Assembly (NCBI GenBank): GCA_963169355.1
Contig: CAUJCR010000013.1
Coordinates: 56,273 to 120,272 of the forward strand
DNA length: 64,000 nucleotides
Direction of reading: 5' to 3'
Source of the DNA: Bacteroidota bacterium
GTDB lineage: Bacteria; Bacteroidota; Bacteroidia; B-17B0; Aurantibacillaceae
The notes under the pieces were generated by a model that ran no database searches, was not told where the DNA came from, and saw nothing but the letters and a program-made list of their open reading frames with translations. Below are positions 1 through 64,000 of the stretch, one piece after another. How positions within the stretch are numbered: the first letter of the stretch is position 1; the number at the start of each line of letters is the position of its first letter. Both the position numbers and the translations under genes were made by a program.

Positions 1-2
1 AA

Positions 3-563
3 TATAAATTATACCGAGGGAATAGAACATATAAATATAATTCAGAACACTTTGATGCCTTTAAATCACCCAATTATCCAGCATTGGCAGAGGCAGGTGT
101 AAGTATTCATTATAATTATCAGGCTTTATTAAAACCCACCAAGAAACCATTAACAGTGCACACGCAACTAGATAATGATATTGCTGTTCTTAAAATGTTT
201 CCGGGTATAAGTAAGAAGATAACTTTAGCCATTTTAAATTCGCCAAATATTAAAGCTGTTATTATTGAAACATTTGGCGCTGGTAATACAACTACTCAAG
301 CATGGTTTATTGACGCATTAAAAACAATTATTAAAAAAGGAATTATTGTGTATAATGTAACGCAATGTGCTGAAGGAAGAGTCATTCAAGGCATGTATGA
401 AACAAGTAGTGCATTAAAAAAGATTGGTGTAATTGGCGGTGAAGATATTACATTTGAAAGCGCCATTACTAAGTTAATGTATGTGCTTGGAAAGAAATTA
501 CCTTTATCAAAATCTAAACAATTGTTACAAAGTAATATAAGAGGAGAAATAACATTACATTAA
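3..563 (+). CDS. ansA: Type I L-asparaginase, C-terminal part (5' end outside window)
   Basis: Open frame continues upstream of the listed ORF (YKLYRGNRTYKYNSEHFDAFKSPNYPALAEAGVSI...), typical of the asparaginase C-terminal half. Confidence 0.85.
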   Translation, partial: YKLYRGNRTYKYNSEHFDAFKSPNYPALAEAGVSIHYNYQALLKPTKKPLTVHTQLDNDIAVLKMFPGISKKITLAILNSPNIKAVIIETFGAGNTTTQAWFIDALKTIIKKGIIVYNVTQCAEGRVIQGMYETSSALKKIGVIGGEDITFESAITKLMYVLGKKLPLSKSKQLLQSNIRGEITLH

Positions 564-916
564 TGAAACATCAAATTAATATAGAAGGCATTAGATTATA
601 TGCTTATCATGGGTGTCTTCCAGAAGAAACAAAAGTAGGAGCAGAGTACATTGTAGATGTATATATGGTGTGTGATTTTAAGGAAGCTGCTTTTAAAGAC
701 GATCTTAATTTAACTATTGATTACTGTGCCGTGTTTGAAATTTGTAAAACCGAAATGGCTGTTCCATCTAAGCTAATAGAACATGTTTGTAAACGTATTT
801 ATGATAAAATTGTCGCTCAATTTCCTCAGTTAATTGAAACTAAAGTTAAGGTAACTAAATTGTTGCCTCCTATGAATGGACCAGTTGATAAGGTTTCTGT
901 GAGTATTGAAGATTGA
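563..916 (+). CDS. folB: Dihydroneopterin aldolase
   Basis: Protein start IEGIRLYAYHGCLPEETKVGAEYIVDV is the FolB signature; ~117 aa. Confidence 0.9.
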   Translation: MKHQINIEGIRLYAYHGCLPEETKVGAEYIVDVYMVCDFKEAAFKDDLNLTIDYCAVFEICKTEMAVPSKLIEHVCKRIYDKIVAQFPQLIETKVKVTKLLPPMNGPVDKVSVSIED

Positions 917-1573
917 TTACTTCCCTAATAAAGCAAAGCTAATAATATTAGCACCCATTTTTAAGGCTTTCTCTCTAGCTTCTGGACTGTCTTTATGAAC
1001 ATCAGGACTTTCCCAGCCATCGCCTAAATCACATTCGTAGTCATAAAAACAAACGAGTCGTCCTTTGTAAATGAGCCCAAAGCCTTGGGGCGCTTTGTTG
1101 TCATGTTCGTGTATTTTAGGTAAGCCCTTATCAAAGTTATATCGTTGATGATAGATAGGATGATTAAAAGGTAATTCAACTAAATCTAGTTCTGGAAAAA
1201 CTTTTTTAAGTTCAGTTCTAATAAATTTATCCATTCCGTAATTATCCGATATATGTAAAAAGCCGCCAGCTATTAAGTATTTCCTCAAATTCTCAGCTTC
1301 TGCATTGCTAAAAATCACATTGCCATGCCCAGTCATGTGTACCAATGGATAATTAAATATCTCAATACTTCCAACATCTACAATAGCTTGTTCGGGATTA
1401 ATGTTTGTTTTTAAATTGGTATTGCAAAATTTAATAAGATTGGGTAATGAAGTCTCTAAATTGGAATACCAATCGCCACCACCGCTATATTTTAATAATC
1501 CTATTTGAAAGGATTGGGCAAGAACATTAAAGTTGATGAAACACAATAACAAAATTTTAACTAATAACTTCAT
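917..1573 (-). CDS. DUF4159 domain-containing secreted protein
   Basis: Signal peptide, then FQIGLLKYSGGGDWYSN...LVHMTGHGNVIFSNAEAENLRKYLIAGGFLHISDNYG. Confidence 0.75.
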   Translation of the reverse strand: MKLLVKILLLCFINFNVLAQSFQIGLLKYSGGGDWYSNLETSLPNLIKFCNTNLKTNINPEQAIVDVGSIEIFNYPLVHMTGHGNVIFSNAEAENLRKYLIAGGFLHISDNYGMDKFIRTELKKVFPELDLVELPFNHPIYHQRYNFDKGLPKIHEHDNKAPQGFGLIYKGRLVCFYDYECDLGDGWESPDVHKDSPEAREKALKMGANIISFALLGK

Positions 1574-3114
1574 TGCTTGTTGAGTATATAATTTTTCTTC
1601 TCTTCTGATATTGGTAAGCCTAAATCAGAAACTACGAGTTTATCTGTGAAGTCGGCATAACCATCTGATGAAACGGTAATGTCGTAACTACCAGCTGGAA
1701 GTGCCATTACAAATTTTCCGTTTTTAGGATTAGGAGCAAAACTAAATTCTTCATTAGTAGTTGTATTAATTGCCAAAATATTGGCAATGTATTCTGTGGG
1801 TTGATTTAAAGAATCGCCTAGTGAAATATTACCCAAGTATAACGTAAGTTTCTGATCAACATCATTAAACCTTACTCGGTAAATATCTAAATCGCCTTGT
1901 CCACCTGGACGTAAAGCACTAATGTATGCAGCACGGTTGTCAGCAGTTAAGCTAATACTTCTATCGTCATCTGTGGTATTAAGCGGATAACCTAAATTCT
2001 CTGCTTTAGTCCATGTATTTTCTTCGGGATTCCATACTGATTAAAACAAATCAAAGCCTCCCATTGAATTATGTCCTTCTGACGAGAAATAGAGCGTAAC
2101 ACCGTCGGGCGATAAGTGTGGAAAATCTTCGTGGTATTCGGTATTTATTTCTGGACCTAGTAAAAAAGGCATTCCCCATTTGCCATTAGGTAATTTACGA
2201 CACATGTAAATGTCAGTTTGTTCGCCACGTTTATCGGCTCTTACAAAAAACAAGGTGTTACCATCTGCACTAATTGATGCCGAATGTTCAATTTTTGAGT
2301 TGATATGCTCTGGTAAAGGCGTGTATTTTACCCAAGCTCCATTTTTCTTAGTAGTTGTATAGATATCGCCATATTTATCAATGTGATCAATGTAAATCAT
2401 CATTTCAGAACCATCGGGTTTTAAACCTACCACTTGCTCATCGAGCGATGAGTTTATTTTTGTGCCTATATTTTCGGCTGGTAGCCATTTCCCATTTTCT
2501 AAATTGGATATGTAAACATCTGAGGCGTAATAGCCATCAACTTCTAAACGAGAAGATGTTTTTCCTTTTCGTCTGGTGGTAAACGCTAAGAAATTTTCAT
2601 TGTCTGTTATCCAAGGGTAATAATCGGCAAACTCGGAGTTAATTTCTTTTCCAAGATTAGTAAATGAAACATTAACTGGATTTAGCATTAATTTCTTAGC
2701 GTTACGACACATTTCAATTTCTCGCTCTACTTCTTTTTTCTTTTTAGGTTCTTGTTCAAGATATTTTTCAAAAGAAGTTATCGCATCATCGAGTTTAGAG
2801 GCTAGGCGATATGCCTTTCCTAAGTTTAACCATACGATAGATTCTACTTTAGGTTCTTTAGTACAAAACTCAAGATATTTAATGGCTTCGGTTTTATTAA
2901 TATTAGTATTCAAATAACACTCGGCAATTTTAAATTGTATCGATGCATTTTTCTTATCTTTTTTCAGTAACTCCTTGTAAATAGGAAGCGCCATTAAATA
3001 ATTTTTGTGCTTATAATGTTCATCAGCATCTGCAATGTCATATCTTTTACTCGATTGAGCATACGCATTAAGAGTAGATAAGACAATTGTAATAATTATA
3101 ATGATTAGGCGCAT
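1570..3114 (-). pseudogene. TPR + PD40 (WD40-like beta-propeller) protein interrupted by an in-frame TAA at 2041-2043
   Basis: ORFs 2041..3114 and 1570..1836 are in the same frame. The 204 bp between them is open and continues the family: GGFDLF*SVWNPEENTWTKAENLGYPLNTTDDDRSISLTADNRAAYISALRPGGQGDLDIY... Confidence 0.75.
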
Positions 3115-3178
3115 AATCAGGCTACAAGTTAAATAAAAAAAATAAGATTTCCGATTTTAAAGTAATAATCCTTAAGAA

Positions 3179-4015
3179 TTATTTATTTTCTTTATTAGAA
3201 AGTTTAAATAAGAGTTCTTTCTCCGATTTTGATAAATTATCATAGCCATGTTTGGATATTTTATCTAATAACTCATCAATCATTCTTTGATTTTCGGTGG
3301 CTGAATTAGTTTGCATATAATTAGCTTGTTTGTGTACCACTTTTAAAGGGCTTTTCTTTTGGGCTTTAGAATAAAATGCCCAATCGGAAATATCTTTACC
3401 TTTCTTGAGTAGATAGCCGAATAATAACCCAAAGGCAGCACCTCCGAAATGAGAAATCTTACCGCCGGTATTTACATTAAAGTCTATAATACTAGTAATG
3501 GCAAATACTAATAAAGCATAGTATTTATATTTCATTTCAATAATCCCAAATAAGTTAATGGGTAAATTAGGCAAATAAGTAGCCATACTACATACTATGC
3601 CAATGACGGCTGCCGATGCGCCAAGCAAAATTGAATTTTGAAATGTGATGGGGCTAACCAAAGAAAATATAAGTAAAATGAGTGCGCCAAATAAACCACT
3701 AACAATATACGCAAACCAAAGTTTTTTCTCGGATAGAAAATTAAGAAAAGTAATAGCCGAAAAATATAAGAGTAGCATGTTGTAAAAAATATGTCCTAAA
3801 CTTTGGTGTGAGAACATATAAGTTATAATAGTCCAAGGCTTAAAAATAAAGTTAGATAAGTTAAGTGGCAGAGCAAGGTTATTAATAATAACCTCTGTTT
3901 TAAAAATACTAGTACTAATATTTATAAGAAAAAATAAAACAAAATTTACAGCAAAAATGATGGTTAATTTGCTATGCCGCTGTAACTCGGATTTAACACC
4001 TTGAATAATAGACAT
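3179..4015 (-). CDS. Rhomboid family intramembrane serine protease
   Basis: Six-TM pattern; LLGASAAVIG (catalytic Ser) and SHFGGAAFG (catalytic His). Confidence 0.85.
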   Translation of the reverse strand: MSIIQGVKSELQRHSKLTIIFAVNFVLFFLINISTSIFKTEVIINNLALPLNLSNFIFKPWTIITYMFSHQSLGHIFYNMLLLYFSAITFLNFLSEKKLWFAYIVSGLFGALILLIFSLVSPITFQNSILLGASAAVIGIVCSMATYLPNLPINLFGIIEMKYKYYALLVFAITSIIDFNVNTGGKISHFGGAAFGLLFGYLLKKGKDISDWAFYSKAQKKSPLKVVHKQANYMQTNSATENQRMIDELLDKISKHGYDNLSKSEKELLFKLSNKENK

Positions 4016-4018
4016 GTC

Positions 4019-4639
4019 CTAATAAAAGAAATTTTTATTTTTTCTCCAAATCATCATAATGATTAAACCCACAATTAGACCGCCAAGATGGGCAAAATGC
4101 GCAACATTATCCATTGAGAAGAACCCATTATACAATTCGTATAAGGCATAAAACGTTACTAGGTATTTTGCTTTTACAGGAATAATAAAATATAATTGAA
4201 GTTCAGTATTTGGAAACATGATAGCGAAAGCAACTAATAAGCCAAATACTGCACCCGATGCGCCTAATAAAATAGTAAATTCATTATTAAAACTACTAAT
4301 GGCTAGTTGAAGTGCAGCAGCTCCTAAACCGCATAATAAATAAAAATTTAAGAAGCGTTTAGAACCCCAAATATTTTCGAGGATAGAACCAAACATGTAA
4401 ACTGCTAACATATTAAATAAAATATGCATAAAATCGGCATGCATAAACATGTAAGAAATAAATTGATGTGGCTTAAAATAATCTGAACCAATAGGGTACA
4501 AGTCTAAAAATGCATCTAAGTTAATTTTATCGGCTAAAAATATTTTTGATACAAATAATAGAATATTAATAATTAAAATATTTTTAACTACAATGGGTAG
4601 TTCCTGAAACTGCCTTGGTCTAAATTCTTGATAACTCAT
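4019..4639 (-). CDS. Rhomboid family intramembrane serine protease
   Basis: HADFMHILFNM, LLGASGAVFG and AHFAHLGGLIVG motifs. Confidence 0.9.
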   Translation of the reverse strand: MSYQEFRPRQFQELPIVVKNILIINILLFVSKIFLADKINLDAFLDLYPIGSDYFKPHQFISYMFMHADFMHILFNMLAVYMFGSILENIWGSKRFLNFYLLCGLGAAALQLAISSFNNEFTILLGASGAVFGLLVAFAIMFPNTELQLYFIIPVKAKYLVTFYALYELYNGFFSMDNVAHFAHLGGLIVGLIIMMIWRKNKNFFY

Positions 4640-4647
4640 CTTTACTT

Positions 4648-6492
4648 TTATCTTTTAAATAAACTATCTATTTGTTGTTTATCAATCTCTACTAATATGA
4701 GTTTGCCATCTGGGGTGTACATGGGGTTTTCGCACATAAATAAATGTTCAATAATTAATCCAATCTCTTCGCTCTCAAGCGATTTGCCATATTTTATACT
4801 AGCGCTTTTTGCCATGCTTCGGCATAGATTTTCAAATACATCAATTTTGGTATCAAAAGTATTTAATTTGTAGCTTTCTAAGATACTCTCAATCATTTCT
4901 TGTGTGTTAAATTCTCCTAATTCAGCAGGAGTTCCTCGAACCACAATGGCATTTTTTCCAAATACTTCTATCTCAAAACCTAATTGCTTAAAGTGAGGAA
5001 ACAAAGTACTAATAAGTGCAAAGTCATTTCCGCTGAGTTCAAATGTTACTGGAAAAAGTAATTGTTGAGTAGGACTAATAATAGATTTATCTTTATTAGT
5101 TATATAATGTTCATATAAAATACGTTCATGGGCTCTTTGTTGGTCAATTAGAATAAGTCCGTTTTCTTGATAAGTTGAGATGTATTTATGATATAATTGG
5201 AAACCTTGTGTGTTAATGACTTGATGTGCCATTTTCGTTTGTTCAGCTGCTTGTTCAACTTTGTAATTATCAACTTCAGCCTTAAAATCGCTTTGGTTGT
5301 AATTTTGGTATAACGACTCCCAGTTTTCTTGATTATTCTTTTGACGAGTATTTGTAGCACCAGAGTTAAACGTAGTACTTGACGTTTGTTGCGTATGAAA
5401 TGGGTTGTAGTCTTTGTTGTAATTTATAGTTGGTGGAGTTACTTGTTTGGTGTAATCAATCTCAAAACTCATTTCGCTATTAAAATCAAGGCTAGGGGAG
5501 AGGTTGGCTTTTCCAAGAGCTCGTTTAACGGCGCTATGCAATAGTGCATAAATGGTTTTTTCGTCTTGAAACTTAATTTCCGTTTTAGTAGGGTGAATAT
5601 TAATATCAATAGTTGAAGGATTAACCTCTAAAAACAGATAATAGGCAGGATGATTTTCTGGTGCCATTAATTCTCTGTATGCTTCTGCAACGGCATGATG
5701 CAAATATGCACTTTTGATATATCGGTTATTTACAAAGAAATATTGATCGCCACGACGTTTTTTGGCAAATTCGGGTTTCCCTACATAACCAGAAAATTTT
5801 ACAACATCTGTATTTTCATTTATTTGCACTAATTTACTTTGTAATGATTTACTAAATAAACCACAAATGCGTTCCATCAGGTTAGAAGGTGGTAAATTAA
5901 AAATCTCATTACCATTGCTAAATAATTGAAAATGAATATTAGAATGTGCTAAACTCACCCTTTCAAATTCGTCAATAATATGTTTTAATTCAATGGAATC
6001 ATCTTTTAAGAATTGTCGTCGGGCAGGTATGTTAAAAAATAAGTTTTTGACGCTAAAAGTAGAGCCAGTTTGTGTTTGACACTCTTCTTGCTTGATAAAT
6101 TTACCACCCTCTATTTCAATTAGTTGCCCAACAATATCCGATTCACGTTTGGTTTTTAATTCAACCTGAGCCACCGCTGCAATACTTGCCAAAGCTTCGC
6201 CCCTAAATCCTTTGGTGTGTAAATCAAATAAATCTTCTGCTTTTTTTATTTTAGATGTAGCGTGTCTTTCAAAAGCCATTCTTGCATCTACTGGACTCAT
6301 TCCCAGTCCGTTATCTTTTATTTGAATAAGCGTTTTTCCTGCATCTTTTACAATAAGAACAATAAAAGTAGCTTTTGCATCAATCGCATTTTCAAGTAAT
6401 TCTTTTACCACAGAGGCTGGGCGCTGAACTACCTCTCCAGCAGCTATTTGATTAGCCACATTTTCTGGTAAAAGCGTTATAACATTTTGCAT
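4648..6492 (-). CDS. mutL: DNA mismatch repair protein MutL
   Basis: LPENVANQIAAGEVVQRPASVVKELLENAIDA, GFRGEALASIAAV GHKL ATPase motifs. Confidence 0.97.
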   Translation of the reverse strand: MQNVITLLPENVANQIAAGEVVQRPASVVKELLENAIDAKATFIVLIVKDAGKTLIQIKDNGLGMSPVDARMAFERHATSKIKKAEDLFDLHTKGFRGEALASIAAVAQVELKTKRESDIVGQLIEIEGGKFIKQEECQTQTGSTFSVKNLFFNIPARRQFLKDDSIELKHIIDEFERVSLAHSNIHFQLFSNGNEIFNLPPSNLMERICGLFSKSLQSKLVQINENTDVVKFSGYVGKPEFAKKRRGDQYFFVNNRYIKSAYLHHAVAEAYRELMAPENHPAYYLFLEVNPSTIDINIHPTKTEIKFQDEKTIYALLHSAVKRALGKANLSPSLDFNSEMSFEIDYTKQVTPPTINYNKDYNPFHTQQTSSTTFNSGATNTRQKNNQENWESLYQNYNQSDFKAEVDNYKVEQAAEQTKMAHQVINTQGFQLYHKYISTYQENGLILIDQQRAHERILYEHYITNKDKSIISPTQQLLFPVTFELSGNDFALISTLFPHFKQLGFEIEVFGKNAIVVRGTPAELGEFNTQEMIESILESYKLNTFDTKIDVFENLCRSMAKSASIKYGKSLESEEIGLIIEHLFMCENPMYTPDGKLILVEIDKQQIDSLFKR

Positions 6493-6625
6493 AGTTGCAA
6501 AGGTAATTTTTTATAGGAGTTAGCTATGATTTTACTGTATTTTGTCAATAAATTTGAAAAATATTGGCTTTAATTTTTGAATTATATATTTTTTTATATA
6601 CTTTTCCAAAAAAAATAAATAGGTT

Positions 6626-7579
6626 ATGTCGAAAAAAACAAAGGCTTCGTCAAAGATTAAAAAAGCAACATCTAAAAAAGTTGTCTCTAAATCAAAACCT
6701 GCAGCTAAAAAGAAAGCAGTTGCTAAAAAACCTGTTGCAAAGAAAAAGGCTGTTAAACCTACTATAAAAAAGGTAGTAAAAAAGCCTGTTGCTAAAAAAA
6801 CGACTAAACCTGTTAAAAAGCAAGTTGCTAAAAAGAAAGTAGTTAAACCTATTAAAAAAGCAGTTGCTAAAAAAACTATTAAGGCAATTAAAAAGGTTGC
6901 TAAAAAAGTAGCAACAAAAAAAGTAGTTGCTAAGAAAAAGGTAGTTAAAAAACCAGTAATAAAGAAGAAAACAGCTAAGAAACTAGCTAAACCTGTAAAA
7001 AAGGCAGTGGCTAAAAAAGTACTTAAACCTGTTGTGAAAAAACAGGCTCCTAAAAAAGTAGCTAAAGTAGTTGCTAAAAAAGTAGAAGCAATAAAACCAA
7101 AAGTAACGATTAAGCCTGTTATTCAGGAACCTATAAAAAAAGTTGCAGCTGTTGTAAATCCATATCAATCTGCACCTGTTAAGTTTGATAAGGAACCTGC
7201 AGGAAAATTTGAAATGGAGTTTTTTGTAAGAGCTTCTGAGGATATGGTATATGAGTTTGTAAGTACTGAAAGTGGACTATCTGAGTGGTTTTGTGATGAT
7301 GTAACCATTCGTGATGGTATTTATTCTTTTGTATGGGACGGACACACACAACAAGCTCGCCTTATTAAAGATAATCCGCCGTTTGCTATACGTTTTCAGT
7401 GGTTAGATAAAACAGATGGAAGCTATTTTGAATTTAGAACACAAAAAGATGAATTAACTAATGATATGTCGTTGATAATCACTGATTTCGCTTCTGATAG
7501 GGCAGAAGAGCTTTCAGCTAAATCTTTATGGCAAAGTCAGGTTAATAAGTTGTTTCACGTCTTAGGTTCGGTATCTTAA
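6626..7579 (+). CDS. Histone-H1-like Lys/Ala/Val-rich tail fused to a START-like (SRPBCC) domain
   Basis: N-terminal ~180 aa of KKxVAKK repeats; C-terminal KFEMEFFVRASEDMVYEFVSTESGLSEWFCDDV...VWDGHTQQARLI as in Bacteroidota START-like proteins. Confidence 0.8.
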   Translation: MSKKTKASSKIKKATSKKVVSKSKPAAKKKAVAKKPVAKKKAVKPTIKKVVKKPVAKKTTKPVKKQVAKKKVVKPIKKAVAKKTIKAIKKVAKKVATKKVVAKKKVVKKPVIKKKTAKKLAKPVKKAVAKKVLKPVVKKQAPKKVAKVVAKKVEAIKPKVTIKPVIQEPIKKVAAVVNPYQSAPVKFDKEPAGKFEMEFFVRASEDMVYEFVSTESGLSEWFCDDVTIRDGIYSFVWDGHTQQARLIKDNPPFAIRFQWLDKTDGSYFEFRTQKDELTNDMSLIITDFASDRAEELSAKSLWQSQVNKLFHVLGSVS

Positions 7580-7726
7580 TAATTCAAACGCCTATTTTAC
7601 TCAATTATTATAGTTGAAATTCATAAATATTAGTATTTTAGCCAAGTATTAACTTAAACTTTTATTCCTATAGCATAGACATCTACTTAAATTTTTTAAT
7701 ACTATCATTTAAAATTAGTAGTTCTT

Positions 7727-8323
7727 ATGTCTATTCAACTTCTATCGGATAACGAGCTTGTAAAAATGTATATGGGTGGTCGCGAAGACGCTTTGGCTGT
7801 ATTAGTTAAACGTCATAAACGAAGAGTGTTTTCCTATATTTATTTAATTACCAAAAATAAGCCACTTACTGAAGATATTTTTCAGGAAACGTTTTTTAAG
7901 GTTATTCAAACTTTAAAAAGACAACAATATAGCGAAGAAGGTAAATTTTTACCTTGGATATTGCGTATTGCTAAAAATTTAATAATTGATCATTTCCGTA
8001 AGGTGAAGAAAATGCCTTCCATCTCAAAAGTAACAAATGAAGAGGGCGAGGAAGTCAATATTTTTGATATCATTCCTGAAACAGATGTGCGTAAGGAACC
8101 CGAAGAAACGCGATTATTTAAACAAGCCATTCGTTCAGTTATTAATCAACTACCAGCCGACCAAAGAGAAGTGGTAGTTATGAGAACGTATTATGATATG
8201 AGTTTTAAAGAAATTGCCGATATAACCAATGTATCAATTAATACATCATTAGGTAGAATGCGTTATGCGCTAATTAACCTAAAAAAGATGATGGAAACTA
8301 AAGAAGTGATTGCTTATATGTAA
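7727..8323 (+). CDS. RNA polymerase sigma-70 family (ECF-type) sigma factor
   Basis: Region 2 (EDIFQETFFKVIQ) and region 4 (LPADQREVVVMRTYYDMSFKEIADITNVSINTSLGRMRYA). Confidence 0.9.
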   Translation: MSIQLLSDNELVKMYMGGREDALAVLVKRHKRRVFSYIYLITKNKPLTEDIFQETFFKVIQTLKRQQYSEEGKFLPWILRIAKNLIIDHFRKVKKMPSISKVTNEEGEEVNIFDIIPETDVRKEPEETRLFKQAIRSVINQLPADQREVVVMRTYYDMSFKEIADITNVSINTSLGRMRYALINLKKMMETKEVIAYM

Positions 8324-8341
8324 TTTCTTAGGCTGGCTTAT

Positions 8342-8686
8342 TTATTTCACTTCTGCAATAGTAGTAAGTTCTATACTTGCCCCAAAAGGTAACCCTGCCA
8401 CGGCAATACAAGTGCGAGTTGGTTTACGGTTCGGGAAATATTTTACATATTCTTCGTTTACGGCAGCATAATCATCCATTGATTTTAGATAGATGTTTAC
8501 AACAATTAGGTTATCAAAGTTGCAATTGTTTTCTTGCAATATAGCTTGTAGGTTTTTCATGGCTTGTTGTAATTCAGCAATTACACCACCTTTTACTAAT
8601 TGACCTGTGCTTAAATCTAAGCCTAATTGCCCTGAAATATATAAATTACCATTAGATGAAATAGCAGGTGTATATGGTTTACTCAT
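8342..8686 (-). CDS. RidA family (YjgF/UK114) reactive intermediate deaminase
   Basis: YISGQLGLDLSTGQLV...NYAAVNEEY-like and P.RTCIAVAGLPFGASIE signature. Confidence 0.9.
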   Translation of the reverse strand: MSKPYTPAISSNGNLYISGQLGLDLSTGQLVKGGVIAELQQAMKNLQAILQENNCNFDNLIVVNIYLKSMDDYAAVNEEYVKYFPNRKPTRTCIAVAGLPFGASIELTTIAEVK

Positions 8687-8792
8687 AATAAAAAAATTTA
8701 GGGGTTATTAATTTAACATGGACAAATGTCTAAAAATTAATTTACATTTCTTGTTAGCACCTTCCTGATATTCATCATAAAGTAAATTTTAC

Positions 8793-11021
8793 CTAATGGG
8801 TAATTTTTTTCCATTTAAGCCGTAGGCTATTACTTACAACGCTTACACTACTCATTGCCATTGCAGCTCCTGCAATCATTGGATCTAATAGAAAACCATT
8901 AATAGGATATAAAATTCCGGCGGCAATAGGAATACCAATAATATTATAAATAAAAGCCCAAAACAAGTTTTGCTTAATGGTTGCAACCGTATATTTTGAA
9001 AGTTGAATAGCGCTTGCAATTTTACTTAAATCGGACGAAATGATGGTCATTTTAGCAACTTCCATGACTATATCACTGCCTTTACCCATGGCAATACTAA
9101 TATCGGCAGTAGCTAATGCTGTACTGTCATTAATTCCATCGCCTACCATTGCCACTATTTTTCCTTTTTCTTGTAATTGTTTAACAAATAAGGCTTTATC
9201 TTGAGGTAAAACTTCAGCTTTATAATTTGAAATATTGGTTTGTTGGGCTATTGCCTTGGCGGTGTGTTCATTATCGCCTGTTAGCATATATAACTCAATA
9301 CCCATTTTATTTAAAGTATGAATAGCAGCAATAGATGTGTCTTTGATTTTATCTGAAATTGCTAAAATACCTAATACTTGTTGGTTGTCTGAAAACCAAA
9401 TAACGGTTTTGGCTTGCTGATACCATGAGTCGGCTATTTGTTGTGTATTATTAGAAATAACAATATTGTTATCTAGCATGAGTTGTTTATTCCCAACATA
9501 ATATGATTTGCCATTAAAATCGGCTTTTGCGCCTTTACCAGTTATACTTGTAAAATGCTGAATAGGTACTAGTTCATATTCATGTAGATGGGTTATAATA
9601 GCATCTGCTAAAGGATGTTCGGATTGCTTTTCAATACTAAGTAATATGCATTTGTTTATAGCTTCATTATTTAGCCATTGCGCATCATTTACTTGAGGTT
9701 TTCCTTCTGTAATTGTGCCAGTTTTATCAAGTATTATGGCATTTACTTTTTTTGTTATCTCTAAACTAAGCGCATCTTTTATTAAGATACCATTTTCAGC
9801 ACCTTTTCCAATTCCTACCATAATGGCTGTGGGCGTAGCAAGTCCTAAAGCACATGGGCAAGCAATAATTAGAACAGTAATGCTAGCTAATAATCCTTGT
9901 GTTACTGCATGTTGTCCACCAAAGATAATCCAACATAACAAAGTAAATAGAGCAATGCCCATAACCGTAGGAACAAAAATACTAGCTATTTTATCAACTA
10001 ATTTTTGTACGGGAGCTTTGCTTCCTTGTGCATCTTTAACGGTTTTAATAATTTGTGCTAAAAGTGTATCCTTACCAACTTTTAGTGCTTTATAGTGTAA
10101 ACTTCCTTTTTGATTTATAGTACCTGCATATACTTTAGAATCCATTTCTTTAAGAATAGGGATTGGCTCACCTGTAAGCATACTCTCATCAATATGAGAA
10201 TTGCCACTTATTACAATTCCATCTACAGCAATTTTTTCGCCCGGTTTTACTACTATAATGTCATTAATTTTTACCTGTTCTATTTGAGTTGTAATCTCAG
10301 TTCCCTCTTTTGATATGATTGTTACTGTTTTAGGTTGTAACCCGATGAGTTTTTTAATGGCCGATGAAGTATTGCTCTTCGCTTTTTCTTCAAGTAATTT
10401 TCCTAATAAAATAAAAGCAATGATGACGGTAGAAGCTTCGAAATAAACATGAGCTTGAATGCCTCTTTGTTGCCAAAACGAAGGAAAAAGCATATTGAAT
10501 ATACTAAATAAATAAGCAATACCAGTGCTTAATGCCACTAATGTATCCATGTTGGCAGTACGATGTTTGGTTTGTTTCCAAGCATTGATGTAAAAATCTT
10601 TCCCGAAATAAAAAACTACAGGTGTAGAGAGTAGCCACATAATGTAATTAGCATAAGGCATGTGCATAAAAAACATACCAATTATCATAACGGGTATTGC
10701 CAGTAATACCGACCAAATTGTTTTTAGTTTTAAGTCGTGAAAATGTTGCTCGTTAATCTGTTCTAATGTAGCTTGTTGTTTGCTTTCATCTTCTATTATT
10801 ATATCATAACCGCCCTCCCGAATGGCTTGTTGAATTGTTTCGATGTTTGTTTTAGTGGTGTTAAATGTAACGGTAAGATTACCTGTTCCATAATTTACAG
10901 ATGCTTGAATAACGCCTTCGGTCTGACTAGCAATAGTTTCGGCACTTCCAGCACAAGAAGCGCAGCTCATGCCAATAACTGGAACGGTAAGCGTAGTGAT
11001 ATTTTTGTTCTTAGATTCCAT
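8793..11021 (-). CDS. copA: Copper-translocating P-type ATPase with N-terminal HMA domain
   Basis: GMSCASCAG, CPCALGLATP, DKTGTIT, GDGIND motifs. Confidence 0.93.
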   Translation of the reverse strand: MESKNKNITTLTVPVIGMSCASCAGSAETIASQTEGVIQASVNYGTGNLTVTFNTTKTNIETIQQAIREGGYDIIIEDESKQQATLEQINEQHFHDLKLKTIWSVLLAIPVMIIGMFFMHMPYANYIMWLLSTPVVFYFGKDFYINAWKQTKHRTANMDTLVALSTGIAYLFSIFNMLFPSFWQQRGIQAHVYFEASTVIIAFILLGKLLEEKAKSNTSSAIKKLIGLQPKTVTIISKEGTEITTQIEQVKINDIIVVKPGEKIAVDGIVISGNSHIDESMLTGEPIPILKEMDSKVYAGTINQKGSLHYKALKVGKDTLLAQIIKTVKDAQGSKAPVQKLVDKIASIFVPTVMGIALFTLLCWIIFGGQHAVTQGLLASITVLIIACPCALGLATPTAIMVGIGKGAENGILIKDALSLEITKKVNAIILDKTGTITEGKPQVNDAQWLNNEAINKCILLSIEKQSEHPLADAIITHLHEYELVPIQHFTSITGKGAKADFNGKSYYVGNKQLMLDNNIVISNNTQQIADSWYQQAKTVIWFSDNQQVLGILAISDKIKDTSIAAIHTLNKMGIELYMLTGDNEHTAKAIAQQTNISNYKAEVLPQDKALFVKQLQEKGKIVAMVGDGINDSTALATADISIAMGKGSDIVMEVAKMTIISSDLSKIASAIQLSKYTVATIKQNLFWAFIYNIIGIPIAAGILYPINGFLLDPMIAGAAMAMSSVSVVSNSLRLKWKKITH

Positions 11022-11119
11022 GATAATATTACCCCTAGTTTATGCATTTATAACTTAGGTAAAGTTGCATCTAATTTTATTGATGTACGTTGTAGTTTTA
11101 TGTAAATGATTTGTAAGAT

Positions 11120-12196
11120 TTATCCATTTATTTTGGACACATTATTGCCAAAATATATACAGCCTCCAATACTATTGGCAGAAGCTAAAGTTACAGATTG
11201 TAAAGTATTAATTAGTTGATTTACTCTTAAGTAACCAAGGTAAGCAAAGATAATGGCTTCTTTAAATTCAATAATTGTTTTTTCAGGAATATGGATTTTT
11301 CCTTTATAAAGTTGTGTTAAACGCTTAATGAGATAATGATTATAAGCGCCACCGCCGGTAATTAATACAGATTGTAGGTTCTCTGAATGTAGAATTTGAG
11401 CAATTTGATGGGCTGTATATTCGGTACAAGTAGATAATTTGTCTTCTATAGAAATTGGGCTAGCCTTAAGCATTGGTGCTATTTGTTCTTCAAACAATTC
11501 GCGACCAAGCGATTGACGATGAGTTTGAATACCGAGTAATTGTTGTAATAGTTTTTCGTTAACATTGCCAGATTGAGCAATCTTTCCACCATCGTCATAC
11601 GTTAAATGAAGTTGATGACATAAAAAGTTTAACACCATATTGGCATAGCAAATATCAAATGCCGAGGTTTTCTCTTGTTTTGTATATGAGATATTAGCAA
11701 TGCCACCAATATTTAAGCAGGCTTCATGCTCGGCAAACAAATCTCTATCTCCAATTGGCACCAGTGGAGCACCCTGACCTCCCATAGCAACATCCACACT
11801 CCTAAAATCACAAATGGTGCTTATACCAGTATTAGCTGCAATGGTAGCGCCACAACCCATTTGTGTTGTAAATCCTAGTTGTGGCTGATGAAAAATGGTA
11901 TGACCATGTGAGGCTATATAATGGATTGGAATGGAGGTGTGTTGTGTGAAAGATTTTATTTCTTGAGAAATTAGTAAGCCAAATTGATGGTGTAATTTAA
12001 AATACTCCTGTGCCGATGCTTGATAAGCGCTTTGTAATTGCTCAACCCATAAATTAGAATAAGGAACTGTTTTAGCATCAATAAGATTAAATTTTATAAT
12101 ATTGTTTTCGAAATAAAACTCAACAAGTGCCAAATCTATCCCATCGAGGGAAGTTCCGCTCATTACACCAATGATATTTAATTTGGGAAAATTCAT
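11120..12196 (-). CDS. anmK: Anhydro-N-acetylmuramic acid kinase
   Basis: GVMSGTSLDGIDLALVEF and GGIANISY motifs. Confidence 0.93.
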   Translation of the reverse strand: MNFPKLNIIGVMSGTSLDGIDLALVEFYFENNIIKFNLIDAKTVPYSNLWVEQLQSAYQASAQEYFKLHHQFGLLISQEIKSFTQHTSIPIHYIASHGHTIFHQPQLGFTTQMGCGATIAANTGISTICDFRSVDVAMGGQGAPLVPIGDRDLFAEHEACLNIGGIANISYTKQEKTSAFDICYANMVLNFLCHQLHLTYDDGGKIAQSGNVNEKLLQQLLGIQTHRQSLGRELFEEQIAPMLKASPISIEDKLSTCTEYTAHQIAQILHSENLQSVLITGGGAYNHYLIKRLTQLYKGKIHIPEKTIIEFKEAIIFAYLGYLRVNQLINTLQSVTLASANSIGGCIYFGNNVSKING

Positions 12197-12259
12197 GACT
12201 TTAAAAATAGGTGTAAATTTTAATAGCTAAAAATTTATTTAACAAATCGACAAGATTGA

Positions 12260-12289
12260 TTTGAAAATTAGAAATAACTTATATTTTTG
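12260..12289 (+). promoter_or_regulatory. Candidate Bacteroidota-type promoter of the acyl-CoA dehydrogenase gene
   Basis: TTTG (12260) - 18 nt - TATTTTTG (12282-12289), upstream of ATG 12327. Confidence 0.45.
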
Positions 12290-12326
12290 TACGAAACAAA
12301 GATTAACCACTTAATTATTAAATTAT

Positions 12327-13469
12327 ATGCAATTCCAATTAACCGAAGAACAATTAATGATTCAGGCAGCTGCTAGAGATTTTGCTCAAAACGATTGTAA
12401 GCCAGGTGTAATAGAAAGAGATGAACATCAAAAATTTCCAGCTGAGCAAGTTAAGAAACTTGGCGAGTTAGGATTTTTAGGAATGATGGTTGATCCAAAA
12501 TATGGTGGTGCTGGATTAGACGCTATTTCATACGTTTTAGCTATGGAAGAAATATCTAAGGTAGATGCATCATGTAGTGTGGTGATGAGCGTTAATAACT
12601 CTTTAGTTTGTTGGGGATTAGAGCATTATGGAACTGAAGAACAAAAACAAAAATATTTAGTGCCTTTGGCAAAAGGCGAGGTGATTGGGGCTTTTTGTTT
12701 ATCTGAGCCAGAGGCTGGAAGCGATGCAACGTCTCAAAGAACCACAGGTATTGATAAAGGCGACCATTATTTAGTAAATGGAACTAAAAACTGGATAACA
12801 AATGGTGGAACAGCTTCAATATATTTGGTAATGGTACAAACCAATGCAGAACTAGGTCATCGTGGGATTAACTGTTTGATTATTGAAAAAGGAATGCCAG
12901 GTTTTGTTGTAGGGCCTAAAGAAAATAAAATGGGTATTAGAGGTAGCGATACGCACTCTTTAATGTTTACAGATGTAAAAGTGCCAAAAGCAAATCGCAT
13001 AGGTGAAGAAGGATTTGGATTTAAGTTTGCTATGAAAACTTTAGGTGGTGGACGAATTGGTATTGCTTCTCAAGCCTTAGGTATTGCAAGCGGAGCCTAC
13101 GAATTAGCTTTAGCCTACTCAAAAGAGCGTAAAGCATTTGGTAAATTAATTTCACAACACCAAGCTATTCAATTTAAGTTAGCAGATATGGCTACTCGTA
13201 TAGAGGCAGCTCGTTTATTAATTTATCGTGCAGCATGGTTAAAAGACCAAGGTTTACCTTGCGAAAAAGAAAGCGCACAGGCTAAAGTATTTGCATCTGA
13301 AACTGCAATGTGGGTAACAACTGAGGCTGTTCAAATACATGGTGGATATGGTTATGTAAAAGAATACCATGTAGAACGATTAATGCGTGATGCGAAGATT
13401 ACTCAAATTTATGAGGGTACAAGTGAGGTTCAGCGTATTGTGGTTTCTAGAGCTTTATTGGCTGATTAA
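12327..13469 (+). CDS. Acyl-CoA dehydrogenase
   Basis: AFCLSEPEAGSDA, ERKAFGKLISQHQAIQFKLADM, QIYEGTSEVQRIVVSR. Confidence 0.95.
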   Translation: MQFQLTEEQLMIQAAARDFAQNDCKPGVIERDEHQKFPAEQVKKLGELGFLGMMVDPKYGGAGLDAISYVLAMEEISKVDASCSVVMSVNNSLVCWGLEHYGTEEQKQKYLVPLAKGEVIGAFCLSEPEAGSDATSQRTTGIDKGDHYLVNGTKNWITNGGTASIYLVMVQTNAELGHRGINCLIIEKGMPGFVVGPKENKMGIRGSDTHSLMFTDVKVPKANRIGEEGFGFKFAMKTLGGGRIGIASQALGIASGAYELALAYSKERKAFGKLISQHQAIQFKLADMATRIEAARLLIYRAAWLKDQGLPCEKESAQAKVFASETAMWVTTEAVQIHGGYGYVKEYHVERLMRDAKITQIYEGTSEVQRIVVSRALLAD

Positions 13470-13490
13470 GAATAAAATTAAATAAGTAAA

Positions 13491-13518
13491 AAAACCTCAG
13501 GATAACTGAGGTTTTTTT
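13491..13518. terminator. Bidirectional intrinsic terminator between convergent acyl-CoA dehydrogenase and era genes
   Basis: AAAACCTCAG-GATAA-CTGAGGTTTT followed by T-tract. Confidence 0.85.
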
Positions 13519-14456
13519 TATGATTGGTAACCAAAATTTTTAAGATTAGAATCGCTATTACGCCAGTCTTTTGAGACTTTAACAAAGAGTTCTAAGAATA
13601 TTTTTTTACCAAAAAATTTCTCTGCTTCCAATCTAGCCATTGTTCCTACTTTTTTAAGTGATTCGCCTTTATGCCCAATTATAATTGCTTTTTGGCTTTC
13701 TCTTTCTGCAATAATATCTGCTTGAATACGAATAAGATTTTCTTCTTCTTTAAACGAATTAATAACCACCTCTACACTATATGGTATTTCTTGGCTATAA
13801 CGTAGTAATATTTTCTCACGGATAATTTCAGACACGAAGAACTTCTCTGGTTTATCGGTTAAAGTATCTTTGTCGTAAAAAGCTTCACCAATTGGAAGTA
13901 GTTGTGTGATACGTTTTAAAACATGGTCAAGGTTAAAATTTTTTAAAGCGGAAATAGGAATTATCTCTGCATTTGGAAGTTTTATTTTCCATTCTTCTAC
14001 TTTTTTTTCTAAAATTTCTTGGCTAGCAAGATCTATTTTATTTAAGAGTAAAAGAACTGGCACTTGAGTCTTCTTTAATTTTTCGATATACTTCTCGTCA
14101 AGTGCAATATCTTCATATATATCTACAATCAATAAAAAAACATCAGAGTCTTGAAATGTTGAAATAACAAATTCCATCATCTTTTCCTGAAGCTTGTAAC
14201 TTGGTTTTAAGATTCCAGGTGTATCAGAAAAAATAATTTGATAATCATCTCCATTTACAATACCCATAATACGGTGGCGTGTGGTTTGTGCTTTTGATGT
14301 GATGATACTAAGACGTTCGCCTACCAAGGCATTTAATAAGGTTGATTTACCAACATTAGGACAACCTATGATGCTTACAAAGCCTGATTTATGTGGAGTA
14401 TGTAAAATAGTTGAAGTTTTTATTTGTTTACAAAGAAACAAATTATATCTTTGCAC
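13518..14456 (-). CDS. era: GTPase Era (start codon uncertain)
   Basis: GFVSIIGCPNVGKSTLLNALVGERLSI, SDTPG, NKID, C-terminal KH domain GHKGESLKKVGTMAR. Confidence 0.93.
   Translation of the reverse strand: MQRYNLFLCKQIKTSTILHTPHKSGFVSIIGCPNVGKSTLLNALVGERLSIITSKAQTTRHRIMGIVNGDDYQIIFSDTPGILKPSYKLQEKMMEFVISTFQDSDVFLLIVDIYEDIALDEKYIEKLKKTQVPVLLLLNKIDLASQEILEKKVEEWKIKLPNAEIIPISALKNFNLDHVLKRITQLLPIGEAFYDKDTLTDKPEKFFVSEIIREKILLRYSQEIPYSVEVVINSFKEEENLIRIQADIIAERESQKAIIIGHKGESLKKVGTMARLEAEKFFGKKIFLELFVKVSKDWRNSDSNLKNFGYQS
14423..14453 (+). promoter_or_regulatory. Canonical Bacteroidota promoter for the initiator tRNA gene
   Basis: TTTG (14423-14426) - 19 nt - TATCTTTG (14446-14453), ~50 bp upstream of the tRNA; overlaps the annotated 5' end of era. 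Confidence 0.65.
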
Positions 14457-14500
14457 CGCAATAAATTAATAAAGTTTTATAACTCATTAAATATAGATAT

Positions 14501-14572
<72 letters not shown>

Positions 14573-14577
14573 CTAAG

Positions 14578-14608
14578 AAAAAACCTTGAATACTCAAGGT
14601 TTTTTTTA
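14578..14608 (+). terminator. Intrinsic terminator after tRNA
   Basis: AAACCTTGA-ATAC-TCAAGGTTT followed by T-tract. Confidence 0.85.
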
Positions 14609-14623
14609 TGGAGTTAGTTAAGG

Positions 14624-14842
14624 CTATAGATAAGGTTCAATTTTAAAACCTTTATTAGTAATCAACTTCATAATCTCACTACTATCAATACCTTCTGCAC
14701 AAATGGTTAAGAGTTTGTCTGTGTGTGCAGTATCCACATTCCAAGTAATTATTCCTTTTGTATTATCTAAATCTGTTTTTACTTTAGATACACAACCACC
14801 ACAATTGAGATTCGTTTTAAATTTATACTCTGTTTGTTCCAT
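14624..14842 (-). CDS. Small heavy-metal-associated (HMA) domain protein
   Basis: NLNCGGCVSKVKTDLDN: CxxC in HMA fold context, 72 aa. Confidence 0.75.
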   Translation of the reverse strand: MEQTEYKFKTNLNCGGCVSKVKTDLDNTKGIITWNVDTAHTDKLLTICAEGIDSSEIMKLITNKGFKIEPYL

Positions 14843-15005
14843 AATTTAATTGATAAAATGTCTAGCAAATATCGGTATTAAATAATAAGATTACTTTGTA
14901 TTATTATAGAAATGATTTGTGTTTTTTACGGATTTAATTTCTAGTCTAAAATCTCATTAAGGATAATTTAATTATCTTTAGTGATTATAAATTTTAATTT
15001 AGGTT

Positions 15006-15329
15006 ATGTGGAAAATAGAGCCCCCTACATCGGGTTATTATGCGGTCATATTCTCGTCTAAAAAATCAGACACGCTTGATGGTTATAAGGAAATGGATGA
15101 AATTACAATGCAATTAGCACAGGAGCAAGAAGGATTTTTGGGATATGAAAGTTGTAATAATGGCGCTAGTGGTATTTTTATTTCCTATTGGAAAGATATG
15201 GAGTCTATTAATCTTTGGAAAGAAAACATGACTCATATAAAAGCAAAATCTAATGCTAAACGATGGTATGAGCGTTATTTAAGCCAAATATGTATGGTTG
15301 AACATTCGCATTTATTTGAAAATAAGTAA
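15006..15329 (+). CDS. Antibiotic biosynthesis monooxygenase (ABM)-like domain protein
   Basis: YYAVIFSSKKSDTLDGYKEMDEITMQLAQEQEGFLGYES...ISYWKDMESINLWKENMTHIKAK. Confidence 0.75.
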   Translation: MWKIEPPTSGYYAVIFSSKKSDTLDGYKEMDEITMQLAQEQEGFLGYESCNNGASGIFISYWKDMESINLWKENMTHIKAKSNAKRWYERYLSQICMVEHSHLFENK

Positions 15330-15403
15330 GTTAATAGATGATTGAAATTTTATTATACTAATGACAATTTTTTATATTTATAGTTTCGTAACACAATAAT
15401 TTT

Positions 15404-17830
15404 ATGTCAAAACAAGTAAACTCTAAACAAAATCCATCATTAAACCAAGAGCAGAGTATATACGACAAGTATATTAATGGCAAAGAGTTATATTTTTTAA
15501 TGGGGCTTGTTTTACTTTCTTGTTACATTATTTTTAGCGACTTTATTCATCTAAAAAAAATCTACTTATTTAAAGATATTGGGAGTGATACAATTAATAT
15601 GTATCATCCATTATTAATTCATCTTTCGGAGTACATCAAACAAGAGGGAGTTCCTGGTTGGTCATTCTCTCAAGGAATGGGACAAAATGTGTTTCCGCTC
15701 TGGTTAGGTGATTTCTTTTCAAATTTTATCATGTTATTTGATAAAGGAACAATTCCTAAAGTTATTGTATATATGGAGTTGTTAAAGATTATTTTATGTG
15801 CATTAATATTTTTTAAATATTTACAAGAACTAAAGGTTACAGGATTTGCATCTTTAATTGGGGCTTTGTTGTATGCTTTTACAGGTTATGTAATTTTAGG
15901 TGGAACTTGGATTATTTTTTCAACAGAAGCAGTATATGTGGCTGTATTACTTTTAGGAGTAGAAAGTTGGTTAAATCGCGGTAAATGGTTTTTGTTATTA
16001 TTAGGAATAACCCTTATTGGTTTCCTGCAACCCTTTTATTTATACTCATACACCATATTCTTGATAGGATATATCATTATAAGATATAATGATATACATG
16101 AAGGTGATTGGAAGGGATTTATTATGTTTAGTTTTAAAACGATTGGAATTGCCATTGTTGGAGTTGGTATTACAGCTTATCAGTTATTACCAGACGTATT
16201 AATGTTGCTTGAAAGTCCTAGGGTAGGAGGAGAGGCAAGTTTGTCAGCTAGATTAAAAGCACAACCTATGTTTGATTTAGCAGATGATATTTTGAGATTT
16301 ACAACAACTTATAGAGCTTTTGGGAGCGATATGTTAGGTGTGGGATCCAATTTTAAAGGTTGGCAAAATTACTTAGAAGCACCATTGTTTTATTGTGGTA
16401 TTTTGGGACTTGTAACTTTTCCTCATGTGTTCTCGAGCCTGACTAGAAAACAAAAATTATTCTATGGCTTTTTAACTTTTGCCTTCGTTTTACCGATTTT
16501 GTTTCCGTTTTTTAGATACGCATTCTGGGCTTTTTCTGGAGATTATTTTAGAACATTTTCATTAATCATTATCATTTTTATTTTGTTCTACACAGTTAAA
16601 GCGATTTCCTTTATAGAGAAGAAACATGAAGTTAATAAGATAGTCTTAATAGTAACTGGATTATTTCTTTTGTTTTTATTGTACACCCCAGCTACACAAT
16701 TTAAATCAGCCATTGATACGGGGCTTCGAAGTTTTGTTACAGGATTAATCTTTGCTTATAGTGGCTTCATATATATGCTATCAAGCAAAACTTCACTAAA
16801 GCAACTGGCTAAGGTTGCAATTATAGCTACATGCTTTATCGAGGTTAATTATTTTTCAAGTATATCAATTAATAAACGTGTAGCTATGTTTAATAGTGAA
16901 TTAACTTCAAAAGTAGGTTATAATGATTATACTATTGATGCCGTAAATTATTTAAAGGGCATAGATAAATCTTTCTACCGTATCAATAAAGATTATTTAT
17001 CAGGACTGGCAATACATGGAAGTATTAATGATGCAAAAGCTCAAGGGTTTTATGGAACGCCATCTTATCATTCATTTAATCAAAAAAATTATATTAAGTT
17101 CTTAGGTGACTTAAATGTTATAGATCCTAAGGACGAAAATGCAACACGATGGGCTAAAGGGTTGGGTGATAGACCTATCCTGTTTTCATTAGCAAGTGGT
17201 AAATATTGGTTATCGAAGAGAGTAGATGGTTCGGTAAAAAGTATGGGCTTTGATTCGATTGCTAAATTTGGTGATGTTACTGTTTACAAAAATAGATTTG
17301 CATTGCCTTTTGGGTTTACTTATGATAAAGGAATTAGTGAAGATGAATTTAAAAAAATGTCTCCAACTCAAAAAGATTTTTGTTTGTTAAGGGCTTGTGT
17401 AGTAGATAATGAAAACAAAGTAGATTTTGAGAAAATAAAATCTTTTAATATAGCAGATACTGCTGCTCCAATGACATTTGATAATTATCTAAGTTATGTA
17501 AACAATCTAAAAGTTGATGAATTTAAGATTTCTAGCTTTACAGAGAATAATATTAAAGGTTCAATTTCTGTGAATGAAACGAAAGTATTGTTTTTCTCAA
17601 TACCATTTGATGAAGGATGGCATGCAACTCTTAATGGTACTGATACAAAATTATATAGAGTAAATGCCGGATTAACTGGCTTATTGATACAAAAAGGATT
17701 GAACGAAGTTACGCTTAGCTTTGAACCTAGGTTAAAAGAAAAAGGTAAGATAATCTCAATTCTTTCTGTAATTGTTTTAATAGGATTATTTGGGGTTACA
17801 TACTTTCAAAAAAGGAAAAAGTTGGAGTAA
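15404..17830 (+). CDS. YfhO family membrane protein
   Basis: ~808 aa multi-TM protein with C-terminal PFDEGWHATLNGTDTKLYRVNAGLTGLLI and terminal TM. Confidence 0.8.
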   Translation: MSKQVNSKQNPSLNQEQSIYDKYINGKELYFLMGLVLLSCYIIFSDFIHLKKIYLFKDIGSDTINMYHPLLIHLSEYIKQEGVPGWSFSQGMGQNVFPLWLGDFFSNFIMLFDKGTIPKVIVYMELLKIILCALIFFKYLQELKVTGFASLIGALLYAFTGYVILGGTWIIFSTEAVYVAVLLLGVESWLNRGKWFLLLLGITLIGFLQPFYLYSYTIFLIGYIIIRYNDIHEGDWKGFIMFSFKTIGIAIVGVGITAYQLLPDVLMLLESPRVGGEASLSARLKAQPMFDLADDILRFTTTYRAFGSDMLGVGSNFKGWQNYLEAPLFYCGILGLVTFPHVFSSLTRKQKLFYGFLTFAFVLPILFPFFRYAFWAFSGDYFRTFSLIIIIFILFYTVKAISFIEKKHEVNKIVLIVTGLFLLFLLYTPATQFKSAIDTGLRSFVTGLIFAYSGFIYMLSSKTSLKQLAKVAIIATCFIEVNYFSSISINKRVAMFNSELTSKVGYNDYTIDAVNYLKGIDKSFYRINKDYLSGLAIHGSINDAKAQGFYGTPSYHSFNQKNYIKFLGDLNVIDPKDENATRWAKGLGDRPILFSLASGKYWLSKRVDGSVKSMGFDSIAKFGDVTVYKNRFALPFGFTYDKGISEDEFKKMSPTQKDFCLLRACVVDNENKVDFEKIKSFNIADTAAPMTFDNYLSYVNNLKVDEFKISSFTENNIKGSISVNETKVLFFSIPFDEGWHATLNGTDTKLYRVNAGLTGLLIQKGLNEVTLSFEPRLKEKGKIISILSVIVLIGLFGVTYFQKRKKLE

Positions 17831-17846
17831 CCCTATTTACATTTTC

Positions 17847-18785
17847 TTAGCTTAATTTTTGTATCTTTTCTTTATGTTTTTCTGGATGTAAGAAAAAGTA
17901 ATTAGTTTCTAAAGTGTCTTCTGTAACTATATCAAATGGTATTAGTTTACTATGATGGGAAACATAACATTTATAACCTAATTCTTTAAAGAAATGAATA
18001 ATATCATTTGGATGATAGCCAAATTTAGCTGCCCATTTTCTTAACATCTCTGTAAAAACAATTGGTTTGTATGTTTTAATAGCTTCTGAACCACCTTTGT
18101 AAACCATAAATTCAGCACCTTCTACATCACACTTAATGAAATCTAAGCGAGTAATGTTGTTTTCCGAAATAAACTTATCGATGGTACTTGTTTGACACTC
18201 CAATTTTGTCATTGCTTCATTTTCAGTAATATTAGCGGCCGATGAAGCACCAGTAATAAGCGGAGAATAATAAAATGTAAGTGTTTGAACTTTATCAGAT
18301 AAAGCCACATTATTTAAAATAATGTTTTTAGCTTGATTAAGTTCTGTATTGCGTTTTATTTGAGCAAAGGTTTCTGGTATTGGCTCAAACGAGTATATTT
18401 TTGAAGATGGTAATTTCTTAGAAAGGTGATTGGAGTACCAACCAATATTAGCTCCAATATCAAATATGGTATCGCCATCAGAAACCAATTTATACAGCAT
18501 TTCAGAGTCTTCTAATTCATATTGGTCGAAGTTAAATGTATCGATAGGTGTAACGCGTTTATCAATCACATCAACGTAAAATTTAACTCCACCAGGATGT
18601 AAATTTGTTTTACGTGAAGTGAAAATTACTTTATTATCTTCAATTTCAATTTTTTCAATTTCAGTATGTTTAAGGTTTTCAGAAAAATCAAATAACACTT
18701 TATGAAATTCGTGCATTTTATTTATAAAATCTACTTTGCTAATTTCTGATTTCTTAAAACTGTCTTTTGTATCTTTAATATTCAT
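17847..18785 (-). CDS. FkbM family methyltransferase
   Basis: DTIFDIGANIGWYSNHLSKKLPSSKIYSFEPIPETF; LDFIKCDVEGAEFMVYKGG. Confidence 0.9.
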   Translation of the reverse strand: MNIKDTKDSFKKSEISKVDFINKMHEFHKVLFDFSENLKHTEIEKIEIEDNKVIFTSRKTNLHPGGVKFYVDVIDKRVTPIDTFNFDQYELEDSEMLYKLVSDGDTIFDIGANIGWYSNHLSKKLPSSKIYSFEPIPETFAQIKRNTELNQAKNIILNNVALSDKVQTLTFYYSPLITGASSAANITENEAMTKLECQTSTIDKFISENNITRLDFIKCDVEGAEFMVYKGGSEAIKTYKPIVFTEMLRKWAAKFGYHPNDIIHFFKELGYKCYVSHHSKLIPFDIVTEDTLETNYFFLHPEKHKEKIQKLS

Positions 18786-18863
18786 AGGGTTATAAAATTA
18801 AGGAAATATTAGGTTATTATTTATAATTTCAGTTATTGTTTTTATTTTATTCCGATAATAATA

Positions 18864-19508
18864 TTAGAATTCATATTCTTTTAAGTGATTTAATAATTCA
18901 AAATGATTATTAAATACGAGGTCAGCTTCATTTAAGTGCTCTTTACTTAGCGTAGTTTCTAAAGCAAAACAAGTGCAGCCCGCTTGTTTGGCTGATTGTA
19001 TGCCCAAAATAGCATTTTCAATAACTATACAATTGGTGGCGCTTACTCCTAGTTTTTCTATAGCTTTTAAATATGGCTCTGGGTGTGGTTTAGTATTTTT
19101 TACATCATCGGCTGTAACTATAGCAGTAAGTTGTTCGGCAATTTTAGGCGATAAATATTTTTGTATTCTATCTTTAGAGGCTCCTGTAACAATAGCGGTT
19201 TTAATGTGTTGATTGGTGAGTAATTCAAATATTTCATCAACGTAGTTGTAAATTTTAAAGTCATTTATCTTTTTATAAATTTCTTCTTTTGCTTCAACCA
19301 CCTCATTTTTTATGTTTGGATTTAATGCGTATTTTTCAATAAAATATTGTGCTATTTGAAATCGCCCCATACCTTCTAATTGAAAATATTCGCTGGCATC
19401 TAAATTAAATTGATAGGCATTAAAGGCTATTTGCCACGCCTTGTAATTGTCTTGCATTGTATCGCCAATTACGCCATCAAAATCGAATATAACTGCCTTG
19501 GTTGTCAT
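18864..19508 (-). CDS. HAD family phosphatase, beta-phosphoglucomutase-like
   Basis: AVIFDFDGVIGDT, TGASKDRIQK, KPHPEPYLKA, VIENAILGIQSAKQAG. Confidence 0.88.
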   Translation of the reverse strand: MTTKAVIFDFDGVIGDTMQDNYKAWQIAFNAYQFNLDASEYFQLEGMGRFQIAQYFIEKYALNPNIKNEVVEAKEEIYKKINDFKIYNYVDEIFELLTNQHIKTAIVTGASKDRIQKYLSPKIAEQLTAIVTADDVKNTKPHPEPYLKAIEKLGVSATNCIVIENAILGIQSAKQAGCTCFALETTLSKEHLNEADLVFNNHFELLNHLKEYEF

Positions 19509-20539
19509 TAAAATTTTAAAGTAATTTGTAGCTTATCCGACCATTTATTAAAATCATCAATTATAGCTTGTGATAACGGAATGCCATTTATGGTACGTTT
19601 CTCTTTTGAAATATATTCTGGCTGACCTGGAAAAAGAACATTGTCGCCATGTGTTTTTACTTGATTAATCATAGCGGTAGCCATTGTTCTAAAATTATCT
19701 TTTCCTCCAAATCGGGTGGGATCTATTGCTATTACTAACGAACCCAATTTTCGTTGCTTGTCCAAATCTTTATACATAGATGTCATATTGGGACCAAAGT
19801 TCATTCCATTTAAAGGACCGCAAAGTAAATCAATCATAAATGCTAAGGCATATCCTTTGTGTTCAGCCATTGGTTTTACTGCTACAATTTCATCGGCTAT
19901 GCCTGAGTCGTTTCCGTTCTTATCAACTCCTAAACCTAATGGCACTGATGACTTTTCGCGTTTTGCATTCATCATATAATTCCAAGGTACAATACTTGTC
20001 GCCATATCTAAGCAAACAGGTTCTTTCTCATTTTCGGTTGGAAAGGCAATAGAGATAGGATTAGTGCCAAAAAAAGGTTTGTTACCACCATGCGGAATTA
20101 CTAAAGCATCGGCATGTGTGAAGGCAATACCAACCATGCCAGCTTCGGTAATTTGCCGTGTATAAAGACCAATAGCACCACAATGTGATGAATTATGAAC
20201 ACCCACAATACCCACACCCGATTCTTTTGCAATGCCAATAGCATTTTTTGTGGCGTAAGTCATTACCACAATGCCATGTCCGTCATCACCATCAAGTTGT
20301 GCCGTGGAGGCTGCTGTTTTAGTAAGTGTAAAGTTGGGTTGATGATTAATAGTGCCATTTTCTAATCGCCCTAAATAGTGTGTAATTCTGGCAACACCAT
20401 GTGAGTCAATTCCCCATAGCGAAGTTTTAACTAATGCTTTTGTAATAATTTCTGCATCTGTTTTAGATACACCACTTTTTTGAAAAGCAGCAATACCCCA
20501 TTCTTCAATTTTTTGATAATTAATTAAAAGATCATTCAT
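19508..20539 (-). CDS. Ldh family (malate/L-lactate/ureidoglycolate dehydrogenase-like) oxidoreductase
   Basis: SLWGIDSHGVARITHYLGRLENGTI; GNKPFFGTNPISIAFPTENEKEPVCLDMATS. Confidence 0.88.
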   Translation of the reverse strand: MNDLLINYQKIEEWGIAAFQKSGVSKTDAEIITKALVKTSLWGIDSHGVARITHYLGRLENGTINHQPNFTLTKTAASTAQLDGDDGHGIVVMTYATKNAIGIAKESGVGIVGVHNSSHCGAIGLYTRQITEAGMVGIAFTHADALVIPHGGNKPFFGTNPISIAFPTENEKEPVCLDMATSIVPWNYMMNAKREKSSVPLGLGVDKNGNDSGIADEIVAVKPMAEHKGYALAFMIDLLCGPLNGMNFGPNMTSMYKDLDKQRKLGSLVIAIDPTRFGGKDNFRTMATAMINQVKTHGDNVLFPGQPEYISKEKRTINGIPLSQAIIDDFNKWSDKLQITLKF

Positions 20540-20543
20540 TGTA

Positions 20544-21311
20544 TTATTTTAAATAAGGCGCTATTTCCTGTTTGCAATCCTTAGCAAAGCTTAAAAATAA
20601 TTCCGTATCAATTCTATAGTTCAAATATTTAACACCTAAGTTGCTCCAATGCTTAATGCCTTCGGGTGTATCGGTAAACACACCAGTAACAACGCCTTTA
20701 CTTTTACAAATATTAATAATGCGTGTAATTTCGGCTGCTACATCTGGATGCCAAATTTGACCCGTAAGCCCCATTGATTGGCTTAAATCATAAGGACCTA
20801 CAAAGATGACATCAACACCTTTTACAGAGGCAATTTCTTCAATATTTTTTGCACCCTCAACACCTTCTATTTGTAAAATAATGAGTGATTTAGAATTAGC
20901 TTTAGTAATATAATTTTCTTTGGAGGTATTAGAAAAATCGGCAGCTCTTACAAAACGACATAAACCTCTTTCGCCCATAGGATGAAATTTGGCATATTCT
21001 ACAGCACGTTGCGCATCTTCTTTAGTTTTAATATGAGGAATTTGCAAACCGCCAATTCCTAAATCTAATAACCATTTTATGTGCATTTCGCTTATGCCCG
21101 GAATACGTGCTAATAATTTTATGCCTCTGTTTTCAGCAGCTAAAATTAAAGGATAAACATCATGCAGATTAACAGCTCCGCCATGTTCTAAATCTAATAC
21201 CCCAAAATCAAATCCAGCCATTGCTAGCATTTCAACTATTTCTGGCTTGGCAATGCGAACAAATGGACCTACCAAGTGTTGTTTAGATTGTAACCACGAA
21301 TTTGTTTCCAT
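20544..21311 (-). CDS. HpcH/HpaI aldolase family protein
   Basis: MLAMAGFDFGVLDLEHGGAVN; DVIFVGPYDLSQSMGLTGQ. Confidence 0.9.
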   Translation of the reverse strand: METNSWLQSKQHLVGPFVRIAKPEIVEMLAMAGFDFGVLDLEHGGAVNLHDVYPLILAAENRGIKLLARIPGISEMHIKWLLDLGIGGLQIPHIKTKEDAQRAVEYAKFHPMGERGLCRFVRAADFSNTSKENYITKANSKSLIILQIEGVEGAKNIEEIASVKGVDVIFVGPYDLSQSMGLTGQIWHPDVAAEITRIINICKSKGVVTGVFTDTPEGIKHWSNLGVKYLNYRIDTELFLSFAKDCKQEIAPYLK

Positions 21312-21312
21312 A

Positions 21313-23127
21313 TTAAAGTTTTATTTGTTTTGATTTTTGATGAACGGGAATAACCATTTCTTTCTCGAGGGTTTCACGAGATAAAAAAGGATACAAATCT
21401 TCAAGCGGTGGCGAAACCAATGTGCCATCAGGATTAATATTAAACGATGTTTTAGGTGCTAATAATTGCATAGAGTGTATAAATACTTCGCAAAGCACAG
21501 GACCGTTTTCATTCAATACTTGTGGAATAATCTTTTTAGATTCGTCTAATGAATTTATTTTAAAAGTTTTAAATCCAAAGGCTTCTCCAATCTTTTTAAA
21601 ATCAGGGCAACTTACTCCGCTTTTTTGTCCTGAACCCGAAAATTTAGGGCCAAATAAATTATTTTGCGTATGCTTTATGGTTAAGTAACCATCATTAACG
21701 TAAACAAATAATTTAATGGGTAATTGATGATGAATAATTGTTTGCATTTCTTGTAAATTCATCATCATAGAGCCATCGCCATTTAGTAAAATAACACGTT
21801 GCTTATCAGCGGCCAGCGAGGCACCTATTGCGCCAGGTAAACCAAAGCCCATTTCGCCAAGACCTGTAGAGGTAACAATACGCTGTTGCTCTTTTAATTT
21901 AATAGCTTGATGCGTGCATGTTAATGCAGTGCCCATATCAGTTACAATAATCTCATTTGGCAAAAAGTGCTTATTTAATTCGTTAATAAAAGAGTATGAG
22001 TTCAAAAAGCCATCTTGTTCTTTATGTAATCCATCAGGTTCTACAAATGGATAAGTTTGTTTCCAATTGTTACAAGTGGTTATCCAAGGTGAGAGGTTTT
22101 GACTTGTTGGTTGAATGTCTTTACCAAGTAAAGTTTCTATAAAAGTTTTGGCATCACATTCTATCAGGGTAAATGATGTATCGTGGGCAAATTTATCCAA
22201 CTCTGTTTTATCAATATCAACTATTACTTTTTTAGCATCTCTTGCAAACTCTTTTAAGTCGTAGCCAATTTGAGGAATTGCCATACGTGTTCCTATCGTA
22301 ATTAATAAATCAGCGTTTTGAACTACAAAGTTGGCACAGCGTTGTCCGTAAGTTCCTTCTCGTCCATAATTTAAAGGATGTTCAGAGGCAATCATATCAA
22401 CGCCATTCCAAGCTAACATAAAAGGCGTATTAAATTTTTGAATTAAATTTTCTAGTAAATGATGAGCCTTACCGAGTCTTACGCCGTTACCAAATATAAA
22501 TACAGGGCGTTTTGCTTCTTTTATAAGTTGGTTAATTTGGTTAATATGCTGGGTTGAAACTTGGTATTTTTTGTTTTCTGGAATATAACTTTCTAACTCA
22601 TCGGGGTTGATTTGAGCCGCCTGTACATCGGTTGGAATATCTATCCACACTGGGCCTGGTCGTCCAGATTCTGCAATATGAATGGCTTTTTGAAATTCGT
22701 ATTTTACACGCTTAGGGTCGGTAATTAATACAGCATATTTTGTAATATTTGACACCGTTTTAGCAATATCAAATCCTTGCACTCCCCACATTCTTAAATG
22801 TTCGTGTTCTTTTACAAATTGCGATTTTTCTTGTCCCGATATAATTAACACAGGAATGGAATCTGCCCAAGCATCTAATGCACCTGTAATGGCATTGGTT
22901 GCTGCACCACCAGATGTTGTTATCATAACACCTAGGCGCCCGCATATTCTTTTATAAGCTAATGAGGCTAATACACCGCTTTGTTCTTGGTGTGGATGTA
23001 TTGAAACCAAATTTTGATTATTATAAATCGAATCTAATAAATGCACATTTCCTGCTCCTGAGATGGAGAAGATATGTTTCATATTGTGTTCTACAAAAAG
23101 TTGGGCGATATAATCTGATACTTTCAT
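21313..23127 (-). CDS. Thiamine-pyrophosphate-binding enzyme (acetolactate synthase-like)
   Basis: HPHQEQSGVLASLAYKR, TTSGGAATNAITGALDAWADSIPVLIISGQ, LNGDGSMMMNLQEMQTIIHHQLPIKLFVYVN. Confidence 0.9.
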   Translation of the reverse strand: MKVSDYIAQLFVEHNMKHIFSISGAGNVHLLDSIYNNQNLVSIHPHQEQSGVLASLAYKRICGRLGVMITTSGGAATNAITGALDAWADSIPVLIISGQEKSQFVKEHEHLRMWGVQGFDIAKTVSNITKYAVLITDPKRVKYEFQKAIHIAESGRPGPVWIDIPTDVQAAQINPDELESYIPENKKYQVSTQHINQINQLIKEAKRPVFIFGNGVRLGKAHHLLENLIQKFNTPFMLAWNGVDMIASEHPLNYGREGTYGQRCANFVVQNADLLITIGTRMAIPQIGYDLKEFARDAKKVIVDIDKTELDKFAHDTSFTLIECDAKTFIETLLGKDIQPTSQNLSPWITTCNNWKQTYPFVEPDGLHKEQDGFLNSYSFINELNKHFLPNEIIVTDMGTALTCTHQAIKLKEQQRIVTSTGLGEMGFGLPGAIGASLAADKQRVILLNGDGSMMMNLQEMQTIIHHQLPIKLFVYVNDGYLTIKHTQNNLFGPKFSGSGQKSGVSCPDFKKIGEAFGFKTFKINSLDESKKIIPQVLNENGPVLCEVFIHSMQLLAPKTSFNINPDGTLVSPPLEDLYPFLSRETLEKEMVIPVHQKSKQIKL

Positions 23128-23186
23128 GTGAGCAAAAATTAGGTAAATAAGTTAAATTTAAAATGCTTGATTATGATGATGAGTTG

Positions 23187-23909
23187 TTATTTTATTCGAT
23201 TAAAAATTAAGAACTGATAGGAATTATCCTGAAATTCATTACAGCTTTGGTTGTATGGTACAGCCTCGCCTACATCAATAATTTGACGATTAGAATTTTT
23301 TACTAATCCAGAGATTGGAACAATCATTATTGTATTGGAAGTTGCCTGAGGTTTAGTATTTGAAAGTGTAATTTCTAGATTTTTAAATTTCCAAGAAGCA
23401 TAATCTTTTTCTTCAAAAGGGTGGAAGTCGTACAAATGAAAATCTTTGGAGTATTCTTTAGATTTTTCATAACCACTATTTTGTCTTCCATAAGCATCAT
23501 GCATCCTTATTAAGTCGCCTTTCATTGGTGGTGTTTCTATTTCCATAATAAAGGCGCCTTCATCCGACACAGCTTTAGATGAATGGAATACACAAGGCTC
23601 AAGTACAACGGCTTCTAAAGGATTTAAAATATATTTATCATCAAAGGTTGTGCATTGTACTTGTCCATCTAACACAATAAGTGAGGTGCGTTTTTTAGCA
23701 TGGCAGTGCATGGAGGTAGCTTGCTCTTTAGTAACTCTTAAAAACCAAATGGCTACTTTTTCGTTTTGAAACCATAAGTATTCATAACCCCAAGGCTTGT
23801 TCACTACCACGTTTCTATAGTCAAAGTTATTAGCAAAGTCAGACGACTCTACTTTTAACCTCGATAAATTTTCGAAATCATTAAGAGATGGGAAAACTTT
23901 ATAAATCAT
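23187..23909 (-). CDS. Cupin-domain protein (sugar-locus associated)
   Basis: VNKPWGYEYLWFQNEKVAIWFLRVTKEQATSMHCHAKKRTSLIVLDG cupin motif. Confidence 0.75.
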   Translation of the reverse strand: MIYKVFPSLNDFENLSRLKVESSDFANNFDYRNVVVNKPWGYEYLWFQNEKVAIWFLRVTKEQATSMHCHAKKRTSLIVLDGQVQCTTFDDKYILNPLEAVVLEPCVFHSSKAVSDEGAFIMEIETPPMKGDLIRMHDAYGRQNSGYEKSKEYSKDFHLYDFHPFEEKDYASWKFKNLEITLSNTKPQATSNTIMIVPISGLVKNSNRQIIDVGEAVPYNQSCNEFQDNSYQFLIFNRIK

Positions 23910-24433
23910 TATTTTTTATTTATCTCGTCATAAACTTTTAGCGTTTCTTTCATCCACTCGGTGTTATCTCTAAAATGCGGTGCAGTTACAATATTACCAT
24001 CTGAAATTACCGACACATTTTGATAATCGGCACCTGCATTAATTAGGTCGTCTTTACAACCCACATAACAAGTCATTTTTTTGCCTTTAACTATACCAGC
24101 CGAAATTAATACCCAAGGGCCGTGGCATACCGAACTAATTACTTTTCCTTCTTTATGCATGTCTTGTATAAATTTTAGTAACTCAGGTATTTGACGTAAA
24201 CGGTCGGGAGATTCTAAACCACCAGGCACAATTAATAAATCGTATTGACTGGAGTTTAATTTTTTAATATCAACAGTTGCTTTTATAGGTAATCCGTGTT
24301 TAGCAATCACATCCACGCCTCCGTTAGAAGCAACATCTACCGTAAATCCATTTTCGGGTAGTCGGTAAAAAGGGTAGGCAAATTCTGTATCCTCAACAGC
24401 AGGGCCTACAACAATAACAGCTTTTTTCATCAT
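23909..24433 (-). CDS. DJ-1/PfpI family protein
   Basis: YDLLIVPGGLESPDRLRQ; ISSVCHGPWVLISAGIVKGKKMTCY. Confidence 0.9.
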   Translation of the reverse strand: MMKKAVIVVGPAVEDTEFAYPFYRLPENGFTVDVASNGGVDVIAKHGLPIKATVDIKKLNSSQYDLLIVPGGLESPDRLRQIPELLKFIQDMHKEGKVISSVCHGPWVLISAGIVKGKKMTCYVGCKDDLINAGADYQNVSVISDGNIVTAPHFRDNTEWMKETLKVYDEINKK

Positions 24434-24447
24434 TATATTTTATGTTT

Positions 24448-25224
24448 TTAAATACCCATCCAAGGGCGTTTATTGGCATCGTATAAATTTTGTAAGTAAT
24501 CAATATCACGTTCAGTATCTACATTTTGCCAAAAATCATCGTGTTTAAATAAAGAAATGTCATGGTTACTGGTTAAGGTATTAAACACTTCAGTTTCTAA
24601 ATTACACTCGTTAATAGGCGAAAGGTATTCAAATAATTTACTGCTGGCTACCATAAATCCACCATTAATTCTCGATTGACGCATTTCTAATCGAGCATTT
24701 GGATTATAGGTTAAATGTTCGGTGTGTTCGTAAAATGTTCCGAATCTTGATGGCGGATTAATGCCTGTAACCGTTAATGTTTTATTGTGTTGTTCATGAA
24801 ATTGAAGTAAGTCTTTTAAGTTTACATTGGCTAACACATCAGAGTAAGCTATAAAAAACGTTTCGTGTTTTAGGTAACGCTCACAACGAGCAATGCGTGC
24901 GCCAGTAGAGGCAGAGAGGCCTGTGTCAATTAACTTAATAGTCCAGTTTTCTTCTGGTATTTTATTTAAAGAGGTAATTTCATTATTGGCAATTTTCACT
25001 TCAATATCATGCAATAATTCAAAGCTATTCATAAAATATTCTTTTATTTTATCGCCGCCTTGTCCCAGTGCTAATACGAAATCGGTATAACCATAACTAC
25101 TGTATAATTTCATAACATGCCATATTAAAGGTCGGTTTCCAACTTTTAATAATGCTTTAGGAATACGTGCACCTGTAATTGGATCAATAATTCCTCTGCC
25201 TCCGCATAGTAGTAAACATTTCAT
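24448..25224 (-). CDS. Sugar-1-phosphate nucleotidyltransferase, RfbF-like paralogue
   Basis: MKCLLLCGGRG...PKALLKVGNRPLIWHVMKLYSSYGYTDFVLALG. Confidence 0.82.
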   Translation of the reverse strand: MKCLLLCGGRGIIDPITGARIPKALLKVGNRPLIWHVMKLYSSYGYTDFVLALGQGGDKIKEYFMNSFELLHDIEVKIANNEITSLNKIPEENWTIKLIDTGLSASTGARIARCERYLKHETFFIAYSDVLANVNLKDLLQFHEQHNKTLTVTGINPPSRFGTFYEHTEHLTYNPNARLEMRQSRINGGFMVASSKLFEYLSPINECNLETEVFNTLTSNHDISLFKHDDFWQNVDTERDIDYLQNLYDANKRPWMGI

Positions 25225-25504
25225 ATTTGTACTTTATAATTTTATTTCAAAAATATTAAAATTTATGAGCTTTTGATAGTTTTATATTTAGTATTTATAC
25301 CAAATATAACTATAATTTACTCCAATCTGCTTGTTCTTTTTCATCTATACTTCTTCAAAAAATAGTTCCATAGGCAAAGCTATGCAACGATTTTTTTCAT
25401 CGTCTTGATAAAAAATTACTAACCATCTTTGGATTAAATCATAATTACATTTGGTATTACTTGTTTTTTTATAGGGTTCTTAATTATATAAATTTCTTAA
25501 TATT

Positions 25505-26548
25505 TTAAGTTAAAAAGCTATCAATAGTTCGTTTAAATCCAGTTTTTACATCGGTTGTTGGCGTCCAACCTAGTTCAGATATCTTTTCAATATTTGGCGA
25601 ATTTCGAACGATAGGACTTTTTAAATAGTTTTTGTTGTTTTTTAGGTCTTGATTAAACTGAACACTTAATTGATATTCGGGATACAACTGCACAAGGGTT
25701 TGAGCAAGTTGTAAGATGCTGTATTCTTCATTAGGATTTCCTACATTATACGCCTCTCCATCTTTTCCAGTTATTAATACAGTAAGAAAAGCTAATGTAG
25801 CATCTTTTAAATAACAAAAAGGTCTGATGGCGCTTCCATCGCTATTTAAAATAATGTTTTGTTTATTAACAATATTTGCAACAAAATCGGCAAATACCCT
25901 ACCATCATCTAGTTTCATGCCTGGACCGTAAGTGTGAAAAGGTCTTACAATTTTTGCTTTTACACCATATTGCGCATGATAACTTACACAAATATTTTCG
26001 CCCATACGCTTACTTTCGCCATAACAAGCTCTTACATTAGCGCAATTCAAATAGCCAAAAGTATCTTCTTTAATTGGGATTAAGTGTTCAGGAACTTCGC
26101 CATATACCTCGCCTGAGCTGAAGTATAAAAAAGACTCAACATTATTGTTTTTTGCTAAGTTAATTAAATTAATTGTTCCTAAAACATTAGCATTAAGTGT
26201 TCCTACAGGATCGGTTCCATAGAACTTAGGACTCGCTTGGCTAGCGGCATGAATGATAAAATCAATTTTTTTATCAATTTTAATTTCATGAGCAACATCT
26301 TGATTAATAATGTGAAGATTGGGATTTGATAGGTGATGGTTAAAACGTTTTTTTGCATTATCCATACTTCTTACAAGAGCTATTACCGTAATTTGGTGCT
26401 GTGTGGCAACCTGTAAAAATGTTTCAACTAAATAGGCTGGCAAAAAACCATTAGCCCCTGAAATTAAAACAGTTTTGCCTTTAAAATTGTTCCAATGTTT
26501 AAATTCGGAAACAATGGCGTGGATGTCTTCAACTATGATTGGATTCAC
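25505..26548 (-). CDS. NAD-dependent epimerase/dehydratase (extended SDR, UDP-glucuronate decarboxylase-like)
   Basis: VLISGANGFLPAYLVETFL; FLYFSSGEVYGEVPE; ACYGESKRMGENIC. Confidence 0.87.
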   Translation of the reverse strand: MNPIIVEDIHAIVSEFKHWNNFKGKTVLISGANGFLPAYLVETFLQVATQHQITVIALVRSMDNAKKRFNHHLSNPNLHIINQDVAHEIKIDKKIDFIIHAASQASPKFYGTDPVGTLNANVLGTINLINLAKNNNVESFLYFSSGEVYGEVPEHLIPIKEDTFGYLNCANVRACYGESKRMGENICVSYHAQYGVKAKIVRPFHTYGPGMKLDDGRVFADFVANIVNKQNIILNSDGSAIRPFCYLKDATLAFLTVLITGKDGEAYNVGNPNEEYSILQLAQTLVQLYPEYQLSVQFNQDLKNNKNYLKSPIVRNSPNIEKISELGWTPTTDVKTGFKRTIDSFLT

Positions 26549-26645
26549 AAGTAAATTGTATTAATTTAAACCCTTAAATTAACAAAAAATCTTTGATATT
26601 ATTTCATAGAAAAGAATTATTAATACTCATTAAAATATATTACAT

Positions 26646-27593
26646 TTGGATATTAGTATGAAAAAGCATATATCTGTTATTACTCCTTGTTATAATGAAG
26701 AAGGCAATGTAGGACCTTTAACAGAGGTTATACGAAAAATATTCGAAAAATTACCACAATACACCTACGAACATGTTTTAATTGACAACTGTTCGACAGA
26801 CAAAACTCAGGAAATTCTTAGAGATATTGCATCAAAGGATAAAAATGTAAAAGTAATTTTTAATGAACGTAATTTTGGTTGGATTCGTTCTCCTTTTCAT
26901 GGATTAATTCAATGCCATGGTGATGCGGTGATATATATGGTTTCCGATTTTCAAGAACCTCCTGAAATGATACCTCAGTTTCTTGAAAAATGGGAAGAAG
27001 GATTTAAAATAGTAATTGGAATTAAGCAACAGAGCAAAGAAAATCCAATGATGTTTGCAATTAGAAAGATGTTTTATAAAATACTTTCAAGCGCATCGGA
27101 TGGAGAGCCTACAATAAAAAATTTCACAGGCTTTGGATTATACGACCAAAAATTTATTTCTATCATTAGAAACATTGATGACCAATATCCATTTTTAAGA
27201 GGCTTAGTTTCTGAACTTGGCTTTAGCCGTTATGAAATTCCGTATGTTCAACCTAATAGATTATCTGGTAAATCGAGTGCTAATTTCTTTAAGTTATATG
27301 ATGTAGCCATGCTTGGTTTTACTAGTCATTCTAAATTACCATTACGATTATCGGCTTTTGTAGGATTTTTCTCGGCTATAATTAGTTTTTTAGTAGCTGT
27401 TGGATATTTTATTTATAAATTAATTTATTGGTATGAATTTCAAATTGGTATGGCGCCTATGGTTATAGGCATATTTTTCTTTTCGTCGGTACAACTGTTT
27501 TTTATTGGTATTATTGGCGAGTATATCGGAGCAATTCATACGCAAATACGGAAGCGTCCATTAGTTATTGAAAAAGAAAGAATAAATTTTTAA
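26646..27593 (+). CDS. Family 2 glycosyltransferase (DPM/GtrB-like) with C-terminal TM helices
   Basis: SVITPCYNEEGNVGPLTEVI; MVSDFQEPPEMIPQFLEKWEEG; two C-terminal TM segments. Confidence 0.9.
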   Translation: MDISMKKHISVITPCYNEEGNVGPLTEVIRKIFEKLPQYTYEHVLIDNCSTDKTQEILRDIASKDKNVKVIFNERNFGWIRSPFHGLIQCHGDAVIYMVSDFQEPPEMIPQFLEKWEEGFKIVIGIKQQSKENPMMFAIRKMFYKILSSASDGEPTIKNFTGFGLYDQKFISIIRNIDDQYPFLRGLVSELGFSRYEIPYVQPNRLSGKSSANFFKLYDVAMLGFTSHSKLPLRLSAFVGFFSAIISFLVAVGYFIYKLIYWYEFQIGMAPMVIGIFFFSSVQLFFIGIIGEYIGAIHTQIRKRPLVIEKERINF

Positions 27594-27596
27594 AAT

Positions 27597-28376
27597 ATGA
27601 AAGTAGTTATACTCGCTGGAGGGCTTGGCACTCGCTTAGCCGAAGAAACGGATGTAAGACCTAAACCTATGGTGGAAATTGGTGGTCGGCCAATTATTTG
27701 GCATATTATGAAAATATATGCTCATTATGGATTTAAAGAATTTGTTGTGTGTTGTGGTTACAAAGGCTATGTTATTAAAGAGTATTTTGCAAACTATTTC
27801 TTACATCAAACGGATGTAACCTTTGATTTAGCTAACAATAAAATGGAAGTGCATAATTCTGGTTCTGAAGATTGGAAAGTAACGCTGGTAGATACAGGAA
27901 TAAACACTAATACCGCAGGTAGAATTAAACGCATTCAAAAATATGTAGCCAACGAACCATTTATGCTAACATACGGCGATGGTGTATCGAATATTGATAT
28001 TCATAAATTAATTGATTTTCATAAAAAAGCGGGGAAAATAGCCACTTTATCATCTATTCAACTGCCAGGTAGATTTGGTAATGTAGAAACAGATGAAAAA
28101 GGAACTGTAAAAACATTTCAAGAAAAACCAATTGGTGATGGTGTAAGAATAAATGGCGGTTTTTTTGTTTTAGAACCTGAAATTTTTAAATATTTAGATG
28201 GCAATATGGATGATATACAATGGGAAAAGAAACCATTAATTGAAATAGCAAATGATGGTAAATTAGCCGCTTATCAGCATGATGGATTTTGGAAATGTAT
28301 GGATGCCATTAGAGATAAAATTGAATTAGAAGCATTGTGGCAAAGTGGAGAAGCTGCTTGGAAAATTTGGAAGTAA
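27597..28376 (+). CDS. rfbF: Glucose-1-phosphate cytidylyltransferase
   Basis: MKVVILAGGLGTRLAEETDVRPKPMVEIGGRPIIWHIMKIY; order with rfbG and rfbH. Confidence 0.93.
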   Translation: MKVVILAGGLGTRLAEETDVRPKPMVEIGGRPIIWHIMKIYAHYGFKEFVVCCGYKGYVIKEYFANYFLHQTDVTFDLANNKMEVHNSGSEDWKVTLVDTGINTNTAGRIKRIQKYVANEPFMLTYGDGVSNIDIHKLIDFHKKAGKIATLSSIQLPGRFGNVETDEKGTVKTFQEKPIGDGVRINGGFFVLEPEIFKYLDGNMDDIQWEKKPLIEIANDGKLAAYQHDGFWKCMDAIRDKIELEALWQSGEAAWKIWK

Positions 28377-28384
28377 AAAAATTT

Positions 28385-29461
28385 ATGTCTTTAGATTTAT
28401 TTCAGAACATATATCAAGGAAAAAAAGTTTTAATAACTGGGCATACGGGATTTAAAGGCTCGTGGATGGCAATTTGGTTAAAAGAACTTGGCGCAGAGGT
28501 TTATGGTTATGCCTTAGAGCCTTATACACAAAAAGATAATTTTGTTACAACACATTTAAAAAATAAAATTAATCATCGCATAGGTGATGTTAGGCATAAA
28601 GAAGACTTAGCCCAATATGTTCAGCAAATAAAACCAGATATTGCGTTTCATTTAGCAGCTCAACCTTTGGTTATCGAATCGTATCATCAGCCTCATTATA
28701 ATTTTGAAACTAATTTAATGGGAACTGTTAATTTTTTTGAGGCAGTACGTTCATGCTCTTCGGTGAAAGTTGCTATAAATGTTACTACCGATAAATGCTA
28801 TCAAAACATAGAGCAAAATATTGCTTATAAAGAAGATGATAAAATGGGAGGTGATGATCCGTATAGTGCTTCTAAAGGTTGCTCGGAGTTAATTACACAT
28901 TCGTATGAGGTTTCTTTTTTTAATTCAGAAAATACGGCTCATATAGCTTCTGCTAGAGCTGGTAATGTGATAGGAGGTGGAGATTGGGCTGATAATCGAA
29001 TTATTCCCGACTTGATGAGTGGGTACGAAAATAATGAAACTACCATTATTAGAAATGCACAATCGGTTAGACCTTGGCAATTTGTATTAGAACCTTTGTA
29101 TGGTTATTTAAAATTAGGCGAAAAATTATTTACAGAAGGTAAAATATTCTCGGGAGGATGGAATTTTGGTCCTTATCCTGATAAAACTTATTCGGTGGCA
29201 GATATGGTTACTGAAGTTAAAAAATGGATTCCTGAAATTAAAGTGGAAACTCCTGAACTTAACAATAAATTACACGAGGCAAAATTGCTTCAACTTAGTA
29301 TTGATAAAGCCATACAAAAACTAGGATGGAAACCAAAATTAAACTTTGAACAAACTATTAAATTTACGATTCAAGGTTACCAAGATGAATTATCATCTCA
29401 ACAAGATATTTACGATTTACGTGTCAAACAAATAAAAGCATATTGTAATAAAAACAGTTAA
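28385..29461 (+). CDS. rfbG: CDP-glucose 4,6-dehydratase
   Basis: QGKKVLITGHTGFKGSWMAIWLKELGAEVYGYALEP; start set at MSLDLF (28385). Confidence 0.92.
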   Translation: MSLDLFQNIYQGKKVLITGHTGFKGSWMAIWLKELGAEVYGYALEPYTQKDNFVTTHLKNKINHRIGDVRHKEDLAQYVQQIKPDIAFHLAAQPLVIESYHQPHYNFETNLMGTVNFFEAVRSCSSVKVAINVTTDKCYQNIEQNIAYKEDDKMGGDDPYSASKGCSELITHSYEVSFFNSENTAHIASARAGNVIGGGDWADNRIIPDLMSGYENNETTIIRNAQSVRPWQFVLEPLYGYLKLGEKLFTEGKIFSGGWNFGPYPDKTYSVADMVTEVKKWIPEIKVETPELNNKLHEAKLLQLSIDKAIQKLGWKPKLNFEQTIKFTIQGYQDELSSQQDIYDLRVKQIKAYCNKNS

Positions 29462-29599
29462 ACCATAAAAGCCATAAAAGTTCATAAAAGAATGTTTTAA
29501 ATAAAATCACAAATAAAGAGTAGCGTATTTAAAATAGTTAAACCATAAAAGTCATAAAAGTTCATAAAAGAATGCTTTTAACAAAATCACAAATAAAAG
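29456..29599 (+). repeat. Direct repeat pair spanning the GxxExxY gene start (29456-29517 and 29536-29599), each with CATAAAAG units
   Basis: AGTTAAACCATAAAAG(C/T)CATAAAAGTTCATAAAAGAATG(T/C)TTT... present twice. Confidence 0.9.
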
Positions 29600-29985
29600 A
29601 CCTTACTTATCAAATCAATGGTGCTGCCATCGAAGTTCACAAGTCGCTTGGGCCAGGCTTGTTAGAAAGTGTTTATCATAAATGCCTAATTCACGAATTG
29701 AATCTTCGTAAGATTTCTTTTACTTCTGAAATGATAGTACCTATTAGTTATAAAGGTTTAGAGTTAGAAACAGAATTACGTTGTGATTTATACATTGAAA
29801 ATTCGATAGTTGTTGAGTTAAAAGCAGTTGAAAAGATATTGCCAATTCATGAAGCGCAAATTTTGACGTATATGAATTTATTAGAAGCGCCTTTTGGGAT
29901 ATTATTTAATTTCAATACTACAAATCTATATCACGATGGACAGAAAACCTTTGTTAATGTACTTTATCGAGTATTGGATGAATAA
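29572..29985 (+). CDS. GxxExxY family protein (PDDEXK_3-type)
   Basis: AAIEVHKSLGPGLLESVYHKCLIHEL (GxxExxY), ELRCDLYIENSIVVELKAVEKILPIHEAQILTYMNLL. Confidence 0.93.
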   Translation: MLLTKSQIKDLTYQINGAAIEVHKSLGPGLLESVYHKCLIHELNLRKISFTSEMIVPISYKGLELETELRCDLYIENSIVVELKAVEKILPIHEAQILTYMNLLEAPFGILFNFNTTNLYHDGQKTFVNVLYRVLDE

Positions 29986-30180
29986 AATCTAGATACGTTC
30001 TTTTATGGTTCGAATGATTAAATAAAAAATTAAACTATGTCAAAATTATTAGAAATAAAACCTTTGTTAATGTACCTTATCGAGTTTAGATGAATAAAAT
30101 CTTTATATGTTCTTTTATGACTTTTATGGTTCGAATGATTAAATAAAAAATTAAACTATGTCAAAATTATTAGAATTAAA
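29944..30180 (+). repeat. Direct repeat pair (29944-30056 and 30057-30180): GxxExxY 3' end plus rfbH 5' leader and start, duplicated
   Basis: AAAACCTTTGTTAATGTAC(T/C)TTATCGAG...TTCTTTTATG...GGTTCGAATGATTAAATAAAAAATTAAACTATGTCAAAATTATTAGAA occurs twice. Confidence 0.9.
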
Positions 30181-31465
30181 ACATCAAATACATGCACTCA
30201 TAAAAGAGTATCATGATGAGGCCTTTAAGCAAAAAACATTTGTACCAGGAGAATCGTCGGTACCAGTTAGTGGTAAAGTATTTGACCATAAAGAATTGCA
30301 ACTTATTACCGATTCGGCTTTAGATGCATGGTTTACTACAGGAAAGTTTAATACCGAGTTTGAAAAAAAATTAGCCAAGTTTATCAATGTTAAATCATTA
30401 ATTACTGTAAACTCTGGCTCGTCAGCTAATTTGGTTGCTTTTTCTACCTTAACAGCACATGAATTAGGCGAAGAACGAATAAAACCAGGTGATGAAGTTA
30501 TTACAGTGGCGGCTTCGTTTCCTACTACGGTAAATCCTATTTTACAATATGGCGCTATACCAGTATTTTTAGATGTTACCATTCCTGAGTATGAGATGGA
30601 TGTAACCTATTTAGAGAAGGCCTTGTCTCCAAAAACTAAAGCAGTTGTGGTTGCGCACACCATGGGTAATGTATTTAACTTAGATGTGATTACAGCATTT
30701 TGCGAAAAACATAATTTATGGTTAATGGAAGACTGTTGCGATGCTTTAGGCGCAACTTATAATGGTAAACATGTTGGTACATTTGGAGACGTAGCAACAT
30801 TAAGTTTTTATCCTGCTCATCACATTACAATGGGCGAGGGTGGAGCTGTATTTATGTCGAGCTCTAAACTAAAAAAAATTGCCGAATCATTCAGAGATTG
30901 GGGAAGAGATTGTTGGTGTGAGCCAGGGAAGGACAACACTTGTGGCTTGCGTTTTTGCCAATGTCATGGTGATTTACCAGAAGGTTATGATCACAAATAT
31001 GTGTATTCTCGTCAGGGCTTTAACTTAAAGATAACCGATATGCAAGCGGCTTTGGGTTTGGCACAATTAGAAAAATTAGATGATTTTATCAAAGTTCGCC
31101 GACATAATTTTGAGCTACTTTATAAAACGTTAGAAAAACATTCAAATAAATTAATCTTACCAAAAGCTACTGATAAAGCAAATCCATCGTGGTTTGGATT
31201 TTTAATTACTGTAACTAAACAAGCAGACATTACACGTAATGAGTTAGTACAACAATTAAACAACAAAAAAGTGGCCACTCGTTTACTTTTTGCAGGCGAT
31301 TTAAGGAAACAACCTTATTTTAAAGATTATGATTATCGCATTGTTGGAGATTTACCAAACACCGAAATTATTGTGAATGACACCTTTTGGATTGGTGTTA
31401 CTCCAATGATAAACGATGAGATGATTGCCTACATTGGTCAATGTTTTGACGAGATATTAGGTTAA
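30158..31465 (+). CDS. rfbH: CDP-6-deoxy-L-threo-D-glycero-4-hexulose-3-dehydrase-type enzyme
   Basis: VNSGSSANLVAFSTLTAHELGEERIKPGDEVITVAASFPTTVNPI; RDWGRDCWCEPGKDNTCGLRFCQ (Fe-S motif region). Confidence 0.93.
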   Translation: MSKLLELKHQIHALIKEYHDEAFKQKTFVPGESSVPVSGKVFDHKELQLITDSALDAWFTTGKFNTEFEKKLAKFINVKSLITVNSGSSANLVAFSTLTAHELGEERIKPGDEVITVAASFPTTVNPILQYGAIPVFLDVTIPEYEMDVTYLEKALSPKTKAVVVAHTMGNVFNLDVITAFCEKHNLWLMEDCCDALGATYNGKHVGTFGDVATLSFYPAHHITMGEGGAVFMSSSKLKKIAESFRDWGRDCWCEPGKDNTCGLRFCQCHGDLPEGYDHKYVYSRQGFNLKITDMQAALGLAQLEKLDDFIKVRRHNFELLYKTLEKHSNKLILPKATDKANPSWFGFLITVTKQADITRNELVQQLNNKKVATRLLFAGDLRKQPYFKDYDYRIVGDLPNTEIIVNDTFWIGVTPMINDEMIAYIGQCFDEILG

Positions 31466-31503
31466 TTTTTTTTCGACAGTAAAAGTAAAATCAATCGGTA
31501 TTA

Positions 31504-32577
31504 TCAAGCGTCATAATCTACCACTACTTTTTCGGTAAGTGGATGTGATTGGCAAGTTAAAATAAACCCCTCAGCTACCTCTGCTTCTGTTAAGGCAAAG
31601 TTGGCATCCATTTTTACTTTACCTTCTAACACTTTGGCTCTACATGTGCAACAAACTGCACCTTTACAGCTAAATGGTGCATCAACACCCGCATCTATGG
31701 CTGCATCTAAAATTGTTAAACCTTCAGTATTGAGAGTTAATTCGGTTTCAATACCATATTGTATAATCGTAACTTTACTATTTACGGCTTTGTCAGATGA
31801 AACGCCTTGCTCTGCTTTTGCTACAGCATCTGCCACAGCACTAAAATATTCAATATGAATTTTTTCTTTAGCTATTTTTAAATCATCAAGGGCAGTTTTA
31901 ATATTCTCCATCATTGGTCCAGGCCCACAAATGAAAAATTCTTCGGCACTAGATAATTGAAACTTACTGATTATATTTTTAACCTTGTCAGGAGTTAATA
32001 AGCCTTTTTGTAATTCATCAATGGCATTTTTAGGTTCGTCAAAAACATTTATGAGTTTAATTTTATCTGCATTTTCAGAAACTATTTTCTCAATTTCAGC
32101 ACCAAAAATCACACTATCTTCATTTCTATTGGCATAAACTAAAGTAATAGTACTTTGCTTCTCTATATAAAGCACACTTTTTAAAATACTCATCATAGGT
32201 GTTATACCACTTCCACCTGCAAATAATACATAATGTTTTTTTTGATGACCTGATAGTATAGAGTTAAAAGTACCCATTGGCGTCATTACTTCTATGCTAT
32301 CCCCAACTTTGAGTTGTCTATTAATAAAAGTAGAGGCTCTTCCATCTTTTACTTCCTTTACGGCTACTCTAAGTTCTTTTTCGCTATAAGGGCTAGTACA
32401 AATACTATAAGAACGGCGTAGTTCCTCGCCATTTACATTTAATTTAAGGGTAATGTATTGTCCTTGTTTAAATTGAAATTCGGGTTGAACTGGCAAAGGA
32501 ATATCGAAAGCAACTGATACGGCATCGGCAGTTTCTCGGCGAATATCTTTTATTTTTAAAGTATGAAATCTAGCCAT
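31504..32577 (-). CDS. paaE: 1,2-phenylacetyl-CoA epoxidase reductase subunit PaaE-like
   Basis: FNR domain RRSYSICTSP, GSGITPMMSILKSVL; C-terminal 2Fe-2S ferredoxin CKGAVCCTCRAKVLEG. Confidence 0.88.
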   Translation of the reverse strand: MARFHTLKIKDIRRETADAVSVAFDIPLPVQPEFQFKQGQYITLKLNVNGEELRRSYSICTSPYSEKELRVAVKEVKDGRASTFINRQLKVGDSIEVMTPMGTFNSILSGHQKKHYVLFAGGSGITPMMSILKSVLYIEKQSTITLVYANRNEDSVIFGAEIEKIVSENADKIKLINVFDEPKNAIDELQKGLLTPDKVKNIISKFQLSSAEEFFICGPGPMMENIKTALDDLKIAKEKIHIEYFSAVADAVAKAEQGVSSDKAVNSKVTIIQYGIETELTLNTEGLTILDAAIDAGVDAPFSCKGAVCCTCRAKVLEGKVKMDANFALTEAEVAEGFILTCQSHPLTEKVVVDYDA

Positions 32578-32697
32578 TTGATAAAATTTTGATGCGCAAA
32601 AGTAAAAATTTATGCGACATATACGAGTAAAATGCTAATTATAATAAGTTAAGCCATAATTTTTCTCATTTTATGATGAAAATCAGTAAAAAAAAGA

Positions 32698-32729
32698 TTG
32701 AAATAAGATTAAGCAATACCTTATATTTG
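32698..32729 (+). promoter_or_regulatory. Candidate Bacteroidota promoter for paaABC
   Basis: TTG (32698) - 21 nt - TATATTTG (32722-32729) ahead of ATG 32774. Confidence 0.5.
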
Positions 32730-32773
32730 TAAATATAGTATAAAAAATAGTATAATTGACGTTTTAATATAAT

Positions 32774-33715
32774 ATGGAAAATAACAAATTTGAAAGTCAG
32801 TTTGAAGCTAAATTAGCTAATAACGATGTGATTGAGCCAAAAGACTGGATGCCAGAAAACTACCGTAAGCATTTGATTAGGCAAATATCTCAACACGCAC
32901 ACTCAGAGATTGTGGGTATGTTGCCAGAGGGAAATTGGATAACAAGAGCCCCAAGTTTACGTTCAAAGGTAGTTTTATTAGCAAAAGTGCAAGATGAAGG
33001 CGGACACGGTTTGTATTTATATACCGCTGCCGAAACCTTGGGTGTTAGTCGCGATGAATTGTTAGATAATTTATTAACTGGTAAAGCCAAATATTCATCT
33101 ATTTTTAATTACCCTACCTTAACTTGGGCAGATATGGGTGCTGTTGGTTGGTTAGTAGATGGTGCTGCTATTATGAATCAAGTAATGTTGCAACGTACAT
33201 CTTATGGTCCTTATTCGCGCGCTATGATTCGTATTTGTAAAGAAGAAAGTTTCCATCAACGCCAAGGGTACGAAATTATGACACGTATGGCTTTTGGAAC
33301 ACCTGAACAAAAAGCAATGGCGCAAGATGCTTTAAATCGTTGGTGGTTTCCTTCTATGATGATGTTTGGTCCGCCAGATGCTGAATCTCCAAATAGTGAA
33401 AACGCTTTAAAATGGCGTATTAAACGAGAAACAAATGATCAGCTTCGTCAAAAATTTGTAAATCAAACAGTACCTCAAGCTGAATATTTAGGATTAACAA
33501 TGCCTGATCCGAATATTAAATGGAATGAAGATAAAAAAGGATATGATTACAGCGATCCAGATTGGACTGAATTTAAGAATGTAATTAGCGGCAATGGCCC
33601 TTGTAATAAAGAACGATTAGCTGCTCGTAACAAAGCTCATAATGATGGAGCTTGGGTTAGAGAAGCTGCGAATGCCTTTGCAAAAAAACGTAAAGAAGTA
33701 TATGAAGCAGCTTAA
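32774..33715 (+). CDS. paaA: 1,2-phenylacetyl-CoA epoxidase subunit PaaA
   Basis: [65 protein letters not shown]. Confidence 0.95.
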
Positions 33716-33765
33716 TTTATAATCTATTAAAAATAAAAAACATTAATCATCAAAAACATTAAACC

Positions 33766-34053
33766 ATGAAAGATAATCAAGGACCACTTTGGGAAATATT
33801 TTTACAAAAGAAAGCCGGACAACCTTATGTACACTGCGGAAGTTTACATGCTTACGATAAAGAAATGGCTATACAAAACGCAAGAGATTTATATACGCGT
33901 CGTCAGGAGGCAACTGCTATTTGGGCAGTTCCTGCAAATGCTATCGTAGCTAGTAGCCCCGAAGATATTGGGCCATTTTTTGAACCAGCTAATGATAAAG
34001 TGTATAGACATCCTACTTTTTATCAAATACCTGATGCCATAGGACCAATGTAA
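33766..34053 (+). CDS. paaB: 1,2-phenylacetyl-CoA epoxidase subunit PaaB
   Basis: PLWEIFLQKKAGQPYVHCGSLHAYDKEMAIQNARDLYTRRQEATAIWAVP. Confidence 0.95.
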   Translation: MKDNQGPLWEIFLQKKAGQPYVHCGSLHAYDKEMAIQNARDLYTRRQEATAIWAVPANAIVASSPEDIGPFFEPANDKVYRHPTFYQIPDAIGPM

Positions 34054-34112
34054 TTATAGAGCTTGAGATATAGAAATACAACTCTTTTATTGTAACATAA
34101 AATATTTTGAAA

Positions 34113-34871
34113 ATGACAAAACAAGAAGCTTTATTTAATTATACATTACGCTTAGCTGATACTAATCTAATTTTAGGACAACGCTTAAGCGAGTGGACAG
34201 GTGTTGGTCCTTTTTTAGAAGAAGATTTAGCTCTAACCAATATTGCACTTGATATTATAGGAACCGCTACAGCTTTATATGAATATGCGGCAAAAATAGA
34301 AGGAAAAGGAAGAACTGCTGATGATTTGGCTTATCTAAGAACAGATCGTGAATTTTATAATCCTAAATTAGTAGAACAACCTAATGGCGATTATGCTAAA
34401 ACCATTGTAAGACAAGTTATAATGGATAGTTTTGATTTTTATTTTTATACAGCACTTACTAAAAGTAAAGATGAAACCCTAGCAGGTATTGCTCAAAAAG
34501 CGATTAAAGAAACAACCTATCATTTGCGTCATACATCATCGTGGATAGAACGTTTTGGAGATGGCACTGAAGAAAGCCATCAAAGAGCTCAAAATGCTAT
34601 TAACGAATTATGGCAGTTTACAGGCGAACTTTTTGAAGTAGATGAGGCGGATACTTTATTTGTAAAAGAAGGTATTGCAGTTGATGTTACAGCCTTTAAA
34701 GCTACGTGGGAAAAACATATCAATGATATCATTACTAAATCAACGCTAACTGTTCCTCAAAATGTGTTTATGCAAACTGGTAGCCGTAAAGGCATTCATA
34801 CAGAATATTTAGCATACATTTTATTAGAGATGCAGGCTTTACCACGTATGTATCCTGGTGCTAAATGGTAA
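34113..34871 (+). CDS. paaC: 1,2-phenylacetyl-CoA epoxidase subunit PaaC
   Basis: LADTNLILGQRLSEWTGVGPFLEEDLALTNIALDIIGTA. Confidence 0.95.
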   Translation: MTKQEALFNYTLRLADTNLILGQRLSEWTGVGPFLEEDLALTNIALDIIGTATALYEYAAKIEGKGRTADDLAYLRTDREFYNPKLVEQPNGDYAKTIVRQVIMDSFDFYFYTALTKSKDETLAGIAQKAIKETTYHLRHTSSWIERFGDGTEESHQRAQNAINELWQFTGELFEVDEADTLFVKEGIAVDVTAFKATWEKHINDIITKSTLTVPQNVFMQTGSRKGIHTEYLAYILLEMQALPRMYPGAKW

Positions 34872-34891
34872 TTAGCAATTTCGTTTTTATT

Positions 34892-34925
34892 AAATGCCCT
34901 TTATTTCTTTTAATAAAGGGCATTT
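34892..34925 (+). terminator. Intrinsic terminator downstream of paaC
   Basis: AAATGCCCTTTAT-8 nt-ATAAAGGGCATTT perfect 13-bp stem. Confidence 0.75.
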
Positions 34926-34933
34926 ATATTTTA

Positions 34934-35103
34934 AACCCAGATTGTGCATTAGAAATTAGTAGTGAGAGTTAAAAGCCCAATAAAATATGAACTTTTACGA
35001 ATGAAGCGTAGCCACTGCTATGGTGATTGAGAAAAAATTGCGAAGCCTCATATTTTGCAGGGATTTTAGCTTGTAATAGAATTGCTAATACATAATCTGG
35101 GTT
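34934..35103 (+). repeat. 170-bp foldback repeat, copy A
   Basis: AACCCAGATTGTGCATTAGAAATT...AATTGCTAATACATAATCTGGGTT; same as copies at 49676 and 58753. Confidence 0.95.
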
Positions 35104-35225
35104 AAGCAAATAGGTATGTAGCTGTTTTGTTCAAAACCCTACAAATTGTTAATTTGTTATTCGTTCAATATACATTGATAATTGTAAATTTGAAGGCTTT
35201 ATTTTATTAACCCTAACAAATTTTT

Positions 35226-36497
35226 ATGAGCAAAGCAGATGTGTTATTAGGCCTACAATGGGGCGATGAAGGAAAAGGAAAAATTGTAGATGTTCTTACT
35301 CCAAAATACGATATAATTGCAAGATTTCAAGGTGGTCCAAATGCAGGACATACACTTGAATTTAATGGTATAAAACATGTTTTACACACCATACCAAGTG
35401 GTATTTTTCATCCAACAGCTCTTAATGTTGTAGGCAATGGTGTAGTAATTGACCCTGTTATTTTTAAAAAAGAAGTAGATGCTTTAACGGCTTTAGGGGT
35501 TGATGTGAATAAAAAATTAGTGATTAGTAAGCGAGCTCATTTAATTTTACCAACACACCGATTAATAGATGCCGCTAGCGAAGCAGCTAAAGGGAAAAAT
35601 AAAATTGGTTCAACCTTAAAAGGAATTGGTCCAACTTATATGGACAAAACGGGCAGAAATGGCTTACGTGTAGGAGATATTGAAGGTGCTGATTTTAAAG
35701 AAAAATATAATAACCTAGTAGAAAAACATAAGCAATTATTAGCATTTTATAATTTTGAGTACAATTTGTCTGAACTTGAGCCTGCTTGGTTTGCAGCTAT
35801 TGATGAATTAAAAAAATTAACTTTTATAGATACCGAACATTACATTAATGACTCTATAAAAAAAGGAAAAAAGATATTGGCCGAAGGTGCTCAAGGCTCT
35901 TTATTGGATATTGATTTTGGTTCTTATCCATTTGTAACATCTTCTAATACTATTTGTGCAGGGGCATGTAATGGCTTAGGTATTGCACCAAATAGAGTAG
36001 GTAATGTTATAGGTATTTTTAAAGCATATTGTACACGTGTGGGGAGTGGTCCTTTTCCAACCGAACTACACGATGAAGTAGGAGAGAAGATACGCCAAAA
36101 TGGACGTGAGTTTGGTTCTACTACTGGTCGCCCACGCCGTTGTGGTTGGTTAGATATTCCAGCGTTAAAATATGCTATTGAAATAAATGGCGTAACAGAA
36201 TTAATGATGATGAAAGCGGATGTGCTTTCTGATTTTGAGAATATAGAAGTGTGTACACACTACATGCATAAAGGACAAAAAATTGATTATTTGCCTTATA
36301 GCATTGAGCCTAGCGATGTAACACCTGTGTACGAAACTGTAAAAGGTTGGAATACCGACTTAACTAAATTAACCTCGAAAGAGGCTTTGCCTAAAGAATT
36401 AATTGATTACATAAAATACATTGAGAAATTAGTAGAAGTGCCAATTAGTATTGTTTCTATTGGTCCTGATAGAACTCAAACTATTTTTATGAAATAG
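35226..36497 (+). CDS. purA: Adenylosuccinate synthase
   Basis: LGLQWGDEGKGKIVDVL; GPNAGHTL; GSTTGRPRRCGWLD. Confidence 0.97.
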   Translation: MSKADVLLGLQWGDEGKGKIVDVLTPKYDIIARFQGGPNAGHTLEFNGIKHVLHTIPSGIFHPTALNVVGNGVVIDPVIFKKEVDALTALGVDVNKKLVISKRAHLILPTHRLIDAASEAAKGKNKIGSTLKGIGPTYMDKTGRNGLRVGDIEGADFKEKYNNLVEKHKQLLAFYNFEYNLSELEPAWFAAIDELKKLTFIDTEHYINDSIKKGKKILAEGAQGSLLDIDFGSYPFVTSSNTICAGACNGLGIAPNRVGNVIGIFKAYCTRVGSGPFPTELHDEVGEKIRQNGREFGSTTGRPRRCGWLDIPALKYAIEINGVTELMMMKADVLSDFENIEVCTHYMHKGQKIDYLPYSIEPSDVTPVYETVKGWNTDLTKLTSKEALPKELIDYIKYIEKLVEVPISIVSIGPDRTQTIFMK

Positions 36498-36568
36498 CAT
36501 ATACTTGTAAGTTTGAAAATATAAATTTAACTTTAAACCATAAAGATTTTATATAAACACCCCTTGTT

Positions 36569-37096
36569 GTGAAACCAAGAGTATTATTAGAAAATAAACA
36601 ATTAGAAGTTACCTTAAAGCGATTGTGCTATCAGTTAATAGAAGTACATAACGATTTTAGTAATACGGTTATAATTGGCTTACAACCTCGTGGCATTTAT
36701 TTAGCACATCGAATTCAAAAAATTTTGAAAGATATTTTAAAAAAAGAAGTGCCTTGTGGCGATTTAGATATCACGTTTTATAGAGACGATTTTCGTAAAA
36801 AGGAATTAAAACCAAATAAAACGAATATTGATTTTATGATTGAAGATAAATACGTCATCTTAGTAGATGATGTGTTATTTACAGGGCGCACTATTAGAGC
36901 GGGGTTAGATGCTATGCTTGCTTTTGGGCGACCTAGCGATGTAGAGTTATTAGTTTTAGTAGATAGACGTTTTAGCCGTCATGTGCCTATACAAGCAAAA
37001 TATGTTGGATTAACGATTGATTCCATTGAATCTCAAAACGTAAAAGTAGAGTGGAGTGAAACCGATAAAAAAGACCGAGTAACATTAATAGATTGA
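36569..37096 (+). CDS. pyrR: PyrR family regulator / uracil phosphoribosyltransferase
   Basis: VIIGLQPRGIYLAHRIQ; VILVDDVLFTGRTIRAGLDAMLAFGRP; GTG start. Confidence 0.92.
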   Translation: MKPRVLLENKQLEVTLKRLCYQLIEVHNDFSNTVIIGLQPRGIYLAHRIQKILKDILKKEVPCGDLDITFYRDDFRKKELKPNKTNIDFMIEDKYVILVDDVLFTGRTIRAGLDAMLAFGRPSDVELLVLVDRRFSRHVPIQAKYVGLTIDSIESQNVKVEWSETDKKDRVTLID

Positions 37097-37103
37097 ACAT
37101 TAG

Positions 37104-37613
37104 ATGAGGCCACAAAAGCAAGATTATATCGCTTATTTTGAACACTATATTAATTTGGTTTCAGAAAGTGATATTATTTCAGCTTTAAAAAATAATCTTC
37201 AATCCTCTCTACAATTTTTTAAATCTATACCGTCAAACAAATTCGATTATCAATATTCGCCTCATAAATGGACTATAAAAGAGGTGATCAACCACATTAT
37301 TGATACTGAACGTGTATTTAGTTATAGAGCTTTGTGTTTTTCTCGTGGCGAAACTCAAATATTACCAGGTTTTGATGAAAATGAGTATGCCAATCATGCT
37401 GATTTGTCAAATGTGGCATTTGAAGATTTAGTGATGGAGTTTGATATTGTACGCCAAGCAACCATTATGCAATTTAGCCATTTACCGAGTGATAAACTCT
37501 TATTAAAAGGTAAAAGCGCAGCTGGCGAAAATAATGTATTAAGTCTAGGTTATATGATAGTGGGGCATACACAACATCATATTAATGTGGTAAAAGAGCG
37601 TTACTTAACATAA
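37104..37613 (+). CDS. DinB family protein
   Basis: KFDYQYSPHKWTIKEVINHIIDTERVFSYRALCFSRGE; GHTQHHINVVKERYL. Confidence 0.85.
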   Translation: MRPQKQDYIAYFEHYINLVSESDIISALKNNLQSSLQFFKSIPSNKFDYQYSPHKWTIKEVINHIIDTERVFSYRALCFSRGETQILPGFDENEYANHADLSNVAFEDLVMEFDIVRQATIMQFSHLPSDKLLLKGKSAAGENNVLSLGYMIVGHTQHHINVVKERYLT

Positions 37614-37667
37614 TTATTAAGAAAACATTGTAAAATAAAATAGAAAATAATATCTTTAAAAACAGCT

Positions 37668-38591
37668 ATGAGTCAATTAAGCGTCAATCATCTTTTAGGA
37701 ATTAAATACATCACTAAACAGGATATTGAATTAATATTAGATACCGCTAAAAATTTTAAAGAAGTCATTAATCGCCCTATTAAGAAAGTTCCTTCGTTAA
37801 GAGATATTACCGTTGCCAATTTGTTTTTTGAAAACTCTACCCGTACACGTTTATCATTTGAATTAGCACAAAAGCGATTAAGTGCCGATGTGGTAAATTT
37901 TACAGCCGCTTCGTCATCTGTAAAAAAAGGAGAAACATTAATAGATACCGTTAATAATATTTTAGCTATGAAAGTAGATATGGTAGTTATGCGCCACTCG
38001 AGCGCAGGAGCTGCCGAATTTTTATCTAAACGAGTAAATGCTAAAATTGTAAATGCTGGAGATGGTGCTCACGAACACCCAACACAAGCCTTACTCGATG
38101 CTTTTTCTATGCAAGAACGTTTGGGAGATTTAAAAGGAAAGAAAATTGCCATAATAGGCGACATCTTACATTCCAGAGTGGCTTTATCAAATATTTTTTG
38201 TCTTCAAAAACTTGGTGCACAAGTTAAAGTGTGTGGGCCAACTACGTTGATTCCTAAATATATAGAAAGTTTAGGGGTAACTGTTGAGACCGATTTAAGA
38301 AAAACTTTAGAGTGGTGTGATGTAGCAAATATGTTACGTATTCAATTAGAACGACAAGATATTAAGTTCTTTCCTTCTATTAGAGAATATACCATGTTAT
38401 ACGGTTTGGATAAAAAATTATTAGACTCTTTATCTAAAAAAATAATTATTATGCACCCTGGTCCCATTAATCGTGGTGTAGAAATAACGAGCGATGTGGC
38501 AGATTGTAGTCAATCTATTATTCTTGACCAAGTAGAAAACGGCGTGGCTGTTCGAATGGCCGTAATGTTCTTATTAGCTGGTCGCCAATAA
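37668..38591 (+). CDS. pyrB: Aspartate carbamoyltransferase catalytic subunit
   Basis: FFENSTRTRLSFELAQKRL; HEHPTQALLDAFSM; HPGPINRGVEI. Confidence 0.96.
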   Translation: MSQLSVNHLLGIKYITKQDIELILDTAKNFKEVINRPIKKVPSLRDITVANLFFENSTRTRLSFELAQKRLSADVVNFTAASSSVKKGETLIDTVNNILAMKVDMVVMRHSSAGAAEFLSKRVNAKIVNAGDGAHEHPTQALLDAFSMQERLGDLKGKKIAIIGDILHSRVALSNIFCLQKLGAQVKVCGPTTLIPKYIESLGVTVETDLRKTLEWCDVANMLRIQLERQDIKFFPSIREYTMLYGLDKKLLDSLSKKIIIMHPGPINRGVEITSDVADCSQSIILDQVENGVAVRMAVMFLLAGRQ

Positions 38592-38690
38592 AAAATAAAT
38601 ACTATTTTGTTTATTTCTTTTTTGTTAAATAAGTGCAACAAAAGGCAATTAGTTTTATTTTTACCTATATAAACCCATAAAATCATTTAC

Positions 38691-39533
38691 ATGAAAAAAA
38701 TTTACTTTACCATTATTTCTATTGTAGCTTGTATGGCAAGTGCATTTGCTCAAACAGTACCAACATGCTCATTAGACCCAGTTTTTATATCAAGTAATAA
38801 AGTAGGTGTGTGGCCAGATAGCGCTACAAATTTCCTTTCGGGAACAGTAGGAGTACCATACGAACAAAACATTACAGTAAAAGTTCCAAAAGATACGGTT
38901 AGCAGTGGATTATTATTTTGTTTTAACCGTTTTGAATTAACAACTCCAACAGGAATAACTAATTATAATTTGCCTCCTGGCTTAATGATAGGATCATCTA
39001 CCGCTGCATTGGCCAATGGTACAGTAAATGGAGCACCATCTTTAAAATTCCCTGGAAATGCCAATAATTGCGCTAGCATTTATGGAACGCCTACTGTGGC
39101 AGGTTCATATACTTTAGCTCTACAAGTTGCACCTTTTCTTACACCAGGATTTGGTTCATGTCCATCAAATCCGAATGTAAATGGAGGAAGTGCTTTAGCA
39201 GCACCTCAAATTTTAGATTATTATATTATTAATATTTCGGCAGCTACAGGAATCATTGATTATGAAAATGATAAAATGACTTTAGGAAATAATTATCCTA
39301 ACCCTGCTACTTCTAGCACAACCATTAAATTTTATGTAGAAGGCGAGAACGATGCTACCATTATGTTATATAATACTTTAGGAGAAATGGTTGCTCAACA
39401 AACTGTAAAAACTGTAGTAGGAGAAAATTCAGTAACCTTTAATACTTCTTCTTTAGCTTCTGGAACGTATGTTTATACTTTAAAATATAAAGGTGCTGTG
39501 GCCACAAAGCGAATGACTGTTTTAAATAATTAA
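38691..39533 (+). CDS. Secreted protein with T9SS type A C-terminal sorting domain
   Basis: Signal peptide; C-terminal NNYPNPATSSTTIKFYVEGENDATIMLYNTLGEMV...LASGTYVYTLKYKGAVATKRMTVLN. Confidence 0.88.
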   Translation: MKKIYFTIISIVACMASAFAQTVPTCSLDPVFISSNKVGVWPDSATNFLSGTVGVPYEQNITVKVPKDTVSSGLLFCFNRFELTTPTGITNYNLPPGLMIGSSTAALANGTVNGAPSLKFPGNANNCASIYGTPTVAGSYTLALQVAPFLTPGFGSCPSNPNVNGGSALAAPQILDYYIINISAATGIIDYENDKMTLGNNYPNPATSSTTIKFYVEGENDATIMLYNTLGEMVAQQTVKTVVGENSVTFNTSSLASGTYVYTLKYKGAVATKRMTVLNN

Positions 39534-39555
39534 TTTTAATATCGAAGGTAAAACT

Positions 39556-40479
39556 ATGCACTCTACTCAAACCTTCGAATTATTAATACTAGGTAGTAGT
39601 GCCGCAACGCCTACTGCTAATAGGAACCCAACCGCTCAGCTATTAAACATAGCTGAGCGGTTTTTTTTAATAGATTGTGGCGAAGGCACACAAATGCAGT
39701 TTAGAAAATATAAAGCACGTTTTCAAAATGTCAATCATATTTTTATAAGTCATTTACATGGAGACCATTTTTATGGATTGCCAGGTTTATTGGGTAGTAT
39801 GCACTTATTAGGTCGTAAAAAACCATTAACTATTTATGCACCTAAAGAACTTAAAGACATTATTGACCTTACTCATCAACATTCAGATACACACTTGAGT
39901 TATCCTTTGCATTTTGTTTTTACGCAACATAAAGTTAAACAACTCATCTTTGAAGATGATAAAGTAGAGGTGTATAGCATTCCATTAAAACACCGCGTGC
40001 CTACCACAGGATTTTTATTTAAAGAAAAGCCTTTACCAAGAAATATTGATAAATATAAATTAGAAAAATTAAACGTTTCCTTTGCCGAAATTCATAAACT
40101 TAAACAAGGATTTGATGCAGAAGATAATTTTGGAAACGTGATTAAAAATGTTGATTTAACGAATGATCCGCCAAAGCCCAGAAGTTATGCATTTTGTAGC
40201 GATACTAAATTTTTTACCGAATTGGTTGAAGATATTAAAGGCGTAGATTTACTTTACCATGAGAGTACTTTTTTAGAAGATAAAAAAGACAGAGCCAAAG
40301 ATACGTTTCATAGTACGGCCAGTCAAGCGGCTGAAATTGCCAAACAAGCACAGGTTAAACAACTCATTATTGGTCATTTTTCGGCACGCTATTGGAACAT
40401 TGATGATTTTTTAGTTGAAGCTAAAACCATTTTTCAGAATACAGAATTAGCCATAGAAGGAAGTGAATTTAAAATATAA
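39556..40479 (+). CDS. rnz: Ribonuclease Z
   Basis: LLILGSSAATPTANRNPTAQLLNIAERFFLIDCGEGTQ; HIFISHLHGDHFYGLPGLLGSM. Confidence 0.95.
   Translation: MHSTQTFELLILGSSAATPTANRNPTAQLLNIAERFFLIDCGEGTQMQFRKYKARFQNVNHIFISHLHGDHFYGLPGLLGSMHLLGRKKPLTIYAPKELKDIIDLTHQHSDTHLSYPLHFVFTQHKVKQLIFEDDKVEVYSIPLKHRVPTTGFLFKEKPLPRNIDKYKLEKLNVSFAEIHKLKQGFDAEDNFGNVIKNVDLTNDPPKPRSYAFCSDTKFFTELVEDIKGVDLLYHESTFLEDKKDRAKDTFHSTASQAAEIAKQAQVKQLIIGHFSARYWNIDDFLVEAKTIFQNTELAIEGSEFKI
39630..39668 (+). terminator. Terminator-like hairpin within the 5' coding region of rnz
   Basis: AACCGCTCAGCTAT-TAAAC-ATAGCTGAGCGGTT: perfect 14-bp stem, 5-nt loop, then 8 T (39661-39668). Confidence 0.75.
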
Positions 40480-40626
40480 AACTGAATGTATAAAAACAAA
40501 TATTCTATCTGTTTTTTGTTCATTATAAATGGCTTTTGAAACAGTTTTTTAAACTTTTTTCTATAATTTTGTTAATACGGCTACTGTAAAGAAATCATTC
40601 TTTAATTTAAACCGTAAATTTACTGT

Positions 40627-42702
40627 ATGCTAAAAAAAATAATTAAACCCGTCCTGCTAATTCTTGTTATTAGCCTTACTTCGTTTACATTTTTTCAATT
40701 TGATAAAAATCAAATACTTCAAGATATATTGATGTCCGTTATTAATCAAGTACATTATTCTCCACTAAAAGTAGATGATAGTTTTAGCGAAAATGTGTAT
40801 GAGCTTTATTTAAAACGATTAGATTTGAATAAGAAATTTTTATTGCAAGAGGATGTTAATGCACTTAGCAAATACCGAAGAAGTATTGATGATGAGATAA
40901 ATAATGGTTCGTTTGATTTTTATAAATTATCCGAATCAATTATTAAGAAACGTATCCAAGAAAAAGAAAATTGGAGTAAAGAATTTTTATCTAAGCCTTT
41001 TGATTATAAGGTGGAGGAGTTTTATGAAACAGATGGTAAAAAAACAAAATATGCTCTAACCGAAGCTGAGTTGAAAGATGAATGGCGCAAAATGCTGAAA
41101 TTTCAAACAATTGCAAGGATAGATGAAATGCTTACTAACCAAGAAAAAGCTAAAGAAAAAAAAGATACCGTATTTGTAGAGAAATCTTTTGATAGTTTAG
41201 AAGTTGATGCACGTCGTAAAACATTAAAAGCAAATTTAGATTGGTTTAAACGACTTAATAAAATTTCAAGTAAGGATAGATTTTCGGTTTATCTTAATAC
41301 CATTACAGGTTTATACGATCCGCATACCGAATATTATGCGCCTAAAGAAAAGAAACGTTTTGACCAAAGTATGAGTGGACAGTTTGAGGGAATAGGAGCT
41401 AAGCTACAATCTAAAGATGGTATTTTAAAAATATCAGAAATTATTGTAGGTTCTCCGTCTTTTAAACAAGGTGAGCTTAAAGCGGGTGACGAAATACACA
41501 AGGTAGCGCAAGGTGCTGCCGAACCTGTAGATATTACAAATATGGAAATGGATGAAGCCATTGATTTAATTAAAGGAAAAAAGGGAACAGAGGTGAGGTT
41601 AACGGTGAAAAAGCCCGATGGTACTTTTAAAGTAATTCCTATTATTAGAGATGTAATTGAAATAGAAGAAACCTACGCTAAATCAGCTATTTTAGATAAT
41701 AAAAATAAAATAGGATACATTTACTTACCGATGTTTTATGCTGATTTTACACGCAATGGGGCGCACCGTAGCTCGGCTGATATGAGAAAAGAGCTAGAGA
41801 AATTAAAAATGGCTGGAGTAGAAGGTATCATTGTGGATTTGCGTGATAACGGTGGCGGTTCATTACAAGAAGTAGTAGAGATGGTAGGATTGTTTATCCC
41901 TAAAGGTCCTGTGGTGCAAGTAAAAGATAAATATGGCAAAGTATCGGTTATGGAGGATAAAAACCAAAGCGTTACTTGGGATGGTCCATTAGCTATTATG
42001 ATTAATCATGGAAGCGCATCAGCATCAGAAATTTTGGCGGCTGCCATTCAGGATTATAAGCGAGGTGTAGTGGTAGGAACGCAAAGTTTTGGAAAAGGAA
42101 CTGTACAATCTTTTTATAGTTTAGATCCAGGATTATTGCCTCAGTTTGATTCATTAAAACCACTGGGCGAAGTGAAAATTACTAATCAAAAATTCTATAG
42201 AATTAATGGAGGAGCCACTCAATTAAAAGGAGTTTATCCAGATGTGGTGTTGCCAGATCCTTATGCACTCATTGATTTGGGAGAAAAGGAATTAGAGCAT
42301 CCAATGCCTTGGGATGAAATTACAAAGGCAGTTTATGCTGAATATAAAACTATAAATTATTCGAAAGTGAAAAAGAATAACGCCGATAGAATAAAAAATA
42401 GCACAGCCTTTAAGATTATTGAACAACAGTCAAAAGATTTGAGAAAGAAAAAAGATGATACAAAATATAATTTACATATTGATAAATATAGAGCTGAACA
42501 AAAACAAATTAGAGAACAAATTAAGAAGTATGATGATTTGAAGAATGACATCAAAGGTTTCTCAGCCGAATTAACAATAGATGATAAAGAAAGATTAAAA
42601 AGCGATACCACAAAATTAAATCGTGAGGTGAAATGGACAAAGAATATCCAAAAAGATAATTACATATTTGAAGTAAGTAATATTATTAATGATTTGAAAT
42701 AA
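40627..42702 (+). CDS. Carboxy-terminal processing peptidase (tail-specific protease, S41 family)
   Basis: DPHTEYYAPKEKKRFDQSMSGQFEGIGA; IVDLRDNGGGSLQEV; NHGSASASEILAAAIQDYKRGVVVG. Confidence 0.93.
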   Translation: MLKKIIKPVLLILVISLTSFTFFQFDKNQILQDILMSVINQVHYSPLKVDDSFSENVYELYLKRLDLNKKFLLQEDVNALSKYRRSIDDEINNGSFDFYKLSESIIKKRIQEKENWSKEFLSKPFDYKVEEFYETDGKKTKYALTEAELKDEWRKMLKFQTIARIDEMLTNQEKAKEKKDTVFVEKSFDSLEVDARRKTLKANLDWFKRLNKISSKDRFSVYLNTITGLYDPHTEYYAPKEKKRFDQSMSGQFEGIGAKLQSKDGILKISEIIVGSPSFKQGELKAGDEIHKVAQGAAEPVDITNMEMDEAIDLIKGKKGTEVRLTVKKPDGTFKVIPIIRDVIEIEETYAKSAILDNKNKIGYIYLPMFYADFTRNGAHRSSADMRKELEKLKMAGVEGIIVDLRDNGGGSLQEVVEMVGLFIPKGPVVQVKDKYGKVSVMEDKNQSVTWDGPLAIMINHGSASASEILAAAIQDYKRGVVVGTQSFGKGTVQSFYSLDPGLLPQFDSLKPLGEVKITNQKFYRINGGATQLKGVYPDVVLPDPYALIDLGEKELEHPMPWDEITKAVYAEYKTINYSKVKKNNADRIKNSTAFKIIEQQSKDLRKKKDDTKYNLHIDKYRAEQKQIREQIKKYDDLKNDIKGFSAELTIDDKERLKSDTTKLNREVKWTKNIQKDNYIFEVSNIINDLK

Positions 42703-42776
42703 TTGCTTATGTAACTTTTGTCATTTTTAAGCTCATAGATATCAATTAACTTTGTGAAATAAAAAAACTATTCAAT

Positions 42777-44180
42777 ATGCAAGTAGAACAACTTTATACC
42801 AAATGTTTAGCACAGGGTGCTTATTTTATACAATCTGAAGGAGAAGCCGCAGTGATAGATCCATTAAGAGAATATGCTCCTTATATTGAGTTAGCAAATA
42901 AAAGTCAATCAAAAATTAAATATATTTTTGAAACTCATTTTCATGCTGATTTTGTGTCTGGACATGTGGATTTAGCTAATAAAACTGGTGCTGAAATTAT
43001 TTTTGGTCCTACGGCTAAAACAGAGTTTAAAAGTATCATTGCAAAAGATCAACAAGAATTTAAAATAGGAAAATTAACTATACAGGTATTACACACACCA
43101 GGTCACACGTTAGAGTCTTCTAGTTTTTTGTTATTAGATGAAAATAGAGAACCAATTTGTTTGTTCAGTGGTGATACTTTATTTATTGGCGATGTAGGTC
43201 GTCCGGATTTAGCCGTTAAGTCAGATTTAACACAGGAGGATTTAGCGGGTATGCTATATGATTCGCTACGAAATAAAATCATGCCATTACCAGACGATGT
43301 GATTGTTTATCCTGCTCATGGGGCAGGTTCAGCATGTGGAAAAAACATGAGTAAAGAAACGTTTGATACATTGGGCAACCAAAAGAAAACGAATTACGCA
43401 TTAAGTAATATGAGTAAGGAGAACTTTATAAAAGAGCTTACAACTGGAATTTTACCACCACCACAATATTTTCCTAAAAATGCCTTATTAAATAAAACTG
43501 GATACAATAATTTTGATGATGTGATTCAAAAAGGTTCTTCGCCTCTTTCGGTTGCAGACGTTAAAAAATTAATAGACACCAATCATGCTATTATTTTAGA
43601 TGTAAGAACTCAGCAAGAATTTGCAACAGAACATATTCCAAACTCCATTTTTATTGGTATTGATGGACAATTTGCTCCATGGGTAGGAACAGTTATTCCT
43701 GACTTAAAACAAGCAATTATTGTTGTAGCACCTAGTGGTAGAGAACAAGAAACTGTTACTCGATTAAGTCGTGTGGGGTATGATAATTGCTTGGGTTATA
43801 TCAATGGTGGAGTAACTGCTTGGAAAGAAGCTGGAGAATCTACAGATAATGTAACTTCAATTTCAGCCACTCAATTTGCAGAAAAATTATCTAATCATTT
43901 AACTGTATTAGATGTGCGTAAACCTGGAGAATTTAGCGCTTCTCATTTAGTAGATGCTATTTCTAAACCATTGGATTTTATTGATGAGTGGGTTGGAACA
44001 TTATCTAAAGATAAAGAATACCACATACATTGTGCAGGTGGATACCGCAGTATGATAGCAGCTTCAATTTTAAAAAGACATGGCTATCATCAACTCGTAG
44101 ATGTAGCAGGCGGTTTTGGAGCAATTCAAAAAACCAATGCTAAAACTACTGATTTTGTTTGCCCATCAACCTTAAAATAA
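42777..44180 (+). CDS. MBL-fold persulfide dioxygenase-like protein with rhodanese domains
   Basis: ETHFHADFVSGHVDLA; FSGDTLFIGDVGRPDL; two rhodanese modules (ILDVRTQQEFATEHIPNS; HCAGGYRSMIAASIL). Confidence 0.92.
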   Translation: MQVEQLYTKCLAQGAYFIQSEGEAAVIDPLREYAPYIELANKSQSKIKYIFETHFHADFVSGHVDLANKTGAEIIFGPTAKTEFKSIIAKDQQEFKIGKLTIQVLHTPGHTLESSSFLLLDENREPICLFSGDTLFIGDVGRPDLAVKSDLTQEDLAGMLYDSLRNKIMPLPDDVIVYPAHGAGSACGKNMSKETFDTLGNQKKTNYALSNMSKENFIKELTTGILPPPQYFPKNALLNKTGYNNFDDVIQKGSSPLSVADVKKLIDTNHAIILDVRTQQEFATEHIPNSIFIGIDGQFAPWVGTVIPDLKQAIIVVAPSGREQETVTRLSRVGYDNCLGYINGGVTAWKEAGESTDNVTSISATQFAEKLSNHLTVLDVRKPGEFSASHLVDAISKPLDFIDEWVGTLSKDKEYHIHCAGGYRSMIAASILKRHGYHQLVDVAGGFGAIQKTNAKTTDFVCPSTLK

Positions 44181-44276
44181 AACAATCCTTCTAAAACGAT
44201 AAAATTACCGTTTGTGTAAATGAATGGTTTAATTTTATCGATAAAATTGGTTTTGTTGTTTTTGTTTCCTAACATT

Positions 44277-44669
44277 ATGAAATTGAATATTGTTAAGGAA
44301 ATAGCTTTTGATTTTGGAGTCGCTCAACTCTTAGATAACTATATTGTTAGAATAGAAGTTGTAAGCAATGTTATTATAGATTACAAAGAGTGCGAACTGC
44401 TTAATAATGCAATTGGTGAGTTAAATAACAATAGCAAAAGTTTAGTACTCATGCTTGCCGATGATACATCGCAATTTACAGCAGAGGCAAGAGCGTTTTC
44501 TGCAAGTGATGAAGGGAGAAGATTTACCATTGCAGATGCAATGGTTACTAGAAATTTAGCTCAAAGATTAATAGCTACTTTATATATTAAAATAAATAAA
44601 CCACAAATCCCGAGTAAAATTTTTAACTCAGAAGATGAAGCCATAAAATGGCTATTAGCTCAAAAATAG
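44277..44669 (+). CDS. Uncharacterised ~130 aa protein (STAS/DUF7793-like)
   Basis: VRIEVVSNVIIDYKECELLNNAIGEL...FSASDEGRRFTIADAMVTRNLAQRLIATLYIKINKP. Confidence 0.55.
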   Translation: MKLNIVKEIAFDFGVAQLLDNYIVRIEVVSNVIIDYKECELLNNAIGELNNNSKSLVLMLADDTSQFTAEARAFSASDEGRRFTIADAMVTRNLAQRLIATLYIKINKPQIPSKIFNSEDEAIKWLLAQK

Positions 44670-44781
44670 TTGATAACATGAGTTGTCAAATCTGTCCCAA
44701 TATTATTTTTGATATTTCATAAGAATTAAATATTGAGGCTAAATAATAGGTATTTTATTTAGTTTTTTTTAAATTTATAAA

Positions 44782-45627
44782 GTGTTAGATACTTATTGTA
44801 TATATAATGGTCATTTGGTAAGTTTATACGAACCATCTGTTAGCTTTACTAATCGTGCTTTTAGGTATGGCGATTCTATTTTTGAAACCATTAAATATAC
44901 TAATGGTAAAATCATGTTTCTTGCTGATCATATCAAGCGATTAAAATTAGGAATGACAACGCTTAGAATGAATGTGCCAACAGAATTTACGGTAGCTAAT
45001 ATAGAGCAACTTATTTTTCATTTAATAGAGCAAAATGAAATAAGTAAAGAAGCACGAATTCGATTAACCGTTTTTAGGAATGAAGGTGGCTATTATACTC
45101 CAAGCACTAATGACATATCTTTTTTGATAGAAACAGAGGCGGTTGAAGAAGTAGGGTATGTGTTAAATCAAAAAGGGCTTTGGGTAGATATTTATGCTGA
45201 GATAAAAAAGCCAATCAATAAATTAGCCAATTTAAAAACTGGAAGTAGCCTCATGTATGTAATGGCAGGAATAGCTAAAACATCTATGAAGTTAGATGAC
45301 TGTTTAATCATTAATACAAATGGAAATATAATTGAAACCATTAATTCAAATATTTTTGTAGTTAAAAATGGAACCTTATATACCGCTCCAATTACAGATG
45401 GTTGTGTGGATGGTATTATGCGAAAACAAATACTAGATATTGCGAGTCGATTTAAACTACTAACTTTTGAGCAAACACTTACCGTACACACGCTTACAAG
45501 TGGAGATGAAGTGTTTTTAACGAATGCTATTAAAGGCATTCAGTGGGTTGGGCAATTTCAAAATAAATTTTACACGAACCAAAAAGCCCAATTTTTTACC
45601 GAAAAATTAAACGAACTGACTAATTAA
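44782..45627 (+). CDS. Class IV aminotransferase (BCAT / aminodeoxychorismate lyase family)
   Basis: FRYGDSIFETIKYTNGKIMFLADHIKRLKLGM; DEVFLTNAIKGIQWV. Confidence 0.88.
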   Translation: MLDTYCIYNGHLVSLYEPSVSFTNRAFRYGDSIFETIKYTNGKIMFLADHIKRLKLGMTTLRMNVPTEFTVANIEQLIFHLIEQNEISKEARIRLTVFRNEGGYYTPSTNDISFLIETEAVEEVGYVLNQKGLWVDIYAEIKKPINKLANLKTGSSLMYVMAGIAKTSMKLDDCLIINTNGNIIETINSNIFVVKNGTLYTAPITDGCVDGIMRKQILDIASRFKLLTFEQTLTVHTLTSGDEVFLTNAIKGIQWVGQFQNKFYTNQKAQFFTEKLNELTN

Positions 45628-45631
45628 ATGT

Positions 45632-46024
45632 ATGATAGAATCTTATTACGCAATTGTTGAAGAAGCTATTTTAGCTTTTGGTATAAGTCCCGAACAGGCT
45701 AGAGGAGAACAGCCTGGACAATGGAACTTAAAGAAAGGAAAATTCGATATTTTTATAGATGTGTGGGAGCAAGAATCTCATTTCTTATTTCAGGTGGTGG
45801 CTCCTTTATGTTCATTACCTGATGAAAATAGAGAAGAGTTCTTGTTGTATTTGTTAAAACGCAATTATGGTTTAAGTGGAACTGCCTATGCCATCTTAGA
45901 AAATGAAGTGTTCCTAAAATATACGATGGATGCTACTTTACTTACTAAAGAAAGCATAATAAATACTCTTACAAAAACAGCTTTTTATGCCGAACAAAGT
46001 GAGTTTGTACCTCACGAATCATAA
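45632..46024 (+). CDS. YbjN-like / type III secretion chaperone-fold protein
   Basis: GQWNLKKGKFDIFIDVWEQESHFLFQVVAPLCSLPDENREEFLLYLLKRNYGLSGTAYAI. Confidence 0.55.
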   Translation: MIESYYAIVEEAILAFGISPEQARGEQPGQWNLKKGKFDIFIDVWEQESHFLFQVVAPLCSLPDENREEFLLYLLKRNYGLSGTAYAILENEVFLKYTMDATLLTKESIINTLTKTAFYAEQSEFVPHES

Positions 46025-46030
46025 GAACAA

Positions 46031-46690
46031 CTAATCATTTGATTGTACAATAATACATTCAGCAACTTTTGAACTGATAATTAACTCTTTCTTTTGGCAT
46101 ACAATTGATAGCGATTGATCAAATTCTTCGATGGATTTAACGAAGAGTTTGGCACCAATTATTAAGGCGTTTTTTTCTAAGTATCTTAAAAAAGCCGATG
46201 AATGATCGGTTACACCCATAATGGTATAATTACCTTTAACAAGTCCTTCAGAAAGTTTAATGAAATTACTTTTTTTGATTTTTCCTTTTTCGTCGGGTAT
46301 TGGATCGCCATGCGGATCGTAAATAGGATTACCTAATATAGAGGCTAACTTATTAATAAGTTTAGTGTTATTTACATGTTCTAGTTCTTCGGCAATAGCA
46401 TGCACTTCATCCCAACCAAAACCTAATTCTTTTACCAAATACGTTTCCCATATTCGATGTCGGCGAACAATGTCTAAGGCTAGCTTAGCACCTTGTGTTG
46501 TTAATCGAGTACCGTATGATTTTTCATAAATAACATATTTTAATTCATGTAACTTTCTAAGCCCTTCGGTAACTGTTGCGGGGTTTAATTCTAATTGAAT
46601 CGCAATTTGACTGTTGCTTACAATAGCAGTATTATTAGAAGATAAATTATAAATAGTTTTTAAATAATTCTCTATTGTTTCTTGTCTCAT
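46031..46690 (-). CDS. DtxR/MntR family metal-dependent transcriptional regulator
   Basis: TIENYLKTIYNL...LELNPATVTEGLRKLHELKYVIYE; WETYLVKELGFGWDEVHAIAEELEHV; GNPIYDPHGDPIP. Confidence 0.92.
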   Translation of the reverse strand: MRQETIENYLKTIYNLSSNNTAIVSNSQIAIQLELNPATVTEGLRKLHELKYVIYEKSYGTRLTTQGAKLALDIVRRHRIWETYLVKELGFGWDEVHAIAEELEHVNNTKLINKLASILGNPIYDPHGDPIPDEKGKIKKSNFIKLSEGLVKGNYTIMGVTDHSSAFLRYLEKNALIIGAKLFVKSIEEFDQSLSIVCQKKELIISSKVAECIIVQSND

Positions 46691-46702
46691 CTTGTTAAAT
46701 AT

Positions 46703-46717
46703 TTTGGTATGCCAAAT
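46703..46717. promoter_or_regulatory. Candidate operator in the divergent DtxR-like / di-heme oxidoreductase intergenic region
   Basis: TTTGG-TATG-CCAAA inverted repeat in the short intergenic region. Confidence 0.4.
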
Positions 46718-46772
46718 TTAATAATTATATAATTACAAATAGTAATTTACTTTGATGAAAATATGAGATGAT

Positions 46773-47957
46773 ATGAGAATACTGTTTCTAATAATATTAA
46801 TTGTACAACTTAGTAGTTGTAAAAAACTAATGCCTCAAAAACCTAAAGAAGATGAAGTGTTAGATGGACCAGTTGAAGGCTTAACTCAAGCAGAGAAACT
46901 TCAATTTATTAAAGGAGATGTGGCATTTAATGATGAGATTTTTACACCACAAAACGGGTTAGGTCCTTTGTTTGTTGCTAACTCATGCGGGAGTTGCCAC
47001 GCTGGTGATGGCAAAGGTCATCCATTTACTATACTCACCCGTTTTGGGCAGATTGATAGTACAGGTAATCATTACCTTTCATTGGGTGCACCACAACTAC
47101 AAAATAGAGCCATTCCAGGTTATTTGCCAGAAACATTACCTGCTAATGTTCCTTTTACCAAAATATTAGCACCTGCTAATACAGGTTTAGGATTTTTAGA
47201 TGCTGTAAGTGATGCTGATATCTTAAATTTATCTGACCCATTAGATATTGATGGTGATGGCATTTCGGGTGTGCCTAATTGGATTGCATTGCCTAGTTAT
47301 TCTCAGATAAGAGCACAGGCTATTACCCAAGGGGGAAAATATATTGGACGGTTTGGTAAGAAAGGAGCGACCTATGATTTATTGCAACAAACAGCAAATG
47401 CTTATAATCAAGACATGGGGATTAATAGTTCTTTTGAACCAATTGATACTTACTCAAAGCAGGAGGTTGATCCTGAAGTATCTAATTCCACGGTGCACGA
47501 TGTTGTTTTTTATCTTAAAACATTAAAAGCACCTATTCCTAGAAATCAAAATGATGAAGATGTAAAGGCAGGTAAACAGTTGTTTTTTTCTATTGGTTGT
47601 GAAAAGTGTCATCAGTCAGAATTAAAAACAGCAACATCTTCAATTACGGCACTCTCTAATAAAGTGTTTCATCCTTATACTGATTTATTACTACATGATA
47701 TGGGAAGTGGATTAGATGATGCTTATACCGAAGGGAGTGCCAAAACATCAGAATGGAGAACGCCAGCATTATGGGGGCTTGGTTTATCAAAAAATTCGCA
47801 AGGAGGTAGTTATTTTTTGTTACATGATGGTAGAGCAACCAGTATTGAGTCGGCAATACTATGGCATGGAGGAGAAGGAGAAAATAGTAAACTGATGTAT
47901 CAAAATTTATCTACTAATGAAAAAAATCAACTTATTAAATTTTTAGAAAGTTTATAA
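46773..47957 (+). CDS. Di-heme oxidoreductase family lipoprotein
   Basis: Lipobox LSSC; CGSCHAGDG and CEKCHQSE haem c motifs; WRTPALWGLGLS. Confidence 0.88.
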   Translation: MRILFLIILIVQLSSCKKLMPQKPKEDEVLDGPVEGLTQAEKLQFIKGDVAFNDEIFTPQNGLGPLFVANSCGSCHAGDGKGHPFTILTRFGQIDSTGNHYLSLGAPQLQNRAIPGYLPETLPANVPFTKILAPANTGLGFLDAVSDADILNLSDPLDIDGDGISGVPNWIALPSYSQIRAQAITQGGKYIGRFGKKGATYDLLQQTANAYNQDMGINSSFEPIDTYSKQEVDPEVSNSTVHDVVFYLKTLKAPIPRNQNDEDVKAGKQLFFSIGCEKCHQSELKTATSSITALSNKVFHPYTDLLLHDMGSGLDDAYTEGSAKTSEWRTPALWGLGLSKNSQGGSYFLLHDGRATSIESAILWHGGEGENSKLMYQNLSTNEKNQLIKFLESL

Positions 47958-48397
47958 TGAATCGTCGAGCATTTATTAAATCGTCATGTAAAACGTGTGT
48001 AACAGCACTTCCAGTATATTGGTTGGTGCAGGCTTGCCAAGTTGCAAAGCCAATAACTAATTATCAGTTCTTACAAGGGAAAATATCATTAAAAAAGAGC
48101 GAATTTTTGGTTCAAAAGAATAATCAATCTATGTATAAAAAGTTTATTGTGATTAAGCCTGAACAAAATGATTTTCCAATTGTAATTTATAGAGTTAATG
48201 AACAACAATTTAATGCTTATTCATTAAAATGTACGCATCAAGGTTGCGAACTCACTCCTTATGATATTGCAATGGTTTGCCCGTGTCATGGCGCCGAATT
48301 TAATTTAAAAGGTCAAGTAACTTCAGGACCTGCTGAAACAGATTTACAATCTTATTCCATAACTATAGACAATGAAAATATTTATATTCAATTATAA
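47957..48397 (+). CDS. Rieske 2Fe-2S protein
   Basis: KCTHQGCELTPYDIAMVCPCHGAEFNLKGQVTSGPAETDLQSY. Confidence 0.92.
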   Translation: MNRRAFIKSSCKTCVTALPVYWLVQACQVAKPITNYQFLQGKISLKKSEFLVQKNNQSMYKKFIVIKPEQNDFPIVIYRVNEQQFNAYSLKCTHQGCELTPYDIAMVCPCHGAEFNLKGQVTSGPAETDLQSYSITIDNENIYIQL

Positions 48398-49625
48398 TTT
48401 TAAAAATGCCATCTATGTTTTATTGTTATGTTTTATAAATAACATAGTAGTTGGACAAACCGATTCATTAAAGATTACTCGAACAAAACAAGATACCACT
48501 CAGTTATCTTTAAATATGGATGCTGTTTATAACCGACCATTTTTGAAATACGGCAAAATTCCAATTGCTATTGGTGGCTATGCTGAGGCTAATACCGAAT
48601 ATAAAGTAACGGATGGAATAACGGATGGTTTTGCATTTCAAATGCGAAGAATGACCTTGTTCTTATCTTCATCAGTACATCGAAAAATTAAGTTTTTATC
48701 AGAAATAGAATTTGAAGGCGGCACCAAAGAAATTAATATAGAATTTGCCGCCTTAGATATTCAACTCCATCATTTAGTTAATTTGCGGGGTGGTATTATC
48801 ATGAACCCTATTGGTTCGTTTAACCAAAACCATGATGGACCGAAATGGGAATTTATAGATAGACCTATTTCAGCTACTCAATTATTACCTGCTACATTTA
48901 GTAATGTGGGATTTGGATTGTTTGGTAAAACCTATAAACCAAATTTTGTTTGGTCGTATGAGATATATTTAACGAATGGATTTAATGATCAGATAATAGG
49001 AAATACTGAAAATAAAACTTTTTTACCTGCTACTAAATTAGATCCTAATCGGTTTGAAGAAAGTTTTAATGGGGAGCCACTTACCACAGCCAAAACGTCT
49101 ATTAGGGTAAAGAGAATAGGGGAGTTGGGAGTTTCATATATGGGTGGTGTATATAATAAATTTGAAGTAGATGGCATTAAGCTAGATAAAAAACGAAGAG
49201 CCGATGTTTTTGCAATAGATTTTAATACCGAATTACCAAAAATTCACACAACTATTAATTCGGAATTTGTGTGGACTTTAGTAGATGTTCCAGAAACTTA
49301 TACTCAACAATTTGGCAAAAAACAGCATGGCGGGTTTATTGATGTTGTACAACCTGTATTCAAAAAACCTTTTTGGGGATTTGAGCATACCAGTTTAAAT
49401 CTTGCCATTAGAGCAGAATACGTAGATTGGAATGTAGGTGTATTTAACGAAACTGGTAAAAATATTGCTGATGATGTTTTTGCTATTGTGCCTGGCGTAT
49501 CTTTACGACTATCCACACAAACAGTGGTTCGGTTTAATTATAGATACGAATGGAGGCATGATTTACTGGGTAATCCCTCCATTCGTACAGCAGCATTACA
49601 ATTTGGGATAAGTAGTTATTTTTAA
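48372..49625 (+). CDS. Outer-membrane porin (phosphate-selective porin O/P-like)
   Basis: Signal peptide; IGGYAEANTEYKV...FLSEIEFEGGTKE...GGIIMNPIGSFNQNHDGPKWEFIDRP; C-terminal beta-strand ending in F. Confidence 0.75.
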   Translation: MKIFIFNYNFKNAIYVLLLCFINNIVVGQTDSLKITRTKQDTTQLSLNMDAVYNRPFLKYGKIPIAIGGYAEANTEYKVTDGITDGFAFQMRRMTLFLSSSVHRKIKFLSEIEFEGGTKEINIEFAALDIQLHHLVNLRGGIIMNPIGSFNQNHDGPKWEFIDRPISATQLLPATFSNVGFGLFGKTYKPNFVWSYEIYLTNGFNDQIIGNTENKTFLPATKLDPNRFEESFNGEPLTTAKTSIRVKRIGELGVSYMGGVYNKFEVDGIKLDKKRRADVFAIDFNTELPKIHTTINSEFVWTLVDVPETYTQQFGKKQHGGFIDVVQPVFKKPFWGFEHTSLNLAIRAEYVDWNVGVFNETGKNIADDVFAIVPGVSLRLSTQTVVRFNYRYEWRHDLLGNPSIRTAALQFGISSYF

Positions 49626-49675
49626 AAATTAGATGTCAAATACAAATACAATTCAATTCATGGATCTATTAGTTT

Positions 49676-49845
49676 AACCCAAATTATGTATTAGCAATTC
49701 TATTACGAGCTAAAATCCCTGCAAAATATGAAGCTTCGCAACTTTTTCTCAATCACCGTAGCAGTGGCTACGCTTCATTCGCAAAAGTTCATGTTTTATT
49801 GGGCTTTTAACTCTCACTACTAATTTCTAATGCACAATCTGGGTT
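49676..49845 (-). repeat. 170-bp foldback repeat, copy B (inverted relative to A and C)
   Basis: Reverse complement starts AACCCAGATTGTGCATTAGAAATTAGTAGTGAGAG and ends CTAATACATAATTTGGGTT. Confidence 0.95.
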
Positions 49846-50199
49846 AAACACCTTTAAGATTTTGAGTTTTTTGTTCCCTGATGGTAACATCCAATTAAAC
49901 GAATACGATTCTCTAAAACCCAATAATGCAATACTAATTGGGGCAAATACTGAAATTTTTTTCTGACTTAAATCTGCCTCTTCTGGCATCACAATTTTTA
50001 AACGTATTGGCTTACTTCTTGTGTCTTCAATTACCTCAACGGTAGAATTGATGGTTACTATATCCTGATTAAACTCAGTATCTTTCACGATTTCTGCATT
50101 GGATAATTCAATGCCTAATTGTTTGCCTTCGGGGCTATTGGCTTTATGAAGTAATTCAAATAATTTTTTGTAAACGCTTTCTGATACAATAGGTCTCAT
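49807..50199 (-). CDS. GreA/GreB C-terminal / Rnk-like elongation-factor-fold protein; 3' end lies in repeat copy B
   Basis: GIELSNAEIVKDTEF...VMPEEADLSQKKISVFAPISIALLGFRESYSFNWMLPSGNKKLKILKV. Confidence 0.75.
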   Translation of the reverse strand: MRPIVSESVYKKLFELLHKANSPEGKQLGIELSNAEIVKDTEFNQDIVTINSTVEVIEDTRSKPIRLKIVMPEEADLSQKKISVFAPISIALLGFRESYSFNWMLPSGNKKLKILKVFNPDCALEISSES

Positions 50200-50541
50200 G
50201 GTATTAATAGTTTTATATGGTTAAGTTTTTTTTGAAAAATGAAAATGTATCAATCCCTTCATGTCATTTTACCGAAGCAATTGATAACTCTATAAATTAT
50301 TTAAAGGAAAATTCCCCGTTTGGTTAGTAACAACGGGGGTTATATCACAAAGACTTTATTACTTGATGATAAAAAAAGCCTTTTAATCCAAATTTGATAA
50401 TTTGGCAATATGAACGTGAATATATGAGATAACAAATTCATTACAACTTACACAAAGTTAAGTAAATAAAGAATAAATAACAAGTTAAGATTTGTTATTA
50501 TTAACTGAAAATAAAATGAGTTTTAAAACTGTAAATGAAAT

Positions 50542-51189
50542 TTATTTTAATAAGAGTAAGAGCTCTTGTTTAGTTTCCATTTCTTCAAATTTGCCAGAAA
50601 ATCCGTAGGTAATTGTACTACTTTTGGTGTCTTTTACACCACGTGAGCACACGCACATGTGTGTTGCATCTACAATTACGGCAACATCTTCGGTTTCTAA
50701 TGCTTCTATAAGTCCGTTTAAAATTTGATTGGTTAGGCGCTCTTGTACTTGAGGACGTTGTGCATAATATTGTACAAGCCTGTTGATTTTAGATAAACCT
50801 ACAACTTTATCATTTGGAATATAAGCTACATGTACTTTTCCATAAATAGGAACAAAGTGATGTTCGCAATGAGAATACAAGGTGATGTCTTTCTCAATCA
50901 ACATTTTTCCGTATTGATATTTATTATCAAACAAAGTTATACTTGGTTTATTTTTTGGATCTAAGCCACTAAAGGCTTCCTTTACATACATTTTAGCTAC
51001 CCTTAATGGTGTATCTTTTAAGCTATCATCACTCATATCTAACCCCAGTGTAGTCATAATTTCAAAAAAATGTTTTTCAATGATATGAATTTTATGTTCA
51101 TCGCTTAATTTGAATGCATCTGCACGAAGCGGAGTGTCAAAGTTTTTAGTATTTGGCTGTAAGCACACTCCTTTTCTAATTTTTTCCAT
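50542..51189 (-). CDS. folE: GTP cyclohydrolase I
   Basis: LYSHCEHHFVPIYGKVHVAYIPNDKVVGLSKINRLV; MCVCSRGVKDTKSSTITY. Confidence 0.96.
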   Translation of the reverse strand: MEKIRKGVCLQPNTKNFDTPLRADAFKLSDEHKIHIIEKHFFEIMTTLGLDMSDDSLKDTPLRVAKMYVKEAFSGLDPKNKPSITLFDNKYQYGKMLIEKDITLYSHCEHHFVPIYGKVHVAYIPNDKVVGLSKINRLVQYYAQRPQVQERLTNQILNGLIEALETEDVAVIVDATHMCVCSRGVKDTKSSTITYGFSGKFEEMETKQELLLLLK

Positions 51190-51195
51190 ATCTGT

Positions 51196-51849
51196 TTATT
51201 TTAGTAATTGACTCATCACGCGTTCTACAATTCTATCACAGTACACTAAGTTAAATTCATATATCTCATCTGGGGTATAAATTTTTTCCATTTCTACTCG
51301 CAGCATGTCTTTAGTGCGAGATAGACGTGTTTTAACGTTTGCCTCTGTAATTCCCAAAACATCGGCTGTTTCAGATGTACTTAACCCATTTAATTCTCTC
51401 ATTGCAAATACCAAACGATTTTCTTCTGGTAAATTTTCTAAGAGCCTTTCAATAATTCTACCTAACTCTTTGTTCATCATTTTGTTTTCTAATTGGCTTG
51501 ATTGTTGAAACACAGGAGCTTTATGTTCTTGTAATTGTTCGGTTGGACTTTCTTTTTGATAACTCAACTTTTGCTTTTTATGAAAACAATGATTGAGCAT
51601 TATTTTACTAATCCAAGTTTTAAACGAAGATTTATTCTCAAATTTACTTAGGTTGTAATAGGCATTTATAAAAGTTTCTTGCATTAAATCTTCGGTATCA
51701 TGGTGATTAAAATTATACATGCGTCCTATTTTATATAAATAAGGATTATTTCTACGAATTAGTAGTTCGTACAATCTTTGTTCGCCATTTAATACGCTTT
51801 GTATTAATTCCGAATCAGTATAGTGTTCAAAATTCTTAATTGATGTCAT
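51196..51849 (-). CDS. RNA polymerase sigma-70 family (ECF-type) sigma factor
   Basis: HDTEDLMQETFINAYYNLSKFENKSSFKTWISKI; LPEENRLVFAMRELNGLSTSETADVLGITEANVKTRLSRTKDMLR. Confidence 0.92.
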   Translation of the reverse strand: MTSIKNFEHYTDSELIQSVLNGEQRLYELLIRRNNPYLYKIGRMYNFNHHDTEDLMQETFINAYYNLSKFENKSSFKTWISKIMLNHCFHKKQKLSYQKESPTEQLQEHKAPVFQQSSQLENKMMNKELGRIIERLLENLPEENRLVFAMRELNGLSTSETADVLGITEANVKTRLSRTKDMLRVEMEKIYTPDEIYEFNLVYCDRIVERVMSQLLK

Positions 51850-51891
51850 TTTATAAATATATTGAAAAATAAAAGATAAACTATCCTCTAT

Positions 51892-52242
51892 TTATTTAGA
51901 AGCACTGACAGCTCTAACGCCATAAGCAAATTTCACAAGCGATTGTTTTTCTTGGTCTGTAATTTTTGCTTTCTTCGACATTTTATCAATTACTTGAATT
52001 AATTTTTCATCGGTATATTTAGTTACATCTTTTTTACCATGGCATCGTGTGCAAGCCCCCGAATAAATGGCGTTTCCAGCTTTTAACTCTTCAACGGTTG
52101 CATCTGGAAATTTGTCTTTAATACCTGCTAATTGTGCATCGTAATTTATGCTATTATCGGCGCTTGTGGTGGTTGATTTTTTGGTTTTACATGCTGCTAC
52201 TACAATTGAAGTAACAAACGCAATAAAAAATAATTGTTTCAT
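51892..52242 (-). CDS. Cytochrome c lipoprotein
   Basis: AACKTKK lipobox; AIYSGACTRCHGKKD. Confidence 0.82.
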   Translation of the reverse strand: MKQLFFIAFVTSIVVAACKTKKSTTTSADNSINYDAQLAGIKDKFPDATVEELKAGNAIYSGACTRCHGKKDVTKYTDEKLIQVIDKMSKKAKITDQEKQSLVKFAYGVRAVSASK

Positions 52243-52276
52243 AGTTTGTTGTTTTTAAGGGTTTATATGGATTGGA

Positions 52277-52708
52277 TTATTTTTCAAGTACTTTATCTTT
52301 TAATATGAGTTCGGCTCCTATAAAGTTTCCTACTATCATTGCAATTACGGCCACAATTTTAATACCTAATATCATATTGCTATCCATTTCTACAACTGGT
52401 AATTTTTTGTAGTGCATAAAAGCAAAAATGGTAAATAGGAGTAATACCATTATATTAATACCGCCATGCCATAAAGCTTTTTTAAGCGAATGTGGTTTGT
52501 TTTCGGCTACTACTACTAAATCTATTAATCCTGTTATACCTGCTAGCCAACCCATTATAGAACCCGCTATGAGCATATAGGCAGCAGTAATTGTAAATTG
52601 TTCGATAGCATATATTTTAGCCAAAACAGATAAAAAAACCGATAGCGGAAATAATGCAGACGGAAAATGAACTAAGATAATATGAATGGGGTGTCCTAAA
52701 AATTTCAT
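52277..52708 (-). CDS. DUF2231-type integral membrane protein
   Basis: MKFLGHPIHIILVHFPSALFPLSVFLSVLAKI; multiple TM segments. Confidence 0.75.
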   Translation of the reverse strand: MKFLGHPIHIILVHFPSALFPLSVFLSVLAKIYAIEQFTITAAYMLIAGSIMGWLAGITGLIDLVVVAENKPHSLKKALWHGGINIMVLLLFTIFAFMHYKKLPVVEMDSNMILGIKIVAVIAMIVGNFIGAELILKDKVLEK

Positions 52709-52748
52709 GATGTCATTTTTTTTTGAGGATGAATAAAAAAGTGAATTC

Positions 52749-53087
52749 TTATAAGAACACAAAACCAATTAAGGTTATAAAACCAGCAACAGCTAGTATA
52801 GCATGAACAAAGGCTACGGCTATTGGACTATATTTTCCTTTTAAATCATTAGTAAACATATACGAACCACCAAGTGCCGCAATGATGAATAAAATTATAC
52901 TTGTCTTAGGAAAATCATTAGGATGCTGAAAAGCATACACAATTAAAATAACTAAGGCTATTGCCGCTGTAATTCCGTGTGAATAAACGACCTTTTTAGA
53001 TGCTGTTTTTTTAGTGAGCCATTTGATTAAAATAGTTAAACCTAAAATAGCCGAGAGAGCGAATATTAAAATAGAAACGTGTATCAT
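52749..53087 (-). CDS. Small integral membrane protein
   Basis: 112 aa, four predicted TM segments by inspection; same-strand cluster with DUF2231 gene. Confidence 0.6.
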   Translation of the reverse strand: MIHVSILIFALSAILGLTILIKWLTKKTASKKVVYSHGITAAIALVILIVYAFQHPNDFPKTSIILFIIAALGGSYMFTNDLKGKYSPIAVAFVHAILAVAGFITLIGFVFL

Positions 53088-53220
53088 AATTTTTATTTAT
53101 TGGTTACTTAAACATTAGAGTAAGTTAAATAAAAATTGGTTACAACTTTTGTTGCGTTTTTTAAATAAATTATAACAAACAGCTGAAAATCAACGTGTTT
53201 TATTTTTTTGTACTATAATT

Positions 53221-54630
53221 TTAGCCCTTTAAACTTGTAAGAAGTTTCTCAACACTGGCTTTGGCATCTCCGTAAAGCATCTCAGAGTTTGGTTTATAAA
53301 ATAACGGATTATCTTCTCCCGAATAACCTGCACTCATCGAGCGTTTCATAATAATTACTTTTTCGGCTTTCCATGCTTCAATAACAGGCATACCATAAAT
53401 AGAACTTGCTGGATCATCTTGAGCGCTTGGGTTTACCACATCATTAGCACCAATTACCATTACTACATCAGTATCTGGCATATCATCGTTAATTTCATCC
53501 ATCTCCAATACAATATCATAAGGAACATTGGCTTCGGCTAGTAACACATTCATGTGCCCAGGTAAACGCCCAGCCACAGGGTGAATGGCAAATCGTACAT
53601 TTTTACCAGCTTTTCGTAAAGTTTGTACCATTTCATAAATAGGATATTGTGCTTTCGCCACTGCCATTCCGTAGCCCGGAACAATCACAACCGATTTTGC
53701 TTCTTTTAATAAGTTAGCTACCTCTTCGTGATTTAATGAAGTAACTTCACCTTCAATAGCTTTTTTCTCGCCAGCTTTGGCATTACCTGCACCACTTGCA
53801 AAAATTACAGAGAAGAATGAACGATTCATGGCATGACACATGTGCATAGATAAAATAGCACCAGAGCTACCTACTAAAGCACCTGTTACAATTAATAAGT
53901 CGTTGCCCAACATAAAACCAGCCGCCGAAGCTGCCCAGCCGGAGTAAGAATTGAGCATACTTACTACTACTGGCATATCGCCACCACCAATTGCCATTAC
54001 TAATACAACTCCTATAAAAGAAGCAATGGCTGTCATAATTCCTAAATATAATATACCGCTGATGCCTTCGGCACTACAAAACATGGCACCTAAAACTATA
54101 CTTGCAATTAATAAACTTAAATTCATTAATTGTAAACCACTAAAACTCCAAGGTTTTGAAGGTACTTTGCCATCTAACTTTCCCCAGGCAATGATAGAAC
54201 CAGTAAACGTAATAGCACCAATAAATACACCTGCAAATACTTCTACTAGATGAATGGTATGTTCGGCTCCATGCAAATTTTGTGTGGCAGGATCTAAATA
54301 AGAACCATAACCAACTAATACGGCTGCTAAACCCACAAAACTGTGTAGAATAGCAACTAACTGAGGCATGGCAGTCATCTCTACCTTACGAGCCAACATA
54401 ATACCAATTACCGATGCAATGGCAATAGCGCCTATAATGTAAACATGTCCTTCAACACCCTGACCTAAAACAGTAGCTATAATGGCTATTATCATACCCA
54501 CAATACCATATAGCACCCCACGCTTAGCCGACTCTTGAGAGGATAAGCCACTTAAACTTAAAATAAATAAGATACTGGCGAATAAATAAGCGGCAGTTTG
54601 TATTTCTTTTACTATAAACATATACTTCAA
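53221..54630 (-). CDS. pntB: NAD(P) transhydrogenase subunit beta
   Basis: [56 protein letters not shown]. Confidence 0.96.
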
Positions 54631-54672
54631 TTATTTTGTTTAACTATTTCTTTCTTAATAAATTACAGTGGA

Positions 54673-56220
54673 TTATTTCTTAAACATTTTTAGCATACGG
54701 TGCGTTACCACAAATCCGCCTACAATATTAATACTAGCTATTAATATGGCTATGGAAGCTAAAATGGTCATAATATTACTAGCATCGTTTTTGGTTTGTA
54801 ATAAACCACCCACTATAATAATTCCGCTAATGGCATTAGTAACCGCCATTAATGGAGTGTGTAAAGAGTGCGATACATTGGTAATAACTTGCCAACCAAC
54901 AAACACTGCCAACACAAACACTGTAAAATGTTGAATAAATGCTGGAGGTGCAAATGCCCCCACTAATAACAATAAGGCACCTACAACCGCTAAGCTAATT
55001 AAAGTAGTAGTAGCGGTTTTCTTAGCTTGTGCCTCTTCCGATTGTTTTATTTCTTCGGCACTTGGGGCAGCTACTTTTTTAGCGCCCCCACCAGCTGTTG
55101 GGCTTACTTGTAAAGGCGCTGGCGGCCAATTTATTTTGCCATTGTAAGTTACCATAGCTCTTGAAACTACCGCATCTTCCATGTCTATTTTCCATTTTTC
55201 GGCTTTGCCCATATCATCTAATAAATGACAGAGGTTATTGCCATACAATTGCGAGGCCTGTGTAGGTAGTTGATTTAATTTACCTACTATAGTTACGCCA
55301 TTAGCGGTTGTACAAATTTCTCCATTTTTGGTTGCCACACAGTTTCCACCTGTAGAGGCAGCTAAATCTACTACTACCGAGCCTGGTTTCATAGCAGCTA
55401 CATGGTAATCTAACCACAGCTTAGGTGCTGGTTTTCCAGGTATTTGAGCGGTTGTAATAACAATATCTACTTCTTTAGCTTGTTCTAAAAACAATTTCAT
55501 TTCCGCCTCTATAAATTCCTTACTCATTTCTTTTGAGTAACCAGAAGCCGTAGCCCCATCTTCATCAATTTCAACTGTTAAGAACGATGCACCCATCGAT
55601 TCAATTTGTTCGGCTACTTCTTTACGAGTATCAAAAGCACGTACAATAGCACCTAGCGAGTTGGCGGCTCCAATAGAAGCTAAACCCGCAACACCTGCCC
55701 CAATTACTAATACTTTGGCTGGTTCAACCTTACCAGCAGCGGTAATTTGCCCGTTTAAAAATCTACCAAAATAATAAGATCCCTCAATTACAGCTCTGTA
55801 ACCCGCAATATTAGCCATACTAGAAAGTACATCCATTTTTTGAGCTCTGGAAATACGTGGAATAGCATCCATAGCAATAGCGTTTACTTTTTTATCGGCT
55901 AATACCTTAAGTAAATCTTGATTTTGAGCAGGCCATAAATAACTTAATAATACTAAGCCTTCGTGCATTAACGCAACCTCATCAGTTGTAGGTTCTTTTA
56001 CCTTTAAAACAATGTCGGATTGGCTATATATTTGAGCAGCGGTATCTAGTAGTTTAGCACCAGCCTCTTCAAATTCTTTATCAGAAAAATTAGCTTTTGA
56101 GCCTGCACCTTTTTGAATATACACTTCAAAGCCTTGTTTTTGCAAGCGTTTCACCGTTTTAGGGGTAGCAGCTACTCTCAATTCGTTTTGAGACACTTCT
56201 GCTGGAATTCCAACTTTCAT
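54673..56220 (-). CDS. pntA: NAD(P) transhydrogenase subunit alpha
   Basis: [30 protein letters not shown]; fused C-terminal TM domain. Confidence 0.95.
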
Positions 56221-56345
56221 ATTACAATTGGGTTAGTTTAAAAAATTAAGAAACAAATAAACTAAAAAAATGGCATTTTTACTATGAATACCTATAATTT
56301 TTAAACTGATTTATTTTAGTTTTACCTCTAGGCTTGTCATTTGAT

Positions 56346-56480
56346 GCGAAAGTACCGTTATTTCTTTACAACTTAAATGTGCAACTAAGATTCACCAAAA
56401 CCACTCTATTTTATTGCCTAATTCGAGGCTCTTGTATTAGAATTTATAAATGATTAACTTCGTTAATTAATAAGTTGGCA
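56346..56480 (+). repeat. ~135-bp repeat upstream of the nuclease gene, related to 63735-63869
   Basis: GAAAGTACCG...GTGCAACTAAGATTCACCAAAACCACTCTATTTTATT...AAATGATTAACTTCGTTAATTAATAAGTTGGC. Confidence 0.8.
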
Positions 56481-56525
56481 GCAATGCTATGAAGACCATC
56501 TTCGCTAAATAAACAGACGTAAACA

Positions 56526-58469
56526 ATGACAATCGAGGACTTTTTGAAAATCGTATGGGAGACACGGCAGACAAATCCATATTTGTTTTATGGTGGCGTG
56601 ATAGTAATAATATTATTGATTTTCTTGGCATATAAAGCGTTTAAAAAACGTAGACAAAATGCTAAAATAAAAGAGAATGCAAAAATTGAAGCAGAACGCT
56701 TAATAAAACTCGAATCGGACAGAAAAGCAAAGCAATATGCTGACAAACTTGCTTTAGAACATAAGCAAAATCTACAAAAAGAGACTACTTTAAAAGAACA
56801 AACAAAGCTAAAAGTTCAAGCAGAAAATCTAGAAAGAGAGGCGGATAAAAAAGCATCAACAGAAATAAAATCACCGACTGAGGACGTTAAAAAAACATTA
56901 GAAGAAAAAAAAGAAGCCAAGTCTGATATACCAAAAAGACAAACTGTTACACCTTACATTGATACAAATGAAGTTCAAGTTAAAATAATTAAATCTGTAC
57001 CTGAACCAGGTTCTTCAACGGCCAAAAGAATAGGCTATTTGCCAAGCGACAAATATGTACAAACAGAACCCTATAAATATGCTGTGGTAAAAATGCCACA
57101 AAAAAATAGTCTAATAAAATTTCCTCGCAAAGGTCGATCTGACAAAAAAGGATATAAAGAAGATGATTTCTTAATTCATTTAAACCGACATTTCAAATCA
57201 ACTTTTAGCGTTTTCAATGACAGGCATATTCCAACCGAAAACGGAAGACCCTATGAACCAGACTTTGTTCTTTCATCTGAAAAAGACAACAAAAATATTT
57301 TCATCAATATTGAAATTGATGAGCCTTACGATGGCTGGTTGAGGACACCCACTCACTGTATTGGAGAAAATGATTTAAGGGACAATTTTTTTACGAAAAG
57401 AGGATGGATAGTTATTCGTTTTGCTGAAATACAAATTCATTGTGAACCTAAAAAATGTTGTGCTTACATCGCTAAAGTTATTCATTCAATTGATTCGACA
57501 TTTAATTCAGACCTACTTAATGAAGTTATTCCAAATCAAGTTGAACAATGGGATAATTTACAATCAAAAAAGTGGGCATCAGATAAGTTTCGTGAAAAAT
57601 ATTTAGATATTGAAAATTTTGGAAAACGACCGAATGTAATAACAGAGTACGAAATAGTTGAATCAACCGCAGATAAGGAAGTTGAAAATGAGATGCCAAA
57701 AGTCAAGAATAAAACCATAAGTGACAATGGACTATTAGCGTCTAAAAATATTGATAACCGGGACAAGCGAATTAAGTTTGACCCAACAGAGCATAGGTAT
57801 TTTATTGATGGCAATCCTGACACTATTTCTGTGACACAACTCATTGATAAATTTTTCCCAGAGTTTGATGCTCCATATTGGGGACCAATAAAGGCAGCAC
57901 AACGAGGAATTTCTACAGAGGAAATTTTAGCTGAGTGGGAGGTTAAAAGAATTGATTCGGCAAATAAAGGAACTGCCTTACATGAAGCAATCGAAAATTA
58001 CTATAACAACAAAAGTCATAATTCAAGTACCAAAGAATTTAGCCATTTCCTTTCATTCAAACAGAGGTATAACGGGATGACACCTTACAGGTCTGAATGG
58101 AGGATATTTGATGAAGATTTAATGGTGGCAGGTACAATTGACATGGTCTACAAAAAGGAGGATGGTTCATTATATATGTTTGATTGGAAACGCAGTGAGA
58201 AAGTTGTGAATAACGATGGAACAATTAAGAATGACACATTTCAATTTGCATTTGGGGAGCTTAGCCATCTAGGCGACAATAGTTATAATCGATATTGTTT
58301 GCAACAAAATATATATAAAGCAATATTAGAGAAAAGATATAAACATAAAATTAGCTCAATGAATCTTTTGGTAATGCATGAAGCATACGACCGATATCAC
58401 CATATCAAAATACCAAATATGGACAAAGAAATTAACTATATATTTAACTATGCTTTACTTACAAGGTAA
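56526..58469 (+). CDS. Predicted membrane-anchored protein with two PD-(D/E)XK-like nuclease domains
   Basis: N-terminal TM (YLFYGGVIVIILLIFLAYKAF), charged coiled coil, Vsr/DUF559-like module (RPYEPDFVLSSE...NIEIDEPYDG...RGWIVIRFAE), RecB/Cas4-like module (GTALHEAIENYY...GTIDMVYKKEDGSLYMFDWKRSEK...QQNIYKAIL). Confidence 0.65.
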   Translation: MTIEDFLKIVWETRQTNPYLFYGGVIVIILLIFLAYKAFKKRRQNAKIKENAKIEAERLIKLESDRKAKQYADKLALEHKQNLQKETTLKEQTKLKVQAENLEREADKKASTEIKSPTEDVKKTLEEKKEAKSDIPKRQTVTPYIDTNEVQVKIIKSVPEPGSSTAKRIGYLPSDKYVQTEPYKYAVVKMPQKNSLIKFPRKGRSDKKGYKEDDFLIHLNRHFKSTFSVFNDRHIPTENGRPYEPDFVLSSEKDNKNIFINIEIDEPYDGWLRTPTHCIGENDLRDNFFTKRGWIVIRFAEIQIHCEPKKCCAYIAKVIHSIDSTFNSDLLNEVIPNQVEQWDNLQSKKWASDKFREKYLDIENFGKRPNVITEYEIVESTADKEVENEMPKVKNKTISDNGLLASKNIDNRDKRIKFDPTEHRYFIDGNPDTISVTQLIDKFFPEFDAPYWGPIKAAQRGISTEEILAEWEVKRIDSANKGTALHEAIENYYNNKSHNSSTKEFSHFLSFKQRYNGMTPYRSEWRIFDEDLMVAGTIDMVYKKEDGSLYMFDWKRSEKVVNNDGTIKNDTFQFAFGELSHLGDNSYNRYCLQQNIYKAILEKRYKHKISSMNLLVMHEAYDRYHHIKIPNMDKEINYIFNYALLTR

Positions 58470-58500
58470 CGACAATATAGGACATAGAAGCAATGGTGGT

Positions 58501-58731
58501 AACATATAGGAATTAAACAAACCTCTGCTTCAATTTAATCCTGTTCCGTAAGAAGCTCTTATACTTTAAAAAATAGATTTAAGTTCTTGCAGTTTGGTAA
58601 TATGCAAATAAGCATCTTGTAGGCTGGCGGCTTGTTCGGCTAAATGAATGGCTTTCCATTGGGCGTTGATAGCACCAAAAATATCTGCCTCTAAGTTATC
58701 GCCAATCATCAAACAGTCGTCGGCGGTAGAT
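58501..58731 (+). repeat. 231-bp duplicate of the HAD gene 3' end and its flank (copy of 61310-61540)
   Basis: Gapless alignment by eye with 61310-61540, 16 mismatches; minus strand reads ...DDCLMIGDNLEADIFGAINAQWKAIHLAEQAASLQDAYLHITKLQELKSIF*. Confidence 0.92.
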
Positions 58732-58752
58732 GAGTTGTTTGCAATTAATTTT

Positions 58753-58922
58753 AACCCAGATTGTGCATTAGAAATTAGTAATGAGAGCTAAAAGCCCAAT
58801 AAAATATGAACTTTTACGAATGAAGCGTAGCCACTGCTACGGTGATTGAGAAAAAGTTGCGAAGCTTCATATTTTGCAGGGCTTTTAGCTCGTAATAGAA
58901 TTACTAATGTATAATCTGGGTT
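58753..58922 (+). repeat. 170-bp foldback repeat, copy C
   Basis: AACCCAGATTGTGCATTAGAAATT...AATTACTAATGTATAATCTGGGTT. Confidence 0.95.
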
Positions 58923-58958
58923 TAAGCCATTGCTTATTTTATTACGTCTGTAGATTGT

Positions 58959-58991
58959 TTTGCGGTGAAAAAATTGTATTTTTACCGCAAA
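58959..58991. promoter_or_regulatory. Palindromic candidate operator upstream of the Fic gene
   Basis: TTTGCGGTGAAAAA-ATTGT-ATTTTTACCGCAAA inverted repeat 15 bp before the ATG, then a partial third GTGCGGTGGTAAAATG. Confidence 0.6.
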
Positions 58992-59006
58992 TTGTGCGGT
59001 GGTAAA

Positions 59007-60146
59007 ATGTATATACACGAAATAGAAAATTGGACAAACTTTGTTTGGGACAACAACAAGATTCTTCCAAAGTTAGCTTCCGTAAGGCATTTACAAGGTC
59101 GTTTACTTGGTCGTATGGAAAGTTTAGGTTTCGATTTTACCGAACGTGCCACATTAGAATCACTTATTTTAGAAGTCGTAGATACATCAAGAATTGAAGG
59201 CGAATTTTTAAACCCCGAATTAGTTCGTTCATCTATTGCCCGAAAATTAGGGATTGAAAATGTAGAGTTTGTAAGAACATCCCGAAATATTGAGGGAATT
59301 GTTGATGTGATTTTAGATGCTACCCAAAATTTTGACCAACCACTTACACAAGTTCGGCTTTTTGGTTGGCATAATTCACTATTTCAAACAGGTTATAGTG
59401 GTTATGTGCCGATTGATGTTGCCAAATATCGTTCAGGAGGAATGAAAGTAGTTTCAGGGAACTTTGGTAGAGAAAAAATACATTTTGAAGCACCAACTGC
59501 CGAACGAGTTCCATACGAAATGGAACAATTTTTAGATTGGTTGAATAACGATAACAGTTTGGATTTGGTGCTAAAATCTATCATTGCACATTTTTGGTTT
59601 GTAACTATACACCCATTTGATGATGGTAACGGACGAATTGCAAGAGCAATTTTGGATATGTTTTTAGCCAAAAGCGATCGCAGTAAAATTCGTTTTTACA
59701 GTTTATCAAACCAAATTTTCAAAGAACACAAAAAATACAACAGCACAATTGAGAAAACACAAAAAGGAAAACAAGATATTACGCCATATTTAGATTGGTT
59801 TTTGGGCTGCTTTGAAAGAGCATTGTTGGCTAGTGAACAAAATTTGGAAATAATTTTGGATAAAGCTCACTTTTGGGATAAACATAAATTAACCAACATC
59901 AACGACAGGCAAAGGCTTGTAATCAATTATTTGTACGATAGCTACGATAAAGAAATTGGATTTTTGCGGACTTCTACTTATGCGAAACTTGCCAAATGTT
60001 CTAATGACACAGCTTTACGTGATTTACAGGACTTAGTTAAAAAAGAAATGCTAAAATCAGAAGATACAGGAAAGAAAACAAATTATATAGTCGTTAGTCC
60101 AAAAGGCATAAGAATACCGAAAAAAATAACTACCGCTAACATATAA
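59007..60146 (+). CDS. Fic family protein (DUF4172 N-terminal domain, C-terminal winged HTH-like region)
   Basis: MYIHEIENWTNFVWDNNKILPKLASVRHLQGRLLGRM; HPFDDGNGRIAR Fic motif. Confidence 0.92.
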   Translation: MYIHEIENWTNFVWDNNKILPKLASVRHLQGRLLGRMESLGFDFTERATLESLILEVVDTSRIEGEFLNPELVRSSIARKLGIENVEFVRTSRNIEGIVDVILDATQNFDQPLTQVRLFGWHNSLFQTGYSGYVPIDVAKYRSGGMKVVSGNFGREKIHFEAPTAERVPYEMEQFLDWLNNDNSLDLVLKSIIAHFWFVTIHPFDDGNGRIARAILDMFLAKSDRSKIRFYSLSNQIFKEHKKYNSTIEKTQKGKQDITPYLDWFLGCFERALLASEQNLEIILDKAHFWDKHKLTNINDRQRLVINYLYDSYDKEIGFLRTSTYAKLAKCSNDTALRDLQDLVKKEMLKSEDTGKKTNYIVVSPKGIRIPKKITTANI

Positions 60147-60183
60147 AAATTAAACAACTCTCCATTTCAATTTAATCCTGTGC
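60137..60183 (+). repeat. 47-bp cassette 3' flank motif, copy after Fic gene
   Basis: AACATATAaaaATTAAACAAcTCTCcaTTTCAATTTAATCCTGTGCC, gapless match to 58501-58547 and 61310-61356. Confidence 0.8.
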
Positions 60184-60363
60184 CTGTCTGCCTTTGGCAG
60201 GTTGAATGAAGTAACTGACTTATAATTCATTTTTTATTCGTACATTTATTTCATAAATAACAAACAGTTTGTGTTAATTACATTGAGTTTTTTCATAGGC
60301 TGCCGTTAGTAGCAAGCGGTGTAAAAATATGTGTAGAAAATTTGACATAAGTTATAGAAGTTT

Positions 60364-61311
60364 ATGAAATCAAAAGTTCGAAAATATCCGGTTATTACAT
60401 TCTTCGCTTTATCTGTTCTAATCTCGTGGGCTGGCTGGGTTCCTTATGCTGCTTCAAAAGCAGGATTTTTGAATTTAAATATTCCATCCGAAATTATCTG
60501 GCTGGCAGAATTTGGACCATCACTTTCTGCAATAATTATTACTGCATTAATTTATGGAAAGACTAACACTATAAGTTTACTTAAACGTCTTCTGATATGG
60601 AAGACAAGTATTAAATGGTATTTATTTGCTATAGTGGTTACTCCAATTTTAATTTTAGCATCGATTGGAATTGATATTTTATTTTTTAATACAACCTACG
60701 ACTTTTCGCTATTGAGTCAATGGGATACCAACTTTATTAATCGTACGGAAGCTTTTACTCCTTCAATGGGACTTATTACTCAATTAGTATCCTTTATGCA
60801 CACAGGGACTTTTGCAACAGGACTTGTCTTTTTAGTATTAGCCTTAACCAATGGCGGTCTTTCGGAGGAAATAGGCTGGCGTGGATTTGCTTTAAATAAA
60901 TTTCAGGACAAACCATACAACTTTTTAGTTTCAAGTTTATTCGTTGCTTTATTATGGGCTTTTTGGCACACAGGTACACTATTTTGGCAAACAGTGTTTA
61001 CCTCAACTTTTTCAGAAGGAATTTCATTTGCAGCAGTCTATCTTTTTCAATATCTATTACTCGTAATCCCTTTGTCTGTGCTATATACGTTTTTATATAA
61101 TGCGACAAATGGGAGCATTCTTCTTTCAATAATATTACACGCCTTTTATAATATTTCAATTTCCATATTTGCAACAGCTCTACCGAATTTCCCAATGATA
61201 ATTTTAGTTATTTTGCTTTGGATATTTGCAATTTTACTGACAATTATTCTATGGAAAAATAGTAAATACAACAAGACATATCGCAATGAAACTAATGTTG
61301 CCAGCAACTAA
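60364..61311 (+). CDS. CPBP family intramembrane glutamic endopeptidase
   Basis: LSEEIGWRGFALNKFQ; LWAFWHTGTLFW; SIILHAFYNISI. Confidence 0.9.
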   Translation: MKSKVRKYPVITFFALSVLISWAGWVPYAASKAGFLNLNIPSEIIWLAEFGPSLSAIIITALIYGKTNTISLLKRLLIWKTSIKWYLFAIVVTPILILASIGIDILFFNTTYDFSLLSQWDTNFINRTEAFTPSMGLITQLVSFMHTGTFATGLVFLVLALTNGGLSEEIGWRGFALNKFQDKPYNFLVSSLFVALLWAFWHTGTLFWQTVFTSTFSEGISFAAVYLFQYLLLVIPLSVLYTFLYNATNGSILLSIILHAFYNISISIFATALPNFPMIILVILLWIFAILLTIILWKNSKYNKTYRNETNVASN

Positions 61312-61540
61312 CATATAGCCATTAAACAAAGCTCTGCTTCAATATAATCCTATGCCGTATGAAGTTCTTATTCTTTAAAAAATAGATTTAAGTTCTTGCA
61401 GTTTACTAATATGTAAATAAGCATCTTGTAGACTGGCGGCTTGTTCGGCTAAATGAATGGCTTTCCATTGGGCGTTGATAGCACCAAAAATATCTGCCTC
61501 TAAGTTATCGCCAATCATCACGCAGTCGTCGGCGGTGGAT
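61310..61540 (+). repeat. Partner of the 231-bp repeat at 58501 (includes HAD gene 3' end)
   Basis: See 58501-58731. Confidence 0.92.
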
Positions 61541-62067
61541 TGGGTAAGTGCTTGCGCTAATTCAAAAATTTGCTTATCAGGTTTGCTTACTCCATGTTCT
61601 TCGGAGATGATGATGGTGTTAAAATGTGGTTCCAATAAGCATTGTTTCAGTTTAATGTCCTGCACTTCTTTAAAACCATTGGTTATAATGTGTAAATGAT
61701 AATTGGGTTTAAGGTAGTGCAGTATATCCATGGCGCCTTCTATCAAATGGGTTTTGTAAGGCGAAATTTTTAAATAATCATCAGCCCATTGATGCGAGAG
61801 GGCTAAATTTTCATACTTAAAAAATTGAAAGGTTTGATAAAACCGTTGATACCTCAATTCAGCTTTCGCTATTTTTTGATGGCTGTATTGTTCCCACAAT
61901 TGATGGTTAATGGCCTCATATACTTTCATAAACTCGTCAAACGATACACCACATCGGCTTTCAATATGATGTTCGGTAAACAATTGCAATAGGGCTTCGC
62001 GCGAATTTTTATTAAAATCCCAAAGTGTATTATCTAAATCAAAAAAAAGATGTTTGCGTTTTTTCAT
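61375..62067 (-). CDS. HAD family hydrolase, YjjG-like
   Basis: HLFFDLDNTLWDFNKNSREAL; ITNGFKEVQDIKLKQCLLEPHFNTIIISEEHGVSKPDKQIFELA; MIGDNLEADI. Confidence 0.9.
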   Translation of the reverse strand: MKKRKHLFFDLDNTLWDFNKNSREALLQLFTEHHIESRCGVSFDEFMKVYEAINHQLWEQYSHQKIAKAELRYQRFYQTFQFFKYENLALSHQWADDYLKISPYKTHLIEGAMDILHYLKPNYHLHIITNGFKEVQDIKLKQCLLEPHFNTIIISEEHGVSKPDKQIFELAQALTQSTADDCVMIGDNLEADIFGAINAQWKAIHLAEQAASLQDAYLHISKLQELKSIF

Positions 62068-63041
62068 GCTGATTTAAAATAAATAATTTCGGATTGTAAG
62101 TTTAAAAAAGGAAATTCCTCTTTTAGCGCCAAGCATTTTTGCAAGTTGTCTTTTTTAAATTGTATCGATTCGGTGCTATGTTCGTTAAATAATTTATGAA
62201 GATAAGCCTGATGAATTTGCATTAAACGCTGGTTAAGCTGTGTGGTGTGGTTATTAAAATAACACTCTGCAAATTTTTGCCAAACGTAATCAACAGCTAA
62301 GGCATTAGGGTGAGCAAGGTCTTTTTCGTAAAAACGATAGTCGCGCAGGTCGTCAGTTACTAATTCGTACGATGGAAAATAACTACAGTGTGCTAGGTCG
62401 TTTACTAATTGATGACTTGTTTGAATTAAAATGGATTTACTTAAATTATTTTCCACCACACCGTCTTTTAAATGTTTGACAGGCGATACCGTTAATACAA
62501 TTTGTAAAGTAGGATTTAAGGCAAGCAATAATTTATAAAGTGTATGAAACTGCGCAACGAGTGAAGATGTAGTTAAAAGTTGTTTGTTAAAATAGCTTTG
62601 CGGTATTTTGTGGCAATTGGCAACTACTTGTTGAGTATCTTTTTTAGCATAAGCAAAAGCCGAACCAAATGTGATAAATAATGTATGGGCTTTACAAAGG
62701 TGTTGATGCCATACAACTATTTGATGGTTTAATTGGTCTAACAGCAGAGTAGGGCTCGAAGCTGTAAACTGGCTATGCGCATCAAGGCAAACGTATTGTT
62801 GTTGTTTTTCAATTACTTCGTTTCTTGTAAAGTAGTGTTTGTTCACAATGCGTGTTAGCTGATTTGCAATGCTTTCAGGATTAAACACAATACCAAAAGG
62901 ATTGGAGTGTACATTAAATTTTAAATCGTGTAGTTTATGGTAAATTTGTTCGCTAAAGCAAGAGCCAATCATTAAAATGGGGGCTTGATGCTGAAGGGTA
63001 AATGCACTAGGTGGTACAGATATGTTTAAGTGAAATTTCAA
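62064..63041 (-). CDS. GSCFA domain-containing protein
   Basis: ILMIGSCFSEQIYHKLHDLKFNVHSNPFGIVFNPESIA. Confidence 0.93.
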   Translation of the reverse strand: MKFHLNISVPPSAFTLQHQAPILMIGSCFSEQIYHKLHDLKFNVHSNPFGIVFNPESIANQLTRIVNKHYFTRNEVIEKQQQYVCLDAHSQFTASSPTLLLDQLNHQIVVWHQHLCKAHTLFITFGSAFAYAKKDTQQVVANCHKIPQSYFNKQLLTTSSLVAQFHTLYKLLLALNPTLQIVLTVSPVKHLKDGVVENNLSKSILIQTSHQLVNDLAHCSYFPSYELVTDDLRDYRFYEKDLAHPNALAVDYVWQKFAECYFNNHTTQLNQRLMQIHQAYLHKLFNEHSTESIQFKKDNLQKCLALKEEFPFLNLQSEIIYFKSA

Positions 63042-63057
63042 TGAGTTAAAATTAAAT

Positions 63058-63092
63058 AAAAAAAGGATTCGCCAATGGCCAATCCTTTTTTG
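63058..63092 (-). terminator. Intrinsic terminator downstream of ndk
   Basis: AAAAAGGATT...AATCCTTTTTT stem with flanking A/T tracts. Confidence 0.7.
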
Positions 63093-63110
63093 TAAATGGT
63101 ATTTTAAAAA

Positions 63111-63530
63111 TTAAAAGCGTTCCATTTTCGAGAAAAAGAAATCAGATTCGATATGGGCGTTTTCATCGCTATCAGAACCATGAACGGCATTTGCCGAAAT
63201 AGATTTTGCAAATAATTTACGAATAGTACCTTCTTCTGCTTTACTTGGATCGGTAGCACCAATTAATTTACGGTAATCAGCAACAGCATTGTCTTTTTCT
63301 AAGATAGCTGCTACAATAGGACCGCCACTCATATAATCTACTAATTCGCCATAAAAAGGACGCTCTTTATGAACTTCGTAAAATTTGCCAGCGGCATCTT
63401 TACTAAGTTTTAAGTATTTCATAGCTACAATTCTAAAACCAGCTTGGTTTATTTTAGCTAAAATAGGACCGATGTTATTTGCTTCTACTGCATCGGGCTT
63501 AATCATTGTAAATGTAATATTTCCTGCCAT
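63111..63530 (-). CDS. ndk: Nucleoside-diphosphate kinase
   Basis: [39 protein letters not shown]. Confidence 0.96.
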
Positions 63531-63734
63531 TTTAATTTATTTAGAGCGCAAAGATACATTTTTTGTTGTGATTACAAAAAATCCAATTAATTCAAAATTC
63601 GTTAGTATCTTTATCCGTGGCTTTTCAATTAATATCAAATGTAAGTGTGATTTAGGCTAAAGTTGTTTAGTGATTTTTTATCATTTGGAAGCGGAAAAAG
63701 TAAAACAAGATAAATCAATAGTTATCATCTAATG

Positions 63735-63869
63735 AGAAAGTACTGCTAATTTTTAACAACTACAAATGCGCAACTGAAATTCACCTAAAACACTCTATTT
63801 CATTGGCCAAATTAAGATTCTTTTATTTGAATTTAAAAATGATTAACTTCGTCAATTAATAAGTTAGCG
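63735..63869 (+). repeat. ~135-bp repeat related to 56346-56480
   Basis: GAAAGTACTG...GCGCAACTGAAATTCACCTAAAACACTCTATTTCATT...AAATGATTAACTTCGTCAATTAATAAGTTAGC. Confidence 0.8.
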
Positions 63870-63897
63870 GTCAGCTTAAAAACCGACACAAAAAATT

Positions 63898-64000
63898 ATG
63901 ACAGACAGAGAATATTTAAAACAATTAAGAACACCGACAAAAGACAATCCGCTTAGAATTTTAATGAGTGCTTGTTTATCGGGAATTACTTGCGGTTATG
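63898..64000 (+). CDS. DUF523 family protein, N-terminal fragment (truncated by window end)
   Basis: MTDREYLKQLRTPTKDNPLRILMSACLSGITCGY resembles the DUF523 start (SACLLG..CRYDG). Confidence 0.65.
   Translation, partial: MTDREYLKQLRTPTKDNPLRILMSACLSGITCGY

Follow-up and report, generated by a model that had tools for sequence, protein, structure and literature searches.

A predicted membrane-anchored protein with two PD-(D/E)XK-type modules: a candidate defence nuclease on a cassette-like unit in Bacteroidota

What might a bacterium gain from a protein in which a predicted membrane anchor is joined to two nuclease-like modules? The question arises from a single gene in a 64,000-nt stretch of DNA from a Bacteroidota bacterium; the whole of this stretch is referred to as the window, and the positions given below are window positions unless another contig or locus is named. 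Judging from sequence and predicted structure, we lean towards a membrane-tethered defence nuclease that is carried on a mobile cassette and would attack entering or end-exposed DNA. The protein probably represents a type of bacterial immune nuclease that has yet to be described. The initial annotation had already proposed a defence-type protein; it did not extend to the helicase that accompanies relatives or to the gene being a cassette.

Domain architecture and predicted folds

The open reading frame given in the initial annotation is exact in coordinates and length and opens with ATG (Table 1), and all of the motifs quoted for it are located in the translation. In module 1, these are PDFVL (P245-D246), NIEIDEPYDG (E263-x-D265-E266) and RGWIVIRFAE (W294, R298); in module 2, they are GTALHEAIENYY (H486), GTIDMVYKK (D539), FDWKRSE (D553-W-K555) and QQNIYKAIL (Q594, Y597). 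Against Pfam, the protein gives just a sub-threshold match to PDDEXK_1 (E 0.0027), and none of the 5027 PADLOC models matches it at E up to 1.

Table 1. Features of the nuclease gene and its surroundings, in window positions.
Feature	Position	Strand	Basis or remark
647-aa TM / coiled-coil / DUF559-like / RecB-MGME1-like nuclease gene	56526..58469	+	ATG start; ORF and prediction
One long helix, residues 18-110, including TM segment and charged coiled-coil-like stalk (~90-residue charged helix)	56577..56855	+	AlphaFold2 pLDDT about 60-74; composition
TM helix, residues 20-38 (predicted)	56583..56639	+	FKKRRQ after, acidic N-terminus before; N-out/C-in by positive-inside rule
Disordered linker, residues 111-205	56856..57140	+	pLDDT < 50 at 109-210
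Module 1: DUF559/Vsr-type PD-(D/E)XK domain, residues ~206-325	57141..57500	+	Conservation, AlphaFold2, Foldseek
Conserved WDxxQ...W...REKYL helices between modules, residues 342-360	57549..57605	+	Conservation in relatives
Module 2: RecB/Cas4/MGME1-type exonuclease domain, residues ~408-647	57747..58466	+	Profile match, conservation, AlphaFold2, Foldseek
'L-type' 146-nt repeat	56334..56479	+	Ends at left border of L002 homology
'R-type' 48-nt repeat, att-like	58500..58547	+	Directly 3′ of nuclease gene; right border of L002 homology at 58504
Duplicated fragment of HAD gene 3′ end	58548..58731		93% identical to 61357-61540
Fic/DUF4172 gene, next cassette-like unit	58965..60146	+	R-type repeat overlaps its stop at 60137-60184
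CPBP (Rce1-like) protease gene, third cassette-like unit	60364..61311	+	R-type repeat at 61309-61356

The putative membrane helix is the sole hydrophobic segment of the protein (Kyte–Doolittle mean 2.29), and 46% of the segment that follows it is K, E, D or R. Hydropathy, composition and the predicted long helix all agree with the N-terminal membrane helix and charged coiled coil of the initial annotation; by prediction only, the remainder of the protein would be cytoplasmic. N-terminal matches to TIGR03752, RNase Y and DPY30 reflect coiled-coil composition and were rejected.

The AlphaFold2 model of the whole protein, built from an alignment of nine sequences, comprises a helix at 18-110, disorder at 109-210 and two α/β cores at pLDDT mostly 70-90. 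Its mean pLDDT is 62.8 and its pTM 0.42, so that it says nothing on the relative placement of the domains. Structure prediction had been suggested as a check at the outset; it gives PD-(D/E)XK-type cores in both modules, and the best or near-best solved folds that Foldseek finds for them are PD-(D/E)XK nucleases.

Module 2 is the more readily classified half. Residues 408-634 match the exonuclease family PHROG_298 (E 2e-25), and the predicted core has the α-β-β-β-α-β order of the PD-(D/E)XK superfamily. The H, D, D-x-K and QxxxY motifs occur in this order and are invariant in the alignment of relatives, in which H486, E524, D539, D553, K555, Q593 or Q594, and Y597 are kept. When the whole model is searched against the PDB, human MGME1 comes first (E 1.5e-6), followed by EXO5 and SSO0001 (Cas4); these best solved folds show that the RecB/Cas4-like call was right. 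For module 2, the best solved folds are complexes of MGME1 with ssDNA, and MGME1-type nucleases act on single strands. The likeness to the MGME1 and RecB-Cas4 family (PDB 5zyu, 4ic1) lies in the fold and the four motifs; the differences are a sequence identity of just 16%, the fusion of module 2 to a TM/DUF559 half, and the fact that no cas1 or cas2 partner was noticed. A CRISPR Cas4 identity was considered and rejected, with weak PADLOC matches in one relative and no cas1 or cas2 in the neighbourhoods read.

Modelled alone, module 1 reaches a mean pLDDT of 80 and a pTM of 0.78. Its sole Foldseek matches in the PDB at E < 0.001 are the R2 retrotransposon endonuclease and Bax1; compared with the putative endonuclease NGO0050 (3hrl), the target-normalised TM-score is 0.77 and the probability 0.99, but E is 0.1. 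The DUF559 profile (PF04480, cut-off 20.6) scores 21.9 bits in relative L078 and 22.7 bits in L150, and does not match the window copy itself. These matches and the PD-(D/E)XK-type fold bear out the Vsr/DUF559-like assignment made earlier. E212, D246, E263, D265, E266, H277 and R285 are kept across relatives. The likeness to DUF559/Vsr-type endonucleases such as 3hrl comprises the fold, an E-x-D ... H ... R ... GW.V.RF pattern and the Pfam matches in relatives, to which the present protein adds conserved EPY..PTH and REKYL features and a membrane anchor.

A DUF559-type fold and an E-x-D...H active-site layout are thus present in module 1, and E-x-D is the usual layout in DUF559-type domains. 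Because it replaces the E-x-K of the canonical (D/E)XK motif, the activity of module 1 is less certain than that of module 2; it may possibly be just a DNA-binding domain. Of the 'dual nuclease' originally proposed, the two PD-(D/E)XK-type folds therefore stand, and the term is certain as a statement about folds only, module 1 being without the canonical lysine.

Across relatives that are 30-45% identical, the active-site residues of both modules vary little or not at all. Compared with the copy in Emticicia aquatica (L003, 77% identity), the codons of the nuclease gene are under purifying selection: dN/dS is about 0.07 overall, dN is 0.09 in each module, and dS exceeds 1 in module 1 and is saturated in module 2. 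The closest copy, at 98% identity, resides in another cassette array on a Bacteroidia MAG contig (L002), and differs from the window copy by a dN of 0.010 and a dS of 0.066. Given this selection, the near-invariant residues and the PHROG_298 match, the motifs go beyond chance. It is highly improbable that the gene is a decaying cassette passenger without current function, even though decay does occur in the family: the Emticicia copy is frameshifted in the coiled-coil repeat, the copy in genome G376 is interrupted within module 1, and in the solo relative L100 DWK has become DWE, with loss of the catalytic lysine, so that module 2 can decay. The window and L002 copies are both intact despite their different surroundings, and dN is far below dS.

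Relatives, helicase partner and genomic neighbours

The nuclease gene is rare and has a sparse accessory distribution. Any match at all is found in 3 of the 88 genomes of its own family, one of these to the N-terminal helix only, and in 10 of 397 across the phylum, partial matches counted. Apart from the L002 and Emticicia copies, full-length relatives are distant (L072, L074, L099, L100 and L101, together with L079 and L080 on viral or mobile contigs); L073 and L075 are interrupted or cut by contig ends. Proteins with module 1 only include L004, L076, L078, L102-L106, L109-L112 and proteins from cyanobacterial plasmids. The C-terminal half is matched (tblastn) in Flavobacterium phages and in huge uncultured phages at 25-32% identity. 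In all, the carriers of the family comprise cassettes, a phage contig, a mobilisable element and plasmids. On cyanobacterial plasmids (L148, L149, L150 and others), TM-anchored DUF559-like proteins are common and are annotated as hypothetical; 26 of 41 matches are predicted to be conjugative.

The N-termini of the relatives differ: a VWA domain with TM helix in L074, a Pro-rich region in L072, a coiled coil in the window and Emticicia copies, two TM helices in L080, and others elsewhere. A Kyte–Doolittle scan finds a TM segment in 19 of 25 module-1 proteins; all TM calls are hydropathy calls, made with no dedicated topology predictor. Membrane tethering is not universal, since three helicase-paired relatives (L079, L099 and L101) have no predicted TM helix.

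This pairing recurs. Of about ten independent full-length loci, five (L072, L074, L079, L099, L101; one of these in a phage contig) have an SF1 helicase gene directly after the nuclease gene, on the same strand and 0-20 bp away. AAA_11/AAA_12 domains were found by scan in the first four, while the L101 helicase was recognised by similarity at the point where the contig ends. No helicase adjoins the window gene or its counterparts in L002, L003, L080 and L100; the SF1 helicases of the window genome are all distant ones (best 32% over part). On a Picosynechococcus plasmid (L150), the set is split: separate genes, next to one another, encode a TM-DUF559 protein, a UvrD/SLFN-type SF1 helicase and a RecB-type nuclease, the first and last being similar to modules 1 and 2, and genes for a DUF262 protein and a DNA methyltransferase lie close by.

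Inspection of the loci of homologues had also been suggested initially and, like the structure predictions, it did not go against the initial reading. Defence genes recur beside homologues: L099 adjoins a UG19 defence reverse transcriptase and an RTas1465-like protein, L101 the type I specificity subunit HsdS, and L105 GmrSD, and L072 is near PDC-M15A. In L106, a three-TM DUF559-like (module-1) protein (6545-7657, minus strand) is encoded between hsdR and hsdS/hsdM in a type I R-M operon. AbiEi/AbiEii-like genes near L074 and L078 were identified by reading only. L100, L103 and L104 have no recognised defence neighbour, and the recurrence is that of the loci read. Together, the helicase pairing, the defence neighbours and the mobility of the family make the defence reading more likely.

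The same observations bear on two alternatives. The protein might be part of a nuclease–helicase for DNA repair or replication (Dna2/AddAB-like) that mobile elements spread for their own recombination and not for immunity. Module 2 does resemble phage recombination exonucleases (PHROG_298, the Flavobacterium phages), and the helicase pairing resembles Dna2 or AddAB; the sparse accessory distribution, the TM anchors and surroundings such as an R-M operon and a defence reverse transcriptase argue against this alternative, which is very unlikely. Alternatively, the defence might be directed not at phage but at plasmids, conjugative DNA or natural transformation, in which ssDNA enters at the membrane. 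The MGME1-ssDNA complexes among the solved folds would suit such a target, as would module-1 relatives on conjugative plasmids, where entry exclusion would pay; yet a phage contig and the vicinity of phage-defence genes are also among the places where the family is found, and a target of this kind is quite unlikely.

Proposed mode of action and known defence systems

For the favoured membrane-tethered defence nuclease, the following sequence of events can be envisaged. The anchor would keep both modules at the inner membrane face, away from the chromosome. The DUF559-like module would bind DNA that crosses the membrane or has exposed ends, and might nick it; the MGME1-like module would then degrade the bound DNA from its ends. 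In relatives, the SF1 helicase may unwind the substrate; the cassette version would work by itself, with ssDNA or previously unwound DNA as its substrate, or would draw on a helicase of the host. The place or time of action may be set by the N-termini, which are exchanged among relatives (coiled coil, VWA, Pro-rich, multi-TM).

Several known systems share parts of this arrangement. For Mokosh, the likeness concerns the partner helicase of relatives (AAA_11/AAA_12), for which MkoA is the best PADLOC match in L072 and L074 (E 1e-59). The Mokosh nuclease belongs to the PLD family, to which neither the window nuclease nor the relatives scanned have a match; the nuclease next to the helicase is a DUF559+RecB protein instead. 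Beside the window gene, an MkoA/MkoC-type helicase is absent, and the SF1 helicases of the genome are just the distant ones mentioned above. Filing under Mokosh was rejected, there being no PLD nuclease and no helicase partner in the window. Hachiman, Gabija and other nuclease–helicase pairs resemble the relatives in gene order (nuclease, then helicase) and in defence surroundings; they differ in nuclease and helicase families and in that the nuclease here is, by prediction, membrane-anchored. The window protein has no Pfam or PADLOC match to HamA (DUF1837) of Hachiman, and no helicase (HamB) neighbour.

The closest parallel in design is SNIPE (TM, DUF4041 and GIY-YIG), a TM-anchored nuclease that cleaves phage DNA while it is being injected (PMC13190303). 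Its anchor protects host DNA from being cut, deletion of the TM helix is reported to be toxic, and the N-terminal region differs from one homologue to the next. Common to both are a single N-terminal TM helix, a cytoplasmic nuclease and an elongated helical middle (all predicted here), variable N-termini with the nuclease region most conserved, and action proposed at the inner membrane. In contrast to SNIPE, the present protein has two PD-(D/E)XK-type modules, and its relatives are paired with a helicase; DUF4041 and GIY-YIG have no Pfam match in the 647-aa nuclease, whose predicted structure is PD-(D/E)XK-like. The resemblance is an analogy of logic only, the proteins being unrelated in sequence. 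If the proposed function is correct, the recently described strategy of attacking phage DNA at the membrane would be served by a second nuclease, unrelated to the first and tied to the nuclease–helicase class of immunity.

The same architecture would also fit abortive infection, in which the tethered nuclease is held inactive until membrane perturbation by phage, or DNA ends, trigger degradation of host and phage DNA and hence cell death. Helicase–nuclease defence complexes that act on damaged DNA exist, as described for Hachiman (PMC12278908), and the exchange of N-termini is reminiscent of sensors being swapped (VWA in L074). A fixed membrane anchor, however, is poorly suited to reaching the chromosome, and in the SNIPE precedent it can serve to prevent self-cleavage (PMC13190303); we regard abortive infection as unlikely.

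Cassette-like setting and mobility

The initial annotation had the gene by itself in a variable accessory slot. Variability of the slot is borne out, but the gene is one of a series of cassette-like units (Table 1). A relative with a 99% identical pntA diverges at 56316 and has restriction-modification-type genes there. Ten congeners share the pntA flank, and none of them (0/10) has the nuclease, Fic, CPBP or the L/R repeats at this site; this comparison shows slot variability, not a clean empty site.

Homology between the window and L002 is confined to 56479-58504, and both limits fall at repeats. The same 48-nt R-type repeat follows the nuclease, Fic and CPBP genes (starting at 58500, 60137 and 61309); the genome has 26 occurrences of it, usually directly behind a gene, and five of them form a run on contig C43. 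Other copies of the L-type repeat lie at 63722-63868, at the contig end, and on contig C41, where the repeat is directly against a gene for a 358-aa tyrosine recombinase (attI-like).

Folding differs between the arrays. The Emticicia array (L003, 1-12128) has at least eight imperfect palindromes with CCAAC...GTTGG ends between same-strand genes, and the four tested fold well as bottom strands compared with shuffles (z −2.3 to −4.3). L002 has three GTAAC...GTTAC-type sites (z −0.5, −2.4 and −3.8). The window repeats are without strong palindromes; shuffled sequences fold at least as well as the 3′ half that was tested (z +0.45), so that the repeats were not accepted as true attC sites and are called att-like. 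Accordingly, the gene is firmly an integron-like cassette in L002 and L003, and provisionally so in the window.

A canonical IntI was also rejected: no recombinase exceeds the TIGR02249 cut-off in the three genomes (those of the window, L002 and L003), and the best ones are without the middle ~60 positions of the IntI model. The C41 recombinase and the R-type sites are possibly a non-canonical integron of Bacteroidota, a phylum with very few complete integrons according to IntegronFinder 2.0 (PMC9024848). In Vibrio and in mobile integrons, cassettes store phage-defence genes, as established in refs 91-93 of PMC12444791. In the present case, a probable defence gene would travel as a cassette in Bacteroidota.

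Taken further, and more tentatively, the protein could be the founding member of an undescribed nuclease–helicase immune family. Members of this family would present a DUF559 nickase and an MGME1-type exonuclease to entering DNA by means of a membrane anchor whose sensor-like N-termini (VWA, coiled coil, Pro-rich, multi-TM) can be exchanged, and the genes would spread as single-gene cassettes through an integron-like Bacteroidota system whose recombinases are without the IntI-specific insert. This is possible, though doubtful.

Some further observations concern the arrays themselves. The region C41:5476-6691 (L041) and the genome-wide R-type sites have the appearance of a cassette system with conserved att-like sites of ~200 nt and the 358-aa tyrosine recombinase, which is without the middle of the IntI model. 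At 63722-64000, upstream of ndk, another gene (MTDREYLKQL...) begins after the second attI-like L repeat, at the contig end. The genes of the Emticicia array include a DUF262-like gene and several hypothetical genes. HAD 3′-end fragments are duplicated together with the att-like repeat (58500-58731 and 61309-61540; also in L059 near 1912), a pattern that recombination at the last cassette might leave if it took them along. A 26-nt inverted repeat (88%), its arms 55 nt apart, lies at 58785-58891, in the interval from the HAD fragment to the Fic gene.
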